From the NCBI RefSeq assembly GCF_016894385.1, contig NZ_CP069812.1, forward strand, positions 3,791,001 to 3,855,000: 64,000 nt of DNA. The letters are read 5' to 3'. Position numbers and translations under genes: made by a program. A model generated the notes under the pieces. It had not been told where the DNA came from and ran no database searches. It saw only the letters and a program-made list of their open reading frames with translations. Each line of letters begins with the position of its first letter. The first letter of the stretch is position 1. This document shows, one piece after another, positions 1-64,000 of this stretch. This stretch comes from Cupriavidus oxalaticus (lineage in GTDB: Bacteria; Pseudomonadota; Gammaproteobacteria; Burkholderiales; Burkholderiaceae).

Positions 1-319
1 CGGTCGTGGTCGGGTCCAGTTCGATCAGGACATCGCCGGCCTTCACACGCTGCCCGTCGCGCACGTAGATCTGGCGCACGATGCCGGCTTCGAGCGGCTG
101 TATCACCTTGGACTTGCCCGAAGGGATGACCTTGCCCTGCGCGGACACCACCACGTCCATCCTGGCGAACACGGCATGGGTCAGCGCGATGGCAGCCATG
201 CCACAAACCATCAGGGTAATCCTGCCGGCCTTTCCCGCCGGGCGGCGGCTGCGCACGCCGCTCGCGGCGCGCTCGAAATCGTCCAGCACCGGGTTCGGTG
301 CGGGCTGTTTGTCAGACAT
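1..319 (-). CDS. HlyD-family type I secretion adaptor (N-terminal part, runs off the window)
   Basis: This is the first 106 codons of a membrane fusion protein that would join the inner-membrane ABC exporter to an outer-membrane TolC-type channel. The translation begins MSDKQPAPNPVLDDFERAA, followed by one hydrophobic segment at about residues 35-50 and then a biotinyl-lipoyl-like stretch (ending IYVRDGQRVKAGDVLIELD) typical of HlyD proteins, where the chain folds back after the transmembrane anchor. The ATG lies at 319 and overlaps the last codons of the upstream exporter gene by 8 bases, so the two are translationally coupled. The remaining coiled-coil and C-terminal parts lie outside the window. 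Family assignment is secure from this N-terminus; substrate is inferred from the neighbouring giant protein. Confidence 0.88.
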   Translation of the reverse strand, partial: MSDKQPAPNPVLDDFERAASGVRSRRPAGKAGRITLMVCGMAAIALTHAVFARMDVVVSAQGKVIPSGKSKVIQPLEAGIVRQIYVRDGQRVKAGDVLIELDPTTT

Positions 320-2558
320 GGAACTCTCCGGCGTTGGGGAACGTCTGCACGGCTTTGTGGTTGAGGGAAGAGAGTGGCTTGCTGAGCGCTTCAAGCGCGC
401 GCGACGCCTCAAACAGCGAGCGGTAACGCCCTGGCTTGTCGATCAGGCTGGTGTGATGGCCCGCCTCGACCAGCTTGCCGTCTTCAAGCACCAGGATGCG
501 GTCAGCCATGCGCAGCGTCGTCAGACGGTGCGCCGCGATGAACACGGTGCGGCCCGCGCAAATCTGGCGCAGGTTGTTGTGAATCACCTGTTCGGATTCG
601 TAGTCGAGGCTGGCAGTGGCTTCGTCCAGCAGCAGGATGCGCGGATCGGTGGCCAGCGCCCTGGCGATGGCGATGCGGGCGCGCTGGCCGCCCGACAGCA
701 GGCAGCCGCGCTCGCCGATCACCGTGTCATAGCCTTGGGGCATCACGTTGATGAAGTCGTGCGCGCCTGCCAGCCGCGCAACGTCCATCACGGCCTCGAA
801 AGAGAGGCTGGGCTGGCCGAGCGCAATATTCTCCATTGCTGTCAGGTTGAAGAGCGCAGCGTCCTGTGCGACGACACCCACCTGCGAGCGCAGCCAGTGC
901 GGGTCAGCCGACGCCAGATCGATGCCATCCACCAGCACTCGCCCGGACTGCGGCACATAGAGGCGTTGCAGCAGGCGCATCAGGGTGGTCTTGCCCGCCC
1001 CGGAAATGCCCACCACGCCGATGATCTCGCCGGTCCTCACCTTGAAGTTCACGTCGGACAGGACGGTCGGGCCGTTCTCGTGGTACTTGAAGCTGACGTT
1101 GTCAAACGCGACTTCGCCAATGATGGTTGCACGCCTGTTACCGGTCGTGGCGGCTTCGGGCTGCGCATCCATGATTTCCGCCAGGCGCTTGACCGAGACA
1201 CGCATCTGCGTGAATTCCTGCCACAGCGATGACAGCTTGAGGATGGGCGCATTGACCCGGCCAGAGAGCATGTTGAATGCGATGAGCCCGCCCACGGTCA
1301 GGTTGCCATCGATGACCTGCATGGCGCCAACGCCCAGCAGGATCACTGTTAGCAGCTTGCTGGCGGTCTGGATTACCAGGTTGGTCCAGTTGGCGGTATG
1401 CCCCGACTCGAAAGCCGAGGTGACATAGCGGGCCAGGCGCTTTTCCCAGATGCGCCGCCAGCTCGACTCGATGGCTTGGCCCTTGAGGGTTTCCATGGCG
1501 CCCAGGGTTTCGGCAAGGAAGCTCTGGTTCTCCGCGCCCAGGGCGAACTTGTCTTCCAGCTTCTTGCGCAGCAGCGGGCTGACCAGATACGAGGCGCCGA
1601 AGAAGATCGGCAGGAAAGCCAGCACGATGAAGGTCAGCAGCGGGCTGTAGTAGAACATCACCGCCAGGTAGACCACGGCGAACAGCAGATCCAGCCAGGC
1701 GGTCAGCGCCTGTCCGGTCAGGAAGTTGCGCGCAGACTCCAGTTCGCGCACACGGGCGATAATCTCGCCCGAATTGCGGCTGTTGAAGAACGACATCGGC
1801 AGGCGCATCAGGTGTGCGAAGAGTCGCGCCCCCAGTTCCACGTCTACGCGGTTGGTCGTATGCGAGAACAGGTAGTGGCGCGCGCCCGACAGCAGCATCT
1901 CGAAGAACGCTACACCGGCCAGGGCGATCAGCATCACTACGAGCGTAGCCTGGCTGCGGTGGGTGAGCACCTTGTCGATCACCACCTGGAACGCCAGCGG
2001 GGTCATCAGCGCGAAAATCTGCACGAAGAAGGTTGCCAGCAGCACCTGCGCCATCTCGGTCTTGTACTTCGACAGGGCATGCCAGAACCAGGCGAAGCCG
2101 AACTTGCGGCGCTCCGGGTCGAGCTTTGCCACCACCGCATCGGTGCTGAGGGTACCGCTGACCCAGGTACCGGAGAACTCGCGGGCGAAGTCTGCTGCCT
2201 TGACCGTCTCGGCCTTCTCCGACCCGACACGCTGGATCAGCAGGTCATCCCCCTCCGCACGGCCCACTATCACCGCATCGCCTGACTGGTCGAGGGCGAT
2301 GACCGGCAGTGCTGCCTTTGCCAGTTGCTGGACTGTGCCGTGATGCATACGAGACTCGAACCGCAGTTCGCGCAGCGCGTACTCAATGGATTGGGCAGCG
2401 GCCTCGACGCCCTTGCCAAAGTTGCGCCAGTGCTGCTCAATCTCGCCACCTGCAGCCACCTCCTGCAGTCGTGCGAAGAAGGTGACCACCTGCGCGTTGC
2501 GCTCCGGCGTTGAGGCGGCTTGAGGAGCCGCAGAAGAGGAAACGATATTACTGGACAA
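312..2558 (-). CDS. Type I secretion ABC transporter/permease (LssB/HlyB-like)
   Basis: Exports the large protein encoded just upstream through the inner membrane. The N-terminal ~130 residues are a C39-peptidase-like domain without an obvious catalytic cysteine, as in HlyB-type exporters that do not cleave a leader. A six-helix ABC membrane domain follows, then a nucleotide-binding domain with Walker A GISGAGKTT (about residue 515), signature LLSGGQRARIAIARAL (about 620) and Walker B ILLLDEATAS. I chose the TTG at 2558 because AGGGAG lies 7 bases before it. An ATG at 2615 is in frame, but it lacks a ribosome-binding site and would place a perfect 12-bp hairpin inside the coding region. The end overlaps the HlyD start. 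From the TTG the protein is 748 residues; from the ATG it is 767. Confidence 0.9.
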   Translation of the reverse strand: MSSNIVSSSAAPQAASTPERNAQVVTFFARLQEVAAGGEIEQHWRNFGKGVEAAAQSIEYALRELRFESRMHHGTVQQLAKAALPVIALDQSGDAVIVGRAEGDDLLIQRVGSEKAETVKAADFAREFSGTWVSGTLSTDAVVAKLDPERRKFGFAWFWHALSKYKTEMAQVLLATFFVQIFALMTPLAFQVVIDKVLTHRSQATLVVMLIALAGVAFFEMLLSGARHYLFSHTTNRVDVELGARLFAHLMRLPMSFFNSRNSGEIIARVRELESARNFLTGQALTAWLDLLFAVVYLAVMFYYSPLLTFIVLAFLPIFFGASYLVSPLLRKKLEDKFALGAENQSFLAETLGAMETLKGQAIESSWRRIWEKRLARYVTSAFESGHTANWTNLVIQTASKLLTVILLGVGAMQVIDGNLTVGGLIAFNMLSGRVNAPILKLSSLWQEFTQMRVSVKRLAEIMDAQPEAATTGNRRATIIGEVAFDNVSFKYHENGPTVLSDVNFKVRTGEIIGVVGISGAGKTTLMRLLQRLYVPQSGRVLVDGIDLASADPHWLRSQVGVVAQDAALFNLTAMENIALGQPSLSFEAVMDVARLAGAHDFINVMPQGYDTVIGERGCLLSGGQRARIAIARALATDPRILLLDEATASLDYESEQVIHNNLRQICAGRTVFIAAHRLTTLRMADRILVLEDGKLVEAGHHTSLIDKPGRYRSLFEASRALEALSKPLSSLNHKAVQTFPNAGEFHV

Positions 2559-2565
2559 AAAAGCG

Positions 2566-2571
2566 CTCCCT
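2566..2571 (-). promoter_or_regulatory. Shine-Dalgarno AGGGAG supporting a TTG start for the ABC exporter
   Basis: On the minus strand AGGGAG is followed by seven bases and a TTG at 2558 that opens the exporter frame. The in-frame ATG at 2615 has no comparable purine-rich sequence, so this site decides the start. Confidence 0.55.
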
Positions 2572-2573
2572 AC

Positions 2574-2598
2574 GGAATGGGCGCGACGCGCCCATTCC
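2574..2598 (-). terminator. Perfect 12-bp hairpin between the giant secreted protein and its exporter
   Basis: The sequence GGAATGGGCGCG, one base, then CGCGCCCATTCC forms a perfect stem with a one-base nominal loop. It lies 33 bases past the stop of the giant protein gene. In minus-strand sense six T residues follow about 15 bases later, overlapping the TTG start of the exporter. It could be a leaky terminator or an RNA-stabilising element that makes the secreted protein more abundant than its exporter. It is not a canonical terminator, because the U-run does not directly follow the stem. Confidence 0.5.
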
Positions 2599-2631
2599 GG
2601 CCTTGGTTGATGCATTAAGAATGAAGCGGGA

Positions 2632-5600
2632 TCAGTTCTGGTAGCCGGCCCCCATGGCGAGGTCGTTCAAGCCCGCCTGCGCGGCGCTGGCAATGATTTC
2701 TGCCGGCGTAGGCTCGTGCGGCGGCACATAGCCGAACTGCCCCATATCCTCACGCGGCAAAGCGGTATTGCATGCCTGGATGAACACCGCCACCCACCGG
2801 TTCATCTCATCGTCTGACGGCCATCTCGACGCCCATCCACTTTCGTTAGATGCTTGCGCTGAGTGGGCCTCTTCAACCTGTGCTATTGCAACCTGGTCTG
2901 CGGCCAGCGCAGAGTGGTCATCTGGCTCTGCCGGCACGATGCCGGCATGGACTTCCTCCAGGTACAGGGCGAAGCTCGGCAGCGGCACGTCCTTGCCCGC
3001 GAACATCACGTCGGCGGCTTCGCTCTTGCTGCCGTCGGTGTGCGTGATCTCAATGGTGCCGAACACCACATTGCCGTGATCGAGGTGAGCGTCGCCCTTG
3101 CGGTCCAGGCCAATCGAGGCAATCCCGGCTTCGTCGAGAGACGTGTGCTCGGCCTGAGTGAATTCGCCGTTGCCGTCAACGTCCTGCACCACCTTGAACC
3201 GGCTCCAGCCGGCATCCGCCTGGTTGATCTTGCCATCGTGGTTGGTGTCGAAGGCCGCCAGCGCTTCCACGTCGGTCTTGGCTCCTGGCGCGAAGTTGGT
3301 CAGGCGCGTTTCCTCGATGGAAATGCGACCGTCGCCGTCGGCGTCGTAGCCCAGCACGCCATCGGTCGCTGCCGCCCAGCCGATCTGCTCGGTCTTTCCG
3401 TCGTGATTCACATCCGCCTTGACCTGCGACTGGTCGGCGGCCAGCAGTTCCGTCCCGTTGCCGTTCAGGTCCAGCACCACCGGCGTGAAACCGCCGCTGG
3501 CATTGGTGCCCTTGTGGGTGGCATCGATCACAACATCGGTGTAGCCCCCCTGGGGGTCCTGGACGCGGATGGTGAAATTGTCCGCGCCGTTGTACGGGTC
3601 GCCACGGTGGCTGAGATACTGCCAATAGTCGGTCGCCGGCAGGAGGTGCCCGGCCAGCCAGGTGTGGCCCTCATAGCTGGGCGTGAAGGTATCGACGTAG
3701 GCATTGGCATAAGCGTGCCCGTGCTGCGGCCCCTGGGCAATCGAGATGACGATGGCAGCCGAATCGCCGTCCGGGTCGTAGGCGACGATGCGGCCCATCT
3801 GCCGTTGCGGATCATCTGTCGGCAGAACGTAGACGGCAAGGTCTACACCGCCCGAATTCGCCTGCGTGAAGCTGTCGATCTGATCCAATGCGAGCGGCTT
3901 CAGCATGCCGTTCAGGTACTGGGCCGGCGTGTACGGGCTGCCATTCGCGCCGAGCAACTGGCCCTGCGCGGCCAGCGACTTTGCCAGCGCCTCATCATAG
4001 AGCGGCTGGAAGTAGTGCAGGTCCCGGTTGTGATCGGCATCGTAGGAAGCCCAGATCGGCCCGCCACCGTCGACCGGTGCTTCGGAGCCGACCTGCGGCG
4101 CAGGCCCGTAGTAATAGCCGAAGATCGGACGGCCATACTCGATGGCCTCGATCACCGGCGCATCGTTGACCGCTGCCACGTTCAGGTATGCGGTGGCCCA
4201 GGTCTGGCCGCCATAAGGATCGGACACCAGGTACTGGAACGACGCCTGCCCGTAGAAGTCGGGGTCCGGCGTGAAGCGCACCTGCCCGTCGGCCTGGATT
4301 TCGACCGTGCCGTGCTGGGCGTTGGCGACCTGGGTGACCGACAGGGCATCGCCGTCCGGGTCCGCGTCGTTGCCGAGGAACTGCGCGGTGTTGATGATGA
4401 ACGGCGTGTCCTCGTAGCCCGAGAAGCCATCATCGACCGCGACCGGCGTGGTGTTGATCTTCTCCAGGTTGACCGCCGTGGTGGCGGTGGCGAAGCCGCC
4501 CGCGCCGTCCGAGATGGTGTAGGTGAAGTGGCCCTGCGCGCCGGGGTAGCCGCCATAGCCGGGCTCGGGCAGGAAGGTGACCGAGCCGTCGGCGTTCAAG
4601 CGCACCGTGCCGTGCTCGGCATCCGACACCCCGACAATGCGCAGATCACTATGCGCGTTGTCGATATCGAAGTCATCGGCCAGCAGGGCCGCCGCCGTCA
4701 TGGTGATGGCGATGCCCTTGCGGCCATCGACCACGTTGTCGTTGGCAATCGGGGCGTCATTGACCGGCGCCACGTGGATCGTCGCGGTAGCGGTCGAGGT
4801 GGCCCCGGCCGCGTCGCTGACCTCGTAGGTGAAGCTGGCATCGCCAAAGAAGTCCTGGTCCGGGACGAAGCGGATCGTGCCGTCCGGGTTCAGCGAGACC
4901 GCGCCGTGGGTGGCGCCGTTGACACGGGTGATCGTCAGCGCTTCGTGCGGGTCATCCACGTCTGCATCGTTGGCCAGCAGCGCCGCCGCCTCGATGGTGA
5001 GCGCCGTGTCCTCGGTGCCATCGATCACGTCGTCACGCAGACGCGGGGCGTCATTGACCGGAGCCAGGTCGATATCGACTCGCGCGGTGGTGGTGGCGCC
5101 GTGCGGGTCCGAGACGGTGTACTCGAAGCTGGCCGGCCCGAAGTAGTCGGCTTCCGGGATGAAGCTGACCGAGCCGTCCGCGTTCAGCCGGACCTCGCCG
5201 TGCTGGGCGTTGCCGATCGCCACCAGCGTGAGGGAGGATTGCAGGTCGTCCACGTCGCGGTCGTTGCCCAGCAGGCTGGCCGCCGTGAAGGTGGGCGCTT
5301 CATCTTCGTTGCCGCTGAAGGTCTCGCCGGTCACAATCGGCGCGTCGTTGACCGGCGCCAGGTCCACGGTCGCCATGGCCTCGGTGTAGCCGCCCGCGCC
5401 GTCGTAGACGGTGTAGAAGAAGGTGGCCGTGCCAAAAAAGTCCTGCTCGGGCACGAAGCGGATCTGCCCGTCCGGGGTCAGTCCGACCGTGCCATGCTGG
5501 CCGTTGCGCACGGAGAACACCGTCAGGTCCGAATGCGGGTTGTCCACATCGGTCTCGTTCGCCAGCAGCGTCGCCTGGTCGATCAGCAGGACGGTGTCCT

Positions 5601-8600
5601 CGTCGGTGGCGATGGTCTCGCCCGCGACCACGGGCGCGTCATTGACCGGGCGAATCTCCAGGTTGACGGTGGCAGGCGTGAGGCCGCCATTGCCGTCCGA
5701 GACCCAGTAGACGAAGCTGGCCGGACCGAAGTAGTCACGATCCGGCAGGAAGCGGATATTGCCGTCGGCATCGAGCCTGACCAACCCGTGCTGGGCATCC
5801 GACACGCCCAGAATGCTGAGCACGTCGCCGACCGTGGGCGTATCCACGTCGAAATCATTGGCAAGCAGCTGGGCGGACGACAGCAGAATCCCGACGTCCT
5901 CGTCCATTGCCACGTTCTCGCCCGCCGTGACCGGCGCATCATTGACCGGGGCAATGTCGAGGTAGACGCGCCCGAGCGACTGCAGGCCATACTCGTCCTC
6001 GACCACGTAGCGAAAGAGCGTCGGCCCCCAGTAGTCGCGGTCGGGCGTGTACACCACGCGCTGGCTGCCGTCGGGCTGGACCACGATGGCTACCGTGCCA
6101 TGCTCGGCGCCGAACACCTCGACCAGCCGCAGCGGCTTGGTGATGAAGTTCTTGGTGGTGTCGTTCGCCAGCAGTACCGCCGCGTCGAAGGCATAACGGG
6201 TGTCCTCTACACCGGCCACATGCTCGTCCATCACGTCGGGCGGGGCCAGGCGTACGTCCTCACCGTTGGGACCGGTAACGGTCCGCTCGGGCAGTGGAGT
6301 AGTGGTTGCCGTGCCGGAACCTGTGCCATCCGGATTCTGTTGGGGTGCCACCGTCTCGATCTGGCTCGGGGCCACGTCCACCGTCAGGACTTGGTCCAGG
6401 CCAGAGCTGGCAGGGCGGCGGCTGGGCGGCAGCGACTCGACCGGGGGCGCTACGAACAGGGGCGGCGCGGCGGAGGCGATCGATGCGTCGGTTGCATCCG
6501 TGATGCCTGATACGCGGCTGACGGTGTTGTTGCCGCTGGTATCGACGGCCAGCGACGCATCCGGCTCAAGGCTGCCCGCAGCCTCGGCGCCGGTCACGCC
6601 GGCCACCATGCCGATGCCCACGCCAACCAGCGCGCCGGCGCCGCTAAGCGGGCTTTCGCTGCTCTTGATCCACTCATCCCGGATCGCGGCGTAGGCGTCT
6701 GCGGGATTCGTCGGCGCCGCGCTGGTGACGCGGCCATCGTCCGGGCGGACAGTCTCGGTGCGCTGCGGCGGCCTGCTATTGCTGGCGTTGCCCTTGGAGG
6801 TCAGGCGGCCATCGCCGGCATCGACATCCGTGGCCGTGGTCTCGCCTGACGTGAGTCCTTCGCCGTCGGACACGCGAATGTCGCCGACGGCAATGACGTC
6901 CTCGGCCAGGACCTGCTCATGCTGCTTGTCGCTGGCGGTGCGGATCGTGGTATCACCTTCCTCGACCCGCATTTCGCCGCTGGCGTCCTGGGCGGCCTCA
7001 CCCCCATGGGTATGGCCGGCTTCGCCGGTGTAGTCGTGGGTGACAACCGCGTTCAGGACCGTCTCGCCGCCTTCCTTCGTGTGCAGCACTCCGGCAAAGG
7101 CGTCGAGCTGTCCGTCGCCGTCCGTGTCCACGAACGCCGCCTGATAGGCGTCGCCGCGTACATCCGCGGTCAGGTGCTGCTCGGTGACGCTCATGACGCT
7201 GCCGTCGGCGGCCCGCAGCACCGGCGGCGTGCTGGTGAAGTCCAGACTAGCGATACCCCGGTCGAGGAACGAGGCGAACTCGCCCTTGTCCGTCTGGCCG
7301 TTGCGGTTCACGTCCAGCCAGATGCCCAGCGCGGCAAAGGCAGGGTCGGACGCGTCCAGCCTTCCATCGTGGTTGATGTCCAGCCACTGCAGGCTGTTTC
7401 GTGCGTGACTAGCAGCCGCATCCGGGTCATTGGTCAGGATTTCGTTCTGGCTGATCCTGCCATCCCCGTTCACATCGATGGAAAGGATGCCCTGGTTGGC
7501 ATTAACCCAGTCGGTTTGCTCGATATAGCCGTCCAGATCGACGTTCTTGCCGATCCGCCCGGGGTTCGCTGCAGCGGGCAGTTCGGGCTTGAGATCAACG
7601 GTCAGCGCGGTGAAGTGCTGGTGGACGCCGTCGGCGTCCTGCTCGGGCATGCCGGCTGCATCGTCGGGACTTTGCCAATCCTGGTTGTGCAACTGCTGCG
7701 CGACGCGCGCCCGGTTCTCGTCAATGCTGCCCGTGCCCGGAGGCGTCAGTGCCCCGTGTTCGTTCATGGCGGCCAGCACCGTCTCGGCCTCCCAGGCCGG
7801 CACAACTGCCTTGAACGCATGCGCTATGAATTCCTGCATCAGCGATGCCTGGCCTTCCTGGCCACGACTGCCGGCGCCATCGTAATAGCGCGTCTGCTCC
7901 TGACCGTTCTCGTCAATCCATTTCAGGTACAGGTGACCGGGCGCGCCGCCCCCGTCGCCGGCGATGTTGCCCAGGTAGCTATCCGGATCGTAGGCGTAGC
8001 CGATCGTCGGCAGGCGCTGCGGAATGATGGCGTAGAGCGGATCGCCGTTGGCATCGACCTGGGCGGCAAGCGACTGCTGCAGGCTATCGATGAGGCCCTG
8101 CAGCATCTTGGTCGGCGTGTCGCCGCCTTGCTCGGTATCGACGGTGGTCAGCACATGGATGCTGCCATCCGGATTCCAGACGGCGGTCGCTTCGCCTTCG
8201 AGCGTCGGGATATCGTCGTCGGTAAATGCCGCGCCAATCATCGCAACGGCCATGGCGGCGAATGCCAGCGGTGGGCAGTAGGACGCGTAGACCGTGTAGC
8301 CCATGTAAGACGCCGTGGCGCATGCTGCCGCAGCGGTGCCGAGCGTGGTGCTGGCGATCTGGTAGCCGTTGCCGTCCTCGATGGCCATCACCAGAGATAC
8401 GATGCTCGCCACCAGGGCCAGGCCGCTTGCCGCCTGGCCCATTGTTCCCGCAAGGTCCAAGAGGCTGCCCGCTTCGGCAGCCCCAGCCTGGAACAAGGCC
8501 AGCCCTTCATCCTTGAGGAGGTTGGCGTAGATCAACGCTGCCTGGCTACCCAGGTTTAGGCCGGACGCCGCGATGCCCAAGCCGTCGCCATCCTGGATGG

Positions 8601-10002
8601 CGTTGTACAGGTTCAGACCCGCTGCCAGCGCGTTAAGGCCCGTCCCAACGCCGTTGGGCAGCAAATGTACGTCGGTGCGCAGCGCGTCCAGATTGGCCAG
8701 CATCGCCGCACTGGCGGCCGCGATGGCCACCGTGTTGCCCGCGTCGATGGCCTGGATGAGCGACAGCATGCTTTGCACGCTGCCGAGTACCGCAGTTGGG
8801 GTGACTGGTGATTCCGGTTCAGGTGTCACCGAGGGTGTCGTTTCAGGCGTCGTGGGGATTTCGCCGGATGACAAGCCATCTGTCGCCGGGCCGGCTACGG
8901 CAAGTTGGCCGTCCGCCTGGACCGAGACTATCTCGCCATGGAGACCTGTTAGGCGAACATCGCCGCCTTCGATGGATACAGTGGCAAGCACCTTTTGCTG
9001 TCCGTCGACCAGAACCCGCGTGCCGTCATCCAGCGTGTAAAGGGAAACGTCCCTACCGTAGAGGCGCTCGATGGTGCTTTGCCAGTTGGCGGTTCGTTCA
9101 GCGAAAGCCTGTCGCTGAGCAAGAATCGCCTCCTCTGTCGGCGTCGCCGCGTCGGAATAAGTGCCGCCATTGTCGACCAGTGGAATACTGTCGCCGCCGA
9201 GTGCCGCAAGCGCATTGCCGACACCATTTGCGCCGGTGGCATCCGAAAACAGTTTGTCGAAGATATGCTTGAACTGGTCCTCGACTTCATTGCGGATTTG
9301 CTGAAGTGTATTGACTGCATCCACCCCAATCGAATCAAGGAAGCCTACCTTATCCAACTGGGTGACAGCGTCGAGAAGATTCTGAAGCTCTTTTCCCGAT
9401 GTCACCCCGGGGGCCTTTTCCAGCCAGTCCTTGGCCATGGCGCGGATGGAGGGATCAGGTGAGGATGCGGCCCCATACATGACCCCGAGCGTGTAGATGT
9501 TGGCTGATAATGCATCGCCGTAGGCACCACCCGTGTCGCGCAGCATATTCCAGTACTGCTCGACTTGGGCCGGGCCACCCATTTTTTCTATCACGCGAAA
9601 CGGCGTGTCCAGGGTCCAAGCCCCGGGCCGAAGACCATTGTCCTCAAAGACCTTGCTGTGAAAATTCCACACCTCACGACTATTAATATCGCGCGTGACG
9701 GGCAGGCTGCCTTCATTTGTTTGTTGATATAGCGCGTCGAGATAGCCTTTCGCCATATCAAGCTTAATTCGCTCAATCTGCACGCCGGTTAGCGGCTTGC
9801 CTAACTCCTTGGCGAAGTTTTGCATGTAGGTCAGTGCCGACGCCCCTGCGATAGTATTAGCATCGGCCACGCCACCGGCCCATCCCGCGTATTTGTAGCC
9901 ATACTGTTCAAACTGGCTGTAGACCTGAGATGGCGTTAACTTGCCAGAATTGAGTTGAAATCTAATTTCATTTAACGATTGTGCTGAGATGGACTTTGGC
10001 AT
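2632..10002 (-). CDS. Giant type I-secreted calcium-binding protein with tandem cadherin-like (Tandem-95) repeats
   Basis: A 2456-residue extracellular protein, by architecture an adhesin or contact-acting exoprotein. In order: an N-terminal region without signal peptide (1-400); an Ala/Gly-rich hydrophobic helical region at about 405-590; EF-hand-like loops DVNGDGRISQNE, DINHDGRLDASD, DVNRNGQTDKGE and DTDGDGQLD between about 845 and 960; seven repeats of ~95-100 residues, each starting with a DEDT-like acidic turn and ending VNDAP or similar, from about 1260 to 1950; a degenerate eighth repeat with a large insertion; and a second cluster of EF-hand-like loops (DVNHDGKTEQ, DADGDGRISIEE, DTNHDGKINQAD) at about 2175-2285. 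No RTX nonapeptide arrays are seen. Secretion by the downstream ABC/HlyD pair is inferred from operon position. Function as adhesin or toxin is undecided. Confidence 0.85.
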   Translation of the reverse strand: MPKSISAQSLNEIRFQLNSGKLTPSQVYSQFEQYGYKYAGWAGGVADANTIAGASALTYMQNFAKELGKPLTGVQIERIKLDMAKGYLDALYQQTNEGSLPVTRDINSREVWNFHSKVFEDNGLRPGAWTLDTPFRVIEKMGGPAQVEQYWNMLRDTGGAYGDALSANIYTLGVMYGAASSPDPSIRAMAKDWLEKAPGVTSGKELQNLLDAVTQLDKVGFLDSIGVDAVNTLQQIRNEVEDQFKHIFDKLFSDATGANGVGNALAALGGDSIPLVDNGGTYSDAATPTEEAILAQRQAFAERTANWQSTIERLYGRDVSLYTLDDGTRVLVDGQQKVLATVSIEGGDVRLTGLHGEIVSVQADGQLAVAGPATDGLSSGEIPTTPETTPSVTPEPESPVTPTAVLGSVQSMLSLIQAIDAGNTVAIAAASAAMLANLDALRTDVHLLPNGVGTGLNALAAGLNLYNAIQDGDGLGIAASGLNLGSQAALIYANLLKDEGLALFQAGAAEAGSLLDLAGTMGQAASGLALVASIVSLVMAIEDGNGYQIASTTLGTAAAACATASYMGYTVYASYCPPLAFAAMAVAMIGAAFTDDDIPTLEGEATAVWNPDGSIHVLTTVDTEQGGDTPTKMLQGLIDSLQQSLAAQVDANGDPLYAIIPQRLPTIGYAYDPDSYLGNIAGDGGGAPGHLYLKWIDENGQEQTRYYDGAGSRGQEGQASLMQEFIAHAFKAVVPAWEAETVLAAMNEHGALTPPGTGSIDENRARVAQQLHNQDWQSPDDAAGMPEQDADGVHQHFTALTVDLKPELPAAANPGRIGKNVDLDGYIEQTDWVNANQGILSIDVNGDGRISQNEILTNDPDAAASHARNSLQWLDINHDGRLDASDPAFAALGIWLDVNRNGQTDKGEFASFLDRGIASLDFTSTPPVLRAADGSVMSVTEQHLTADVRGDAYQAAFVDTDGDGQLDAFAGVLHTKEGGETVLNAVVTHDYTGEAGHTHGGEAAQDASGEMRVEEGDTTIRTASDKQHEQVLAEDVIAVGDIRVSDGEGLTSGETTATDVDAGDGRLTSKGNASNSRPPQRTETVRPDDGRVTSAAPTNPADAYAAIRDEWIKSSESPLSGAGALVGVGIGMVAGVTGAEAAGSLEPDASLAVDTSGNNTVSRVSGITDATDASIASAAPPLFVAPPVESLPPSRRPASSGLDQVLTVDVAPSQIETVAPQQNPDGTGSGTATTTPLPERTVTGPNGEDVRLAPPDVMDEHVAGVEDTRYAFDAAVLLANDTTKNFITKPLRLVEVFGAEHGTVAIVVQPDGSQRVVYTPDRDYWGPTLFRYVVEDEYGLQSLGRVYLDIAPVNDAPVTAGENVAMDEDVGILLSSAQLLANDFDVDTPTVGDVLSILGVSDAQHGLVRLDADGNIRFLPDRDYFGPASFVYWVSDGNGGLTPATVNLEIRPVNDAPVVAGETIATDEDTVLLIDQATLLANETDVDNPHSDLTVFSVRNGQHGTVGLTPDGQIRFVPEQDFFGTATFFYTVYDGAGGYTEAMATVDLAPVNDAPIVTGETFSGNEDEAPTFTAASLLGNDRDVDDLQSSLTLVAIGNAQHGEVRLNADGSVSFIPEADYFGPASFEYTVSDPHGATTTARVDIDLAPVNDAPRLRDDVIDGTEDTALTIEAAALLANDADVDDPHEALTITRVNGATHGAVSLNPDGTIRFVPDQDFFGDASFTYEVSDAAGATSTATATIHVAPVNDAPIANDNVVDGRKGIAITMTAAALLADDFDIDNAHSDLRIVGVSDAEHGTVRLNADGSVTFLPEPGYGGYPGAQGHFTYTISDGAGGFATATTAVNLEKINTTPVAVDDGFSGYEDTPFIINTAQFLGNDADPDGDALSVTQVANAQHGTVEIQADGQVRFTPDPDFYGQASFQYLVSDPYGGQTWATAYLNVAAVNDAPVIEAIEYGRPIFGYYYGPAPQVGSEAPVDGGGPIWASYDADHNRDLHYFQPLYDEALAKSLAAQGQLLGANGSPYTPAQYLNGMLKPLALDQIDSFTQANSGGVDLAVYVLPTDDPQRQMGRIVAYDPDGDSAAIVISIAQGPQHGHAYANAYVDTFTPSYEGHTWLAGHLLPATDYWQYLSHRGDPYNGADNFTIRVQDPQGGYTDVVIDATHKGTNASGGFTPVVLDLNGNGTELLAADQSQVKADVNHDGKTEQIGWAAATDGVLGYDADGDGRISIEETRLTNFAPGAKTDVEALAAFDTNHDGKINQADAGWSRFKVVQDVDGNGEFTQAEHTSLDEAGIASIGLDRKGDAHLDHGNVVFGTIEITHTDGSKSEAADVMFAGKDVPLPSFALYLEEVHAGIVPAEPDDHSALAADQVAIAQVEEAHSAQASNESGWASRWPSDDEMNRWVAVFIQACNTALPREDMGQFGYVPPHEPTPAEIIASAAQAGLNDLAMGAGYQN

Positions 10003-10014
10003 GGGTGTACGCTT

Positions 10015-10899
10015 TTATTTTTGTTGACGAGCAGGTATGCCTGCACCCTTGCTGGGCTGCACGCGAAAGCTCAAGATCAGTTCGCGCGCCTTGCGTTGGT
10101 ACTCCATCCACTGACTCAATGTGCGAGCGTCATACTGGAGAGATACTTCTGCCTTTATGGCCGGATACAAGGAAAACCGATGTGTGCAAACATTGCGACG
10201 GCTTTCTTCAAATGGCTCTCCATTAGCATTGCACTCAATAAATGCAACATCCTTGCCGCTGTCTGTGAAAAAAAACAGGCGCTCCTTTTTGGTGGCGGGG
10301 CCGCTCGGATAATGCACAATCTCTTCTGATCTGTATTCAGTTAATCCATAAATCGTCTCGGCCTTCAGATCGTATCGCTTGTTGCGGAATTTCGACAGCC
10401 CTTCGATTTTCTTATTTTGATCATATAAATTTCCGCTTTCTAATTTTTCATCACTCAAATTCAATGACGTGCTAGCGCTGATCCCGATAGGCAGCCACTC
10501 AATCGGCGCTGCGATTGACTTCTGCGTCCGGTAATAGCTAGCTTCGTTCTCAGGGGTCCTCGGCGCAAAATCTGGCAAATGCACCATCAGCGGTAACGAG
10601 TTGATCTTTGAGGCGAAGGTGCGGACTGGCGGCGTCCACTTGCGGCGTTCCGGGTCGAATACGCTTGGATCGCCGTCGTATTCGGTCACGAGGTGGATGT
10701 AGTTGACAGGGACAGAAACCGGCACACCCCCGAGGTCGCCAATAATGGGATCATCCCCCTTGGGGAGATCAAAGGGGCCGGCCCACGAGGCCGTTCGGGG
10801 GCCAACTACTACCGTCGCAGCCACTACGAACAGTACAGCAAGGGCGGCAAACAGCGGGCGCCTGAACCTCGCTCGCTTCGTTGATGAATGACTCCACAT
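10015..10899 (-). CDS. Hypothetical membrane-anchored or exported protein, first gene of the secretion operon
   Basis: A 294-residue protein with a basic N-terminus, a hydrophobic segment at about residues 15-33 (uncleaved anchor or signal peptide) and a soluble remainder. It contains the stretch VPVNYIHLVTEYDGDPSVF. I recall similar 'YxEYDGDP' proteins beside type VI effector genes in Burkholderiales, but I cannot assign a function. The ATG at 10899 is well supported by AGGAGG nine bases upstream. The gene ends 12 bases before the start of the giant secreted protein, so the two are surely cotranscribed. Base composition from roughly 10,050 to 10,600 is clearly more AT-rich than the chromosome around it, suggesting acquisition. 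Roles worth considering are an immunity-like partner, or a periplasmic or inner-membrane factor for secretion. Confidence 0.7.
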   Translation of the reverse strand: MWSHSSTKRARFRRPLFAALAVLFVVAATVVVGPRTASWAGPFDLPKGDDPIIGDLGGVPVSVPVNYIHLVTEYDGDPSVFDPERRKWTPPVRTFASKINSLPLMVHLPDFAPRTPENEASYYRTQKSIAAPIEWLPIGISASTSLNLSDEKLESGNLYDQNKKIEGLSKFRNKRYDLKAETIYGLTEYRSEEIVHYPSGPATKKERLFFFTDSGKDVAFIECNANGEPFEESRRNVCTHRFSLYPAIKAEVSLQYDARTLSQWMEYQRKARELILSFRVQPSKGAGIPARQQK

Positions 10900-11729
10900 G
10901 CTGCATCGCCTCCTTGCTTCTTTTCATGCCGACGGCAACTGCTATGCCGCACAGGGACACCGGGACACCACACGGCAAAAATGCCCGGCCCCCCTTTGAT
11001 GGGGCTCGGTTGCAATGGGGGGGAAGAGTCCGCCGTGAGCGCGCCCGGGAACCCGGCTAATAAGCCGGGCATTGAATCATATCGGCATCGCGCTGACCGA
11101 GATTTAGGAACCTTCCTAGAATGCCATCTCAGGATTCAGATTATAAAATTTAATATCAGATTTAATTTATTTTAAGGTCAGCCGCAGATCGTCTGCAACC
11201 GCAGCTCCGCGCTAGACTACCGCAAGCGGTTCGGTGCGGTAGGTGTAGCGCGGCGCAAGAACGGGGTGAGGCATTGACCCATGCATTCGGCCATTCGGCT
11301 CGACGTTGCTTTTGTTGACGGGGTTTCCGCCTTGATGGGAATACTCCCACCTCGCACTGAGTTTCCATGTGGATATAACAAAAATCCACATTTCGTTGTC
11401 ACCGCGCAAAAAAGCCAGGCTGCCGCGAGTAGCAGCAGCCTGGGCGCGAGGACTGATAGGCGGGGTCAACCAGCTACCAGCGAAGGGGTCGACTCGCGTG
11501 AGCAAGTGACAGGGCAGAACGCATCCGTGGCCACTTCGGTAGGTTTTCTCAGGCCGACGCCTTGAACCGCCGCTTGGGCCGTTAGTTCGCACCGGTACGC
11601 TAACCTCAGTACGCAAGGGGTAACCGCGGCCAGTCCAGACGAGGGAAACGGTGAAGTCCCTTTCCGTAGCGCCGGGCCGGCCAACATCTAGGCATTCTCG
11701 AACCTAAGGCACCCCGAACATTTTCTCGA
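10900..11729. other. Intergenic region upstream of the secretion operon
   Basis: No convincing gene. The half nearest the operon carries an AT-rich patch (about 11,120-11,180) with a TATAAT hexamer on the minus strand and a small hairpin CCCGGCT-AATA-AGCCGGG at 11052-11069. The rest (11,200-11,729) has only short open frames with no ribosome-binding site or recognisable motif. It may be decayed mobile DNA, but no transposase motif is visible. Confidence 0.5.
11140..11145 (-). promoter_or_regulatory. Candidate -10 (TATAAT) in an AT-rich patch upstream of the secretion operon
   Basis: A consensus TATAAT on the minus strand lies in a run of about 50 AT-dominated bases, very unusual for this GC-rich DNA, about 240 bases before the first gene of the operon. 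No good -35 hexamer is visible, so activation by a regulator, or silencing by a nucleoid protein on the AT-rich tract, is possible. Confidence 0.35.
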
Positions 11730-12167
11730 TCACTGTGCCGGCCCACTAGTCTTGGTAGCAACGCCCAAGAAACCATCGCTTCGGTCAGGCAATAGCCCAA
11801 CCGCATACAGCGTGGTGGCTCCCCCGCCAGTCGTGTCGGCGATTCCATAGCCCGAGACCGTACTCGTGCCCATACTGCAAGCGCCGCCTTGATATTTCAC
11901 AGTGAGGTTATAGATCGCCTTACCGGTAGCCCGAGGGGCAATCGTGCCCGAAAAATCACAGACATTCGGACTAGTACCGGCGGACCCAGAAATCGAGCCA
12001 TCGGCATGGACCGTAAGTGTCATCGGCGACGAGCCATTGATGACTGCGGAAGCGCCGGAGTAGTTGCCTGCAAGCGCACTGACGGGTGTCTGAATGTCGT
12101 ATGCAGAGTCGTAAGTGCCGGTGAAGGTCACGCCTTTAGCACCCGCGTTCGCGGTACCTTGGGGCAT
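11730..12167 (-). pseudogene. Headless fragment of a secreted or lipoprotein beta-domain protein
   Basis: The open frame gives about 145 residues rich in G, S and T, with a pattern of short beta-strands: YSGASAVINGSSPMTLTV, then DGSISG, then CDFSGTI, then YNLTVKY. I recognise this as the style of a family of small exported Burkholderiales lipoproteins that carry two cysteines in such a domain. There is no signal peptide or lipobox: the only ATG near the domain start, at 12167, lacks a ribosome-binding site and directly follows the stop of the upstream gene at 12181. The simplest reading is a 5'-truncated remnant. An alternative is a short protein translated by coupling to that gene. Its place next to the tRNA end of the accessory block fits a degraded insertion zone. 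Confidence 0.4.
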
Positions 12168-12180
12168 CGAAAAGCTATCA

Positions 12181-12456
12181 TCAATCGTCTTCAAGCGAGT
12201 GTTTGCGCAGGAAAGCAGGAACCTCGACATCCGTCCGAGGGGGACGCTCCGAGAGAGGGCGACGCACGATCCAGCGGATGCCATTCGGCCCGTTCGGGCC
12301 ATACTCGCAGACGGTGATGCAGCCGGACTTCTCTCTCGCTGCCCACTCACGCCGGCGCCGCCGGTCGCCAATGGCGCAGCCTATCCGTACGACCAACCAT
12401 AGACCGGCTGCTCCCAGCACGATGAAGCCAAGGGCAAGCGCTGCAGTAGTGTGCAT
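12181..12456 (-). CDS. Small hypothetical membrane protein (91 aa)
   Basis: Residues 5-28 form one hydrophobic helix, followed by a strongly basic cluster DRRRRREW and a soluble tail containing CEYGPNGPNGIRWIVRRPL. The basic cluster after the helix predicts a cytoplasmic C-terminus. The ATG at 12456 is preferred over the one at 12462 because CGGAG lies six bases before it. I do not recognise the family. It lies alone on the minus strand, about 410 bases from the tRNA-Phe gene, and its stop is 14 bases from the start of the truncated beta-domain frame, so the two may once have been cotranscribed. Confidence 0.5.
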   Translation of the reverse strand: MHTTAALALGFIVLGAAGLWLVVRIGCAIGDRRRRREWAAREKSGCITVCEYGPNGPNGIRWIVRRPLSERPPRTDVEVPAFLRKHSLEDD

Positions 12457-12821
12457 GGGCATCTCCGTATCGATCCAGGAATGGTAGGTCGACGGGGAGG
12501 CGGTATCCAGCCATCGGTATCCACGTTTTGGCCCCCTTCCCCGTGGATGTGTAGTTTGTCTGGCCCGGATGGCAGTCGCGCTTGCGCGAAGGCAGAGGCA
12601 TCCCCCGCCAGCTCTGAGAGGCCATTCGACGGGGCTACGTGGACCGCGGAGCCCGCGGTAGTCGCAGTGGTGGACTTGTGATCGGTGTGCGACTGGGATT
12701 CGACGCTCGGCGATTTCCCCTAAATCGGGTAGGGACTTTTTCTTGTCGCGGGGCGAGTTGGTGTTGGCGGGGGCTGGGCCGTTGCCGCAATCCGCTACAA
12801 GGTGGTTACACGGCGCCCAAA
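12457..12821. other. Gene-free stretch between the small membrane protein and the tRNA-Phe terminator
   Basis: No open frame here has a ribosome-binding site or recognisable product. The stretch should contain the promoter of the small minus-strand gene, but no clear -35/-10 pair was found. Confidence 0.4.
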
Positions 12822-12861
12822 ACGGACAAGGGGTTGCAACGCGATGCGCTGCAACCCCTTG
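12822..12861 (-). terminator. Rho-independent terminator of tRNA-Phe
   Basis: Arms CAAGGGGTTGCA (12827-12838) and TGCAACCCCTTG (12850-12861) are perfectly complementary over 12 bp. In minus-strand sense the stem is followed by TCCGTTTT. It starts eight bases past the CCA end of the tRNA. Confidence 0.75.
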
Positions 12862-12868
12862 ATTTGTC

Positions 12869-12944
12869 TGGTGGCCTGGGACGGAATCGAACCGCCGACA
12901 CAAGGATTTTCAATCCTCTGCTCTACCGACTGAGCTACCGGGCC
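12869..12944 (-). tRNA. tRNA-Phe (GAA)
   Basis: A 76-base cloverleaf with encoded CCA. The anticodon loop TTGAAAA gives anticodon GAA, on the stem GAGGA/TCCTT. The T-arm GGCGG-TTCGATT-CCGTC and the D-arm with GTAGCTCAGTCGGTAGAGC are typical. The acceptor stem pairs GGCCCGG with CCAGGCC and leaves one C5:A68 mismatch. It has its own promoter upstream and terminator downstream. Its 3' end faces the accessory block at 1-12868, which makes it a candidate integration site. Confidence 0.95.
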
Positions 12945-12955
12945 AAAGAAGGAAA

Positions 12956-12984
12956 ACTATAACGGTTATTTCTGACACCGTCAA
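12956..12984 (-). promoter_or_regulatory. Sigma-70 promoter of tRNA-Phe
   Basis: On the minus strand TTGACG (12979-12984) is followed by exactly 17 bases and TATAGT (12956-12961). The tRNA begins 11 bases after the -10. Spacing and hexamers are near consensus. Confidence 0.8.
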
Positions 12985-13010
12985 GCGACATCTGCATCAC
13001 CGGCCCACTC

Positions 13011-13721
13011 TCACTGCTCGGCCGGTTCGGGCTTGTTGCGGCCCAGTTCGACGCCGAGCTGCTTGAGCTTGCGGTACAGGTGGGTACGCTCCAGCCCGGT
13101 CTTCTCGGCCACGCGGGTCATGCTGCCGTGCTCGCGCAGCAGGTGGTACTCGAAGTAGGCGCGCTCGAACAGGTCGCGCGCTTCGCGCAGCGGCATGTCG
13201 AACGAGAACTGCATCTCGGCCTCGGGCACGCGTGCGGGGCTGCCGTTGGTGGTGGTCTCGGCCACGGCTTCCGGTGCGGTGGTGGTCCCGGCGGATTCGG
13301 CCGAAGGCGCGCTTGCCGGCGCGACGGCGGTGGCGGGGGCGCTGCGCGGACGTTCGATGCCGCGTGCCAGGCCCTGCTCCACCGCGGACAGCAGCTTCTG
13401 CAGCGCGATCGGTTTTTCCAGGAAATTCAGCGCGCCGATCTTGGTGGCCTCGACCGCGGTGTCGATGGTGGCATGGCCCGACATCATGATGACGGGCATG
13501 GTCAGCTGGCCCTGCGCGGACCATTCCTTGAGCAGGCTGACGCCATCGGTATCGGGCATCCAGATATCGAGCAGCACGAGATCGGGCGTGCCGGCCGCGC
13601 GGTATTCGCGCGCCTGCTGCGCGTTTTCCGCGAGTTCGACCACGTGGCCTTCGTCGCTGAGGATCTCCGAGAGCAGCTCCCGGATTCCCATTTCGTCATC
13701 GACTACGAGGATGGTTGCCAT
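13011..13721 (-). CDS. NtrX-like response regulator lacking the sigma-54 AAA+ domain
   Basis: A 236-residue regulator with an N-terminal receiver (1-~120) holding the acidic pair D8/D9, phosphoacceptor D52 in LVLLDIWMPD, S81 and K103. An Ala/Pro/Thr-rich linker (~120-170) leads to a C-terminal Fis-type helix-turn-helix with REHGSMTRVAEKTGLERTHL. The tail matches NtrX, but the central AAA+ sigma-54 activator domain of ordinary ~450-residue NtrX proteins is absent, so it cannot activate sigma-54 promoters by ATP hydrolysis. It should act as a DNA-binding regulator phosphorylated by the kinase encoded 53 bases upstream. It is last in the rsmB-DUF4390-ntrY-ntrX gene row. Confidence 0.88.
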   Translation of the reverse strand: MATILVVDDEMGIRELLSEILSDEGHVVELAENAQQAREYRAAGTPDLVLLDIWMPDTDGVSLLKEWSAQGQLTMPVIMMSGHATIDTAVEATKIGALNFLEKPIALQKLLSAVEQGLARGIERPRSAPATAVAPASAPSAESAGTTTAPEAVAETTTNGSPARVPEAEMQFSFDMPLREARDLFERAYFEYHLLREHGSMTRVAEKTGLERTHLYRKLKQLGVELGRNKPEPAEQ

Positions 13722-13774
13722 ACTTCCCCTCTTAAACCCACCGCAGCGTTCCGGAGCGGACCGCCAAATGTTGA

Positions 13775-16210
13775 CTATGTCAGCTTAACGAACAGGATCG
13801 AGATCTGTGCGCCGACGACCTCCGTACCTTCCATGCGATTGCGCAGCTCGATGCGCGCGCCGTGTTCGTCAATGATCTTCTTTACCATCGCAAGCCCGAG
13901 ACCAGTGCCCTTGGCTTTGGTAGTCACGTAGGGCTCGAACGCACGGCTCAGGATCCGTGGTGCAAAGCCGGGACCATTGTCCGCAATGGTGAGCTTGACG
14001 GCCTGCCGGTTTTCGCCGGCAGAATCTTTGTATTCTACAGTCTCGGTGTTCAGAGTGATATGGGGCGCCGCCCTACCCGCCGCGACGTTCTCGGCCGCCG
14101 CATCCTGCGCGTTCTGGAGCAGGTTGTGGATGACCTGGCGCAGTTGCGTCGGATCGCCCTTGATCTCGGGCAGCGCAGTGCCCAGCGCCGGATGGATCAC
14201 CGGATGCTCGTGCACCGCGGGATCGTCGATGCCATACAGATGCAGCACCTCTGACACCAGGCTGTTGAGCTGCAGCGATTGCAGCACCGCGGGCGGCGTG
14301 CGCGCGTAGTCGCGGAAATCGTCGACCATGCGCTTCATCGCCGCCACCTGGCTGACGATGGTCGCAGCGCCGCGCTTGAGCACGTCGGCGTCGGTGCCTT
14401 CGAGCTTGGGCGAGAGCTTCATCTGCAGCCGCTCGGCCGACAGCTGGATCGGCGTCAGCGGGTTCTTGATCTCGTGCGCGAGGCGCCGGGCCACTTCGCC
14501 CCAGGCCACCGAGCGTTGAGCGGAAATCACATCGGAAATATCGTCGAAGACGATGACGTAGCCGGGCTCGTCGCGCTCGCCGCCGGGCAGCCGCGCGCCG
14601 CGCACCAGCAGCGTCAGCGGCTGTTCGTCCATGCCGCCGTGGCCCTGCGGCAGCTCGATCTGCTTCTGCCAATGCTCGGCGCCGCCCAGCATCTTGCTGG
14701 TGCTCTGGTCCGAGAACGCCTGGCGCACGATCTCGCCGAACGGGCCCATGCCCGGGATCTGTTCCACCGGCAGTCCCAGCACGGCGCCGAACGGCTGGCG
14801 GAAGATACGCTCGGCGCCGGGGTTGGCGGTGATCAGCACGAAGCGCCGGTCGAATACCAGCACGCCCGCGGTCAGGTTCTGCAGCACGCTTTCAAGATAG
14901 GCCTTGGACTGCTCCAGCGCCGCGCGGTTTTCTTCGACCGCCAGGCGCGCCTCGGCCAGCTGCCGCGTCATCTGGTTGAACTGCTGGGTCAGCATGCCAA
15001 GCTCATCGCGGCTCTTCAGTTCGCGCTTGGGCGACAGGTCGCCCTCGGCCACTTCCTTGGTCCCCTGCAGCAGCATCAGCAGCGGCCGCGCCAGCTGGCC
15101 GCCGAGCAGCAGCGCCAGCATCACCGCGATAAAGACCGCGAGGAACAGCGTCAGCGTCAGCGTCCCGATATACATCTTGCGCAGGCCGGTGCGGCCCAGC
15201 GCTTTCTCCTGGTACTCCTGGTAGGCGCGCTGGACTTCGTCGGCATTGCGCGCGAGCACGGCCGGCACCGGGTGCAGCACCTGCAGGTAGCGCTCCTCGC
15301 GCACGGTCTCGCCGACCAGGCCGAAGCCGCTCGATGGCGATTCCTCGGCACGGCGTTCCACCGACAGGCCCGACCCGGCCCAGCGCGAACGCGGTGCCGC
15401 GCTCGGCACGCTCGCAGCCATCTGCTCCTGCGCGGTGGTCGGCGCCGCGCCCAGCGGGATGATCACGCGCAGCCGGTACAGGTGGCTGCTGTCGACGCGC
15501 TCGGCGCCCTGGCTGTCCTGCGTCGTATCGGTGCCGCCTTCGACCGCGGCGTAGCCGCCCGCCAGCCGCGCCTGCTCGGCCAGCACGCCCGAGGGCAGGT
15601 CTGGCACCAGCGCCGCGTAATTGCTCGATGCGCTCGCCAGCACGCGGCCGCTGCCGGTGAAGATCGCCGCCTCCTGTACCCCGTACTGCTCGCGCAGCCG
15701 GCTCAGCTGCAGCGACGTTGACACGCCCGACGAACCGGCCAGCTGCTCGGCCATCAGCCGCGCCTTGCCCTGCAGGTCGGCCAGCGCGCTGTCGATGGTG
15801 GCGCGGCCCAGGTTGAGGCCGGCTTCGAGCGCGGTTTCCACGCGCACGTCGAACCACGACTCGATGCTGCGCGAAACGAACTGCAGCGACACCAGGTAGA
15901 TCAGCACGCCCGGCAGCACGCCCACCACGCCGAAGAACACAGCCAGCTTGGTCATCAGCCGCGTGCCGAACTTGCCGCGGCGGTAGCGCAGCCACAGCGT
16001 CACCGCGAGTGCGCCGATGGTCAGCACCAGCAGCGCGCCGATCACCAGGTTCACCTTGAACAGCAGCGTGAAATAGCGGTCGAAGAATTCGGTATTGGCC
16101 GATGCTCCGGCCAGCAGCCCGACCAGCACCAGCGCCAGGAAAGCGATGATGCCCGCCACGACGCGATACAGCACGCGGCGGAAACGGCTGTCCCACAGCG
16201 AAGTGTTCAT
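13775..16210 (-). CDS. NtrY-like transmembrane sensor histidine kinase
   Basis: An 811-residue membrane kinase. Hydrophobic segments in the first ~110 residues and one near residue 355 bracket an extracytoplasmic sensing region. A HAMP domain follows (ending DELGMLTQQFNQM), then a PAS-like domain (~430-560), a HisKA box RLAHEIKNPLTPIQ with phosphoacceptor H579, and a HATPase domain with ADNGPGFAPRIL and GTGLGLAMVKKI. It should phosphorylate the AAA-less NtrX-like regulator downstream. Its ATG overlaps the TGA of the DUF4390 gene by four bases (ATGA), so translation is coupled. The stimulus cannot be read from the sequence; NtrY proteins respond to nitrogen, redox or envelope cues in different bacteria. 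Confidence 0.9.
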   Translation of the reverse strand: MNTSLWDSRFRRVLYRVVAGIIAFLALVLVGLLAGASANTEFFDRYFTLLFKVNLVIGALLVLTIGALAVTLWLRYRRGKFGTRLMTKLAVFFGVVGVLPGVLIYLVSLQFVSRSIESWFDVRVETALEAGLNLGRATIDSALADLQGKARLMAEQLAGSSGVSTSLQLSRLREQYGVQEAAIFTGSGRVLASASSNYAALVPDLPSGVLAEQARLAGGYAAVEGGTDTTQDSQGAERVDSSHLYRLRVIIPLGAAPTTAQEQMAASVPSAAPRSRWAGSGLSVERRAEESPSSGFGLVGETVREERYLQVLHPVPAVLARNADEVQRAYQEYQEKALGRTGLRKMYIGTLTLTLFLAVFIAVMLALLLGGQLARPLLMLLQGTKEVAEGDLSPKRELKSRDELGMLTQQFNQMTRQLAEARLAVEENRAALEQSKAYLESVLQNLTAGVLVFDRRFVLITANPGAERIFRQPFGAVLGLPVEQIPGMGPFGEIVRQAFSDQSTSKMLGGAEHWQKQIELPQGHGGMDEQPLTLLVRGARLPGGERDEPGYVIVFDDISDVISAQRSVAWGEVARRLAHEIKNPLTPIQLSAERLQMKLSPKLEGTDADVLKRGAATIVSQVAAMKRMVDDFRDYARTPPAVLQSLQLNSLVSEVLHLYGIDDPAVHEHPVIHPALGTALPEIKGDPTQLRQVIHNLLQNAQDAAAENVAAGRAAPHITLNTETVEYKDSAGENRQAVKLTIADNGPGFAPRILSRAFEPYVTTKAKGTGLGLAMVKKIIDEHGARIELRNRMEGTEVVGAQISILFVKLT

Positions 16211-17043
16211 GGCTGGCTTGAGGCGGACAGGGCGGACAGGGCGGACAGGGCCGGCTGCGCCAGCAGCGCGGTCGACAGCGCGGCCGACGCCGCCTGCACG
16301 AACACGGTGTTGCGCGGGTCCACTGCGGCGGCGGGTGCGCCCGGCGCGGATGCGGGCGCAGGCACTGCCGGCACGACAGGTGAAGCGGGCAGCGGCGGCG
16401 AGGCCGGCGGCGGCGCCGGCACCGCGGGCACCGGCACCGGCGTTGGTACCGCGTTCAGGTCCGTCGGCACCGTGTAGATAAAGCGCCGCCAGTCCGAAGC
16501 CAGGTTCCAGTCGCGCGTATTGACCGCATTGATCTGGAATGGCTTGGGCAGTTGCGACAGGTCCAGCCGCATGCGCACCTGCGCGTGATAGCTCTCGCCG
16601 GGCTTGATCGCGTTGCGCTCGAACACGCGCCAGCCGCGTACCCGCTGGATAAACTGCAGCGCGCTCGTCATCCGCGAGAACGGCAGCTGCAGGCCGCCGG
16701 TGGAAATGCGGTATTGCCGCGTCAGCGGCTGGTAGGACAAACGCACGCTGCGGCTGGTGTTGACGGGCTTGTCATCGAACCAGTACCAGCGCGGCCGCGT
16801 CAGCTCGAAATCGACCACGAAATAGAGCGAGATGCCCTTGTGCAGGGCGTCTTCCAGCGCGGGCGGCAGGTCGAACTCGAAGCTCGCGGCCAGTTCGAAG
16901 CCGCCGTCCTGGTATTCGATGCGGGCCTCGGTGGCCTCGATCACCTGCGCATGGGCGGCAGGCGGCAGCCACAGCAGCAGCGCCAGCGCGAGCATCAGCA
17001 CCACCCGCATGCGCGCCAGCAGGTGCGTCCGCAGTTGCGTCAT
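16207..17043 (-). CDS. DUF4390 exported protein
   Basis: A periplasmic protein with a signal peptide (hydrophobic VVLMLALALLLWLPPAAHA, likely cut after AHA) and a DUF4390 domain, about 165 residues rich in beta strands, containing RYWYF-like segments such as RPRWYWFDD and the YRISTGGL stretch. A Pro/Ala-rich low-complexity tail of about 80 residues follows. I place the start at the ATG at 17043; an in-frame ATG at 17100 would add 19 residues of odd composition. Both lack a strong ribosome-binding site, and 17100 lies nine bases after the rsmB stop, so coupling is possible. DUF4390 genes commonly sit between rsmB and ntrY in betaproteobacteria. Its role is unknown; being cotranscribed with a sensor kinase, it might modulate sensing. 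Confidence 0.82.
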   Translation of the reverse strand: MTQLRTHLLARMRVVLMLALALLLWLPPAAHAQVIEATEARIEYQDGGFELAASFEFDLPPALEDALHKGISLYFVVDFELTRPRWYWFDDKPVNTSRSVRLSYQPLTRQYRISTGGLQLPFSRMTSALQFIQRVRGWRVFERNAIKPGESYHAQVRMRLDLSQLPKPFQINAVNTRDWNLASDWRRFIYTVPTDLNAVPTPVPVPAVPAPPPASPPLPASPVVPAVPAPASAPGAPAAAVDPRNTVFVQAASAALSTALLAQPALSALSALSASSQP

Positions 17044-17109
17044 TCCCGTGGCGAAATCCACGGTAACGCGGCAGTCTGACGGGCGCGGCGTGCTCAGCAT
17101 CGGATCAGA

Positions 17110-18537
17110 TCAGGCGCGTTTCTGGAAGCGGGCGTAGAAGAAGCCATCGTGATCCGATGGCAGGCTGGCGTGGCCGGGGTCCTTTTCACCTTGTTCGCCG
17201 GCCGGGGGCGTTGTCGTACGGGTGCCGGGCAGCAGCTGCCCCGGCGCCTGCAATCGTATCGCATCTGCCAGTTGCGCACCAAACCAGCGCGCCTGCTCCT
17301 CACCCTCCGTTGGGAAAATAGAACACGTGACGTAGACCAGGATGCCGCCCGGCTTGAGCAGCGGCCACAGCTGCGACACGATGCGGCGCTGCTCGGTGAC
17401 CAGCTTGGCGATATCGGTTTCACGGCGCAGCCAGCGGATATCGGGATGGCGCCGCACGATGCCCGAGGCCGAGCACGGCACGTCGGCCAGGATGCGGTCG
17501 AAGGGCTGGCCGTCCCACCAGTCGGCGGGCCGGCTGGCATCGCCCACCACGACGCGGGCCTGCTTGCCGAGGCGCGCCAGGTTTTCGTTGATGCGGGTGG
17601 CGCGCTGCGGGTCGCTTTCCACCGCGGTCACGTCGATGTCGCCAAGCTCCAGCAGGTGGCCGGTCTTGCCGCCGGGGGCGGCGCAGGCATCGAGCACGCG
17701 CATGCCGTCGGCCACCTCGAGCAGCGGCGCGGCCAGTTGCGCGCCGGCGTCCTGCACCGACACCACGCCTTCGGCGAAGCCCGGCAATTGCGTCACCGGC
17801 ACCGCGCGCACCAGGCGCACGGCCTGCGGGCCGACCACGGTGCCGGCCAGGCCGGCATTGGCCAGGTCGGTCTGGTATTGCTTCACGCTGACCCGCGCGG
17901 TGTTGACGCGCAGCGTCATCGGCGGGCGCACGTTGACGCTCGCGGCGAGATCGGTCCACTGCTCGGGGTACGCCTCGCGCAGCATGCGCAGCCACCACGG
18001 CGGCAGGTTCCAGCGCGCCTGTTCGTCGCGGTTGACCTCGGCCAGCAGCGCCTTGCGCTCGCGCAGGAAACGGCGCAGCACCGCGTTGACGAGGCCGCGC
18101 GCATGCGCGGTCTTGGGTTCCGAGGCGGCTGCGCTGACCGCCTGGTCGACCACCGTGAAGGTGCTGTAGCCGGCGCGGCCCGGGGTGCCCTGTGTTGCGC
18201 CCTGTGCCGCGTCCTGGCTGTCCTTGTCCTGCCGCTGGCCCGGCGCCTGCTCGAGCAGCAGCGCCAGTGCCACTGCCAGCAGCGAGTCCACTTGCGCGCC
18301 GGGCGGGCGCGTGACCAGCTTGGTCACCAGCGCACGCGCGGTGCCGAACTGGCGCATGGTGCGGTAAGCGATGTCCTGCAGCGCGCCGCGCGTGGCGGCA
18401 TCGCGTACGCGGTCCAGGCGCAGCTGCGCGGCGGCGTCCTCGATCGCCTGCGGCAAGGCGGTGCCTTCGCTGACGGCGCGTACCGCGGCGGCGGCGCCAA
18501 GCATCTGGAAGGCAAGCGAATCGGGAGGCAGGCGCAT
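17110..18537 (-). CDS. rsmB: 16S rRNA (cytosine-967-C5)-methyltransferase RsmB
   Basis: Methylates C967 of 16S rRNA in the small ribosomal subunit using S-adenosylmethionine. A NusB-like RNA-binding domain (about residues 8-150) is followed by the RsmB/NOP Rossmann domain with the SAM loop VLDACAAPGGKTGHLLEL. The two cysteines used in catalysis are in DVPCSASGIVRRHPD and VYVTCSIFPTEGEEQ. I chose the ATG at 18537 (475 residues) because family members begin just before the LAFQMLGAAAAVRAV helix; a longer frame back to 18705 would cross the terminator hairpin. It is first in the rsmB-DUF4390-ntrY-ntrX row. Confidence 0.93.
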   Translation of the reverse strand: MRLPPDSLAFQMLGAAAAVRAVSEGTALPQAIEDAAAQLRLDRVRDAATRGALQDIAYRTMRQFGTARALVTKLVTRPPGAQVDSLLAVALALLLEQAPGQRQDKDSQDAAQGATQGTPGRAGYSTFTVVDQAVSAAASEPKTAHARGLVNAVLRRFLRERKALLAEVNRDEQARWNLPPWWLRMLREAYPEQWTDLAASVNVRPPMTLRVNTARVSVKQYQTDLANAGLAGTVVGPQAVRLVRAVPVTQLPGFAEGVVSVQDAGAQLAAPLLEVADGMRVLDACAAPGGKTGHLLELGDIDVTAVESDPQRATRINENLARLGKQARVVVGDASRPADWWDGQPFDRILADVPCSASGIVRRHPDIRWLRRETDIAKLVTEQRRIVSQLWPLLKPGGILVYVTCSIFPTEGEEQARWFGAQLADAIRLQAPGQLLPGTRTTTPPAGEQGEKDPGHASLPSDHDGFFYARFQKRA

Positions 18538-18602
18538 ATCGGTCAGGCAGCGGCGAGGCGGCAGGTAAGTCGTGAATCGGTGGACAGCCGGGCGAGGGCA
18601 AC

Positions 18603-18639
18603 AAAAATGCCCGCTGGTCCATGTTGAAACCAGCGGGCA
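18603..18639 (-). terminator. Rho-independent terminator between htpX and rsmB
   Basis: TGCCCGCTGG (18608-18617) and CCAGCGGGCA (18630-18639) form a perfect 10-bp stem with a 12-base loop. In minus-strand sense it is followed directly by TTTTT. It closes the def-fmt-htpX unit, so rsmB and the genes after it probably have their own promoter. Confidence 0.8.
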
Positions 18640-18728
18640 GTTTACCTTGTGTGGGAGCCGCGTTCCGGAATTGCCGCCACATCGGGTCCCCGGCGGGGTC
18701 CCCAAGGGCTTCGCAAACTACCGCTCGG

Positions 18729-19589
18729 TCAGGCGGGATAGGTCCCGGTCTGCGCCATCTGCATCAGGCGCGCGATGCGTTCCTCGGTCGCCGGGTGGGT
18801 CGAGAACAGGTTGGCGATGCCGCCGCCCGAAAGCGGGTTCATGATCATCATCTGCGCCGTGGCCGGGTGCTCCTCGGCCGCCTGGAACGGGATGCCCCGC
18901 GCATAGCGATGGATCTTGTCCAGCGCGCTGGCCAGCGCCTGCGGGTCGCCGCTGATCTCGGCGCCGCCGCGGTCGGCTTCGAATTCGCGCGCGCGCGAGA
19001 TCGCCATCTGGATCAGCGAGGCCGCCAGCGGCGCCAGGATCGCCACCGCGATGCTGGCGATGGGATTGGTACGGTTGCCGTTCTCGTCGCGGCCGCCGAA
19101 GAACATCGCCATGTTGGCCAGCGCCGAGATCGCGCCGGCCATGGTCGCGGCGATGGTCGAGGTCAGGATGTCGCGATGGCGCACGTGCGCCAGCTCATGC
19201 GCCATCACGCCGCGCAGCTCGCGCTCGGACAGCACGCGCAGGATGCCGGTGGTCGCCGCCACCGCGGCGTGTTCCGGGTTGCGGCCGGTGGCGAAGGCGT
19301 TCGGCGCGTCTTCATTGATCAGGTAGACGCGCGGCATCGGCAGGCTGGCGCGCTGCGCCAGCTCCTGCACCATGCCGTAGAACTGCGGCGCGGTACTGGC
19401 GTCGACTTCCTGCGCGTTGTACATGCGCAGGACCATCTTGTCCGAGAACCAGTAGGAAAAGAAGTTCATGCCGAGCGCGAGCAGCAGCGCCATCATCATG
19501 CCGCTGCGTCCGCCGATCATGCCGCCGATGACGATGAACAGCGCCGTGATGGCCGCCATCAGCATGAAGGTCTTGACCCAGTTGAACAT
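18729..19589 (-). CDS. htpX: Membrane zinc metalloprotease HtpX
   Basis: An M48 family protease of the inner membrane that degrades misfolded membrane proteins. The start [18 protein letters not shown] with two early transmembrane helices is the conserved HtpX N-terminus. The zinc motif [10 protein letters not shown] and the third ligand region FEADRGGAE are intact, and two more hydrophobic segments lie in the middle. The ATG at 19589 is chosen over 19604 because GGAG lies nine bases before it and it gives the usual 286 residues. Its usual neighbours fmt and def lie upstream on the same strand, with a gap of about 190 bases after fmt. Confidence 0.95.
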
Positions 19590-19783
19590 TGCGGTGATCT
19601 CCATGTAGTGGACCGCGCCGGCCGTTGCAAGACTTGCAGAACATGCCGGTGCGATGACCGTTAGATAGTGGCCAACACCAGAAAATTCAACTGCTTGCGG
19701 AGGATGCTACCCACCCGCCGCACCATGGCGCATGGCGCACACGAAGTGCTTGCCGCGCTGCCTTGACCCGCTGCCTTGACCGA

Positions 19784-20797
19784 TTATGCCTGTGTCGTCC
19801 CATTGCCGGGCACCGCGCAGCGCGTGCCTGGCGGCAGCGGCATGGCCTGCAGGAACTGCTGCGCCGGCTGGCGGCGCCCGCCCGGCTTCTGCAGTTCGGT
19901 GACCTGCAGCGCGCTGCCGCCGCCGCAGGCGATGATGATGCCGCCGGCATCGGCCGCCAGCACTGTGCCGGGCGGGTGCGGCAGGCTGCTGGCCGCGGCC
20001 AGCGGCAGTGCCTGCCAGCACTTGATGACGGTATCGCCGACCTGCACGGTGGCGCCGGGGAACGGGTTGAAGGCGCGCACCTGGCTGGCCAGCGCCGTGG
20101 CCGGGCGGCGCAGGTCCAGCGGTGCCTCGTCCTTGGCGATCTTCTCCGCGTAGGTGACGCCGGCTTCGGGCTGCTTCGTCGCGGCCAGCGCGCGGCCCGC
20201 GGCCAGTTCCTGCAGCGCGCCGACGGTCATGCGCGCGCCCAGCGCGGCCAGCTTGTCGTGCAGCGTGCCGGTGGTGTCGTCGGCGCCGATCGGCATGGCC
20301 TCGCGCGTGAGCATGTCGCCTGTGTCCAGGCCTTCGTCCATCTGCATCAGCGTGATGCCGGTCTCGGCATCGCCGGCCTCGATGGCGCGGTGGATCGGCG
20401 CGGCGCCGCGCCAGCGCGGCAGCAGCGAGCCGTGGATGTTGAGACAGCCCAGGCGCGGCAACGCCAGCACCTCCGCGGGCAGGATCAGGCCGTAGGCGGC
20501 GACCACCATCACGTCAGGGGCGAGCTCCGCCAGCGTGTCCACGGCCGCCGCGGCCTCTTCCGGATACTTGCCGTGCCGGCGCAGCGAACGGGGCTGCAGC
20601 ACCGGGCCGAGCCCGTTGGCCATTGCGTACTGCTTGACCGGACTCGCCTGCAGTTGCATGCCGCGGCCCGCGGGCCGGTCCGGCTGCGTCAGCACGGCCA
20701 CCACGGGAAAGCCGGCGGCGTGGATGGCTTCAAGCGCGACGCGCGCGAACTCGGGCGTGCCGGCAAAGGCGACACGCAGGGGCTTGGCTTGAGACAT
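19784..20797 (-). CDS. fmt: Methionyl-tRNA formyltransferase
   Basis: Transfers a formyl group from 10-formyltetrahydrofolate to initiator Met-tRNA. The N-terminal hydrolase fold starts [18 protein letters not shown]. The folate-site signature [20 protein letters not shown] carries the catalytic Asn and His, and the catalytic Asp lies in GDAETGIT. The C-terminal beta-barrel with [12 protein letters not shown] binds tRNA. The full length of 337 residues is slightly longer than many homologues because of the loop after [13 protein letters not shown]. It lies between def and htpX, the common def-fmt arrangement. Confidence 0.96.
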
Positions 20798-20984
20798 GGC
20801 AGGTTCCGAGGTGAATACTGGCTGAAAGCGCGGGCTGAAAGCGCAACCGGCCGCTATCGCGGCCGGTACGTTTGTTCTTCGGAAGTCATAAAGATAGCAG
20901 ACCCCGCGCGCGTGTCGAGCGCAGGCGGCGGATTCCGCCGTGCTGTTACATCTTCGCGGGCTTCTCGCCGATGCCGTGCGCGAC

Positions 20985-21491
20985 TTACATGCGCGTGCGT
21001 TCGCGCTTCTGCAGCTTGCTCTTGATGCGGTTCAGCTTGAGCGGCGACAGGTACTCGACAAAGACCTTGCCGCGCAGGTGGTCGATCTCGTGCTGGATGC
21101 ATACGGCCAGCAGGTCGTCGGCGTCCAGTTCGAAGGTCTCGCCCTTCTCGTTGAGCGCGCGCACGCGCACGCGGTCGGGGCGCTCGACGCGGTCATAGAC
21201 CTCGGGCACCGACAGGCAGCCCTCTTCCCATACCTTGCGGTTGTCGCTGGCCCAGACGATTTCCGGGTTGATAAAGACCTGGAGCTGGTCGCGCGTTTCG
21301 GAAATGTCGATCACCACGACCTGCTCATGGACGTTCACCTGCGTCGCGGCCAGGCCGATGCCCGGGGCTTCGTACATGGTCTCGGCCATGTCCTTCACCA
21401 ACTGGCGGATGCGGTCGTCCACGGCCGCGACGGGTTTCGCGACGGTGTGCAGGCGGGGATCGGGGTAGGTCAGGATGTCGAGTTTTGCCAT
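20985..21491 (-). CDS. def: Peptide deformylase
   Basis: Removes the N-formyl group from nascent proteins. All three family motifs are present: [17 protein letters not shown] (metal-binding Cys) and [12 protein letters not shown] (metal-binding HExxH with catalytic Glu). The 168-residue length from the ATG at 21491 ([14 protein letters not shown]) matches bacterial type I deformylases. An upstream in-frame ATG would add only five residues. It heads the def-fmt-htpX row and is divergent from the LysM gene. Confidence 0.96.
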
Positions 21492-21535
21492 GATGCTAGG
21501 GCGCAACGCCCGCGTCAGCGAGCGGCCCTGCCGCG

Positions 21536-21564
21536 TTGCGGCGTCGGGACTTTACATGCAGAAT
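21536..21564 (+). promoter_or_regulatory. Candidate promoter of the LysM-dprA genes
   Basis: TTGCGG (21536-21541), a 17-base spacer and CAGAAT (21559-21564) lie about 90 bases before the LysM start, in the divergent gap with def. Hexamers match the consensus only moderately. Confidence 0.35.
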
Positions 21565-21652
21565 CGGGGCGCCAGTACAAAAAATCAAGGCGCGCCGAAG
21601 CAGGCACGCTCTCCAGGGTCAATCCGGCCGAACCACCGGCCGGTTCAGGAAA

Positions 21653-22822
21653 ATGCGCGATCTTACCAAAGAACACCAGGCGGCGTCGGGCCGCAGGCTG
21701 CACGCGTTCACCCTTACATTGCTGAGTGCCGCCAGCATCACTGCCGCGGCGAGCCTGCCCGTCCGGGCCGCGGACCTGACGGTCACGGCGGCGCAGCAGG
21801 CCGAGGCCCAGCGCACTGCCCGCCAGGGTATCCCGATCGCCGATCTCGCCCCCAATGCGCCCTCGCAGTACACCGTGCGCAATGGCGATACGCTGTGGGG
21901 CATTTCGGGCCGATACCTGCGCCAGCCATGGCGCTGGCCCGAGCTGTGGGGCATGAACCAGCAGCAGATCCGCAACCCGCACCTGATTTACCCCGGCCAG
22001 ATCCTTTACCTGATCCAGAGCGAGGGCCGCGCCTGGCTGTCGACCACGCCCGCCGGCAACGGGACCGTGCAGCTGTCGCCTCGCATACGTGGTGGCGACG
22101 CGGACGGCGCCGCCATCCTCAGCATTTCTGCCAGCGATATCGAGCCGTTCCTGATTCGCCCGCTGGTGGTCGATGAAGGCACGCTCGCAACGTCGGCGCG
22201 GATCGTCGCGGTGCCTGAATCGCGGGTGTACCTGGGCCGCGACGACAGCGCCTACGCGCGCGGCATTGCCGCCGATGCGCCAGCCGGCAGCGACTGGCAG
22301 GCCTACCGGCCAGTCACGCCGGTGCGCGATCCGGTCACCAACGCCGTGCTGGGCTATGAGGCCGAATACGAAGGCAACGTTCGCCTGGCGCGCGGCGCGC
22401 AGGGTCCCGATGCGGTTTCCACGCTGCAGGTCACGCAGGCCCAGCAAGAGATGGGCGTGGGCACGCTGCTGATGCCGCAGCCGGCGCGCGAAGCGGTGCG
22501 CTACATGCCGCATGCGCCCGATACCGAGGTCGACGGCCGCGTTGCCAAGGTCTATGGCGGCGTCGAATTCGGCGGTGCCAGGCAGGTGGTGGTGCTCAAC
22601 GTCGGCAGCAAGGCCGGGCTCGAGCCCGGGCAAGTGCTGGCGCTGTCGCGCGCTGGCGAGACCGTGCATGACCGGACCGATCACAACCGCAGCATCCGCC
22701 TGCCCGACGAGCGCTACGGCCTCGCCTTTGTCTTCCGCGTGTTTCCCGGCGTGTCGTACGCGCTGGTGACCGACGCCTCCAATGTGATCTCGGTCGGCGA
22801 TCGCGCCACCTCGCCGCGCTGA
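21653..22822 (+). CDS. LysM peptidoglycan-binding protein
   Basis: A 389-residue exported cell-wall protein. A signal peptide (AFTLTLLSAASITAAASLPVRAA) precedes one LysM domain at about residues 74-122, with YTVRNGDTLWGISGRYL and NPHLIYPGQILYL. About 260 residues follow that resemble the C-terminal region common to LysM proteins divergent from def in Burkholderiales. The ATG at 21653 has AGGA close before it, and upstream in-frame codons do not look coding. The stop lies 19 bases before dprA, so the two are probably cotranscribed. Attachment to peptidoglycan is expected; the biochemical role is unknown. Confidence 0.85.
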   Translation: MRDLTKEHQAASGRRLHAFTLTLLSAASITAAASLPVRAADLTVTAAQQAEAQRTARQGIPIADLAPNAPSQYTVRNGDTLWGISGRYLRQPWRWPELWGMNQQQIRNPHLIYPGQILYLIQSEGRAWLSTTPAGNGTVQLSPRIRGGDADGAAILSISASDIEPFLIRPLVVDEGTLATSARIVAVPESRVYLGRDDSAYARGIAADAPAGSDWQAYRPVTPVRDPVTNAVLGYEAEYEGNVRLARGAQGPDAVSTLQVTQAQQEMGVGTLLMPQPAREAVRYMPHAPDTEVDGRVAKVYGGVEFGGARQVVVLNVGSKAGLEPGQVLALSRAGETVHDRTDHNRSIRLPDERYGLAFVFRVFPGVSYALVTDASNVISVGDRATSPR

Positions 22823-22841
22823 ACCGGCCTTGGCGGATGGC

Positions 22842-23996
22842 ATGAAGGCATTGCCCCTGGCTGGCGTGATTCGGCCAGACTCCACGCGGGAGCCCGCGGA
22901 CGTGCTCGCATGGCTGCGGCTGGCCAACGCACCCGGCGTCGGCCCTGTGGCGATGCGGCGCATGATGGCGGCATTCGGGCTGCCGCAGCAGGTGCTGGCG
23001 CAAAGCGTGGCGGCGCTGTCGTCGGTGGTGCCGGCCAGGCTGGCGCGCGCCGTGCTGGCTGCCCCTGGCGCCGCGGTGTCGGCGCTGGCCGGCCGGACGC
23101 TACGCTGGCTCGACACGCCCGGCAACCACCTCGTCACGCTCGCCGACGACGCCTATCCCCGGCGGCTGTTCGATCTGGCCGATCCGCCGCCGCTGCTATA
23201 TATCCAGGGCGATCCCGCCATGCTGGCCCGCCCCGCCGTGGCCATCGTCGGCGCGCGCTCGGCCACCGCGCAGGGCACGCGCGACGCGCTGACGTTCGGG
23301 CGCGGCTTGTCCGAGTCGGGGCTGACGGTGGTGTCGGGCCTGGCGCTGGGTATCGACGCGGCGGCCCATGCGGGCGGCCTGCGCGGCTGCGGCGGCACCG
23401 TGGCGGTGACCGGCACCGGGGCCGACCGTGTCTATCCCGCGGAGAACCTTTCATTGGCACGCGAGGTGGCGCAGCGCGGCGCCATCGTTACCGAGTTTCC
23501 CCTTGGCATGCGGGGGCTGGCGGCCAATTTCCCGCGGCGCAACCGGATCATCGCGGCGCTTGCGCGCGGCGTGCTGGTGGTCGAGGCGGCCGCGCGCTCG
23601 GGTTCGCTGATCACCGCGCGGCTGGCGGCGGAGCTCGGGCGCGAGGTGTTCGCGATCCCGGGCTCGATCCATGCGCCGCTGTCGCGGGGCTGCCACCTGC
23701 TGATCGGCCAGGGGGCGAAGCTGGTGGAGTCGGTGGGGGACGTGCTCGACGAACTTGGCGTCCCCGCCCCACCGCGGGCCGCCGTGGCCCAGGACCACGA
23801 TGTCACCGGCAAGGCCCGACTTTCAGAACCGGCTGATATCCTGTTGCCGGCACTCGGCTACGATCCGGTTACGCTGGACGCGCTGTGCGAGCGCAGCGGC
23901 CAGCCCCCGGAGACGGTCGCGGCGCGCCTGCTCGAGCTGGAACTGGCCGGGGTGGCCGAACGTCTACCGGGAAACCTGTTCCGGCGCCTGGGCTGA
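22842..23996 (+). CDS. dprA: DNA-processing protein DprA
   Basis: Loads RecA onto incoming single-stranded DNA during natural transformation. A SAM-like helical N-terminus (ANAPGVGPVAMRRMM) is followed by the Rossmann-like DprA core with IVGARSATAQGTRDA, GLALGIDAAAHAGGL and GTGADRVYPAENLSLA, then SGSLITARLAAELGREVFAIPG. A C-terminal winged-helix (DLLPALGYDPV-like region, then PPETVAARLLELELAGVAERL) completes the protein. The ATG at 22842 gives 384 residues; a TTG four codons earlier is possible. It follows the LysM gene at a short distance, as in many betaproteobacteria. Confidence 0.95.
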   Translation: MKALPLAGVIRPDSTREPADVLAWLRLANAPGVGPVAMRRMMAAFGLPQQVLAQSVAALSSVVPARLARAVLAAPGAAVSALAGRTLRWLDTPGNHLVTLADDAYPRRLFDLADPPPLLYIQGDPAMLARPAVAIVGARSATAQGTRDALTFGRGLSESGLTVVSGLALGIDAAAHAGGLRGCGGTVAVTGTGADRVYPAENLSLAREVAQRGAIVTEFPLGMRGLAANFPRRNRIIAALARGVLVVEAAARSGSLITARLAAELGREVFAIPGSIHAPLSRGCHLLIGQGAKLVESVGDVLDELGVPAPPRAAVAQDHDVTGKARLSEPADILLPALGYDPVTLDALCERSGQPPETVAARLLELELAGVAERLPGNLFRRLG

Positions 23997-24090
23997 ACTA
24001 GGCGTGTGCCACAGCAACGGGGGGCACGGCCCCGTTACCGATACAATCGCCGGCGTCCGCATGCCGCGGGCGCCTCATGATTCCGATGCC

Positions 24091-24495
24091 ATGACCGTTT
24101 ACTTTCCCGAGCGTGACGCCGCCGCCATTGCCAAATGCCTGGCCGCGCGGCCACAGGGCCGCCTGGTGGCTTGCCTGTGCGCGCAGTGGTGCGGTACCTG
24201 CCGGGATTACCTGAAGGCGCTGGCGGCACTGGCCGGGCGCCATCCCCAGGACTGTTTCGTCTGGATCGATATCGAGACCCATGCCGATGCGCTCGGCGAT
24301 ATCGATATCGAGAACTTCCCGACGCTGCTGGTACAGCCGGCGTCGGGCGGCGCGCCGCAGTTTTATGGCACGCTGCTGCCGCATGTCGAGGTGCTGGAAC
24401 GCATGCTGACGCGCGGTGGCGCGATGCCGGCAAGCGCGGAAGATGTGCCGCAGGTGCTGGACTGGTTACTTGCCGGAGGCCATGGCGCTGCCTAG
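24091..24495 (+). CDS. Thioredoxin-like protein
   Basis: A 134-residue thioredoxin-fold protein with the redox motif AQWCGTCRDYL and the cis-proline loop NFPTLLV. It has no signal peptide, so it is cytoplasmic. The start at 24091 (MTVYFPERDAAAIAK) fits the fold; an in-frame ATG at 24061 would add ten residues. It lies 94 bases after dprA and before topB on the same strand. The CGTC active site differs from the CGPC of classical thioredoxin, so its partners may differ. Confidence 0.85.
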   Translation: MTVYFPERDAAAIAKCLAARPQGRLVACLCAQWCGTCRDYLKALAALAGRHPQDCFVWIDIETHADALGDIDIENFPTLLVQPASGGAPQFYGTLLPHVEVLERMLTRGGAMPASAEDVPQVLDWLLAGGHGAA

Positions 24496-24642
24496 GCGGT
24501 GCTGGCAACGACGACGGAGCTTGCTTGCACCGTCGTTGAAACCGCGCTTATTATTGGCGCCTCAAAGCCTCCCGGCGTTCTGATTACTACGTTTGCAGTG
24601 CAATAGCGGGTTGCCGGAAGCGGCTCGCAAGGACCCTTTCCC

Positions 24643-27339
24643 ATGTCAAAAGCCCTCATCATCGCGGAAAAACCGTCGGTCGCGGCGGATATCGCCCGTG
24701 CCCTCGGGGGGTTTACCAAGCACGACGAGTATTTCGAGAGCGACGACTACGTGCTGTCCTCGGCAGTCGGCCACCTGGTCGAGATCGCCGCTCCGGACGA
24801 ATACGAAGTCAAGCGCGGCAAATGGAGCTTTGCCAACCTGCCGGTGATCCCGCCGCATTTTGACCTGCGCCCGATCGCCAAGACCGAATCGCGCCTGAAG
24901 GTGCTGAACCGCCTGATCAAGCGCAAGGACGTGACCGGCCTGATCAACGCCTGCGACGCGGGGCGCGAGGGGGAACTGATCTTCCGCCTGATTGCGCAGC
25001 AGGCCAAGGCCAAGCAGCCGATCCGCCGCCTGTGGCTGCAGTCGATGACGCCGCAGGCCATCCGCGACGGCTTTGCCAGCCTGCGCGAGGACGAGGACAT
25101 GCTGCCGCTGGCCGACGCCGCGCGCTGCCGCTCCGAGGCCGACTGGCTGGTCGGTATCAACGGCACGCGCGCCATGACCGCCTTCAACAGCAAGGGTGGC
25201 GGCTTCTTCCTGACCACCGTGGGCCGGGTGCAGACGCCGACGCTGTCGATCGTGGTCGAGCGCGAAGAGAAGATCAAGCACTTCGTCCCGCGCGACTACT
25301 GGGAAGTGCGCGCCGAGTTCATCGCCGCCGCGGGCCTGTACGAAGGCCGCTGGTTCGACCCCAAGTTCAAGAAGAGCGAGTTCGATCCCGAGGCGCGCGA
25401 GTCGCGCCTGTGGAGCGAGGCCGAGGCCAAGAGCATCGTTGCCGCCTGCCGCGACAAGCCGGGCACCGTCACCGAGGAATCCAAGCCGTCGACGCAGCAG
25501 TCGCCGGCACTGTTCGACCTGACCACGCTGCAGCGCGAGGCCAACTCGCGCTTCGGCTTTTCGGCCAAGAACACGCTGGGCCTGGCGCAGGCGCTGTATG
25601 AGAAGCACAAGGTCCTGACCTACCCGCGTACCGACGCGCGCGCGCTGCCGGAGGACTACCTGGACACGGTCAAGCAGACCATGGACATGCTGGCCGACAG
25701 CTCGCCCAACTACCTGCCGCACGCGAAGAAGATCCTGTCGCAGGGCTGGGTCAAGCCAAACAAGAAGATCTTCGACAACAGCAAGATCAGCGACCACTTC
25801 GCTATCATCCCGACGCTGCAGGCGCCCAAGAACCTGTCGGAGCCGGAGCAGAAGCTGTATGACCTGGTGGTGCGCCGCTTCCTGGCGGTGTTCTTCCCGG
25901 CGGCGGAGTTCCAGGTTACGACCCGCATCACCGAGGTTGCCGGCCACCACTTCAAGACCGAAGGCAAGGTGCTGGTCAATCCCGGCTGGCTGGTGATCTA
26001 TGGCCGCGAGGCGCAAGGCGACAAGGACGCCGCCAACCTGGTGCCGGTGGCCAGGGACGAGAAGGTCAAGACGGACAAGGTCGAGAGCGTCGGCCTGACC
26101 ACCAAGCCGCCCGCGCGCTACAACGAAGCCACGCTGCTGTCCGCCATGGAAGGCGCCGGCAAGCTGGTGGACGACGACGCGCTGCGCGAAGCCATGGCCG
26201 GCAAGGGCCTGGGCACGCCGGCCACGCGCGCCGCCATCATCGAAGGCCTGCTGACCGAGAAGTACCTGGTGCGAGAAGGCCGCGAGCTGATCCCGACCGC
26301 CAAGGCGTTCCAGCTGATGACGCTGCTGCGCGGCCTGGGCGTGCAGGAACTGACGCAGGCCGAGCTGACCGGCGAGTGGGAGCACAAGCTTTCGCAGATC
26401 GAGCGCGGGCGCCTGAAGCGCGACGAGTTCATGCTCGAGATCGCGCAGATGACGCAGCAGATCGTCAAGCGCGCCAAGGAATACGACAGCGACACCATCC
26501 CGGGCGACTACGCCACGCTGGACACGCCCTGCCCGCAGTGCGGCGGGCAGGTCAAGGAGAACTACCGCCGCTTTGCCTGCACGGCGTGCGAGTTCTCGAT
26601 CAGCAAGATCCCGGGCGGGCGCCAGTTCGAGATCGAAGAGGTCGAGGAACTGCTGCTGAAGAAGGAAATCGGCCCGCTGCAGGGCTTCCGCAGCAAGATG
26701 GGCCGCCCGTTCGCCGCCATTCTCAAGCTGGGCAAGGACGACGAAGGCCATTTCAAGATGGAGTTCGACTTCGGCCAGAACGACGACGAGGGCGACGGCG
26801 AGCCGGTCGACTTCAGCGGCCAGGAGCCGGTCGGCACCTGCCCGAAGTGCGGCGGCGCGGTGTTCGAGCACGGCATGAAGTACGTCTGCGAGAACAGCGT
26901 GGCCAGCCCCAAGAGCTGCGACTTCACCACCGGCAAGATCATCCTGCAGCAGGAGATCAGCCGCGAGCAGATCGGCAAGCTGCTCCATGACGGCAAGACC
27001 GACCTGCTGACCGGCTTCAAGTCCTCGCGCACCGGCCGCAACTTCAAGGCCTTCCTGGTCAAGCAGCCGGACGGCAAGATCGGCTTCGAGTTCGAGGCGC
27101 GCGAGCCCAAGCCGGGCGCAAAGACCGCGGCCAAGACGGCTGCGCGGGGCGCCGCCAAGGCCGACGACGAGGCGGAAGCGGCGCCGGCGCCGGCCAAGAA
27201 GGCGGCGGCCAAAGCCCCGGCCACCAAGACGGCAGCAAAGAAGACTGCGACCGCCAAGACCACCGCCACCAAGACCGCGGCCAAAAAGGCGCCTGCCAAG
27301 AGCGCCGCGCGGAAGACCGCCGTAGAGGCCGGCGAGTAA
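24643..27339 (+). CDS. topB: DNA topoisomerase III with histone-like C-terminal tail
   Basis: A type IA topoisomerase that decatenates DNA. The toprim domain (1-~150) starts KALIIAEKPSVAADIARALG and has the acidic triad region INACDAGREGELIF. The catalytic tyrosine is Y327 in VLTYPRTDARALPEDYL. Two zinc-finger-like motifs follow the core, CPQCGGQVKENYRRFACTAC at about 630 and CPKCGG...C at about 733. The last ~75 residues are almost only Lys, Ala and Thr (repeats like KKAAAKAPATK), a histone H1-like basic tail. Total length is 898 residues, longer than E. coli TopB because of the zinc fingers and tail. The ATG follows an AGGA-type site near 24630. Confidence 0.94.
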   Translation: MSKALIIAEKPSVAADIARALGGFTKHDEYFESDDYVLSSAVGHLVEIAAPDEYEVKRGKWSFANLPVIPPHFDLRPIAKTESRLKVLNRLIKRKDVTGLINACDAGREGELIFRLIAQQAKAKQPIRRLWLQSMTPQAIRDGFASLREDEDMLPLADAARCRSEADWLVGINGTRAMTAFNSKGGGFFLTTVGRVQTPTLSIVVEREEKIKHFVPRDYWEVRAEFIAAAGLYEGRWFDPKFKKSEFDPEARESRLWSEAEAKSIVAACRDKPGTVTEESKPSTQQSPALFDLTTLQREANSRFGFSAKNTLGLAQALYEKHKVLTYPRTDARALPEDYLDTVKQTMDMLADSSPNYLPHAKKILSQGWVKPNKKIFDNSKISDHFAIIPTLQAPKNLSEPEQKLYDLVVRRFLAVFFPAAEFQVTTRITEVAGHHFKTEGKVLVNPGWLVIYGREAQGDKDAANLVPVARDEKVKTDKVESVGLTTKPPARYNEATLLSAMEGAGKLVDDDALREAMAGKGLGTPATRAAIIEGLLTEKYLVREGRELIPTAKAFQLMTLLRGLGVQELTQAELTGEWEHKLSQIERGRLKRDEFMLEIAQMTQQIVKRAKEYDSDTIPGDYATLDTPCPQCGGQVKENYRRFACTACEFSISKIPGGRQFEIEEVEELLLKKEIGPLQGFRSKMGRPFAAILKLGKDDEGHFKMEFDFGQNDDEGDGEPVDFSGQEPVGTCPKCGGAVFEHGMKYVCENSVASPKSCDFTTGKIILQQEISREQIGKLLHDGKTDLLTGFKSSRTGRNFKAFLVKQPDGKIGFEFEAREPKPGAKTAAKTAARGAAKADDEAEAAPAPAKKAAAKAPATKTAAKKTATAKTTATKTAAKKAPAKSAARKTAVEAGE

Positions 27340-27383
27340 GCCGGTCGAAAAGCTGGCGGGCACCGGCCGCCACGACAAAGGGG

Positions 27384-27395
27384 GCCCGCAATGGG
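27384..27395 (+). repeat. Left copy of a 12-bp target-site duplication
   Basis: GCCCGCAATGGG occurs immediately left of the 124-bp inverted-repeat element and again, without mismatch, immediately right of it (27520-27531), the pattern left by a transposition event. Confidence 0.75.
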
Positions 27396-27519
27396 TAATG
27401 CCGTTCAGTTAAGGCATCAAACACTACCGTCATTCCCGCGAAGGCGGGAATCCAGCGTCTTTTGAAGTCACTGGGTTCCCGCCTTCGCGGGAACGACGGT
27501 GGTTAACTGAACGGCATTA
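27396..27519. mobile_element. MITE-like element with 17-bp terminal inverted repeats
   Basis: A 124-bp non-coding element. Its ends TAATGCCGTTCAGTTAA (27396-27412) and TTAACTGAACGGCATTA (27503-27519) are perfect inverted repeats. The inside holds two facing copies of a GTCATTCCCGCGAAGGCGGGAA-type palindrome, so nearly the whole element is one long inverted repeat that could fold into a cruciform or RNA hairpin. A perfect 12-bp direct repeat flanks it. It lies between the convergent ends of topB and the LysR gene and carries no open frame, so it would need a transposase supplied in trans. Confidence 0.8.
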
Positions 27520-27531
27520 GCCCGCAATGGG
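27520..27531 (+). repeat. Right copy of the 12-bp target-site duplication
   Basis: GCCCGCAATGGG, identical to 27384-27395 on the other side of the MITE-like element. Confidence 0.75.
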
Positions 27532-27589
27532 TCCCTTTTCTTCCTGGTGCCTGGCGCTTGGCGCCCGGCCCTGCGAGCCCGGGAGGCCG

Positions 27590-28531
27590 CTACTGGCTTA
27601 CGCTATGCGCGGCATGCCGCGGCTCGACGCCCTCCGCCTTGCCCTTGACCTGCCCTTCCTCGAGCAGGAAATCGATAAAGGCGCGTACCTTGGTCGGCAG
27701 GAACTTCCGGCTCGGGTAGACCACGCTGACGTCGCGCCGCGGCAACTGGTATTGCGGCAGCACGTGGACCAGCTTGCCGGATTCGATATTTGGCCGTGCG
27801 AGGTAGGAAGACAGCATGGCAACGCCCATATTGGCCAGCGCCGCCTGGTGCGCCAGCTCGGCGTTGCTGCACAGCAAGCCCGGGCGGATCGGCACCGTCA
27901 CCTCGCCCTCCGGACCCAGCAGCGTCCACTCGTGCTCGGCGTTGGGCAGCCGCATGGCGATGCAGCGGTGGTGGCTGAGCTCATGCGCGTGACGCAGCGG
28001 TGCGTGCGCGGCCACATAACCGGGCGACGCGCACAGGATCACCTCCGCCGATATCAGCGGACGCGCCACCAGATGCGAGCCCAGGCCCAGGTCCGACAGC
28101 ATCACGGCGACGTCGCGGCCTTCTTCGACGATGTCGACATTGCGGTCAGACAGCAGTACGTCGAACACCACATCCGGATAAAGCTGCTGGAAGCGCGACA
28201 GCAGTTCGGGCAGCAGGTGCAGGCCGAACATGACCGGCGTCACCAGCCGCAGCGTGCCAGACAGTGACTGGCTGCGCGCGGCGACCACGCTTTCGGCCTC
28301 TTCCACGTCTTCGAGGATCTGCTGGCAGCGCAGCAGGTAGGTTTCGCCGGCGTCGGTCAGCGACAGGCTGCGGGTGGTGCGGTTCAGCAGCCGGGTGCCC
28401 AGGTGGCTTTCCAGGTCGGCGACGTAGCGGGTGACCACGGCGTTGGACATTTCCAGCTGTTGCGCTGCACGCGCGAAGCTTCCCAGTTCCACCACCTTGG
28501 AAAACACACGCATCGATTGCAGGCGGTCCAT
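27590..28531 (-). CDS. LysR-family transcriptional regulator
   Basis: A 313-residue regulator. The N-terminal winged helix-turn-helix reads MRVFSKVVELGSFARAAQQL then AVVTRYVADLESHLGTRLLNRTTRSLSLT, and the C-terminal effector-binding domain of type 2 periplasmic-binding fold ends near the SRKFLPTKVRAFIDFLLEE stretch. The ATG at 28531 has GGGAG eight bases upstream. It is divergent from the gene for a small repeat protein, with about 200 bases between and an inverted repeat there, the usual layout for a LysR regulator and its target. The ligand is unknown; the closest style is the CrgA/YafC-like group seen throughout Burkholderiales. Confidence 0.93.
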   Translation of the reverse strand: MDRLQSMRVFSKVVELGSFARAAQQLEMSNAVVTRYVADLESHLGTRLLNRTTRSLSLTDAGETYLLRCQQILEDVEEAESVVAARSQSLSGTLRLVTPVMFGLHLLPELLSRFQQLYPDVVFDVLLSDRNVDIVEEGRDVAVMLSDLGLGSHLVARPLISAEVILCASPGYVAAHAPLRHAHELSHHRCIAMRLPNAEHEWTLLGPEGEVTVPIRPGLLCSNAELAHQAALANMGVAMLSSYLARPNIESGKLVHVLPQYQLPRRDVSVVYPSRKFLPTKVRAFIDFLLEEGQVKGKAEGVEPRHAAHSVSQ

Positions 28532-28612
28532 GACATAGTCTCCCGTTTCTGCGCTGAATCCTTACGCGATCAGGCTATTTTATTGTTGAAATCAGAATTA
28601 ATCATTGTGGAT

Positions 28613-28634
28613 CCTGATATTTATTGATATCAGG
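28613..28634. promoter_or_regulatory. Candidate LysR operator in the divergent gap
   Basis: CCTGATAT and ATATCAGG form a perfect 8-bp inverted repeat around a 6-base spacer, about 80 bases from the LysR start and 100 from the repeat-protein start. Size and dyad fit a LysR-type site; binding is inferred. Confidence 0.45.
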
Positions 28635-28732
28635 GAAATGCCTAATATCTAGCCATCGGATACCGCAATGCAACAATTCCTTTTCGCCGAAGTGCCGGCT
28701 GCGGCATCCAAGCTATACAGAAGGCCTGAATC

Positions 28733-28984
28733 ATGAAAAACCGCTCCGCCCTGATCGCTGTCGCCACTATCGCCGCCGCCCTGTCCGCCGCGCCGGCCTT
28801 TGCCAAGAACGGCAAGTTCGACGTGTTCACCGATGGCGCCAAGGTGGCCAAGTTCGACGTCTATGCGGACGGCGCCAAGGCTGGCAAATTCGACGTGCTC
28901 ACCGATGGCGCCCGCGCCGGCAAGTTCGACGCCTTTGCCGACGGCGCCAGGTACGAGACCGGTACCGATCGCGCGCCGCTGTAA
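28733..28984 (+). CDS. Small secreted protein made of four 12-residue KFDVxxDGAxxG repeats
   Basis: An 83-residue precursor. Residues 1-24 are a clear signal peptide ending in APAFA, and nearly all the mature ~59 residues are four tandem 12-mers: KFDVFTDGAKVA, KFDVYADGAKAG, KFDVLTDGARAG and KFDAFADGARYE, followed by TGTDRAPL. Lys-Phe-Asp and Asp-Gly-Ala are invariant, with two variable aromatic or small residues between. The ATG at 28733 has AGAAGG eight bases before it, and a strong terminator follows, so this is a complete single-gene unit. I recognise no characterised family. The alternation of K, aromatic and D suggests a short extended or beta-solenoid-like surface, perhaps with metal or polysaccharide contact through the Asp residues, but that is conjecture. 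A divergent LysR regulator probably controls it. Confidence 0.85.
   Translation: MKNRSALIAVATIAAALSAAPAFAKNGKFDVFTDGAKVAKFDVYADGAKAGKFDVLTDGARAGKFDAFADGARYETGTDRAPL
28814..28957 (+). repeat. Four tandem 36-bp coding repeats
   Basis: Codons 28-75 of the small secreted protein are four in-frame 36-bp units. The DNA units differ mostly at variable codons, while the codons for KFD and DGA are kept, so the array is under protein-level selection rather than a fresh slippage product. Confidence 0.8.
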
Positions 28985-29063
28985 GCGGCCCTTTCTGCTT
29001 CTGCCTGGTCTCCAACCGGCTTTGGGAGAGCGTCAAATGGCCTCTCCCACTTTATTGGAGAAG

Positions 29064-29101
29064 AAGCCCGCAGCCCGGCATGTCCGGCTGCGGGCTTTTT
29101 T
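29064..29101 (+). terminator. Rho-independent terminator of the repeat-protein gene
   Basis: AAGCCCGCAGCC (29064-29075) and GGCTGCGGGCTT (29086-29097) form a perfect 12-bp stem running into a T tract. A weaker hairpin GGGAGAG/CTCTCCC (29024-29048) precedes it. Confidence 0.85.
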
Positions 29102-29161
29102 GTTGCGACGTGCGGCAGGTCGACTGCCGTACTGACATCGATGGTGCCAGACGGCGCAAAT

Positions 29162-29187
29162 AAAAAAACGGGCCCTTGCGGCCCGTT
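29162..29187 (-). terminator. Rho-independent terminator of the glycine-zipper gene
   Basis: AACGGGCC and GGCCCGTT (29167-29174, 29180-29187) form an 8-bp stem with a CTTGC loop, followed on the minus strand by seven T residues. Confidence 0.8.
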
Positions 29188-29206
29188 CTTGCTTCGCTAC
29201 GGAAGA

Positions 29207-29659
29207 TCAGTCGTGGTGGTGATGGCGATGATGCTTGTGCTTCTTGCGCTTGTAGTGGCTCTTGTAATAACGACGGTCGTCGTCATACGAGTTGCTGCGC
29301 GAGACATTGCCGCCCAGCGCGGCACCGGCACCGCCGCCCAGGCCCGCGCCGATCAGGCCGCCGGTACGGCCGCCCATGGCGTTGCCCGCGGCGGTGCCCG
29401 CGCCACCGCCGAGCGCGCCGCCGATGATGGCGCCCGTGCGCTCGCGGCGGTTGGACGTCACGGCACCACCTGCGCCGCCACCGACCGCACCACCGATCAC
29501 TGCGCCGGTGCTGCCGCCCAGTGCGCCGCCCACTGCGGCACCGGCGACGCCGCCTAGCGCGCCGCCGAGGGCGTTGTTCATGTCGCCCGCGAAGGCCGGC
29601 AGCGCGCTGGCCGCCAGGGCGAGGGCAATGGTCAGATTGCGAACGGGATGGCGAGTCAT
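29207..29659 (-). CDS. Exported glycine-zipper protein with a His/Lys-rich tail
   Basis: A 150-residue precursor with a signal peptide (NLTIALALAASALPAFA) and a long run of glycine-zipper units such as GGALGGVAGAAVGGALGG, interrupted by the short charged segment TSNRRERTGA. Such Gly/Ala repeats pack helices in membranes or form oligomeric outer-membrane assemblies. The last ~25 residues are strongly basic and histidine-rich, ending HHRHHHHD, which could bind metal. The ATG at 29659 has AAGGA eight bases upstream; longer frames cross a regulatory repeat and are not credible. A single-gene unit with its own terminator. The precise role (envelope stress, surface layer, metal buffering) is unknown. 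Confidence 0.82.
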   Translation of the reverse strand: MTRHPVRNLTIALALAASALPAFAGDMNNALGGALGGVAGAAVGGALGGSTGAVIGGAVGGGAGGAVTSNRRERTGAIIGGALGGGAGTAAGNAMGGRTGGLIGAGLGGGAGAALGGNVSRSNSYDDDRRYYKSHYKRKKHKHHRHHHHD

Positions 29660-29720
29660 CTGTTTTGTCCTTTGAATTGCCATGATGTGTCGCAAGTGTA
29701 GGGAAGGAGCCCTGCCCTTG

Positions 29721-29756
29721 CTGTAACTACCTGTAAAGGCCTGTAACCCGCTACAG
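29721..29756 (-). promoter_or_regulatory. 10-bp-spaced TTACAG array upstream of the glycine-zipper gene
   Basis: On the plus strand CTGTAA starts at 29721, 29731 and 29741, exactly ten bases apart, and CTACAG at 29751 completes a palindrome. Ten-base direct repeats are the hallmark of OmpR/PhoB-family binding sites. The array is about 60-100 bases upstream of the start codon, in promoter position. Confidence 0.5.
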
Positions 29757-29805
29757 AAACGGCGTAACCGGGCAATAAAAGCGCGGTGAAAATACAACAC
29801 TTAAT

Positions 29806-29837
29806 AAAAAGACAGGCGACCATGTGATCGCCTGTCT
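29806..29837 (-). terminator. Rho-independent terminator after ybdD
   Basis: AGACAGGCGA (29810-29819) and TCGCCTGTCT (29828-29837) form a perfect 10-bp stem with an 8-base loop, followed on the minus strand by five T residues. It closes the cstA-ybdD unit. Confidence 0.85.
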
Positions 29838-29884
29838 GCTTTGTCTGCATCCGAGACGGTGCCCGGATGCCTTTTAATGCGCGC

Positions 29885-30079
29885 TTAGCAGCACTTGCCC
29901 TGCCCGCCGCCGTATCGCGCTTCCTGGCGCTCGCGGAAGAACTCCTCGTAGCTCATCGGCGCGCGGTCCGGGTGCACGCTTTCCATATGGGCCACATAGT
30001 TCTGGTAGTCGGGCAATCCGACCATCAGCCGCAGCGATTGCCCGAGATAACGTCCCATCGTACCCAGTTGTTCCAGCAT
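29885..30079 (-). CDS. YbdD/YjiX family small protein
   Basis: A 64-residue protein with the family core [21 protein letters not shown] and [21 protein letters not shown], and a C-terminal KCC. Members are almost always encoded just after cstA, as here, with 25 bases between the genes. They are thought to be an accessory of the CstA/BtsT transporter. The length is typical. Confidence 0.92.
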
Positions 30080-30104
30080 GGCGGGCTCCTTGTCGAGGTC
30101 AGGG

Positions 30105-32177
30105 TCAGGACTGGGCCGAAGCCGCGCCCGGCAGCGGCTCGAACGGCGTTTCCTTGTCGGTCGGGCGGTTCACCGCGCGGGCCTGCAGCGCGGTCTTGAA
30201 GCCGTAGAACACGATCGACAGCACCACCACCATGAACAGCGCGCACAGGCCGGCGTCCAGGTAGTCATTGAAGACGATGCGGTGCATCTGCTCCATCGAC
30301 TTGGCCGGGGCCAGCACCTTGCCTTCGGCAATGGCGGCGCTGAACTTGGCGGCGTGGGTCAGGAAGCTGACCTTGGGGTCGGCATGGAACAGCTTCTGCC
30401 AGCCGGCGGTCAGCGTGCAGATCAGCAGCCAGACGGTCGGCACCAGCGTGACCCAGGCGTACTGGCCGCGCTTCATCTTGACCAGCACGCAGGTGCCCAG
30501 CACCAGCGCCACGGCGGCCAGCATCTGGTTGGAGATGCCGAACAGCGGCCACAGCGTGTTGATGCCGCCCAGCGGATCGACCACGCCCTGGTACAGGAAG
30601 TAGCCCCAGGCCGCCACGGTCAGCGCGGTGGCGATGAGGTTGGCCGGCAGCGAATCGGTGCGCTTCATCGATGGCACGAAGCTGCCCAGCAGGTCCTGCA
30701 GCATGAAGCGGCCGGCGCGGGTGCCCGCGTCGACGGCGGTCAGGATGAACAGTGCCTCGAACAGGATGGCGAAGTGGTACCAGAACGCCATCATGGCCTG
30801 GCCGCCCACCACCTGGTGCAGGATGTGCGCGATGCCCACGGCCAGCGTCGGCGCGCCGCCGGCGCGCGAGATGATGGTGTTCTCGCCGACGTCCTTGGCG
30901 GTCTGCACCAGCACGTCGGGGGTGATCACGAAGCCCCAGGTCGAGACCGCCTGCGCCACCGCTTCCGGCGTGGTGCCGATCACGGCGGCCGGGCTGTTCA
31001 TGGCGAAGTACACGCCCGGCTCGATCACCGCTGCGGCCACCAGCGCCATGATGGCGACGAAGGACTCGGCCAGCATCGCGCCGTAGCCGATGAAGCGCGC
31101 GTGGGTCTCGTTCTCCAGCAGCTTGGGCGTGGTGCCCGACGAGATCAGCGCATGGAAGCCCGACACCGCGCCGCAGGCGATGGTGATGAAGAGGAACGGG
31201 AACAGGTTGCCCGACCACACCGGGCCGCCGCCCTCGGCGAACTGCGTGAAGGCCGGCATCTTCAGGTCCGGCGCGACGATCACGATGCCCACCGCCAGCG
31301 CGATGATGGTGCCGATCTTCAGGAAGGTCGACAGGTAGTCGCGCGGGGCCAGCAGCAGCCACACCGGCAGCACGGCGGCGATGAAGCCGTAGATGATCAG
31401 CATCCAGGTCAGCGCCTTGCCGTCGTAGGTGAACAGCGGCGCCAGCGTCGCGCTTTCATGCACGTACTGGCCGCCGATGATCGCCAGCATCAGCAGCACG
31501 AAGCCGATCACCGACACTTCGCCGATGCGGCCCGGGCGGATGTAGCGGGTGTAGATGCCCATGAAGATGGCGATGGGAATGGTCACCGCCACGGTGAAGG
31601 TGCCCCACGGCGAGTCGGCCAGCGCCTTCACCACGATCAGCGCCAGCACCGCCAGGATGATGATCATGATCATGAAGCAGCCGAACAGCGCGATCATGCC
31701 CGGCACCGTGCCCATTTCGGACTTGACCAGGTCGCCCAGCGAGCGGCCGTCGCGGCGCGTGGAGATGAACAGCACCATGAAGTCCTGCACCGCGCCGGCG
31801 AACACCACGCCGGCCAGCAGCCACAGCATGCCCGGCATGTAGCCCATCTGCGCGGCCAGCACCGGGCCGACCAGCGGGCCGGCGCCGGCGATCGCGGCGA
31901 AGTGGTGGCCGAACAGCACCGCCTTGTTGGTCGGCACGTAGTCCAGGCCGTCGTTATGGCGCCAGGCCGGCGTCATGCGTTTCGGGTCGAGCTGCATCAC
32001 CTTGTCGGCGATAAAGCGGCTGTAGTAGCGGTAGGCGATCAGGTAGATGCAGAGCGCGGCAACCACGATCCACAGCGCGCTGACGGCCTCGCCGCGCGCC
32101 AGCGCGACGGTGCCGAAGGCAAACGCGCCGAGCACGGCGACGGCCAGCCACACCAGGTGTTCTCCGATGCGATTCAT
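30105..32177 (-). CDS. cstA: CstA-family carbon starvation/pyruvate transporter
   Basis: A 690-residue inner-membrane protein of the CstA/BtsT family, which imports pyruvate or small peptides with protons. Many transmembrane helices are visible, with the conserved N-terminal block [16 protein letters not shown], then [14 protein letters not shown] and [20 protein letters not shown]. The ATG at 32177 ([12 protein letters not shown]) is supported by GGAGA eight bases upstream. ybdD follows in the same unit. A divergent two-component system begins about 390 bases away and is the likely regulator, as with BtsSR and cstA relatives elsewhere. Substrate (pyruvate being the best guess) is inferred. 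Confidence 0.94.
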
Positions 32178-32568
32178 AGTGAAGGTCTCCTCAGACCGGG
32201 ATTTGGAAAGCCTGCGGCGGCGAAGGACTGGCAACTGGCAACGGGCTGGGTCGGCGGCGGGCGCGCCGGGGCGGGCAGCTGGGGCAATCCGGCGGTGAGG
32301 GTGTCTCCTGGGATCTGCTGCTGCTCGCCCGGTTCGTGTCGTTTCCGGATCTCGTCTTGCAGGCAGGCGGTGCACCATCCGGGTAGGCCGGTGCACCAGC
32401 TGCGTGGACGCGCGCCGCATGTTGGGGCGGCTTGCGTGTCCGGCGTGTAGTATTGACACCCGCCAAACCCCGCACAAGCGCGTAACTACGCAGCACTTCT
32501 GCGTAGTACTACGCAAATCGACGGTGGCATGCCGCCTGCGCGGCATCGGTGTTTACCCCCGGTCCTGT
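32178..32568. other. Divergent regulatory region between cstA and the sensor kinase
   Basis: No coding frame with a ribosome-binding site was found in these ~390 bases. The half next to the kinase holds the TACGCA repeat cluster listed separately; the half next to cstA holds its leader with the GGAGA site. Confidence 0.5.
32485..32515. promoter_or_regulatory. Candidate response-regulator operator: TACGCA repeats
   Basis: ACTACGCAG (32485-32493) and CTGCGTAGT (32499-32507) form a perfect 9-bp dyad around five bases. GTAGTACTAC then makes an overlapping palindrome, and a third TACGCA lies at 32510-32515, 22 bases from the first. The spacing suits a dimeric NarL-type regulator acting on both divergent promoters. 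Confidence 0.5.
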
Positions 32569-33987
32569 ATGAAACTCCGCCAGAAGATCCTGTTGCTCGC
32601 GGTGGCGCCCCTTGCGGTGGCCATGCTGGGCATCGCCTTTGCCGTGCGCTACCAGGCCACGCAGCTCGCGCAGCATGAGCGCGCGCTGGTCGAAGCCGCC
32701 TACCTGCAGAGCAAGGAAATGGAGCTGCGCCACTACGTAGAACTGGCGCAAAGCGCGATCGCGCCCATGGTGCGCTCCGGGCGCGCCGACCTGGCTACCC
32801 GGCAGGCGGCGATGGAAGCCCTGGCGCGGCTGGACTACGGTCCCGATGGCTACTTCTTCCTGTACGACATGCAGGGCCGCAACCTGATGCACCCGCGCCA
32901 GCCCGAACTGGTCGGCAAGGACCTGTGGACCATGCGCGACGCCGAGGGCACGCTACCTATCCAGAAACTGATCTCCGCTGCCAAGGCGGGAGGCGGCGCG
33001 GTGCGCTACCAGTGGAAGAAACCCTCGTCGCAGCAACTCGCGCCCAAGCTTGGCTATGTCGTGGCGGTGCCGGAGTGGGGCTGGATGCTCGGTACCGGGA
33101 TCTACCTGGATGACGTCGAGCGCACGCTGCGCCAGCTCGACGCGCGCGCCGAGACCGATATCCGCGAGACCATGGCCTGGATCGGCGTGATCGCCGCCAT
33201 CAGCATCCTGCTGGTGGCCGCCAGCGGCCTGGCGCTGAACGTCAGCGAGCACCGCGAGGCCGACGCCAAGCTGCGCCAGCTGGCGCAGCGCGTGGTGCAG
33301 TCGCAGGAAGAGGAACGCGCGCGGCTGTCGCGCGAGCTGCACGACGGCATCAGCCAGCTGCTGGTGTCGGTCAAGCTGGTGCTGGAGACCGCCACCAACC
33401 GGCTGCGGCTGGCCCCGACCGAAGGCGCCGCGGTGGCGCCGGTGCTGGGCATGGCGCTGAACCGGCTCGACACCGTCTTCAATGAAGTGCGGCGCGTGGC
33501 GCGCAACCTGCGCCCGGCGCTGCTGGATGACCTGGGTCTTTTTGCCGCGCTCCAGCACCTGGCGCGCGAGATGCAAGGCGGCAGCCGGCTGGACATCGAC
33601 GTGACCCAGCGCGGCACCCCGCGCGAGCTGCCCGACGAGCAGGCCACCGCCCTGTTCCGCATCGCGCAGGAAGCGCTGACCAACGTGGAGCGCCACGCCG
33701 GGGCCCGGCACGTGCGCGTGTCGCTGGCGTTCGACGCCGACGCCACGCGGCTCACGGTGCGCGACGACGGCGCCGGCTTCGACGTGCCGAGCATGCAGCG
33801 CGATCCCCGGCGCGGCATCGGCCTGCGCAACCTGGGCGAGCGCATCGCCGCGTTGTGCGGGCAGTTCGACATTGTTTCCGGCAGCGGCGGCACCGAGCTG
33901 GTGGCGTCGCTGCCCCTGGCCAAGCCTGCGCCAAAGCCCGCAGCCGTTTCGCATGATCCTGTTTCCGCCGGACCTTCGCAGTCATGA
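32569..33987 (+). CDS. Cache-domain sensor histidine kinase (NarX/HisKA_3 type)
   Basis: A 472-residue membrane kinase. One helix near the N-terminus (ILLLAVAPLAVAMLGIAFAV) and another at about 205-225 bracket a periplasmic Cache domain with YGPDGYFFLYDMQGRNLMHP, a fold that commonly binds small carboxylates. The cytoplasmic part has a HisKA_3 dimerisation region with phosphoacceptor H258 in RLSRELHDGISQLL and a HATPase domain with VRDDGAGFD and GIGLRNLGERI. Its stop overlaps the regulator start by four bases. Divergent from cstA, so it probably senses a carboxylate such as pyruvate or acetate and controls cstA. Confidence 0.92.
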   Translation: MKLRQKILLLAVAPLAVAMLGIAFAVRYQATQLAQHERALVEAAYLQSKEMELRHYVELAQSAIAPMVRSGRADLATRQAAMEALARLDYGPDGYFFLYDMQGRNLMHPRQPELVGKDLWTMRDAEGTLPIQKLISAAKAGGGAVRYQWKKPSSQQLAPKLGYVVAVPEWGWMLGTGIYLDDVERTLRQLDARAETDIRETMAWIGVIAAISILLVAASGLALNVSEHREADAKLRQLAQRVVQSQEEERARLSRELHDGISQLLVSVKLVLETATNRLRLAPTEGAAVAPVLGMALNRLDTVFNEVRRVARNLRPALLDDLGLFAALQHLAREMQGGSRLDIDVTQRGTPRELPDEQATALFRIAQEALTNVERHAGARHVRVSLAFDADATRLTVRDDGAGFDVPSMQRDPRRGIGLRNLGERIAALCGQFDIVSGSGGTELVASLPLAKPAPKPAAVSHDPVSAGPSQS

Positions 33988-34658
33988 CCCGTTCCCCTGA
34001 ATCGACCCACGCCGGCGCACCGGCGCGCGTATTGCTGATCGACGACCACGCGCTGGTGCGCGACGGCATGCGCATGCACCTGGCGCTGCAGCCGGGGCTG
34101 CGCGTGGTCGGCGAGGCCGATGGCGGCGAGGCGGCGCTCGCGTGGCTGGACCGTGCCGGCGAGGCCGACCTGCCGGACCTGGTGATCACCGATATCGGCA
34201 TGCGCGGCATGGGCGGCATTGCGCTGGCGGCCGCGCTCCATGACCGGTATCCGGAGCTGGCGGTATTGATCGTGTCGATGCACGACAACCTGGAGTATGT
34301 GCGCCAGGCCGTGCGGGCGGGGGCGCGGGGCTATGTGCTGAAGGATGCGCCGGCCGATGAGCTGATGGCGGCGATCCAGTCGGTGCTGGCGGGGCGGGTG
34401 TTCTACAGTGCCCGCATCGCACGCGGCATGGCCGAGCAGAGTCCGGGGCCGCTGGATGCGCTGACCCGGCGCGAGCGCGACATCCTGGGCTGCATCGGGC
34501 GCGGGATGGCCAACAAGGAGATTGCGGCGCAGCTGGGCGTATCGGTGCGCACGGTCGAGACGCACCGGCTCAACCTGAAACGCAAGCTGGGGATCGAGGG
34601 GCGCTCGGGGTTGGTGAAGTATGCGGTGGAGACGCTGGGGGATAGCGACGCCGGCTGA
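33984..34658 (+). CDS. NarL/FixJ-family response regulator
   Basis: A 224-residue regulator with a receiver domain (D20/D21 acidic pair, phosphoacceptor D70 in LVITDIGMRGM, lysine in GYVLKDA) and a LuxR-type helix-turn-helix (LTRRERDILGCIGRGMANKEI then VSVRTVETHRLNLKRKLGI). The usual proline after the phosphoacceptor motif is replaced by arginine (DIGMRG). The start overlaps the kinase stop (ATGA), so both are made together. Likely target: the TACGCA sites between cstA and the kinase. Confidence 0.93.
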   Translation: MTRSPESTHAGAPARVLLIDDHALVRDGMRMHLALQPGLRVVGEADGGEAALAWLDRAGEADLPDLVITDIGMRGMGGIALAAALHDRYPELAVLIVSMHDNLEYVRQAVRAGARGYVLKDAPADELMAAIQSVLAGRVFYSARIARGMAEQSPGPLDALTRRERDILGCIGRGMANKEIAAQLGVSVRTVETHRLNLKRKLGIEGRSGLVKYAVETLGDSDAG

Positions 34659-34737
34659 CAGGCCCCCAGGACACCGAAAAGGAGAGCGGTTCCGGGTGCT
34701 CCCAGGCCGCCCGACCTCGCCCAGGCAAGGTGTTCTT

Positions 34738-34883
34738 CCTCTCCCCTCACGGGGAGAGGGCCGGGGTGAGGGGCGGTGTAGCTAGGCACCACATCAAGCA
34801 AGGCCTTCGGTTTTAACCCACGGGCGCCAGCCTTTGACCCGCCCGCCCTCACCCCCGGCCCCTCTCCCACTGCGTGGGAGAGG
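34738..34883. repeat. CCCTCTCCC-type paired palindromic repeat
   Basis: Two inverted copies flank about 100 bases. CCTCTCCCC-TCAC-GGGGAGAGG (34738-34759) is followed by GGCCGGGGTGAGG; then CCTCACCCCCGGCCCCT leads into CCTCTCCCAC-TGC-GTGGGAGAGG (34861-34883). It lies between the convergent ends of the response regulator and pckG. Related pairs occur at 54156-54296 and 62137-62259. Confidence 0.75.
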
Positions 34884-34902
34884 CGAGCAAACCGGCAGCG
34901 GC

Positions 34903-36759
34903 TTAGCCTTCCAGCCGCTTGCCCAGCGCCGCGCGCGTTTCCGCCAGCGCCTGCGGCAGGCGATGATTCAGCTGCGTGAACAGCGCATCATGCAGCGCCA
35001 GTTCCTCCCGCCAGGCATCGCGGTCGATCGAGGTCACCTGTTCGAACTGCGCCGGCGAGAATGCCACGCCGTCCCAGTTCAGGTCCTCATACCGCGGCGT
35101 GGTGCCGAACACGTGCTCGGCGCCCTGGCCCTTGCCTTCCACGCGGTCGATCATCCACGACAGCACGCGCATGTTGTCGCCGAAGCCCGGCCACACGAAG
35201 TTGCCGTCGGCGTCCTTGCGGAACCAGTTGACGCAGTAGATCTTCGGCAGCTTCGCGCCCGCGGCTTCGAGCTTCTGGCCCAGTGCCAGCCAGTGCCCGA
35301 AGTAGTCGCTCATGTTGTAGCCGCAGAACGGCAGCATGGCGAACGGGTCGCGGCGCACCACGCCTTGCTGGCCGGCGGCCGCGGCGGTGGTTTCCGAGCC
35401 CATGGTGGCGGCCATGTACACGCCTTCGGTCCAGTTGCGGGCCTCGGTCACCAGCGGCACGGTGGTCGAGCGGCGGCCGCCGAAGATGAACGCATCAATG
35501 GGTACGCCGGCCGGGTTGTCCCAGCTCTCGTCGATCGACGGGCACTGCGACGCCGGCGCGGTGAAGCGCGAGTTCGGGTGGGCGGCCTTGGCGCCGGTCT
35601 CCTTGGCGATTTCCGGGGTCCAGTCCTTGCCCTGCCAGTCGATCAGGTGCGCCGGCGCTTCTTTGGTCATGCCTTCCCACCACACGTCGCCGTCGTCGGT
35701 CAGCGCCACGTTGGTGAAGATGACGTTCTCCCTCAGCGTCGCCATCGCGTTGTAGTTGGTCTTCTCGCTGGTGCCCGGGGCCACGCCGAAGAAGCCGGCT
35801 TCCGGGTTGATCGCGTACAGGCGGCCATCCTGGCCCGGCTTGATCCAGGCGATGTCGTCGCCGATGGTGGTGACCTGCCAGCCCTCGAAGCCCTTGGGCG
35901 GGATCAGCATGGCGAAGTTGGTCTTGCCGCAGGCCGACGGGAACGCGGCGGCGACGTGGTACTTCTTGCCCTCGGGCGAGGTCACGCCCAGGATCAGCAT
36001 GTGCTCGGCGAGCCAGCCTTCGTCGCGGCCCATGGTCGATGCAATGCGCAGTGCGAAGCACTTCTTGCCCAGCAGCGCGTTGCCGCCGTAGCCCGAGCCG
36101 AACGACCAGATCTCGCGCGTTTCCGGGAAATGGACGATGTACTTGGTCGGGTTGCACGGCCACGGCACGTCCTTCTCGCCGGCGGCCAGCGGCTTGCCCA
36201 CGGTGTGCACGCACGGCACGAACTCGCCGTCGTGGCCCAGCACGTCGTACACGGCACGGCCCATGCGCGTCATGATGCGCATGTTGACCGCCACGTACGG
36301 CGAATCCGACAGTTCCACGCCGATATGGGCGATGGGCGAGCCCAGCGGGCCCATCGAGAACGGCACCACGTACAGCGTGCGGCCGCGCATGCAGCCGTCG
36401 AACAGGCCGTTCAGCGTCTGGCGCATCTCGGCCGGGGCGGTCCAGTTGTTGGTGGGGCCGGCGTCTTCCTGCCGTTCCGCGCAGATAAAGGTGCGGTCTT
36501 CAACGCGAGCCACGTCCGACGGGTCCGACAGGGCCAGGAAGGAGTTCTTGCGCCTGGCCGGGTTCAGCCGCTTCATCGTGCCGGCGGCGACCATCTGCTC
36601 GCACAGGCGGTCATATTCTTCCTGCGAACCGTCGCACCAGTAGATATTGTCGGGCTTGGTCAGCGCGGCGATTTCGGCGACCCAGGCGACCAGCTTGGGG
36701 TGCTTGACCCAGGCCGGGGCATTCACTGGCGCCATGCCTTGCATCGTGGGGTGGTTCAT
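34903..36759 (-). CDS. pckG: Phosphoenolpyruvate carboxykinase (GTP)
   Basis: Converts oxaloacetate and GTP to phosphoenolpyruvate, CO2 and GDP, the entry step of gluconeogenesis. The 618-residue length is typical of the GTP-dependent class. Recognisable parts are the substrate loop near [20 protein letters not shown], the kinase P-loop [13 protein letters not shown], the metal/GTP motif region GDDIAWI and the C-terminal [14 protein letters not shown]. The ATG at 36759 has GGAG seven bases upstream. It is a single-gene unit on the minus strand, with a long upstream region holding candidate operators. Being close to cstA and its regulators fits growth on pyruvate-like carbon sources. Confidence 0.96.
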
Positions 36760-37280
36760 ATTGCAACTCCAGGTTTGTAAAGGGAAGGAAGGGAAGGAAA
36801 CCTTGCAAAGCCTGGCCGGCGGGGCGGTGTTTCCGCTGCTCGCGCGGTGGACGGAAGGGCGGCATCGCGGCATGGGGTCGTCATGTCCCGATCGTCACAT
36901 CCCGTTACAACTCCGCGGCGGCCCGTGTTGTGCAAAAGGTCGCGGCGGTCCCTGCGGCTGCGCTACAGTTGCGCTTCGCCCGCGCAGGGGTAGCTGCGCG
37001 CGCCGGGCGGGCTTTGTCCGGCGGCGACCGCGTGTCGGGAGCAAGGCTCGACCGACAATCCGCGGCGGCACCGGAGCGGGCAAGGATACCACTGGCGCAC
37101 CCCCCTGTTTTTTGCTGCGCAACAATTGACGCCGTTGTTGCGCAAGAGATGTTTCACCTCGCGGCGCGCCGGCATGCTGGCGCCGACGCCGGGTTATCCA
37201 CAATACTGTTGGGCGGCGCGCGGCTCGGTTGCCGCGCGCACCAACCGGCACAAGCGCCGGAAGACAAACCAGAGTTGCCG
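36760..37280. other. Long divergent region between pckG and the hydroxyacid dehydrogenase
   Basis: About 520 bases with no gene seen. It contains a 9-bp dyad GCGCAACAA/TTGTTGCGC (37117-37143), a single DnaA-box consensus TTATCCACA (37194-37202) and a GC-rich leader before the dehydrogenase. Both flanking genes read away from it, so the sites could act on either. Confidence 0.5.
37117..37143. promoter_or_regulatory. Candidate operator GCGCAACAA-N9-TTGTTGCGC
   Basis: A perfect 9-bp inverted repeat (37117-37125 and 37135-37143) with a nine-base spacer, centred about 150 bases before the dehydrogenase start and 370 before pckG. The regulator is unknown. Confidence 0.45.
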
Positions 37281-38306
37281 ATGAAGATTGCCGTACTCGA
37301 CGATTACCAGGACGCCGTGCGCAAGCTGCCGTGCTTCAGCCTGCTGGAGGGACACGACGTCAAGGTGTTCAACAACACCGTCAAGGGCGTGGGCCAGCTG
37401 GCCGCGCGCCTGTCGGACGTGGAAGCCGTGGTGCTGATCCGCGAACGCACCCGTATCACCCGGCAACTGCTGGAAAAACTGCCCAAACTGAAGCTGATCA
37501 GCCAGACCGGCAAGGTCGGCGCCGGTCCCGGCAGCCATATCGACCTGGATGCCGCCACCGACCGCGGTGTGGCCGTGCTGGAAGGCGTCGGCTCGCCGGT
37601 GGCCCCGGCCGAGCTGGCCTGGGCGCTGATCATGGCGGCGCAGCGGCGCATTCCGCAGTACGTGGCCAGCCTCAAGCACGGCGCGTGGCAGCAATCGGGT
37701 CTGAAATCGACCACGATGCCGCCCAATTTCGGGCTGGGCCAGGTGTTGCGCGGCCAGACGCTGGGAATCTGGGGCTATGGCAAGATTGGCCGTCTGCTGG
37801 CCGGCTATGGCAAGGCCTTCGGCATGCGGGTGATGGTGTGGGGCCGCGAGGCCTCGCTGGAGGCGGCGCGCGCCGACGGGCTCGACGTGGCCACCTCCAA
37901 GGAGCAGTTCTTTGCCGACAGCGACGTCTTGTCGCTGCACCTGCGGCTGAACGACGACACCCGCGGCATCGTCAAGCTGACCGACCTGACGCGGATGAAG
38001 CCCACCGCGCTGTTCGTCAATACCAGCCGTGCCGAACTGCTGGAAGAGAACGCGCTGGTCACTGCGCTCAACCGTGGCCGCCCGGGCATGGCGGCGGTCG
38101 ACGTGTTCGAATCCGAGCCGATCCTGCAGGGGCACGCGCTGCTGCGCATGGAAAACTGCATCTGCACGCCGCACCTGGGCTATGTCGAGCGCGACAGCTA
38201 TGAGCTGTACTTCCGCACGGCGTTCCAGAACATCCTGGATGTGCTGGGCGGCAATCACGACTGCATCGTCAATCCCAAGGCGTTGACGCCGGCGCTGTCG
38301 CGCTGA
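37281..38306 (+). CDS. D-2-hydroxyacid dehydrogenase family protein
   Basis: A 341-residue NAD-dependent oxidoreductase. The NAD-binding Rossmann motif is GIWGYGKIGRLLAGYGKAFG, a variant of GxGxxG. The substrate and catalytic residues are visible as the Arg in FVNTSRAELLEE, the Glu in VFESEPI and the His in CTPHLGYVERDSYE. The N-terminal part (MKIAVLDDYQDAVRKL) resembles the group of D-3-phosphoglycerate dehydrogenase-like enzymes with unknown substrates that is common in Burkholderiales. The ATG at 37281 has only a weak GAG upstream. It stands alone; a palindromic repeat follows its stop. Confidence 0.88.
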   Translation: MKIAVLDDYQDAVRKLPCFSLLEGHDVKVFNNTVKGVGQLAARLSDVEAVVLIRERTRITRQLLEKLPKLKLISQTGKVGAGPGSHIDLDAATDRGVAVLEGVGSPVAPAELAWALIMAAQRRIPQYVASLKHGAWQQSGLKSTTMPPNFGLGQVLRGQTLGIWGYGKIGRLLAGYGKAFGMRVMVWGREASLEAARADGLDVATSKEQFFADSDVLSLHLRLNDDTRGIVKLTDLTRMKPTALFVNTSRAELLEENALVTALNRGRPGMAAVDVFESEPILQGHALLRMENCICTPHLGYVERDSYELYFRTAFQNILDVLGGNHDCIVNPKALTPALSR

Positions 38307-38348
38307 GCGTTTCTGTTCTGCCGGTTGGCTTGCCAGTAACCGGCGGTT

Positions 38349-38442
38349 GTCGTCCCCGCGTAGGCGGGGACCCAGTGGCTTTTTGTCCCCCTTCGGGGGA
38401 CTTCAAGGACGCTGGATTCCCGCCTGCGCGGGAATGACTGGG
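38349..38442. repeat. GTCATTCCCGCG-type paired palindromic repeat
   Basis: A pair of facing copies: GTCCCCGCGTAGGCGGGGAC followed by CCAG, a central hairpin GTCCCCC-TTC-GGGGGAC (38385-38401), then CTGGATTCCCGCCTGCGCGG and AATGAC. Related pairs lie at 57901-57987 and inside the MITE-like element at 27396-27519. Confidence 0.75.
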
Positions 38443-38572
38443 TAAGCGTGCCAGCAGGAAAGGGTATTGGCTGCGGCTAGCGCGATTGCCTCGTCAACGC
38501 GAATCCCCCAATCCCGCTACACTCGGGACTTCCCTAACCGCCGGCCGCAATGGTCCCTGGCGGCAGCCCCGA

Positions 38573-38593
38573 CAACAACAAGCGCCCGCGCGC
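38573..38593 (+). promoter_or_regulatory. CAACAACAAGCGCC leader motif before the MFS gene
   Basis: A 21-base sequence starting CAACAACAAGCGCC ends 22 bases before the ATG at 38616. A copy with one difference ends 21 bases before another membrane protein gene at 58093. The CA-rich, unstructured character suggests a translation-enhancing leader. Confidence 0.4.
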
Positions 38594-38615
38594 ACCCCCT
38601 CTTCCCAAGGCCGGC

Positions 38616-39800
38616 ATGGATCCCAGGCTCGTGACGCTCTGCGTCGGCAATTTCGTCATCGGCACCGGCGCGATGATCGTGACCGGCATGTTGAACGACA
38701 TTGCCGGGGATTTCGGGCTGGGCGCGGCCAGTGCCGGGCAGCTGATTTCGGTATTCGCACTGGCCACGTGCGTCGGCGCGCCGCTGTTCGCCACGCTGGG
38801 ATCGCGCATCGACCGCCGGCTGCTGCTGGCGGGATCGCTGCTGGTCTATGCGGTGATGCACCTGGCGGCCGCCTTTGCGCCCAGCTTCGCGGCGCTGATG
38901 GCCATCCGCTTCCTGACCGCGATCGGCGCCGCCATCTACACACCGCAGACCGCGGCGACGCTGCCGCTGCTGGTCAATGCGCAGACGCGCGGCCGTGCCA
39001 TCAGCTTTGTCTTCCTGGGCTGGAGCGTCGCCAGCGTGGTGGGCGTGCCGCTGGGCACCTGGATCTCGACCACGCTGGGCTGGCGCGTCAGCATGGGCTT
39101 GGTGGGCGCTCTGGCGCTGCTGGTGTCGGCCGCGGTCTGGCGGTCGCTGCCGCGCGGGCTGTACGTGGAGCCGGTGGGGCGCGAGGCCTGGGCCGCGGTG
39201 CTGCGTCACAAGCCGGTCATGCTGGTGGTGCTGACCACCATGGTGTCGTCGGCCGGCATGTTCACCATGTTTACCTATGTCGCGCCGCTGATGCGCGATG
39301 TCTACGGCATCAGCGGCGGCGCGCTCAGCCTGATGTTCCTCGCCTATGGCGCCTGCGGCGTGTTCGGCAATGCGCTGGCCGCGTCGCGCATGGACCGCGT
39401 CACGCCCAGCCGGATCGTGCAGGTGGCCCTGCTGACCTCGGTCGCCGCCATGGTGCTGTGGCCGCTGGCTGGCCTGGGCGGCGTGGCGCTGGTGCTGCTG
39501 TTCATGCTGTGGGGGCTGGGCGGGTTTGCCACCAACAGCGCACAGCAGGCGCGGCTGGTGCTGCTGGCGCCGGAGCGGGCCTCGGCCTCGATCTCGCTGA
39601 ACTCTTCGTCGATCTACCTCGGACAGGCGGCCGGCGCGATGGCCGGCGCCGCCATCTATACCCTGGCCGGGGTCGATTCGCTGCACTGGGGCGCCGCGGC
39701 GCTGATGCTGGCGGCGCTGGCGGTGTCGCAGCGCGCCCGCTCGCTGGGCTGCCAGTGGCAGCGCCCGCCGGCCCCGCAGCAGGCACCCAACGCCGGCTGA
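38616..39800 (+). CDS. MFS transporter (drug/arabinose exporter type)
   Basis: A 394-residue major facilitator with about 12 predicted helices. It opens RLVTLCVGNFVIGTGAMIVTG and has the motif-A-like loop TLGSRIDRRLLL between helices 2 and 3 and GWRVSMGLVGALALL after the middle. It resembles the AraJ/YdhP/Cmx group of small-molecule exporters. I prefer the ATG at 38616 to the in-frame ATG at 38550 because the extra 22 residues are proline-rich leader sequence and 38616 has the same spacing from the leader motif as the AbrB gene has. It is a single gene; the substrate cannot be told. Confidence 0.88.
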   Translation: MDPRLVTLCVGNFVIGTGAMIVTGMLNDIAGDFGLGAASAGQLISVFALATCVGAPLFATLGSRIDRRLLLAGSLLVYAVMHLAAAFAPSFAALMAIRFLTAIGAAIYTPQTAATLPLLVNAQTRGRAISFVFLGWSVASVVGVPLGTWISTTLGWRVSMGLVGALALLVSAAVWRSLPRGLYVEPVGREAWAAVLRHKPVMLVVLTTMVSSAGMFTMFTYVAPLMRDVYGISGGALSLMFLAYGACGVFGNALAASRMDRVTPSRIVQVALLTSVAAMVLWPLAGLGGVALVLLFMLWGLGGFATNSAQQARLVLLAPERASASISLNSSSIYLGQAAGAMAGAAIYTLAGVDSLHWGAAALMLAALAVSQRARSLGCQWQRPPAPQQAPNAG

Positions 39801-39884
39801 AGCCCCGCCCCGGGGCGCCATGTCCCCGGGCGCGCGCCTGCCGCGCGTCCCCCGCGGCGTCTTGTGAGGCACCGCACCAAGCAC

Positions 39885-39952
39885 TTGTCCACAGCGTTAT
39901 CCGCCCCGTTATCCTCAGGGATATCCGCAGCTTATCCACATCCCTTTCCACA
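39885..39952 (+). promoter_or_regulatory. Periodic array of six DnaA-box-like 9-mers
   Basis: Nine-base units close to TTATCCACA start at 39885 (TTGTCCACA), 39897 (TTATCCGCC), 39909 (TTATCCTCA), 39921 (ATATCCGCA), 39932 (TTATCCACA, perfect) and 39944 (CTTTCCACA). All have the same orientation, at steps of 12, 12, 12, 11 and 12 bases. The array ends about 20 bases before the GTG start of the MOSC gene. It could bind DnaA cooperatively to control this gene or to titrate DnaA; both ideas are inference from spacing and sequence. Confidence 0.5.
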
Positions 39953-39972
39953 ACCATCGAGCGGGGGCGCAT

Positions 39973-40611
39973 GTGAGCGATTCCGGACGCTGGCAAGGCA
40001 ATGCACGCGTGCTGGCCGTGAGCCTTGGCAAGGCGATCCCGCTGGTCGTGGCCGGCGCCGGCACCGAGGCGGTAGTGCTGTCCGGCATCCGCAAGCATCC
40101 GGTCAGCACCCTGCTGCACCCGCTTTCGGTGCAGGTGCGTCCGCTGGGCCTGGCCGGCGACGAGCAGGCCGACCTGACCGTCCACGGCGGCCGCGACAAG
40201 GCGGTCTACGCCTATCCGTCCGAGCATTACCCCTGGTGGAATGCGCGCCGGCGCGCCTGCGGGCAGCCCGAATCGGGCCAGCCGCTGCCGTTCGGCGCGC
40301 TGGGCGAGAACCTGAGCATGGAAGGCCTGCTGGAATCCGACCTGTGGATCGGCGACCTGGTGCGTGCCGGGACGGCACTGCTGCGGGTGGAGGCGCCGCG
40401 CCGGCCCTGCTACAAGTTCAATGCCGCGCTCGGCTACCGCCACGCGGTGCGCGACATGGTGCAGAGCGGGTATTCGGGCGTCTACCTGAGCGTGCTGGTG
40501 ACCGGCCAGGTCCGCGCCGGCGACGCCATCATTGTGCAGCCGGGGCCACGCGAGCTGTCGGTCGACAGCGTCAACCAGTGGCGTCGTGACAGCCGGCGGC
40601 AGCTTTTCTGA
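39973..40611 (+). CDS. MOSC-domain protein (YiiM-like)
   Basis: A 212-residue cytosolic protein with a MOSC (molybdenum cofactor sulfurase C-terminal) domain. Key features are DLTVHGGRDKAVYAYP, FGALGENLSMEGL and the conserved cysteine in APRRPCYKFNAALG, which is the residue that holds the sulfur or binds the cofactor in this fold. Its E. coli relative YiiM detoxifies N-hydroxylated bases with a molybdenum cofactor, so a similar role is plausible. The start is a GTG at 39973; the overlapping ATG at 39971 is out of frame and meets a stop at once. It lies directly behind the DnaA-box-like array. Confidence 0.9.
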   Translation: MSDSGRWQGNARVLAVSLGKAIPLVVAGAGTEAVVLSGIRKHPVSTLLHPLSVQVRPLGLAGDEQADLTVHGGRDKAVYAYPSEHYPWWNARRRACGQPESGQPLPFGALGENLSMEGLLESDLWIGDLVRAGTALLRVEAPRRPCYKFNAALGYRHAVRDMVQSGYSGVYLSVLVTGQVRAGDAIIVQPGPRELSVDSVNQWRRDSRRQLF

Positions 40612-40706
40612 TAATGTTTGTCTAACGATACAAGCGCCCCGCCAAATTCACATCCGGCTTCTTCCGTGGCCCGGAGCGCGTGTGCCAGCGCCTGCCGTCA
40701 CGAAAC

Positions 40707-40733
40707 CCTTACACCCCTGTAATGGACTGTAAT
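40707..40733 (+). promoter_or_regulatory. CTGTAAT repeats spaced 10 bp upstream of the RND efflux genes
   Basis: CTGTAAT starts at 40717 and again at 40727, with an inverted TTACA at 40709-40713, about 140 bases before the adaptor gene. The 10-bp pitch and hexamer match the array at 29721-29756, suggesting a shared OmpR-family regulator. In the same gap, near 40620, TTGT-N8-ACAA is a weak second dyad. Confidence 0.4.
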
Positions 40734-40873
40734 ACGCGACGCTGGCTCCGGCGGGCGAAGCGCGGTACTAGTAGAGTCTTTGCGCAACACGCGCCGGCGA
40801 CATTCGATCACAACAGGCCGGCGCGGATCACGGGGAGTGGCGCAAGACGCGGTGCAGAGGGTCCACAGAGAAC

Positions 40874-42112
40874 ATGAAAACTGACAGGATCGACCAGCCC
40901 AGGGGCTTCGTCGACAGTAACTGGAGTGCGGCCGCCGGGACCGGGCGCGGCCGGGTATCGCCGTGGGTACTGGTCACAACCGTGCTGGTGCTGGCCGGGT
41001 TCGGCTGGTTTGCCTGGCGCACGTGGCTCGCGCCCAAGCCGGCGCCCAAGCCGCCCGCCGCGGTAGTGGTGACCACCGCGCTGGTGCAGCAGGGCGACGT
41101 GCCGCTGCAGGTCACGGCCAACGGCAATGTCACGGCGCTATCCACGGTCGAGATGCGGCCGCAGGTGTCCAGCACGGTGCGCACGGTCCATATCAAGGAA
41201 GGCCAGACGGTCAAGCCGGGCGACCTGCTGTTCTCGCTCGACACGCGCATGGACGAGGCCAACCTGGCCAAGGCCCGGGCGCAGTTGCTGAAGGACCAGG
41301 CCGACCTGGCCGACGCCCGCCGCACGCTGGCGCGCAGCAAGGAACTGCTCGAGCGCAACTTCATTTCCAGGAGCGCGGTCGATACCGCGCAGGCCCGGGT
41401 CGATGGCTTCGAAGCCACGGTGCGCGCCGACCAGGCCGCCATCGAGGCCAGCCGCGTCGCGATCAGCTATGGCTCGATCCGCGCCACCATCAGCGGCCGC
41501 ACCGGCGTGATCAATGCCTTCCCGGGCTCGCTGGTGCTGCCCAGCGGCGCCGTGCCGATGGTCACCATCGCGCAGGTGCAGCCGATCGCCGTGACCTTCA
41601 GCCTGCCCGAGCGCCAGCTGGCGGCGCTGCGCGAGGCGCTGCAGGCCGGCCCGGTGCAGGTCACCGCCCAGCCCAACGACGGCAGCAAGACCCCGGTGAC
41701 CGGCAGGATCACCTTCGTGGATAACACGGTCGACCCGCAATACGGCACCATCCGCGTCAAGGCCCAGTTCGACAACGACGAGCAGCGGCTGTGGCCGGGC
41801 ACCTACGCCAACGTCAGCGCGGTGGTGCAGACGCTCAGGGGGGCGTTGTCGGTGCCGCCGCAGGCGGTGGTGACCGGCCCCGAAGGCCGTTTCGTCTATG
41901 TGGTGCAGCCCGACAGCAAGGTCGCGCGCATGCCGGTGCAGGTGGTCTCCACCACCGCCGCCGCGGCCGTGGTGGAAGGCGTGCAGCCGGGCGCCCGCGT
42001 GGTCGTGGAAGGCACGCAGAACCTGCGCCCGGGCGCGCTGGTGCGCGAGGCGCCGGCCGGCGCCGCCTCCGCTCGGCCAGCCAGTCCCGCCAACGCCGCC
42101 GCGGGACACTGA
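40874..42112 (+). CDS. RND efflux periplasmic adaptor subunit
   Basis: A 412-residue membrane fusion protein of the MdtA/AcrA group. A single N-terminal anchor (WVLVTTVLVLAGFGWFAW) is followed by a lipoyl half-motif (VHIKEGQTVKPGDLLFSLD), a coiled-coil hairpin (~115-190), the second lipoyl half with ISGRTGVINAFPGSLV, a beta-barrel and a membrane-proximal domain. There is no lipobox. It is transcribed with the pump gene three bases downstream. No outer-membrane channel gene is beside them, so a TolC-like protein is presumably encoded elsewhere. Confidence 0.93.
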   Translation: MKTDRIDQPRGFVDSNWSAAAGTGRGRVSPWVLVTTVLVLAGFGWFAWRTWLAPKPAPKPPAAVVVTTALVQQGDVPLQVTANGNVTALSTVEMRPQVSSTVRTVHIKEGQTVKPGDLLFSLDTRMDEANLAKARAQLLKDQADLADARRTLARSKELLERNFISRSAVDTAQARVDGFEATVRADQAAIEASRVAISYGSIRATISGRTGVINAFPGSLVLPSGAVPMVTIAQVQPIAVTFSLPERQLAALREALQAGPVQVTAQPNDGSKTPVTGRITFVDNTVDPQYGTIRVKAQFDNDEQRLWPGTYANVSAVVQTLRGALSVPPQAVVTGPEGRFVYVVQPDSKVARMPVQVVSTTAAAAVVEGVQPGARVVVEGTQNLRPGALVREAPAGAASARPASPANAAAGH

Positions 42113-42115
42113 GCC

Positions 42116-45100
42116 ATGACGCTGTCCGAACTCTGCATCCGCCGTCCGGTGATGACGGTGCTGCTGTGCCTGGCCGTGATCGTCACCGGCATCGTGCTGT
42201 ACCCGACCATCCCGATCGCCGCGCTGCCCAGCTTCAACTCGCCGGTGATCCAGGTCACCGCGACGCTGCCGGGCGCGAGCCCGGAAACCATGGCGGCATC
42301 GGTGGCGACGCAGCTGGAAAAGCAGTTCGCGACCATCCCCGGCGTGTCGGTGATCAGTTCGTCGAACACGCTCGGCAACTCCAGCATCACCATCGAATTC
42401 AACAACGACCGCGACATCGACGACGCGGCCGTGGACGTGCAGGCGGCGCTGTTCCGCGCCCAGCGTTCGCTGCCGATCGAGATGACGACGCCGCCGTCGT
42501 ACCGCAAGGTCAACCCGGCCGATGCGCCGGTGCTGCTGCTGGCGATCAACTCGCCGGCGATGAGCCTGGCCGACCTGAACGCCTTCGGCGACAACCTGAT
42601 CTCGCCCACGCTGGCCACGCTGCCGGGCGTGGCGCAGGTGCAGGTATTCGGGCAGAAGCGCTTTGCCGTGCGTGTGCGCGCGCACCCCGACGCGCTGGCC
42701 GCGCGCGGCCTGACGCTGGACGAACTGGCCACGGCGCTGAACCGCGCCAACGCCAACACGCCGGTGGGCACGCTCGACAGCGCGCGCCAGACCCTGACCA
42801 TCCAGGCCAACCGGCAGATGACCAATGCGGATGCCTTCCGCAACATCATCGTCGCCAGCCAGCCCAACGGCGCGCTGGTGCGGCTGTCCGACGTGGCCGA
42901 GGTCGAGGACAGCGTCGAGACCATCAAGACCGGCAGCTGGCTCAACAACGAGCGCTCGATCGTGCTGGCCGTGCTGCGCCAGCCCGATGCCAACACCGTG
43001 GCGGTGGTCGATGCGATCAAGAGCGCCCTGCCCCGCCTGGTCGAGCAGATGCCCGGCTCGGTCAACGTGGCGGTGGTCAACGACCGCTCGCGCTCGATCC
43101 GCGAATCGATCCACGACGTGCAGTTCACGCTGGCGCTGACGGTGGCGCTGGTGGTGATGGTGATCTTCCTGTTCCTGCGCCGCGCCGCCGCCACGCTGAT
43201 CCCGACGGTGTCGCTGCCGATCTCGCTGATCGGCACGGTGGCGCTGATGAAGGCGTTCGGCTACAGCCTGGACAACGTCTCGCTGCTGGCCATAACGCTG
43301 GCCGTGGGCCTGGTGGTCGACGATGCCATCGTGATGCTCGAGAACATCGTGCGCCATATCGAGGAAGGCGTGCCGCCGCTGAAGGCCGCGCTGGTGGGCT
43401 CGCGCGAGATGGGCTTCACCATCATGTCGATCTCGATCTCGCTGGTGGCGGTGTTCATCCCGGTCTTCTTCATGCCGGGCGTGATCGGGCTGCTGTTCCA
43501 CGAGTTCGCCGCGGTGGTGTCGCTGGCGATCCTGGTGTCGGCAGCGGTGTCGCTGACGCTGATCCCGATGCTGTGCGCGCGCTTCCTGTCGGCCGAGAAC
43601 GTGCCGGTGGATGAATCGCACCACGCCTATGGCGACCACGCGGTGGCGCAGCCTGCCGTGCCGCAGAAGCAGACCCTGGGCATGCGCTCCACGCAGTGGT
43701 TCGAGAACCTGTTCGAGTTCACGCTGCACCGCTATGCGCGTGGGCTGGACTGGTGCCTGGCGCACCGGCGCACCGTGCTGGCGGCCGCGGGTCTGACCTT
43801 CGTGCTGACCGCGGTGCTGTTCGTCACGATCCCCAAGGGCTTCTTCCCCGAGGAAGACATCGGCCAGATCCGCGTCAACGCCGAAGGCCCGCAGGATATT
43901 TCCTTCGATGCCATGTCCGAGCGGCTACGCGATGCGGCCGAGCGCATGCGCGCCAACCCCGCGGTCAAGAGCATCGTGGTGGCCATCGGCGGCGGGTCGT
44001 CGCCGGCCATCAACACCGGCCGCATGTTCGTCGAGCTCAAGCCGCGCGGCGAGCGCGACGCCATGCCCAGGGTGATCGAGTCCCTGCGCCGCGACGTGGC
44101 CGGCGTGCCAGGCCTGGCGGTGTATTTCGCGCCGGTGCAGAACCTGCAGCTCGGCGGGCGCCAGAGCAAGAGCCGCTACCAGTACACGCTGCAGAGCGCG
44201 AAGGCGGGCCAGCTGCAGGACCACTCCGACAAGCTGATGGCGAAGATGCGCGCCGACAGCCTGTTCCGCGACGTCACCAGCGACTCGCAGCAGTCGGGCC
44301 TGGAAGCGCACCTGTCGATCGACCGCGACAAGGCCAACGCGCTTGGCGTGCAGATGCAGGACGTGCGCACCGCGCTGTATTCGGCGTTCGGCGAGCGGCA
44401 GGTGTCGACCATCTACACCCCGATCGACAACTACTACGTGATCCTGCAGGCGGCCGACATCGACCGCGTCGACGAGACCGCGTTCGCCAAGCTCTACGTG
44501 CGCAGCAAGACCGGCCAGATGGTGCCGATTTCCGCCTTCGCCACCACCGAGCGCCGCGTCGGCCCGATCGCCGTCAATCACCAGGGGCAGCTGCCTTCGG
44601 TGACGGTGTCGTTCAACCTGGCGCCGGGCGCAGCGCTGGGCGACGCGTCGGCGCGCATCGACCGCTACAAGCAGGAGATCGCGATGCCGACCTCCATCTT
44701 CACCAGCTGGGGCGGCGACGCGGCGGTGTTCCAGTCATCGCAGGCCACGCAGATCGTGCTGCTGGTGGCCGCCATCGCGGTGATCTACACGCTGCTGGGC
44801 GTGCTGTACGAAAGCTACATCCACCCGCTGACCATCCTGGCGGGCCTGCCCTCGGCGGCGGTCGGCGCGTTGCTGACGCTCTTTATCTTCAATGTCGAGC
44901 TGTCGCTGATCGCGGTCATCGGCGTGCTGATGCTGATCGGCATCGTCAAGAAGAACGCGATCATGATGATCGACTTCGCGCTGGCGGCGCAGCGCGAGCA
45001 GGGCATGAGGCCGGCAAAGGCAATCCGGCAGGCATGCCTGCTGCGCTTCCGTCCGATCATGATGACCACCTTCGCCGCGGTGATGGGCGCGCTGCCGCTG

Positions 45101-45313
45101 GCGCTGGGCCTCGGCGCCGGGGCCGAGCTGCGCCAGCCGCTGGGCCTGGCGGTGGTCGGCGGGCTGCTGTTCTCGCAGGTGATCACGCTGTTCATCACGC
45201 CGGTGATCTACCTGGCGCTGGACAGGTTCTCGGGCACGGGGCCGCTGCAGATCGACTCGCAAGGCAACAAGTTGCCGGAGAAGGTGCCTGGGGAGACGGT
45301 GTCGCAGCACTGA
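42116..45313 (+). CDS. RND multidrug efflux pump, inner-membrane subunit
   Basis: A 1065-residue proton-driven exporter resembling MdtB/MdtC and the HAE-1 class. It begins [21 protein letters not shown]. Helix 4 carries the paired acidic residues [16 protein letters not shown] needed for proton transfer, and the second half ends with [23 protein letters not shown] and [21 protein letters not shown]. Two large periplasmic loops are present. The start is coupled to the adaptor gene. Likely substrates are hydrophobic drugs or detergents, but they cannot be specified. Confidence 0.94.
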   Translation: [1065 protein letters not shown]

Positions 45314-45335
45314 GGGCGATGGCTGGATAGGCCAG

Positions 45336-45713
45336 CTATTCGTCCGATTCCCCAAGGATGTCCCAAGGTACGTCCAGTGCTTGCGCCAGCCTGCGCAGCG
45401 CATCGGGGCTGCCGGCGCGCGAGCGGTTTTCGATCTGGCTGAGATACGGCTTGCTCAGCCCCGCAGCCCGGGCAAGCGCGTCCTGCGTCAGCCGGCGATA
45501 GTTGCGCCACGCCTTGACCGGATGGTCACCGGCCAGTTCGGCATCGAGCACGGCGGCCGGCACGCGGAAGCCATCGTCCTTGGCCTTTGCGGCGTCAAAC
45601 AGGGCGACGTCGCCGGCGTCTTCAATCAGGTGCTTGACGCGCTCCCACACTTCGATGGGAAGCACCGCAAATTCACGGCGGCCGTCACGTTCAATGAACT
45701 GGATTTCGGTCAT
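45336..45713 (-). CDS. Xre-family helix-turn-helix protein, antitoxin-like
   Basis: A 125-residue protein. The N-terminal part (MTEIQFIERDGRREFAVLPIEVWERVKHL) has the style of a Phd/RelB-like antitoxin segment. The C-terminal part is an Xre helix-turn-helix (LTQDALARAAGLSKPYLSQIENRSRAGS) with a tail PDALRRLAQALDVPWDILGE. The ATG at 45713 has GGAGG nine bases before it; an upstream in-frame start at 45773 is less likely. Proteins of this design usually pair with a RelE/HigB-type toxin, but no complete toxin gene is next to it. It lies between the RND genes and the haem-type cluster. Confidence 0.85.
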   Translation of the reverse strand: MTEIQFIERDGRREFAVLPIEVWERVKHLIEDAGDVALFDAAKAKDDGFRVPAAVLDAELAGDHPVKAWRNYRRLTQDALARAAGLSKPYLSQIENRSRAGSPDALRRLAQALDVPWDILGESDE

Positions 45714-46070
45714 TTGTAAGCGCCTCCACGGGGGCTGACGGCCAGTACGAGAATCGATTCGCGGCGGGGCCATTGACCTTGGCGATGATTGTTATGGCAA
45801 GGTTTCTGGGCATGGCGCTAACCGTTAGCAAACAAAGTTAGCACGGCATGGCGGAGTTGTTCAAGCCGACGAACATTGCATACATGTGGCACACACGCCA
45901 CGCCCTTGATTTAAGTCATTTACCTATCTGCCTTAAATGATAATAATTCTCGTTAACTAAAACGGCGTCACCCGCGGCCATGCGCCGGCCGGGCAGCGCC
46001 TCTACGCGAGCCAGCCACCCTGTCACGGTTTTCCGCCAGCCAAGCGTCCGATTTCTTCTGGGGAGAATCC
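45714..46070. other. Regulatory gap before the TonB receptor
   Basis: About 360 bases with no complete gene. It holds a Fur-box-like sequence at 45933-45951, an AT-rich stretch around it and a GGGGAG site before the receptor start. Near the antitoxin gene a 40-codon minus-strand frame (45691-45813) overlaps the antitoxin start but has no recognisable product. Confidence 0.5.
45933..45951 (+). promoter_or_regulatory. Fur-box-like operator
   Basis: TTAAATGATAATAATTCTC matches the 19-base Fur consensus GATAATGATAATCATTATC at 14 positions, including the core TGATAAT and ATT. It lies about 120 bases before the receptor ATG in the most AT-rich part of the gap. Iron repression of the whole cluster is the natural prediction. 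Confidence 0.65.
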
Positions 46071-48350
46071 ATGAAACGTCGCTGCCTGGCGCACCTGCGC
46101 GCCGCCGTCCGGGTCACGCCGATTGCCGCCGTCTGCGCGGCGCTGGGGTCGCCGGCCTTCGCCGCCGAGGGCGATCGCCAGACCGCCACGCTTGCCTCGC
46201 TCAATGAAGTGGTGGTCACCGCCACCCGCACCGAGGAGCGGGCCGATGCGGTGGCCTCTACCATCACCACGCGTGAAGCGCGCCAGATCGAGCGCGCGCA
46301 GCCGGTCGACGAGACCGGCCTGTTCGCCGACGAGCCCGATATCGACGTGCCGCGCGACCGCCGCCGCTTTGGCGCGGGCAGCATCAATATCCGCGGCATC
46401 GAGGACAACCGCGTGCTGCAGATGGTCGACGGCGTGCGCCTGCCGGACTTCTTCAATGGCGGCGGGCCGTCGAACATCTCCAGCTCGACGCGCGATGCGC
46501 CGGAGTTTTCGTTCCTGAAGCGCGTGGAAGTGCTGCGCGGGCCGGCGTCGAGCCTGTATGGCTCGGATGCGATCGGCGGCGTGGTGGCCTATGCGACCAA
46601 GGATCCGGCCGACCTGACGCAAGGCCGCAAGGCCGGCGGCGAGGCCGGGCTGAACTGGAACGGCATCGACAATGGCTTCGGCCAGACCGCAGGCGTGGCC
46701 GGCGGCGGCGACACCCTCCAGGGCCTCTTCATGTATGCGAACCGCAACGCGCATGAAATGAAGAACATGGGCACCGATGACTCCAACTCGGTCAACCGCA
46801 CCAGGCCCAATCCGCAGGACGTGCGCACGCAGGCATGGCTGGGCAAGCTCCTGCTCAACGCCACGCCCGGGCACAAGTTCAAGTTCACGTACGAGCACCG
46901 CGACGGCAATACCGACACCGACCTGCTGCGGTTATCCACAGCCCTGCCGCGCGTCACCGCCGCCAGCGGCAATGAAGACCTGAGCCGCGACCGCGTCAGC
47001 CTGGACTACGCGTGGCAGCCCGCCAGCCGCGTGCTGGATCGCCTGGCCGCGCAGGTTTACTACCAGGAGTCGGAGACCTCCACGCTGACCAACCAGGTGC
47101 GCAGCAACACCAGCACCGGCTGCTCGGCCACCACGCGCGGCACCAGCCTGTGCAATGTCGCGCTGGGCTTTGCCTTCAGGCAGGAGCAGACCGGCTTCAA
47201 CTTGCAGGGCGACAAGTCCTTCGCCACCGGCAGCGTCGGGCACCGGCTGATCGGCGGCATGGATTTCATGCGTACGCGCACGTCCGAATCGCGCGACGCC
47301 ACCGTGGTCAACCTGACCACCGGCACCACCACCAGGTCGCTCGCCGGCGAGAACTTCCCGGTGCATGACTTCCCCACCGGCGAGACGCGCCAGACCGGCG
47401 TGTTCGCGCAGGACGAGATGCGCTTCTTCGATGGCCGCTTCACGCTGACGCCGGGGCTGCGCTTCGACCACTACTCGCTGTCGCCGGATGGCGACGACCT
47501 GGTCTACACCAGTGCGGGCGGCCGCCCGGCGGTCAGCAAGAGCGATTCGCATGTGTCGCCGAAGCTGTCGGCGCTGTGGCAGGCGACCGACCACGTCAAC
47601 CTGTGGGCGCAATACGTGTTCGGCTACCGCGCGCCCAATTACCAGGAAGTCAATGGCAGCTTCCGCAACCCGGTGCAGGGCTATGGCGCCGCGCCCAATG
47701 CCGACCTGAACCCGGAGAAGAGCCGCTCGTTCGAGGTGGGCGCGCGTTATACCAGCGACAAGGTGCAGACCAGCGTGGCGCTGTTCGACAACCGCTACCG
47801 CGACTTCATCGAACAGGTGCAGCTGACCTGCCCGTCCGACCCCGCGTGCCTGCCCGGCCTGCGCGCGACCTACCAGTACCGCAACCAGACCAGCGTGCGC
47901 ATCTACGGCGCCGAGTGGCGCGGCGTGTGGCGCTTCCTGCCGCAATGGCGCATCGACGGCGCGGTCGCGTACGCGCACGGCACCAATGAGCAGACCGACC
48001 AGCCGCTCAACAGCGTATCGCCGCTGCGCGCGAGCGCGGGGCTGACCTGGGAGCGCGTGCCGGGCCAGGGCGCCGCGATCCGCTGGCGCGGCGCGCGCCC
48101 GGTCACGCGTACCGACGACACGTCGTTCACCTACTTCAAGCCCGCCGGCTACGGCGTGGTCGACCTGCAGGCGTGGTGGCGCTTCAACCGCTATGTCAGC
48201 CTGGCGCTGTCGGTGAACAACCTGTTCGACAAGAAGTACTGGCTGTGGGGCGACGTGCGCCAGACCGGCGTCTCGGCCACCGAGCCCGGGGTGGACTTCT
48301 ACACGCAGCCGGGCCGCACCTTCGCCGCCAGCCTGAAGCTGTCGTTCTGA
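46071..48350 (+). CDS. TonB-dependent haem-type outer-membrane receptor
   Basis: A 759-residue outer-membrane barrel with signal peptide (ending SPAFAAEG), TonB-box-like segment LNEVVVTATRTEE, plug domain (INIRGIEDNRVLQMVDGVRLP, RVEVLRGPASSLYGSDAIGG) and a C-terminal strand ending in LKLSF. The loop region FGYRAPNYQEV...NADLNPEKS matches the FRAP and NPNL motifs of the haemoglobin/haem receptor family (HmuR, HemR, BhuR). The histidine that lies between those motifs in classical haem receptors is not seen. The ATG at 46071 has GGGGAG five bases upstream. It is the first gene of the Fur-preceded cluster and would import the haem or metallo-tetrapyrrole substrate for the CobN-like protein next to it. 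Confidence 0.88.
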   Translation: MKRRCLAHLRAAVRVTPIAAVCAALGSPAFAAEGDRQTATLASLNEVVVTATRTEERADAVASTITTREARQIERAQPVDETGLFADEPDIDVPRDRRRFGAGSINIRGIEDNRVLQMVDGVRLPDFFNGGGPSNISSSTRDAPEFSFLKRVEVLRGPASSLYGSDAIGGVVAYATKDPADLTQGRKAGGEAGLNWNGIDNGFGQTAGVAGGGDTLQGLFMYANRNAHEMKNMGTDDSNSVNRTRPNPQDVRTQAWLGKLLLNATPGHKFKFTYEHRDGNTDTDLLRLSTALPRVTAASGNEDLSRDRVSLDYAWQPASRVLDRLAAQVYYQESETSTLTNQVRSNTSTGCSATTRGTSLCNVALGFAFRQEQTGFNLQGDKSFATGSVGHRLIGGMDFMRTRTSESRDATVVNLTTGTTTRSLAGENFPVHDFPTGETRQTGVFAQDEMRFFDGRFTLTPGLRFDHYSLSPDGDDLVYTSAGGRPAVSKSDSHVSPKLSALWQATDHVNLWAQYVFGYRAPNYQEVNGSFRNPVQGYGAAPNADLNPEKSRSFEVGARYTSDKVQTSVALFDNRYRDFIEQVQLTCPSDPACLPGLRATYQYRNQTSVRIYGAEWRGVWRFLPQWRIDGAVAYAHGTNEQTDQPLNSVSPLRASAGLTWERVPGQGAAIRWRGARPVTRTDDTSFTYFKPAGYGVVDLQAWWRFNRYVSLALSVNNLFDKKYWLWGDVRQTGVSATEPGVDFYTQPGRTFAASLKLSF

Positions 48351-48376
48351 GCCGCATGGGCTCAAGGAGGTATCGC

Positions 48377-51300
48377 ATGTCCCCACAAAACATAACCAGC
48401 CGCTGCCTCCGGGTGCTGCTGTGCCTGCTGATGTGGATGGGCGCGGCACACGCTGCAATGCCGCGCATCGCCATCCTGACCAGTTCGCCGGTGCCGGCCG
48501 GCAAGTTCGGGCCGCTGCGCGAGCTGGCGCAGGCGCAGGGCATGGCGCTCGATGCGCAGTACCTGGAGCGCATGCCGGCGCAGGACGTCGCGCCGTTCAT
48601 CAACGGTGCCGACCTGCTGGTCGTCGATGCGCCGCGCGACCATATCGTCACCGCGATGCTGCAACGGCTGGGACCGTTGTGGAGCGAGGCGCGCGTACCG
48701 CGCGTGCTGATCGCCACCGACCGCTACGAAGCGCATGGCGTCGACGACAGGCTCGCCGCGCAATTGCATGCGTACTACGTCAACGGCGGCCGCGGCAACT
48801 TCGGCGCGATGATGCGCACGCTCGCGGCACAACAGTTCCGCCTGCGCGGTGATGACGGCATTCCGGCACCCGTGGTGTTTCCCAAGGCCGCCTATTACCA
48901 CCCGAAGCTGGCGGGCGTGATCACCACGTCTGCGCAGGAAGCGCTGGCCGCATCGGGCAACAGCGGCCCGGTGATCGGCATCGCCATCCACCAGGCCTAT
49001 GTGTCGGGCCTCGACAGTGCCTTGATCGACGACCTGATTGGTCGCCTCGAAGCACGCCATGCGCGCGTGCTCACGTTCTACGGCCCGGTGATGGATGCCG
49101 ACGGCATCACGCGCATGGCGATGCCCGATGGCAAGCGGCTGGTCGATGTGCTGATCAATGGCCAGATCATGCTGAACCCGCAGGGGCGCAAGGCCGAGTT
49201 CGAAAAACTCGATGTACCGGTGACGCAGGTCATGCCCTACCGCAAGGGCGATGCGCAGGCGTGGCAGGATGACCCGCACGGCATCAGCCTGACCGATACG
49301 CCGTTCTACCTGGTGCAGCCCGAACTGGCCGGCGTGATCGATCCCATCCTGGCCGCCGCCACGGACAAGGGCGACGGGGCCATCGTCGGCCTGCCGGCGC
49401 AGCTCGACGCGGTCGCGGACAAGGCGCTGGCATTGGCGCGGCTGCGTCACCTGCCCAACGCCGACAAGCGCGTGGCGATCCTGTACTACAACTACCCGGC
49501 CGGCGAGAAGAACCTGTCGGCGTCTTTCCTGAACCTGCCCAGGAGCCTGGCCAGCACGCTTGCCGCGCTGCGCGCCGCGGGCTACACCACCGAAGCCGCT
49601 GACGAAGCCCGCTTGCAACGCGACCTCGGTGCCTTGCTCGCGCCGTTCTATCGCAGCGGCAAGCTGGAGCCATTGCTCGATGCCGGCCTCGCGGTGTGGA
49701 TGCCGATGTCGCAATACCGCCGCTGGCATGACGCGCAGCCGGCAGCGTTCCGCGCGGCAGTCGCGCAGCGCTGGGGCAAACCGGAGCAATCGGCGATGGC
49801 GACCACGCGCAACGGCGAGGCCGGTTTCGTGATCCCGCGCCTGCAGCTCGGCAACGTGGCGCTGATGCCGGTGCCGCCGCGCGGCGAGCGCAATGAATCG
49901 GACGAGAAGGCGCTGTACCACTCCACCACCACGCCGCTGAACCACTTCTACATGGCGGCCTACCTGTGGGCGCGCGAGAATCGCGAGGCGCTGGTGCACT
50001 ACGGCACGCACGGCACGCAGGAATGGACGCCGGGCAAGGAGCGCGGCCTGTCTGTCACCGACCAGCCCTACCTGGTGCTGGGCAGCGTGCCGGTGATCTA
50101 TCCGTACATCGTCGACGACGTCGGCGAAGCGATCCAGGCCAAGCGGCGCGGCCGCGCGGTGATCGTCAGCCACCAGACGCCGCCGTTCCGTCCAGCTGGC
50201 CTGCATACCGACCTGGTAGCGCTGCATGACCAGCTGCATGCGTACCTGCAGCAGGACGAAGGCGCGGTGAAGGACACCATCCGCCAGCAGATCCTGTCGC
50301 GCAGCGCGTCGATGCACGTGTTCGAAGACATGGGCTGGACCGCCGCGCGTGCGCGTGCGGACTTCACCGGCTACCTGGATGCGCTGCATATCCATCTGCA
50401 TGAACTCGGCGGCGCGCTGCAGCCCTATGGCCTGCACACGTTCGGGCAGTCGCAGGACGATGGCTTGCGGCTTTACACAACCATGGCGATGCTGGGCAAG
50501 GACTGGCTCAAGCGCGTCTTTCCCGAGGAGCCGGAGGAACTGTTCGCGGTCGACTACGCGCAGCTCGCGCAGACGCAGCCCTATGCGATGGTGCGGCGCT
50601 ACGTGGCCGAGGGCGCATCGCTGGATGCACTGGGCGATCCGCGCCAGCGCGAAGACATGCAGCGCGCGCGGCAGCTCTATGCCAGCCTCGATGCGTCGCC
50701 GGAGAACGCCGGCCTGCTGACCGCGCTGGCTGGCCGCCACCTGCAATCGGGAACGGGCGGCGATCCGGTGCGCAATCCCGACACGCTGCCGACCGGCCGC
50801 AACCTGTACGGCTTCGATCCCTCCAAGGTGCCGAGCCGCGCAGCGTGGAAAGCAGGCCAGGCCGCCGCCGAGGCGATGATCGCCGACTGGCGCAAGCGCC
50901 ACGGCCGCTACCCCGGCAAGCTGGCGTTCTCGCTGTGGAGCGTGGAAACCATGCGCCACCAGGGCATGCTCGAAGCGCAGGCGATGGCGGTGCTGGGCGT
51001 ACGGCCGAAGTGGGACGACGGCGGGCGCGTGGTCGGGGTCGAGCCGATTTCCGCGGCCGAACTGGGGCGTCCGCGCGTGGACGTGGTGCTGTCCGCCACC
51101 GGCCTTTATCGCGATCACTTCCCCAACCTGATGAAGTGGCTGGCCGAGGCCGTGAAGCTTGCCGCCGCGCAGCCGGAAGCGGACAACGTCGTTGCCGCCA
51201 ACACGCGCGCGGTGCGCGAACGGCTGGCGCAGCTGAACGTCCCTGCCGAGCGGCTCGATGCGCTGGCGGTGACGCGCATCTTCGCCAGCGAATCGGGCAA

Positions 51301-52372
51301 CTATGGCACCGGCCTGAACGATGCGGCCATGGCGACCGATACCTTCGGCAGCGGCCGCGAGGCCGACGCCAGGCTGGCCACGCTGTACCTCGCGCGCATG
51401 CAGTACGCCTACGGCCCCGATGAACGGCACTGGGGCGAGGCGCTGCCGCAGGGCAACCTGTATGCCGAGAACCTCAAGGGCGTCGACGGCGCGCTGCTGG
51501 CGCGCAGCTCCAACCTGTACGGCATGCTGACCACCGACGACCCGTTCCAGTACCTGGGCGGCATCGGCCTCGCGGTGCGGCACCTGACCGGCAAGGCGCC
51601 CGAGCTGCTGATCTCGAACCTGCGCGATGCCGGCAACGCGCGCACCGAGACGGCGGCGCGTTTCCTCGCCAGCGAACTGCGCACGCGCTACTTCCATCCC
51701 GGCTGGATCGAGGGCATGAAGGCGGAGGGCTACAGCGGCGCGCTGAACGTGCTCGACACCGTCAACAACTTCTGGGGCTGGACCGCGGTCTCGCCCGAGA
51801 TCGTGCGCGACGACCAGTGGACCGAGTTCGCCGAGGTCTATGTCAACGACAAGCACAAGCTCGGCCTGAACGAGTGGTTCGAAAAGAACGCGCCGCAGGC
51901 CCAGGCACAGGTGATCGAGCGCATGCTCGAAGCCGCGCGCAAGGGCTACTGGAAGGCCGACGACAAGCTGCTGAAGACGCTGGCGCAGCGCTATGAAGAC
52001 CTGGCGCGGCGGCACGACATCGTCAGCAGCAACCGCGCGTTCAACCAGTACCTGAAGCAGCAGGCGCAGGCCGCCGCGCCGGGCTACGGGTTGCAGCCGC
52101 CTGCCGCGGCACCCCGTCCGGCACCGGCGCCAACGCCGCCGAAGCCTGCCGCAGCGGCACCCACGCCCCCGCCCGCACCCGCGCCGAACCAGGCGCAGCC
52201 CGTGCAAGGCATGCAGCTGGTGGAACGCAAGCCACCTGCCGCGGAAATCGTGCCGGTGCTGTCGTGGCTGGCCGGCGGCATCGCGCTGGCGGCCGCCATC
52301 GTGGGCGGCGCGCTCAGCGCGCGGCGGCGCCAGGTCGATGCCGGCGGCAGCTGGCTGCCCGGACGGCGCTGA
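48377..52372 (+). CDS. Exported, membrane-anchored CobN-like chelatase (HmuS-like)
   Basis: A 1331-residue protein homologous to CobN/ChlH, the large subunit of class I metal chelatases. Unlike cytosolic CobN it starts with a signal peptide (CLRVLLCLLMWMGAAHA) and ends with a Pro/Ala-rich linker (~1230-1285) and one transmembrane helix (VLSWLAGGIALAAAIVGGAL) with RRR after it, so the chelatase domain should sit in the periplasm tethered to the inner membrane. CobN hallmarks include HYGTHGTQEWTPGKERGL (about residue 540), ASESGNYGTGLND and YGMLTTDDPFQYLGGIG. The ATG at 48377 has AAGGAGG six bases upstream. No CobS/CobT-type ATPase or cobalamin genes lie near. The neighbouring receptor, ExbB-like channel, DUF2149 and ChaN proteins parallel Bacteroidetes HmuS, which I recall being reported to remove iron from haem. 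The substrate and reaction direction here are inference. Confidence 0.88.
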   Translation: MSPQNITSRCLRVLLCLLMWMGAAHAAMPRIAILTSSPVPAGKFGPLRELAQAQGMALDAQYLERMPAQDVAPFINGADLLVVDAPRDHIVTAMLQRLGPLWSEARVPRVLIATDRYEAHGVDDRLAAQLHAYYVNGGRGNFGAMMRTLAAQQFRLRGDDGIPAPVVFPKAAYYHPKLAGVITTSAQEALAASGNSGPVIGIAIHQAYVSGLDSALIDDLIGRLEARHARVLTFYGPVMDADGITRMAMPDGKRLVDVLINGQIMLNPQGRKAEFEKLDVPVTQVMPYRKGDAQAWQDDPHGISLTDTPFYLVQPELAGVIDPILAAATDKGDGAIVGLPAQLDAVADKALALARLRHLPNADKRVAILYYNYPAGEKNLSASFLNLPRSLASTLAALRAAGYTTEAADEARLQRDLGALLAPFYRSGKLEPLLDAGLAVWMPMSQYRRWHDAQPAAFRAAVAQRWGKPEQSAMATTRNGEAGFVIPRLQLGNVALMPVPPRGERNESDEKALYHSTTTPLNHFYMAAYLWARENREALVHYGTHGTQEWTPGKERGLSVTDQPYLVLGSVPVIYPYIVDDVGEAIQAKRRGRAVIVSHQTPPFRPAGLHTDLVALHDQLHAYLQQDEGAVKDTIRQQILSRSASMHVFEDMGWTAARARADFTGYLDALHIHLHELGGALQPYGLHTFGQSQDDGLRLYTTMAMLGKDWLKRVFPEEPEELFAVDYAQLAQTQPYAMVRRYVAEGASLDALGDPRQREDMQRARQLYASLDASPENAGLLTALAGRHLQSGTGGDPVRNPDTLPTGRNLYGFDPSKVPSRAAWKAGQAAAEAMIADWRKRHGRYPGKLAFSLWSVETMRHQGMLEAQAMAVLGVRPKWDDGGRVVGVEPISAAELGRPRVDVVLSATGLYRDHFPNLMKWLAEAVKLAAAQPEADNVVAANTRAVRERLAQLNVPAERLDALAVTRIFASESGNYGTGLNDAAMATDTFGSGREADARLATLYLARMQYAYGPDERHWGEALPQGNLYAENLKGVDGALLARSSNLYGMLTTDDPFQYLGGIGLAVRHLTGKAPELLISNLRDAGNARTETAARFLASELRTRYFHPGWIEGMKAEGYSGALNVLDTVNNFWGWTAVSPEIVRDDQWTEFAEVYVNDKHKLGLNEWFEKNAPQAQAQVIERMLEAARKGYWKADDKLLKTLAQRYEDLARRHDIVSSNRAFNQYLKQQAQAAAPGYGLQPPAAAPRPAPAPTPPKPAAAAPTPPPAPAPNQAQPVQGMQLVERKPPAAEIVPVLSWLAGGIALAAAIVGGALSARRRQVDAGGSWLPGRR

Positions 52373-52410
52373 AGCACGGAACATACCCATCGCATCCAAC
52401 GAGACGAGAC

Positions 52411-52920
52411 ATGACACCCACCCTGCTTGAAACCCTGATGTACGACGTCGGCCAGCTGTTCCTGATCCCGACACTCGCGCTGATCGCGCTGCTGTTCCTG
52501 TATGCCTTCTGGGCGCTGGGCGAATTCGCCATGCAAGCCTGGCTGCGCGCGCGCCATCCCATTGCCAGCGGCCGCGGCTACGTGCTGGTGGCGTGGGCGC
52601 GCAAACACAGGGTGGCCGATGCCGATGCCCTCGACGTCGCCGCGCACCGCCTGCTGGAGCGTCCGCGCATCGCCACCCGCGTGGCGCCGATGCTGGGGCT
52701 GGTGGCCACCATGATCCCGATGGGTCCGGCGCTGAAGGGCCTGTCCGGTGGCAACCTGGCCAATGTGGGCGAGAATCTCACCATCGCGTTCTCCGCGGTG
52801 ATCCTGGCGCTGATCGCAGCCAGCATTACCTTCTGGGTCGTCAATGTGCGCCGCCGCTGGCTGGCTGAAGAACTGGTGTGGCTGGGGCAGTCGAAGCCGC
52901 AATGGGAGCGCGACGAATGA
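52411..52920 (+). CDS. MotA/TolQ/ExbB-like proton channel protein (HmuU-like)
   Basis: A 169-residue inner-membrane protein with about three helices: an N-terminal one (FLIPTLALIALLFLYAFWAL) and a pair typical of MotA/TolQ/ExbB (RVAPMLGLVATMIPMGPALKGL, then IAFSAVILALIAASITFWVV). The GLVATMIPMGPAL stretch matches the pore region of the family. The ATG at 52411 gives the expected short form. It overlaps the DUF2149 start by four bases. It could drive the periplasmic CobN-like protein or the receptor with the proton motive force. Confidence 0.88.
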   Translation: MTPTLLETLMYDVGQLFLIPTLALIALLFLYAFWALGEFAMQAWLRARHPIASGRGYVLVAWARKHRVADADALDVAAHRLLERPRIATRVAPMLGLVATMIPMGPALKGLSGGNLANVGENLTIAFSAVILALIAASITFWVVNVRRRWLAEELVWLGQSKPQWERDE

Positions 52921-53264
52921 AATTCCTGGAAGAGAGCGAGGCCGACGATCCGATCCTGTCGGTAGTGAACCTGATCGACGTGTTCCTGGTGGTGATCGCC
53001 GCGCTGCTGGTGGCGATTGCGCAGAATCCGGCGAATCCGTTCACGCATGACGACGTGACGGTCATCACCAACCCGGGCAAGCCGAACATGGAAATCGTGT
53101 CGCGCCAGGGCGAGAAGGTGGTGCGCTACCAGGCCAGCGGCCAGGTCGGCAGCGGCGACGGCATCAAGGCCGGCGTGGCGTACCGGATGAAGGATGGGTC
53201 GATGGTATATGTGCCGGAGCAGCCTGCGCCGCAGGCAGCCGTCCCGACGAACGAAACGAGATAA
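52917..53264 (+). CDS. DUF2149 protein (HmuV-like)
   Basis: A 115-residue protein with a short cytosolic start (MKFLEESEADDPILS), one transmembrane helix (VVNLIDVFLVVIAALLVAIA) bearing an Asp near its start, and a periplasmic tail. This topology matches ExbD/TolR/MotB, the partner of an ExbB-like channel, and the Asp in NLIDVF would be the proton-carrying residue. The start overlaps the ExbB-like gene (ATGA), showing a tight complex. DUF2149 genes occur next to exported CobN-like genes in several phyla. Confidence 0.86.
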   Translation: MKFLEESEADDPILSVVNLIDVFLVVIAALLVAIAQNPANPFTHDDVTVITNPGKPNMEIVSRQGEKVVRYQASGQVGSGDGIKAGVAYRMKDGSMVYVPEQPAPQAAVPTNETR

Positions 53265-53277
53265 AGGAAACCGCGTG

Positions 53278-54114
53278 ATGTCATTCCGCTTGCGCGCAGC
53301 CACCATGCTGGCCGCAGCCGTTGCCTTGCTGGCCGCCGGCTGCGCTGCCCCGGGCCCCTCGCCGGCTACGGTCAGCGCCGGCTTTGCCGGCAAGCCCTAC
53401 GTGCTGCTGGGCGAGGTCCATGACAATGCCGCCGGACAGCAGCAGCGGCTGGCCGCGCTGACGCGCGCGGTCGAGCAGGGCTGGCGTCCGGCCATCGCGA
53501 TGGAGCAGTTCGACCGCGAACGGCAGGGCGATATCGACCGCGCCCGCCGCGAGCGGCCGAACGATGCCGATTACCTGATCGCGCAGGCCGGCGGCGGCGC
53601 CTGGCAGTGGCCGCTGTACCGGCCGGTGGTGGCGCTGGCGCTGCAGTATGACCTGCCGCTGGTCGCGGCCAACCTGTCGCGCGCGGATGCGGGCAAGATC
53701 GTTCGCGGCGGCCTGGACGGGCTGTTCCCCGCGGACGAGCGGCAGAAGCTTGGCCTGACCGGTGCGTTGCCGCCTGACCTGGTGGCGGCGCAGACCGCGG
53801 TGCTTGACCGCGGGCATTGCGGCAATTTCCCGAAGGCGATGCTGCCCGGCATGCTGGCGGCACAGGCGGCGCGCGACGCGGTGATGGCACAGGCGCTGCG
53901 GCCTCACGCGCAGCGCGGCGCGGTGCTGATTGCAGGCAACGGGCATGTGCGGCGCGATGTGGGGGTGCCGCGCTGGCTGCCGGGCGAGGCCGGCAAGGTC
54001 GTCAGCGTGGGCTATGTGGAGAGCGCCGCGGCGCACGGCGAGTTCGACATGGCGGTGGTGGTGCCGGCGGTGGCGCGCAAGGATCCTTGCTTGCAGGCGA
54101 AGCCGGCGGGGTGA
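53278..54114 (+). CDS. ChaN-family haem-binding lipoprotein
   Basis: A 278-residue lipoprotein. The signal ends at the lipobox LLAAGC, so it should be acylated at that Cys and anchored in the membrane. The ChaN domain shows LLGEVHDN with the conserved His, AMEQFDRERQ, and AGNGHVRRDVGVP with a second conserved His. The Campylobacter homologue is iron-regulated and binds two stacked haems, and PhuW in Pseudomonas belongs to the same family. A GTG one codon earlier is also possible; AAGGAAA precedes both. Last gene of the cluster, 13 bases after DUF2149. It probably holds haem or the freed porphyrin for the CobN-like protein. Confidence 0.9.
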   Translation: MSFRLRAATMLAAAVALLAAGCAAPGPSPATVSAGFAGKPYVLLGEVHDNAAGQQQRLAALTRAVEQGWRPAIAMEQFDRERQGDIDRARRERPNDADYLIAQAGGGAWQWPLYRPVVALALQYDLPLVAANLSRADAGKIVRGGLDGLFPADERQKLGLTGALPPDLVAAQTAVLDRGHCGNFPKAMLPGMLAAQAARDAVMAQALRPHAQRGAVLIAGNGHVRRDVGVPRWLPGEAGKVVSVGYVESAAAHGEFDMAVVVPAVARKDPCLQAKPAG

Positions 54115-54155
54115 GCGGTATCTGACTATTGCAGGGCTGCAGTTCCTGGATGCGC

Positions 54156-54296
54156 CGGCCCTCTCCCCCAGCCCCTCTCCCGCAGGCGGGAGAGGGGAGC
54201 AAGGTATCGATATGCGAAGGCTGGAGAGCTTGCCGACACCGCTGGCAATCGCACCCTCTCCCGCGCGCGGGAGCGGGCTGGGGGAGAGGACCGGAG
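54156..54296. repeat. CCCTCTCCC-type paired palindromic repeat
   Basis: GGCCCTCTCCCCCAGCCCC leads into a perfect palindrome CCCCTCTCCCGC-AG-GCGGGAGAGGGG (54172-54197). About 55 bases later a facing copy ends CTCCCGCGCGCGGGAG (54257-54272) then CGGGCTGGGGGAGAGG. It lies just after the chaN-like gene. Confidence 0.75.
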
Positions 54297-54632
54297 CCAC
54301 CACGAAGTCCTGCCCGTCCGCACGCCAATCCCCCCACCATCCACGTAAACCCCAACCCCTTCCCTCCCCTTTTGACAGCCTTTTGACAGTTTCCCCCGCC
54401 TAGAATCCGCTCCATGACCGCTAACCCGGTCTGATGTTCACCAATAAACCAAGAACAGTCCCGGCCACGCCCGCCGCGCCGGACAGGAGACAGCCTCGGC
54501 AGCGCCCCGCGCGCCGCCGCCAGGCCGTGTCCCCGTCCCCGGCAACGCACAGGCTGCCGCCGGAACCCCCGGATCGGATCGCGGCCGCCAGTGACTGGCA
54601 AGCGATTCCCCGGTACAACCAAGGAGACCGCC
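54297..54632. other. Upstream region of tctC
   Basis: No gene is supported here. The stretch holds two TTGACA hexamers near 54370-54385 and TAGAAT near 54405, but no pair with standard spacing, so the tctC promoter stays uncertain. A GC-rich leader of about 200 bases runs to the tctC ribosome-binding site. Confidence 0.4.
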
Positions 54633-55601
54633 ATGCGCCGTTCGATTTCCCGTTTCGCCCATGCCGCACTGGCATCGGCCGCCGTTGCCGCCACCGTCGT
54701 CGCCGCGCCCGCCTATGCGCTGGACAGCGTCAAGGTCATGATCGGCGCCAACCCCGGCGGCGGCTATGACCAGACCGGCCGCGGGCTGGGTGCCGCCATG
54801 GTGGCCGCAGGCGCGGCCAAGACCGTTTCATACGACAACAAGGGCGGCGCCGGCGGCACCATTGCGCTGACGCAGTTCGTCAACACCGACAAGGGCAACC
54901 CCAACGCGCTGATGGTGGTGGGTGCCGTGATGGTCGGCGCGATCGAGACCAACAAGCCGCCGGTCACGCTGAAGAACGCCACGCCGATCGCGCGCCTGTT
55001 CGCCGACACCATGGTCATCACCGTGCCGGCCAGCTCGCCGATCAAGTCGATCAAGGACCTGACCACGCAGCTCAAGGCCAACCCGGGCAGCGTCAGCTGG
55101 GGCGGCGGCTCCAAGGGTTCGATCGACCATATCCTGGCGGGCCTGGTCGCCAAGGAAAGCGGCGTCGATCCGAAGAAGATCAACTACGTGCCGTTCCAGG
55201 GCGGCGGCGAAGCCTCGGCCTCGATCATGGGCGGCCACGTGACCGTGGGCATCGCCGGCGTGTCGGAATTCCTGCCCTTCATCAAGAGCGGCAAGATGCG
55301 CGCGCTGGCGGTGACCTCCAAGGACCGCACCGCCGATATCCCGACGCTGAAGGAGCAAGGCGTCAACGTCGAGATCTACAACTGGCGCGGCGTGTACGGC
55401 GCGCCCGGCACCACGCCCGAGCAGCGCAAGGCCATGATCGACGCGGTGGTCAAGGCCACCGAGGGCAAGGCCTGGAAGGACACGCTGCAGAAGAACGACT
55501 GGACCCCGTTCCTGCTGACCGGCGACGAGTTCGGCAAGTTCGTCGACAGCGAATCGGCCCGCCTGGGCGGCACGCTGCGCGAGCTGGGCGTCGCCAAGTA
55601 A
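54633..55601 (+). CDS. tctC: Bug/TctC-type tripartite tricarboxylate transporter substrate-binding protein
   Basis: A 322-residue periplasmic binding protein. A signal peptide (AALASAAVAATVVAAPAYA) precedes a Bug-type domain with VKVMIGANPGGGYDQTGR, the ligand-pocket loop VSWGGGSKGSIDHIL and YVPFQGGGEASASIMGG, and the C-terminal GAPGTTPEQRKAMIDAV. It delivers a carboxylate ligand (citrate-like; not identifiable) to the TctAB membrane pair. The ATG at 54633 has AAGGAGA five bases upstream. tctB and tctA follow, separated by a hairpin, which suits a higher dose of binding protein than permease. Confidence 0.92.
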   Translation: MRRSISRFAHAALASAAVAATVVAAPAYALDSVKVMIGANPGGGYDQTGRGLGAAMVAAGAAKTVSYDNKGGAGGTIALTQFVNTDKGNPNALMVVGAVMVGAIETNKPPVTLKNATPIARLFADTMVITVPASSPIKSIKDLTTQLKANPGSVSWGGGSKGSIDHILAGLVAKESGVDPKKINYVPFQGGGEASASIMGGHVTVGIAGVSEFLPFIKSGKMRALAVTSKDRTADIPTLKEQGVNVEIYNWRGVYGAPGTTPEQRKAMIDAVVKATEGKAWKDTLQKNDWTPFLLTGDEFGKFVDSESARLGGTLRELGVAK

Positions 55602-55610
55602 GGCCCGCTG

Positions 55611-55631
55611 CCGCGCCAACCCGGCGCGGCC
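55611..55631 (+). terminator. Hairpin between tctC and tctB (attenuator)
   Basis: GCCGCGCC and GGCGCGGC form a perfect 8-bp GC stem ten bases after the tctC stop. There is no T tract, so it is more likely an mRNA-stabilising or partial-termination element than a full terminator. Confidence 0.45.
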
Positions 55632-55869
55632 TGTGAAACCTCCGCATTACCGCATCAAACCGCTTTATCTGTCGTGCCTGCCAACACCGCCGGTCGATCC
55701 CGGCGGCAGGAAAACGGCATGGGGCCCGGTGTCCACCTGCGATACCGAAGACAACAACCATATGTCGCCGGGCCTCATTGCCGCGCGGGCCGCAAGGTCA
55801 GCCAAGTCAGCCAAGCCAGCGTCGCGGACGCCAGCTTCCCTTGCTGGCGACAAAGGCCAAGGAGTCTCC

Positions 55870-56343
55870 ATGAAACCCTCGCATGTTGCCATCGGCGTTG
55901 CCGTCCTGGCGCTTTCGCTGTTCTTCTTTCTCGGCCTGTCGGGCATCTCCGGCGAAGAAGGCTATGCCGGCCTGTCGCCGCGCTTCGTGCCCACGCTGGT
56001 GGCCGTCGGGCTGGCCGTGTGCGGCGCGCTGCTGACGTGGCAGGGCGTGCGCGGCGGTTTGCGCAACATGCCGGATGAAGATGCCGAGCTGCCCAATGCG
56101 CCGCACAACTTCAAAGGCTTCCTGTGGGTGGCGGGCGGGCTGGTGCTGAACATGGCGCTGATCGGCACGCTCGGCTTTGTGTTTTCGTCCACGCTGCTGA
56201 TGGTGTGCGTGGCGCGCGGCTACGGCAGCCGCCGCATCGTGCGCGACGTGATCGTGGGCCTGTGCCTCACGTTGCCGATGTGGGCGCTGTTTGAATTCCT
56301 GCTCGGCATCAACCTGCCGCTGCTCCCCATCGCTGGCTTCTGA
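55870..56343 (+). CDS. tctB: Tripartite tricarboxylate transporter TctB subunit
   Basis: A 157-residue small membrane subunit with about four helices ([29 protein letters not shown]-like second, [20 protein letters not shown] and a final pair ending [13 protein letters not shown]). The ATG at 55870 has AAGGAGT at the expected distance. It is 28 bases before tctA and 268 after tctC. Confidence 0.92.
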
Positions 56344-56371
56344 GCCCGCCCGTCCAGCAAGGAGTCATCGA

Positions 56372-57886
<1,515 letters not shown>

Positions 57887-57900
57887 TGCATCCCATTGCC

Positions 57901-57987
57901 CGTCGTTCCCGCGCAGGCGGGAACCCAGCGACTTTATCGCCGATGGGGACGTGAAAGACGCTGGATCCCCGCCTGCGCGGGGATGAC
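57901..57987. repeat. GTCATTCCCGCG-type paired palindromic repeat
   Basis: CGTCGTTCCCGCGCAGGCGG, then GAACCCAGCG, about 30 bases, then ACGCTGGATCCCCGCCTGCG and CGGGGATGAC in mirror order. It lies 14 bases after the tctA stop and before the AbrB gene. Its halves match those at 38349-38442 and inside the MITE-like element. Confidence 0.75.
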
Positions 57988-58050
57988 GAAAAAAACCGTA
58001 GAATGCAAACGCCCGGAGCAACCTTGCCGGGCGTTTGCGTTTTCACCGAA

Positions 58051-58071
58051 CAACAACAAGCGCCGGCGCGC
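58051..58071 (+). promoter_or_regulatory. CAACAACAAGCGCC leader motif before the AbrB gene
   Basis: A second copy of the 21-base leader motif seen at 38573-38593, differing at one base. It ends 21 bases before the ATG at 58093. Confidence 0.4.
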
Positions 58072-58092
58072 CCTGCGCCAGGCCGCTGACCG

Positions 58093-59151
58093 ATGAGTCC
58101 TGCCGCCAACCGCTGGCTGTCCGCGGTGCCCACGCTGGCACTCGGGCTGGCCGCCGCCCTGCTCTGCACCGTCCTGCATACCCCGCTGCCGTGGATGATC
58201 GGCCCGCTGCTGGCCGTTGCCTCGGCACGCATGTGGGGCGCCGACCTGCGCGCGCCGGCGCAGGCCCGCAATGCCGGGCAGTGGGTGATCGGCGCATCGC
58301 TCGGGCTGTATTTCACGCCGGACGTGGTGGCGCGGCTGGTGGAGTTCCTGCCGTACATCGTCGCCGGCTCGCTGTTCGCGCTGGCGATGGGCGCGGGCGG
58401 TGCGCTGATGCTGCGCCGGACCACGGGCGTCGCGTTCAAGACCGCGTACTTTTCCACAGCCATCGGCGGCGCTTCGGAGATGGCCAACCTGGCCGAGCGC
58501 AACGGCGCGCGCATCGACCAGGTCGCGGCGGCGCATTCGCTGCGGGTGCTGATGGTGGTGGTGACGGTGCCGGCGGTCTTCCAGTACGGCGGCATCCATG
58601 GGCTCGACACGTATATCCCCGGGCCGCGCGTGGTCAGCGCGCCGGGCCTGCTGGCGCTGGTGGCGATCACGCTGGGCGTGGCGCTGCTGGTCAGGCGCCT
58701 GAACATGCCCAACCCGTTCGTGATCGGCACCCTGCTGGCGGCGGCGGTGCTGACGGCGTCGGGCATCGAGCTGTCGGCGATCCCGACCTGGATGAGCCGC
58801 GCCGGCCAGTTGCTGATCGGGGTGTCGCTGGGCGTGCGCTTCTCGCGCGAGTTCCTGCACACCGCACCGCGCTTCCTGTCGGGCGTGGCGCTGTACACGG
58901 CGCTGGCGCTGGCGGTGTCGGCGCTGTTCGGCTGGGCGCTGGCGGCGTTGTCGGGCGCGCATCCGGCCACCATGATCCTGGCCACCACGCCCGGCGGCAT
59001 TGCCGAGATGTGCATCACCGCCAAGGTGCTGGAACTGGGCGTGCCGCTGGTGACGGCCTTCCATGTGATCCGGATGGCCTTCGTGGTGCTTGCCACCGGC
59101 CCCCTGTATCATTGCCTGAAGCATCGCGTCGCGCCGGGGGAGACAGCTTAA
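58093..59151 (+). CDS. AbrB-family membrane protein
   Basis: A 352-residue inner-membrane protein of the AbrB duplication family (often mislabelled ammonia monooxygenase regulator). About ten helices are arranged as two related halves: LPWMIGPLLAVASARMWGA and LNMPNPFVIGTLLAAAVLTA are the matching openings, and the C-terminus carries LATTPGGIAEMCITAKVL. These proteins are probably transporters; no substrate is established. The gene follows tctCBA on the same strand but is separated by a repeat, so it may have its own promoter. Confidence 0.9.
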   Translation: MSPAANRWLSAVPTLALGLAAALLCTVLHTPLPWMIGPLLAVASARMWGADLRAPAQARNAGQWVIGASLGLYFTPDVVARLVEFLPYIVAGSLFALAMGAGGALMLRRTTGVAFKTAYFSTAIGGASEMANLAERNGARIDQVAAAHSLRVLMVVVTVPAVFQYGGIHGLDTYIPGPRVVSAPGLLALVAITLGVALLVRRLNMPNPFVIGTLLAAAVLTASGIELSAIPTWMSRAGQLLIGVSLGVRFSREFLHTAPRFLSGVALYTALALAVSALFGWALAALSGAHPATMILATTPGGIAEMCITAKVLELGVPLVTAFHVIRMAFVVLATGPLYHCLKHRVAPGETA

Positions 59152-59224
59152 GGCCGGCCACGGGTCCGCCGCGGACCGGCCACGGGCGCGGCCATGGAAC
59201 ATGGATACAAGAACGAGGACCGCC

Positions 59225-59647
59225 ATGTCTGAAGCTTCACCGCAACTTGCCCTTGCCGACATCGACGCCACGCTGGAGCGCGTGCTGGCACCCTGGGTGC
59301 GCCAGCTCGGCCTGCGCGCCGAAGCCGTCGATGCAAAAGGCGTAACGCTGCGCCTGCCTTTCAACGAATCATTTCGCCACGCGGGTGGCGTGGTCTGCGG
59401 GCAAGTGCTGATGTCGGCGGCCGACACCGCCATGATCGTCGCCGTCGCGAGTGCGCTCGGCGGCTTCCGTCCGATGACCACGGTTTCGCTCACCACCAAC
59501 TTCATGCGTCCCGTGATCGACGGCGACGTGGTGGTGCGCGCCAACGTGCTGCGCCTGGGCAAGACCGTGGTGTTCGGCGAGATCGAGCTGACCGGCACCG
59601 ACGGCAAGCTGGCAGTGCAGGCCACCACCACCTACGCGCTGCTCTGA
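59225..59647 (+). CDS. PaaI-family hotdog thioesterase
   Basis: A 140-residue acyl-CoA thioesterase-like protein with hotdog fold. The family motif HAGGVVCGQVLMSAADTAMI carries the conserved Gly and Asp, followed by TTVSLTTNFMRPVIDGD. The start at 59225 (MSEASPQLALAD) has GAGG six bases upstream; an ATG at 59201 would add eight residues. Its stop overlaps the patatin start (TGATG), which suggests coordinated lipid or acyl-CoA metabolism. Confidence 0.88.
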   Translation: MSEASPQLALADIDATLERVLAPWVRQLGLRAEAVDAKGVTLRLPFNESFRHAGGVVCGQVLMSAADTAMIVAVASALGGFRPMTTVSLTTNFMRPVIDGDVVVRANVLRLGKTVVFGEIELTGTDGKLAVQATTTYALL

Positions 59648-60567
59648 TGTTGGCCAGCGCCGGCGCTCATCCCGCCAGTCCCTTCGACCAGGTCGTCTTT
59701 GCCGGCGGCGGCAACCGCTGCTGGTGGCAGGCGGGCTGGTGGGACACGGTCGCGCCCGAACTGCAGCTGCGCCCGCGCGTGATCGCGGCCATCTCGGCCG
59801 GCGCGGCCACCGCGTGCATGGTGTATGCGCATGACTCGCACCAGACCATGGACTACTACCGCGAGGTGCTGTCCAATAACCGCCGCAATGCCTACTGGGG
59901 CAACCTGCTGCGCAGCGAGCGCGTGTTCCCCCACTACGGCATCTACCGCACCGCGTTGCTGACGATCTTTGGCGACGGCCGCCTTTCATACCTGCAGCAG
60001 GCGCCCGAGATCCGCATCGGCGTGGCGCATATCCCGCGCTGGAGCGGCCCGCGGCTGGCGGTGGCGGCGGGGCTGCTGGCGTACAACATCGACAAGCATG
60101 TGCTCAAGACGCTGCACCCGCGGCTGGGGCGCAAGCTTGGCTTCCGGCCCGAGTTCGTGCGCGCGCAGGACTGCGCCTCGCCCGAGCAGCTGGCCGACCT
60201 GCTGCTGCAGTCGGCGTCGACGCCGCCGTTCACGCCGGTGCTGCGCCGCGCCGGCCGGCCGGTGCTCGACGGCGGCCTGGTGGATAACGTCCCGGTCGAT
60301 GCGCTCGACACCGCGCCGGGCAATGTGCTGGTGCTGGTCACGCGGCTCTATCCGCGCCCGCGCCGCTTTGTGCAGGAACACGTGTTCGAGCAAGGCGGCC
60401 AGCGCCGCCTGTACTTGCAGCCATCGGAGCGCGTGCCGATCTCGAGCTGGGACTACACCCGGCCCGATGCCATGACGCACGCCTACGAACTCGGCCGCCG
60501 CGACGGGGAAACTTTCCTGCGCGAGTGGCCGTCGATCCTGAATACCGAACTGCGGCCGGCCGCCTAG
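59647..60567 (+). CDS. Patatin-like phospholipase
   Basis: A 306-residue lipid acyl hydrolase-like protein. The glycine-rich oxyanion segment is VVFAGGGNRCWWQAGWW, the nucleophile elbow AAISAGAAT holds the catalytic Ser but has Ala where the usual GxSxG has its first Gly, and the catalytic Asp lies in LDGGLVDNVPVDAL. There is no signal peptide. The start overlaps the thioesterase stop. A role in phospholipid turnover or acyl release is likely; the substrate is unknown. Confidence 0.85.
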   Translation: MLASAGAHPASPFDQVVFAGGGNRCWWQAGWWDTVAPELQLRPRVIAAISAGAATACMVYAHDSHQTMDYYREVLSNNRRNAYWGNLLRSERVFPHYGIYRTALLTIFGDGRLSYLQQAPEIRIGVAHIPRWSGPRLAVAAGLLAYNIDKHVLKTLHPRLGRKLGFRPEFVRAQDCASPEQLADLLLQSASTPPFTPVLRRAGRPVLDGGLVDNVPVDALDTAPGNVLVLVTRLYPRPRRFVQEHVFEQGGQRRLYLQPSERVPISSWDYTRPDAMTHAYELGRRDGETFLREWPSILNTELRPAA

Positions 60568-60633
60568 CTTCGTGTTGTGGCACCGGCCCGATCGATTGTC
60601 GATGCGGCCCGCGGGCCGCGACAGGAGGCATGG

Positions 60634-62118
60634 ATGACCGAGCGCAAGACAACCCCCACCGCAACGCAGGGGACCAACGAACCGCGGCGTGCCCGCCAGG
60701 TCAGCGCGGCGCCGCCCGTCGAACGGGTGCCGCGCGCCCGCGCCACGGGGGCCGGCAAGCGCCGCAACGGCAAGGCGCGCGACGCCGACCTGGTGGTGAT
60801 CGGCGGCGGCTCCGGCGGCGTGGCCTGCGCGCGGCGCGCGGCGGCGCACGGTGCCCGCGTGATCCTGGTCGAGCGCGATGCCATCGGCGGCACCTGCGTC
60901 AACCGCGGCTGCGTACCCAAGAAGATGCTGTCCTACGGCGCCTCGTGGGCGGCGATCCTGTCGGGCTGCCTGTCGCACACCGGCGGCCACGAGGACTGGC
61001 GCGACGCGATCGTGCGCGTCAATGCCGAGGTGGCGCGGCTGAACGCCGGCTACACCCAGCGCCTGCATGAATCCGGCGTGGAAATCCTGCGTGGCGACGC
61101 GCGTGTCACCGCGCCCGATGAAGTCCGCGTCGGCGACGAGACCATCCATGCGCGCCGCATCCTGATCGCCACCGGTGCGCGCCCGCGCCCGCTGGACGTG
61201 CCCGGCGGCGAACTGGCGGCCAGCTCCGACGACGTCTTCACCTGGCAGACCGTGCCCGCCTCGGTCGCGGTGATCGGCGGCGGCTATATCGGCGTGGAGC
61301 AGGCATCGATCCTGTCGCGCTATGGCGTCAAGGTCGACCTGATCGTCGCCGGCGACCGGCTGCTGCGGCATTTCGACCATGAGATCGGCGCGGCGCTGGC
61401 CGAGGCGCTGACGGCACGCGGCGTACGCCTGCATCTGAACGCCGAAGTCCACCTGCTCAGCCAGGCCAATGGCGCCGTGGAGGTCTGCTACCGCCCCACC
61501 GACCGCCCCGGCCAGACCGAGGCCGTGCGCGCGCAGGCCGCGCTGGCGGCGATCGGGCGCATCTCCAACGTGCAGGGGCTGGGGCTGGAAGAACTCGGCG
61601 TGGCGTTTGGCGACAAGGGCGGCATCCATGTCGACAAGCAGTACCGCAGCAGCGTGCGCAAGATCTACGCGGTCGGCGATGCCACCGACGGCCTGCAGCT
61701 GACGCCGGTGGCGACCGCTCAGGGCCGCTGGCTGGCCGACCGGCTGTATGGCCGGCGCGGCGAGCGTGCCGATTTCGATTTCGTGCCCACCGCGGTGTTC
61801 AGCGAACCGGCCATCGGCGCGGTCGGCATGACCGAGGCGCAGGCGATCGCCGATGCCGGCAAGCCCGAGCGCATCCGCACGGTGGTCAAGCGTTTCGTCT
61901 CGCTGGAAAACCGCTTCGGCGGCACGCCGTACCAGAGCGTGTTCAAGCTGGTGCTGAACGCGCGCAGCGGCCGCGTGCTGGGGGTGCACCTGATGGACAA
62001 CGCCGCGCCGGAGATCGTGCAGGCGCTGGCGGTGGCGTTGCGCCTGGGCGTGCGTGAATCGCACCTGCAGACCACGGTGCAGCTGCATCCGACGGTGGCG
62101 GAGGAGCTGTTCGGCTAA
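60634..62118 (+). CDS. gor: Glutathione-disulfide reductase-like FAD/NAD(P) oxidoreductase
   Basis: A 494-residue class I pyridine nucleotide-disulfide oxidoreductase. The FAD motif VVIGGGSGGVACARRAA is followed by the redox-active cysteines in GGTCVNRGCVPKKM, the NAD(P) motif VAVIGGGYIGVEQASIL, the second FAD motif IYAVGDATDGLQLTPVA, and the active-site pair HPTVAEE. This matches glutathione reductase, which reduces GSSG with NADPH. About 50 residues before the FAD motif are a Thr/Arg/Pro-rich extension absent from ordinary Gor. The ATG at 60634 has AGGAGG five bases upstream, so the extension seems to be real. Confidence 0.88.
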   Translation: MTERKTTPTATQGTNEPRRARQVSAAPPVERVPRARATGAGKRRNGKARDADLVVIGGGSGGVACARRAAAHGARVILVERDAIGGTCVNRGCVPKKMLSYGASWAAILSGCLSHTGGHEDWRDAIVRVNAEVARLNAGYTQRLHESGVEILRGDARVTAPDEVRVGDETIHARRILIATGARPRPLDVPGGELAASSDDVFTWQTVPASVAVIGGGYIGVEQASILSRYGVKVDLIVAGDRLLRHFDHEIGAALAEALTARGVRLHLNAEVHLLSQANGAVEVCYRPTDRPGQTEAVRAQAALAAIGRISNVQGLGLEELGVAFGDKGGIHVDKQYRSSVRKIYAVGDATDGLQLTPVATAQGRWLADRLYGRRGERADFDFVPTAVFSEPAIGAVGMTEAQAIADAGKPERIRTVVKRFVSLENRFGGTPYQSVFKLVLNARSGRVLGVHLMDNAAPEIVQALAVALRLGVRESHLQTTVQLHPTVAEELFG

Positions 62119-62136
62119 CTGATTGCCGCCGGTTTG

Positions 62137-62259
62137 CTCCCCTTCCGCTTGCGGGAGAGGGGCCGGGGGAGAGGGCAGGCACTGGCATACCGACGCGCCT
62201 CACTTCGTCGACATTCCGGCCCTCTCCCCAACCCTCTCCCGCAAGCGGGAGAGGGAGAC
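62137..62259. repeat. CCCTCTCCC-type paired palindromic repeat
   Basis: CTCCCCTTCCGCTTGCGGGA then GAGGGGCCGGGGGAGAGGGC; about 45 bases later CCGGCCCTCTCCCCAACCC leads into CCCTCTCCCGC-AA-GCGGGAGAGGG (62232-62255). It lies between the convergent ends of gor and the sensor kinase. Confidence 0.75.
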
Positions 62260-62290
62260 CACAGCCGGTTGCAATGTGTTCCTGGCCGAG

Positions 62291-63772
62291 TTAATCGCCG
62301 ACCGGCAGCTTCAGCACCGCGCGCACGCCAACGCCCTGCGCGCCGTCGCCAAGCTCCACGGTCCCGCCGAAGCGCGACGCCATCTCGCGCGAGATCGCCA
62401 GCCCGAGCCCGGAGCCGGGCTCGGCATTGCCCACGCGGCGGTAGAAGCGCGCAAAGACCTTCTCGCGCTCCCCGGCCGGGATGCCCGGCCCGTCGTCTTC
62501 CACGATCAGGCAAGCCGTTTCGTCGTCGCGCGTTGCCGACAAGGTGATCCGGCTGCCGCGCGGCGAGTACTGGATCGCGTTGTGCACCAGGTTGGCCAGC
62601 GCCTCGCGCAGCAGCGCCGGATCGGCGCGCACCGGCAGCTTCAGCCCCGGCACCGGCTCCCAGCCGAAGTCCTGCTGCTTGCCGCGCGCCAGCGGCAGGT
62701 AGTCGAGCGCCACCTGCTCGGCCACGGCGACGGCGTCGATGATGTCGATGGCGTCCGCTTCCTGCGCGTTCTCGCCATGGTGCTGGCGTACCCGCGCCAG
62801 CGCCAGCAACTGGTTGGTCAGGCGCGCGGCCTGCTCCAGCTGCGTGACGATGCCGCCCACCGCCTCGCCCGCGGCGCGGCGCGCGGCTTCCGGATCGGGA
62901 TCGCGCAGCTGGCGCTGGGCGTATTCGGCCTGCGTCTTCAGGATCGCCAGCGGCGTGCGCAGCTGGTGCGCGGCATCGGCGATGAACTGCGCCTGCGACT
63001 GCGCCATCGCCGCAGAGCGCGATACGTGCAGGTTGACCGCGTCGACCAGCGGCCGCACCTCGGACGGCACGCGCTCGAAGGCCAGCGGCGCGAGGTCGTC
63101 GGGCGAGCGCGCCTCGACGTCGTCGCGCACGCGCCTGAGCGGGCGCAGCACGTAAGTGACGCCGCCCACCAGGATCGCCGCGCTCAGCAGGATCAGCAGC
63201 AGGTCGCGCGCCAGCGCGCTGCGCCATACCGTGGCGATCAGCGCGCTGCGCGGCTCGGCAGTCTCGGCGACCTGGATGATCACGCGCATGCGCGCATCGG
63301 GCCGGTACACGGGGCGCGCCATCACGCCGATGCGCACCGCCTCGCCCAGGTACTGGGTATCGTAGAAACGCGGCGTGTTGTTGACGAGGTCGCCGGCGGG
63401 CAGCGGCAGGTCGTCATAGCCGGTAATGGTTTCCACCTTGCCGGCCCGCTCCAGCGACACGCGGTAGTACACATGGGTCTGCGCCGCGCTCTCGAACATT
63501 TCCATGGCGGCGTCGGGCAGCGTGAGCTGGATGCTCTCGCCGGCCATGCCGATGGCGTTGTCGATGGTGCGGATCGAGCCGTACAGCGAGCGGTCGTAGG
63601 CCCGGTTGGCGGCGTCGCGCAGCGTGCCGTAGCTGAGCCAGGTGTCGATCGCCATCATCGCCGCCAGCGCCGGCACCAGCAGCAACAGCAGCTGGCGGCG
63701 CAGGCTGCCGCGCCGCCACAGCAGCACCGGATGGCGCGGCCCCAGGCGCATGGTCGCTGCCTTCCAGCGCAT
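62291..63772 (-). CDS. TctE-like sensor histidine kinase
   Basis: A 493-residue membrane kinase with two helices (LLLLLVPALAAMMAI and LLLILLSAAILVGGVTYVL) bracketing a periplasmic sensor domain of about 145 residues of the 2CSK_N type. It then has a HAMP-like region, the HisKA box ADAAHQLRTPLAILKTQAEYA and a HATPase domain with EDDGPGIP and GSGLGLAISREMA. The HQLRTPL box and layout match TctE, which senses tricarboxylates and controls tct transporters. The start at 63772 lies one base after the stop of the response regulator gene, so they are coupled. A tctCBA set lies about 4.4 kb away and may be its target. Confidence 0.9.
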   Translation of the reverse strand: MRWKAATMRLGPRHPVLLWRRGSLRRQLLLLLVPALAAMMAIDTWLSYGTLRDAANRAYDRSLYGSIRTIDNAIGMAGESIQLTLPDAAMEMFESAAQTHVYYRVSLERAGKVETITGYDDLPLPAGDLVNNTPRFYDTQYLGEAVRIGVMARPVYRPDARMRVIIQVAETAEPRSALIATVWRSALARDLLLILLSAAILVGGVTYVLRPLRRVRDDVEARSPDDLAPLAFERVPSEVRPLVDAVNLHVSRSAAMAQSQAQFIADAAHQLRTPLAILKTQAEYAQRQLRDPDPEAARRAAGEAVGGIVTQLEQAARLTNQLLALARVRQHHGENAQEADAIDIIDAVAVAEQVALDYLPLARGKQQDFGWEPVPGLKLPVRADPALLREALANLVHNAIQYSPRGSRITLSATRDDETACLIVEDDGPGIPAGEREKVFARFYRRVGNAEPGSGLGLAISREMASRFGGTVELGDGAQGVGVRAVLKLPVGD

Positions 63773-63773
63773 G

Positions 63774-64000
63774 TCAGCGCCCGGCCTCGGGCTCGAGCAG
63801 GTAGCCGAAGCCGCGCAGCGTGACGATGGTGACCCCATGCCCGGCCAGCTTCTTGCGCAGCCGGTAGACCAGCACTTCGATCGCGTCGGGCGAGACGTCG
63901 GCGTCGAGCGAGAACACCTTGTCGAGCAGCTGCGCCTTGGTCAGCGGCTGGCCGCTGCGTGCCAGCAGCGCGCCCAGCAGCGTCGATTCGCGCGGCGTCA
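63774..64000 (-). CDS. OmpR/TctD-type response regulator, C-terminal part (runs off the window)
   Basis: The last ~75 residues of a winged-helix response regulator: SGQPLTKAQLLDKVFSLD, then PDAIEVLVYRLRKKLAG and IVTLRGFGYLLE, ending EPEAGR. These are the DNA-recognition helix and C-terminal hairpin of the OmpR/PhoB family. The receiver domain lies outside the window. It is coupled to the TctE-like kinase. Confidence 0.9.
   Translation of the reverse strand, partial: TPRESTLLGALLARSGQPLTKAQLLDKVFSLDADVSPDAIEVLVYRLRKKLAGHGVTIVTLRGFGYLLEPEAGR

Follow-up and report, generated by a model that had tools for sequence, protein, structure and literature searches.

An exported CobN-family protein encoded with an ExbB-like/DUF2149 pair behind a Fur-like box in Cupriavidus: a candidate for iron removal from haem outside the cytoplasm

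Gene layout and a Fur-like box

The 64,000-nucleotide stretch of the Cupriavidus oxalaticus genome analysed here (the window) carries five co-directional genes for a TonB-dependent receptor, a CobN-family protein, an ExbB-like protein, a DUF2149 protein, and a ChaN lipoprotein, with a Fur-box match in front (Table 1). The five-gene cluster of the original prediction was confirmed, and each gene matched a family profile. The intergenic spacings are 26, 38, −4, and 13 bases, the ATG of the DUF2149 gene overlapping the ExbB stop, which is consistent with a single operon.

Table 1. Features of the cluster (positions are those of the window)
Feature	Position	Strand	Basis
Fur-box match	45939..45957	.	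15/19 to GATAATGATAATCATTATC
TonB-dependent receptor, haem/haemoglobin type	46071..48350	+	TIGR01786, TIGR01785; best solved relative PhuR
CobN-family protein, predicted to be exported, with C-terminal anchor	48377..52372	+	PF02514; ATG at 48377; 1331 aa
ExbB/TolQ-like channel protein, 169 aa	52411..52920	+	PF01618
DUF2149 protein; single membrane helix carrying Asp21 and a small periplasmic portion	52917..53264	+	PF09919
ChaN-family haem-binding-type lipoprotein	53278..54114	+	PF04187

The predicted Fur box was found again, although with 15 matched positions instead of the 14 of 19 counted originally; the consensus used (GATAATGATAATCATTATC) is what we take to be that of the Fur box, and 0 of 200 shuffles reached the score. 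A match of at least 13/19 preceded the receptor gene at all ten loci L002–L010 and L012 (Cupriavidus and Burkholderiaceae bacterium 16). The regulatory-site and receptor comparison covered the 69 of 81 loci (window included) that had a receptor and sufficient upstream sequence; L044, scoring 295, belonged to neither of the receptor score classes, and L004, a Cupriavidus locus with the receptor in pieces, was put with the other receptor type. A Fur-like box of at least 13 positions was observed in 28 of the 46 haem-receptor operons (window included) and in 4 of 118 random stretches, so the box recurs in relatives, while 18 of the 46 operons were without such a match. A Zur-like site at p < 0.01 was found in 1 of the 46, and Zur control of this operon was rejected.

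The receptor scored above the cut-offs of TIGR01786 (425.5 bits) and TIGR01785 (416.2 bits), and its best solved relative was PhuR (8the_A, 342 bits, over nearly the full receptor length). Chain residues His137 and Tyr532 of PhuR are not conserved, being aligned with Thr and Asn of the window receptor, and the His between FRAP and NPDL was absent in 37 of the 38 receptor rows where this box was found (47 rows in total), the window receptor reading YRAP...NADLNPE. We assume these three residues to be haem ligands. The ChaN lipoprotein matched PF04187 at 148.7 bits and, weakly, the structure 2g5g. Among 61 loci with at least 2.6 kb beyond CobN, ChaN was present in 23 of 41 haem-receptor operons versus 1 of 20 with the other receptor type (p = 8e-5); the profiles for the receptor, ChaN, ExbB, and DUF2149 were made from the window family, and distant copies may therefore escape.

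Clade and site residues of the CobN-family protein

The CobN-family protein matched PF02514 at 980 bits. Its N-terminus looks, by eye, like an export signal ending in AHA, and its C-terminal stretch is hydrophobic; by sequence the protein is thus predicted to be exported and membrane-anchored, in line with the original prediction. It exceeded the cut-off of NF004644 (NCBIfam cobaltochelatase subunit CobN; 1380.6 against 1248), and TIGR02257 and four other CobN models were below cut-off. The presumed site comprises H545, E584, D1054, D1055, and Q1058.

In a quick tree, six HmuS rows formed one clade (100) and the window family a separate one (99), and the window protein also lay outside the cobalamin-type CobN clade; the tree held 84 of 116 rows and was built without a mixture model, its deep joins are unsure, and the cobalamin CobN rows were named by motif and score, with the cobW neighbour checked only in L128 and L217. 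Cobalamin CobN working with CobS/CobT shares PF02514, the DD..Q motif, and the NCBIfam name with the window protein but has no C-terminal anchor (L082 and three more complete copies). Membership of the cobalamin-type clade, which the original prediction had also doubted, was rejected given the separate clade, the export signal, and the anchor.

The window and the hmuYRSTUV system of Bacteroides and Porphyromonas, as described in the portion of PMC12583661 available (HmuS structure, PDB 9d26), have the R-S-U-V gene order in common, which bears out the parallel drawn originally. Both include an exported, membrane-anchored CobN-family protein with ExbB-like and DUF2149 partners; HmuY and HmuT are missing from the window cluster, and ChaN is added. 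The host also differs, Cupriavidus being an aerobe. Of eight HmuS features tested on the window protein, three were kept and five were absent. HmuS His538, Glu577, and Asp1208 have equivalents, the HmuS motif HFG(T/A)HG around His538 being kept as HYGTHG (H545). The motif LSLDHxxEFMGG with His1209 and Glu1212 is absent, the window protein reading LTTDDPFQYLGG with Asp and Gln at these two positions, as in cobalamin-type CobN. HmuS Met79 is replaced by Pro and His254 by Ile, and 2 residues stand where HmuS has its Met-rich insertion of 120. Among five further HmuS cavity residues compared, two were kept, and DDPFQYLGG was found in 81 of 81 rows of the window family. With its own clade and five of the eight features absent, HmuS identity was rejected, so this part of the original prediction did not hold.

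The ExbB-like/DUF2149 pair and gene loss in Cupriavidus

The ExbB-like protein matched PF01618 at 25.0 bits (cut-off 22.9) and was assigned the MotA_ExbB domain and fold; the best hit of a sequence search of solved structures was MotA (E 0.49), and the best Foldseek hit had E 0.017. The DUF2149 protein matched PF09919 at 94.9 bits, with D21 in 40 of 40 rows. Its helix alone aligned with ExbD by hhalign, PF02472 appearing in 1 of 40 rows at E 0.056. A fold search from a poor predicted model gave no match at E 0.001, the best match among solved structures by sequence was a designed protein, and PADLOC found no system for the pair. ExbB and DUF2149 accompanied 70 of 80 relatives; in nine of the other ten the contig ends less than 2 kb after CobN, and L019 had no pair within 9.9 kb. 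The pair also stands beside other CobN-family proteins, in contexts linked to zinc (Zur-like), nickel (hyp), and cobalt (cob). The window genome has further ExbB genes, two of them adjoining ExbD-like genes.

Across 60 Cupriavidus genomes, DUF2149 occurred together with PF02514 in 35, a partial DUF2149 alone in 1, PF02514 alone in 0, and neither in 24. Eight genomes had lost the receptor and CobN at the locus, and ExbB, DUF2149, and ChaN are still open frames in them; at least three separate changes underlie these losses on a tree built on one neighbouring gene, in which six rows were under half filled and L012 gave none. The pair in these genomes is under purifying selection (median dN/dS 0.127 and 0.111 for its two genes in 28 comparisons, the full operons giving 0.141 and 0.080), and the signature stretches of both proteins were intact in all eight. 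Fur-box matches at these pair-only loci (10 to 14 of 19) were excluded as evidence, as several lie far upstream, at an RND gene.

All eight genomes carry another CobN-family gene, whose product has an N-terminus of the export type and which has no adjacent pair. Where a second-type CobN had no pair of its own, DUF2149 of the Fur locus was kept in 15 of 15 genomes, against 4 of 6 where it had one; second-type copies were recognised by their score and location (G036 by score alone, in a genome with 8% contamination), and in G038 the second-type and cobalamin-type CobN genes are on separate contigs. In G076, the pairless second CobN persists though the ExbB frame of the Fur locus is split, and in G050 the pair is open though CobN is in pieces. 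Retention of the pair after loss of the receptor and CobN, with a pairless second CobN present, points to the pair as the driver of the chelatase: a proton-driven motor in the membrane would serve the stripping enzyme and not the outer-membrane importer. The coupling originally proposed between the ExbB/ExbD-like pair and the CobN-like protein gains support, as an association, from this pattern.

Proposed iron removal and competing readings

The probable role of the gene set is to import a pigment that carries iron, haem for example, and to strip the iron from it outside the cytoplasm. Haem is the likely substrate, although the receptor residues taken here as haem ligands are not conserved. 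To the fuller proposal, an iron-starvation operon for extracytoplasmic release of iron from a metallated tetrapyrrole (haem most probably), with an ExbB-like/DUF2149 motor acting on the CobN-family protein, we give an even chance. The receptor would bring the compound across the outer membrane through the cell's ordinary TonB machinery. The membrane-anchored CobN-family protein would bind it in the periplasm, where the metal would be removed or, less likely, exchanged at a site of His545/Glu584 and Asp1054/Asp1055. ExbB-like and DUF2149 proteins would form a proton-driven inner-membrane motor for this protein, by analogy with the cytosolic ATPases CobS/T or ChlI/D acting on cytosolic CobN or ChlH, and ChaN, as a periplasm-facing lipoprotein, might hold haem or its product. 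Three haem-degradation families (PF01126, PF05171, and PF10615) were not found in the window genome.

The strongest competitor, to which we assign roughly half that weight, is that the pair is a dedicated ExbB/ExbD energising only the receptor, with CobN independent of it. This is the published reading of HmuU/HmuV in B. thetaiotaomicron, as given in the portions of PMC10100974 and PMC12583661 available, and it fits the resemblance of the DUF2149 helix to ExbD and, for most of the 80 relatives, the location of receptor and pair in one operon. A species survey, in the part of PMC10100974 available, reports that hmuS was undetected in 981 species with hmuR, T, U, and V and in 337 with hmuT, U, and V; this counts against the motor model, as do the cases of G076, G050, and L019 given above. 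Purifying selection on the pair in eight genomes that no longer have the receptor and CobN at this locus speaks against a role confined to the receptor, as do the other ExbB genes in the cell, two of them beside ExbD-like genes, and the occurrence of DUF2149 in an archaeon. That archaeon, Methanosarcina acetivorans, has no outer membrane, and its genome contains PF02514, PF01618, and PF09919 (co-presence).

Two further readings concern the substrate. The iron source might be a different iron tetrapyrrole or a non-haem complex of iron, with CobN serving in the periplasm as a binding and release protein; the absence from the receptor of the residues taken as haem contacts and the absence of the HmuS haem-site residues Met79 and His254 would agree with this, but the best receptor matches are haem-receptor families and a ChaN-family protein is present, and we consider it improbable. 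More improbable still is that an imported corrin or chlorin is metallated by the CobN-family protein, with cobalt, nickel, or another metal, and that no iron is removed. The NF004644 score, the Asp-Asp..Gln motif shared with cobalamin-type CobN, and related pair-bearing proteins within cob and hyp clusters favour loading; against it, this subfamily has a Fur-like box, a haem-type receptor, and ChaN, and CbiC/CobH, the sole corrin-ring marker searched, was not found in the window genome. A PF02514 search of the 6.69 Mb genome found the window gene and no other. The predicted absence of CobS and CobT held near the cluster but not for the genome, whose other contig has an orphan CobS/CobT-like pair.

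HmuS-type haem dechelation has, in the literature found and as far as the available text goes, been demonstrated only in anaerobic Bacteroidota, where hmu genes rise under iron limitation (PMC10434189, available part). A separate family linked to Fur in Cupriavidus and other Pseudomonadota would extend this chemistry to other settings; it would also suggest a function for genes that carry a cobalamin-synthesis annotation in a genome that yielded no CbiC. Should the pair power the chelatase, this would explain how an ATP-dependent enzyme class can work where ATP is absent, and the published role of HmuU/HmuV would change; the partial texts searched, with most subscription journals outside coverage, held no statement that ExbB/DUF2149 drives a chelatase. 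The Cupriavidus gene-loss cases make the motor model directly testable.

More tentatively, and with somewhat less confidence than in the iron operon itself, ExbB and DUF2149 may, as a periplasmic counterpart of the AAA+ proteins CobST/ChlID, be the proton motor for an entire superfamily of class I chelatases that act outside the cytoplasm. Members of this superfamily would serve different metals (iron with Fur, zinc with Zur, nickel in hydrogenase clusters, and cobalt in cobalamin clusters), and two chelatases in the same cell could share a motor. The PA1922-PA1925 operon of Pseudomonas aeruginosa combines, like the window, a receptor, a CobN-like protein, an ExbB/ExbD-like protein, and DUF2149, but is described as Zur-linked in the available part of PMC4542158. 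The Pseudomonas operons L182 and L183 likewise have Zur-like sites, with DHPFE instead of DDPFQ and no ChaN seen. Proteins with the HmuS motif occur separately in Burkholderiales (L120 and L194), and their sites were Zur-like, not Fur-like, in both loci tested.

Operon anatomy and predicted metal-responsive sites

The five genes of the operon lie where the original prediction had placed them, and the ExbB stop is overlapped by the DUF2149 start (these two genes are hereafter the pair). A helix-turn-helix gene is divergent and directly upstream, an RND efflux set also lies upstream, and tripartite tricarboxylate transporter genes lie downstream. The Fur-box match noted ahead of the operon was confirmed as 19 bases that agree with 15 of 19 consensus positions, which none of 200 shuffles equaled.

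Features of the operon and of the loci compared with it (window coordinates unless a locus is named)
Feature	Position	Strand	Description
Helix-turn-helix gene	45336-45773	-	divergent
Fur-box match	45939-45957		15/19
TonB receptor gene	46071-48350		haem-type
CobN-family gene	48377-52372		1331 residues; export-type N-terminus; hydrophobic C-terminal stretch, then arginines
ExbB-like gene	52411-52920		
DUF2149 gene	52917-53264		
ChaN lipoprotein gene	53278-54114		
CobS/CobT-like pair	L133:6033-9085		contig C1 of the same genome
Second CobN-family set	L055:14442-19434	opposite to first set	Azonexus hydrophilus
HmuS-motif operon	L194:1860-10137		Cupriavidus (G078)
HmuS-motif operon	L120:4249-13023		Pollutimonas

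Among 46 operons with a haem-type receptor, including that of the window, a Fur match of at least 13 was found in 28 and p<0.01 in 21; the corresponding numbers for 22 operons with another receptor type were 7 and 3, and of 118 stretches drawn at random from the loci, 4 reached 13. The window-family members L039 and L066, both from Pseudomonas, each matched at 13/19 (p of 0.01 and 0.02). Zur-like sites at p<0.01 were found in 1 of the 46 and 0 of the 22 operons, and in 2 of 7 DHPFE-motif operons, namely both Pseudomonas ones (L182 and L183). PA1922-PA1925 is reported to be Zur-linked (PMC4542158).

The CobN-family protein

The closest named CobN protein is that of Cupriavidus sp. Agwp_2 (94% identical). 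The window protein scored over the cut-off of NF004644 (NCBIfam cobaltochelatase subunit CobN) and under that of the cobalamin model TIGR02257. A tree built from 84 of the 116 rows placed the window family (49 rows) in a single clade (SH-aLRT 99), separate from the clades of HmuS (6 rows, including L120), cobalamin-type CobN (9 rows), and BchH (3 rows), each with SH-aLRT 100. The motifs H[YFL]GTHG and DDPFQYLGG were present in 81/81 window-family rows. The protein thus falls outside cobalamin-type CobN and is not an HmuS, the haem dechelatase described from Bacteroidota, as the family lies outside the HmuS clade and the protein keeps 3 of 8 HmuS features (PMC12583661). The equivalents of His538, Glu577, and Asp1208 are kept, whereas His1209 is replaced by Asp, Glu1212 by Gln, Met79 by Pro, and His254 by Ile, and the Met-rich insertion is missing. 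Of the further cavity residues Ser1014, Ser1067, Gln1198, Ser1199, and Trp1202, two are kept (Ser1014 and Ser1199). HmuS-motif proteins (SLDHVYEFMGG) with ExbB, DUF2149, and a receptor also occur in Burkholderiales (L194 and L120); both have Arg at the Met79 position and Zur-like sites at p<0.01.

The CobN-family gene was the only PF02514 gene found in its genome. CbiC was searched for and not found in the genome. As the original prediction had it, CobS/CobT genes are absent near the operon, but an orphan CobS/CobT-like pair is encoded on a contig other than that of the CobN-family gene. If located in the cytosol, as would be expected, these proteins could not reach the exported protein.

Recurrence and loss of the ExbB/DUF2149 pair

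Of 292 related loci in named genomes, the best 80 were analyzed. The pair was downstream of CobN in 70 of these, in several of them separated from it by ChaN or a second receptor; of the other ten, nine had a contig end within 2 kb and one (L019) lacked the pair across 9.9 kb. A second TonB receptor separates CobN from ExbB in L026, L036, L044, L050, L051, L054, L055, L063, and L077. In A. hydrophilus, a divergent second CobN-family set with DUF2149 and ExbB adjoins the first.

Among 60 Cupriavidus genomes, 35 had both DUF2149 and PF02514, one a partial DUF2149 only, none PF02514 only, and 24 neither. Eight genomes (L192, L196, L197, and L200-L204) had open ExbB, DUF2149, and ChaN frames downstream of the same RND genes, with receptor and CobN gone. 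Median dN/dS at these pair-only loci (28 comparisons) was 0.127 for ExbB, 0.111 for DUF2149, and 0.254 for ChaN; in 13 full operons it was 0.141, 0.080, and 0.268, respectively, and 0.201 for CobN. On a tree of the neighboring RND gene, which alone does not separate gain from loss, the pair-only state needs four changes, three of them forced by well-supported branches. Because full operons lie on both sides and the site is shared, loss of receptor and CobN is simpler than gain.

Each of the eight pair-only genomes carried a second CobN-family gene that lacked a pair within the sequence stretch analyzed, and the single DUF2149 of each genome was the copy at the Fur locus, the site of the window-type operon. 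This second CobN had an export-like N-terminus in 8/8 and a C-terminal hydrophobic stretch in 7/8 (the eighth, L210, is cut by a contig end), and was close to cobalamin-type CobN in 7/8. Genus-wide, the Fur-locus DUF2149 was present in 15/15 genomes whose second-type CobN lacks its own pair and in 4/6 in which it has one. Counter-cases were G076 (L187), which kept the receptor and had CobN gone and the ExbB frame split despite a pairless second CobN; G050 (L190), with an open pair and CobN in pieces; and G062 and G067 (L218 and L219), with CobN and the pair broken or gone. When these are weighed, the gene-loss pattern indicates that retention of the pair mostly tracks the presence of one or another exported CobN-family protein rather than that of the Fur-locus receptor. 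Published models assign the partners HmuU/HmuV to the receptor (PMC10100974 and PMC12583661) or consider an inner-membrane complex of HmuU/HmuV with HmuT (PMC13227078).

Probable haem link and other metal settings

The data fit best with a Fur-type system for import followed by demetallation in the periplasm. Its anatomy, recurrence, Fur-like box, clade, and gene-loss pattern are observed; haem, direction, and coupling we infer: the periplasmic CobN-family protein would demetallate the imported compound, probably haem, and the pair would energize it as its motor. The window receptor scored over the cut-offs of haem/haemoglobin receptor models and, among solved receptors, matched PhuR at 342 bits and ShuA at 80 bits. 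The FRAP/NPDL box was detected in 38 of 47 haem-type receptors, with His within the box in 1 of the 38. His137 and Tyr532 of PhuR, which we take to be its haem-binding residues, align with Thr and Asn. ChaN occurred in 23/41 operons with haem-type receptors versus 1/20 others (p 8e-5), and searches of the genome for three haem-degradation families (PF01126, PF05171, and PF10615) found none of them. In L218 and L219 the ChaN frame is open in the absence of an intact CobN or pair, and thus ChaN may have a role of its own.

On Runella plasmid pRUNSL01 (L136), a receptor, a gene annotated as a urease accessory protein, ExbB, DUF2149, and CobN lie within a cluster of hyp genes for hydrogenase maturation, likely a nickel version of the system. 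In L119, ExbB-DUF2149-CobN adjoins CobD and CobQ. HmuV is listed in Methanomicrobia in PMC10100974, and all three families (CobN PF02514, ExbB, and DUF2149) are present in Methanosarcina acetivorans.
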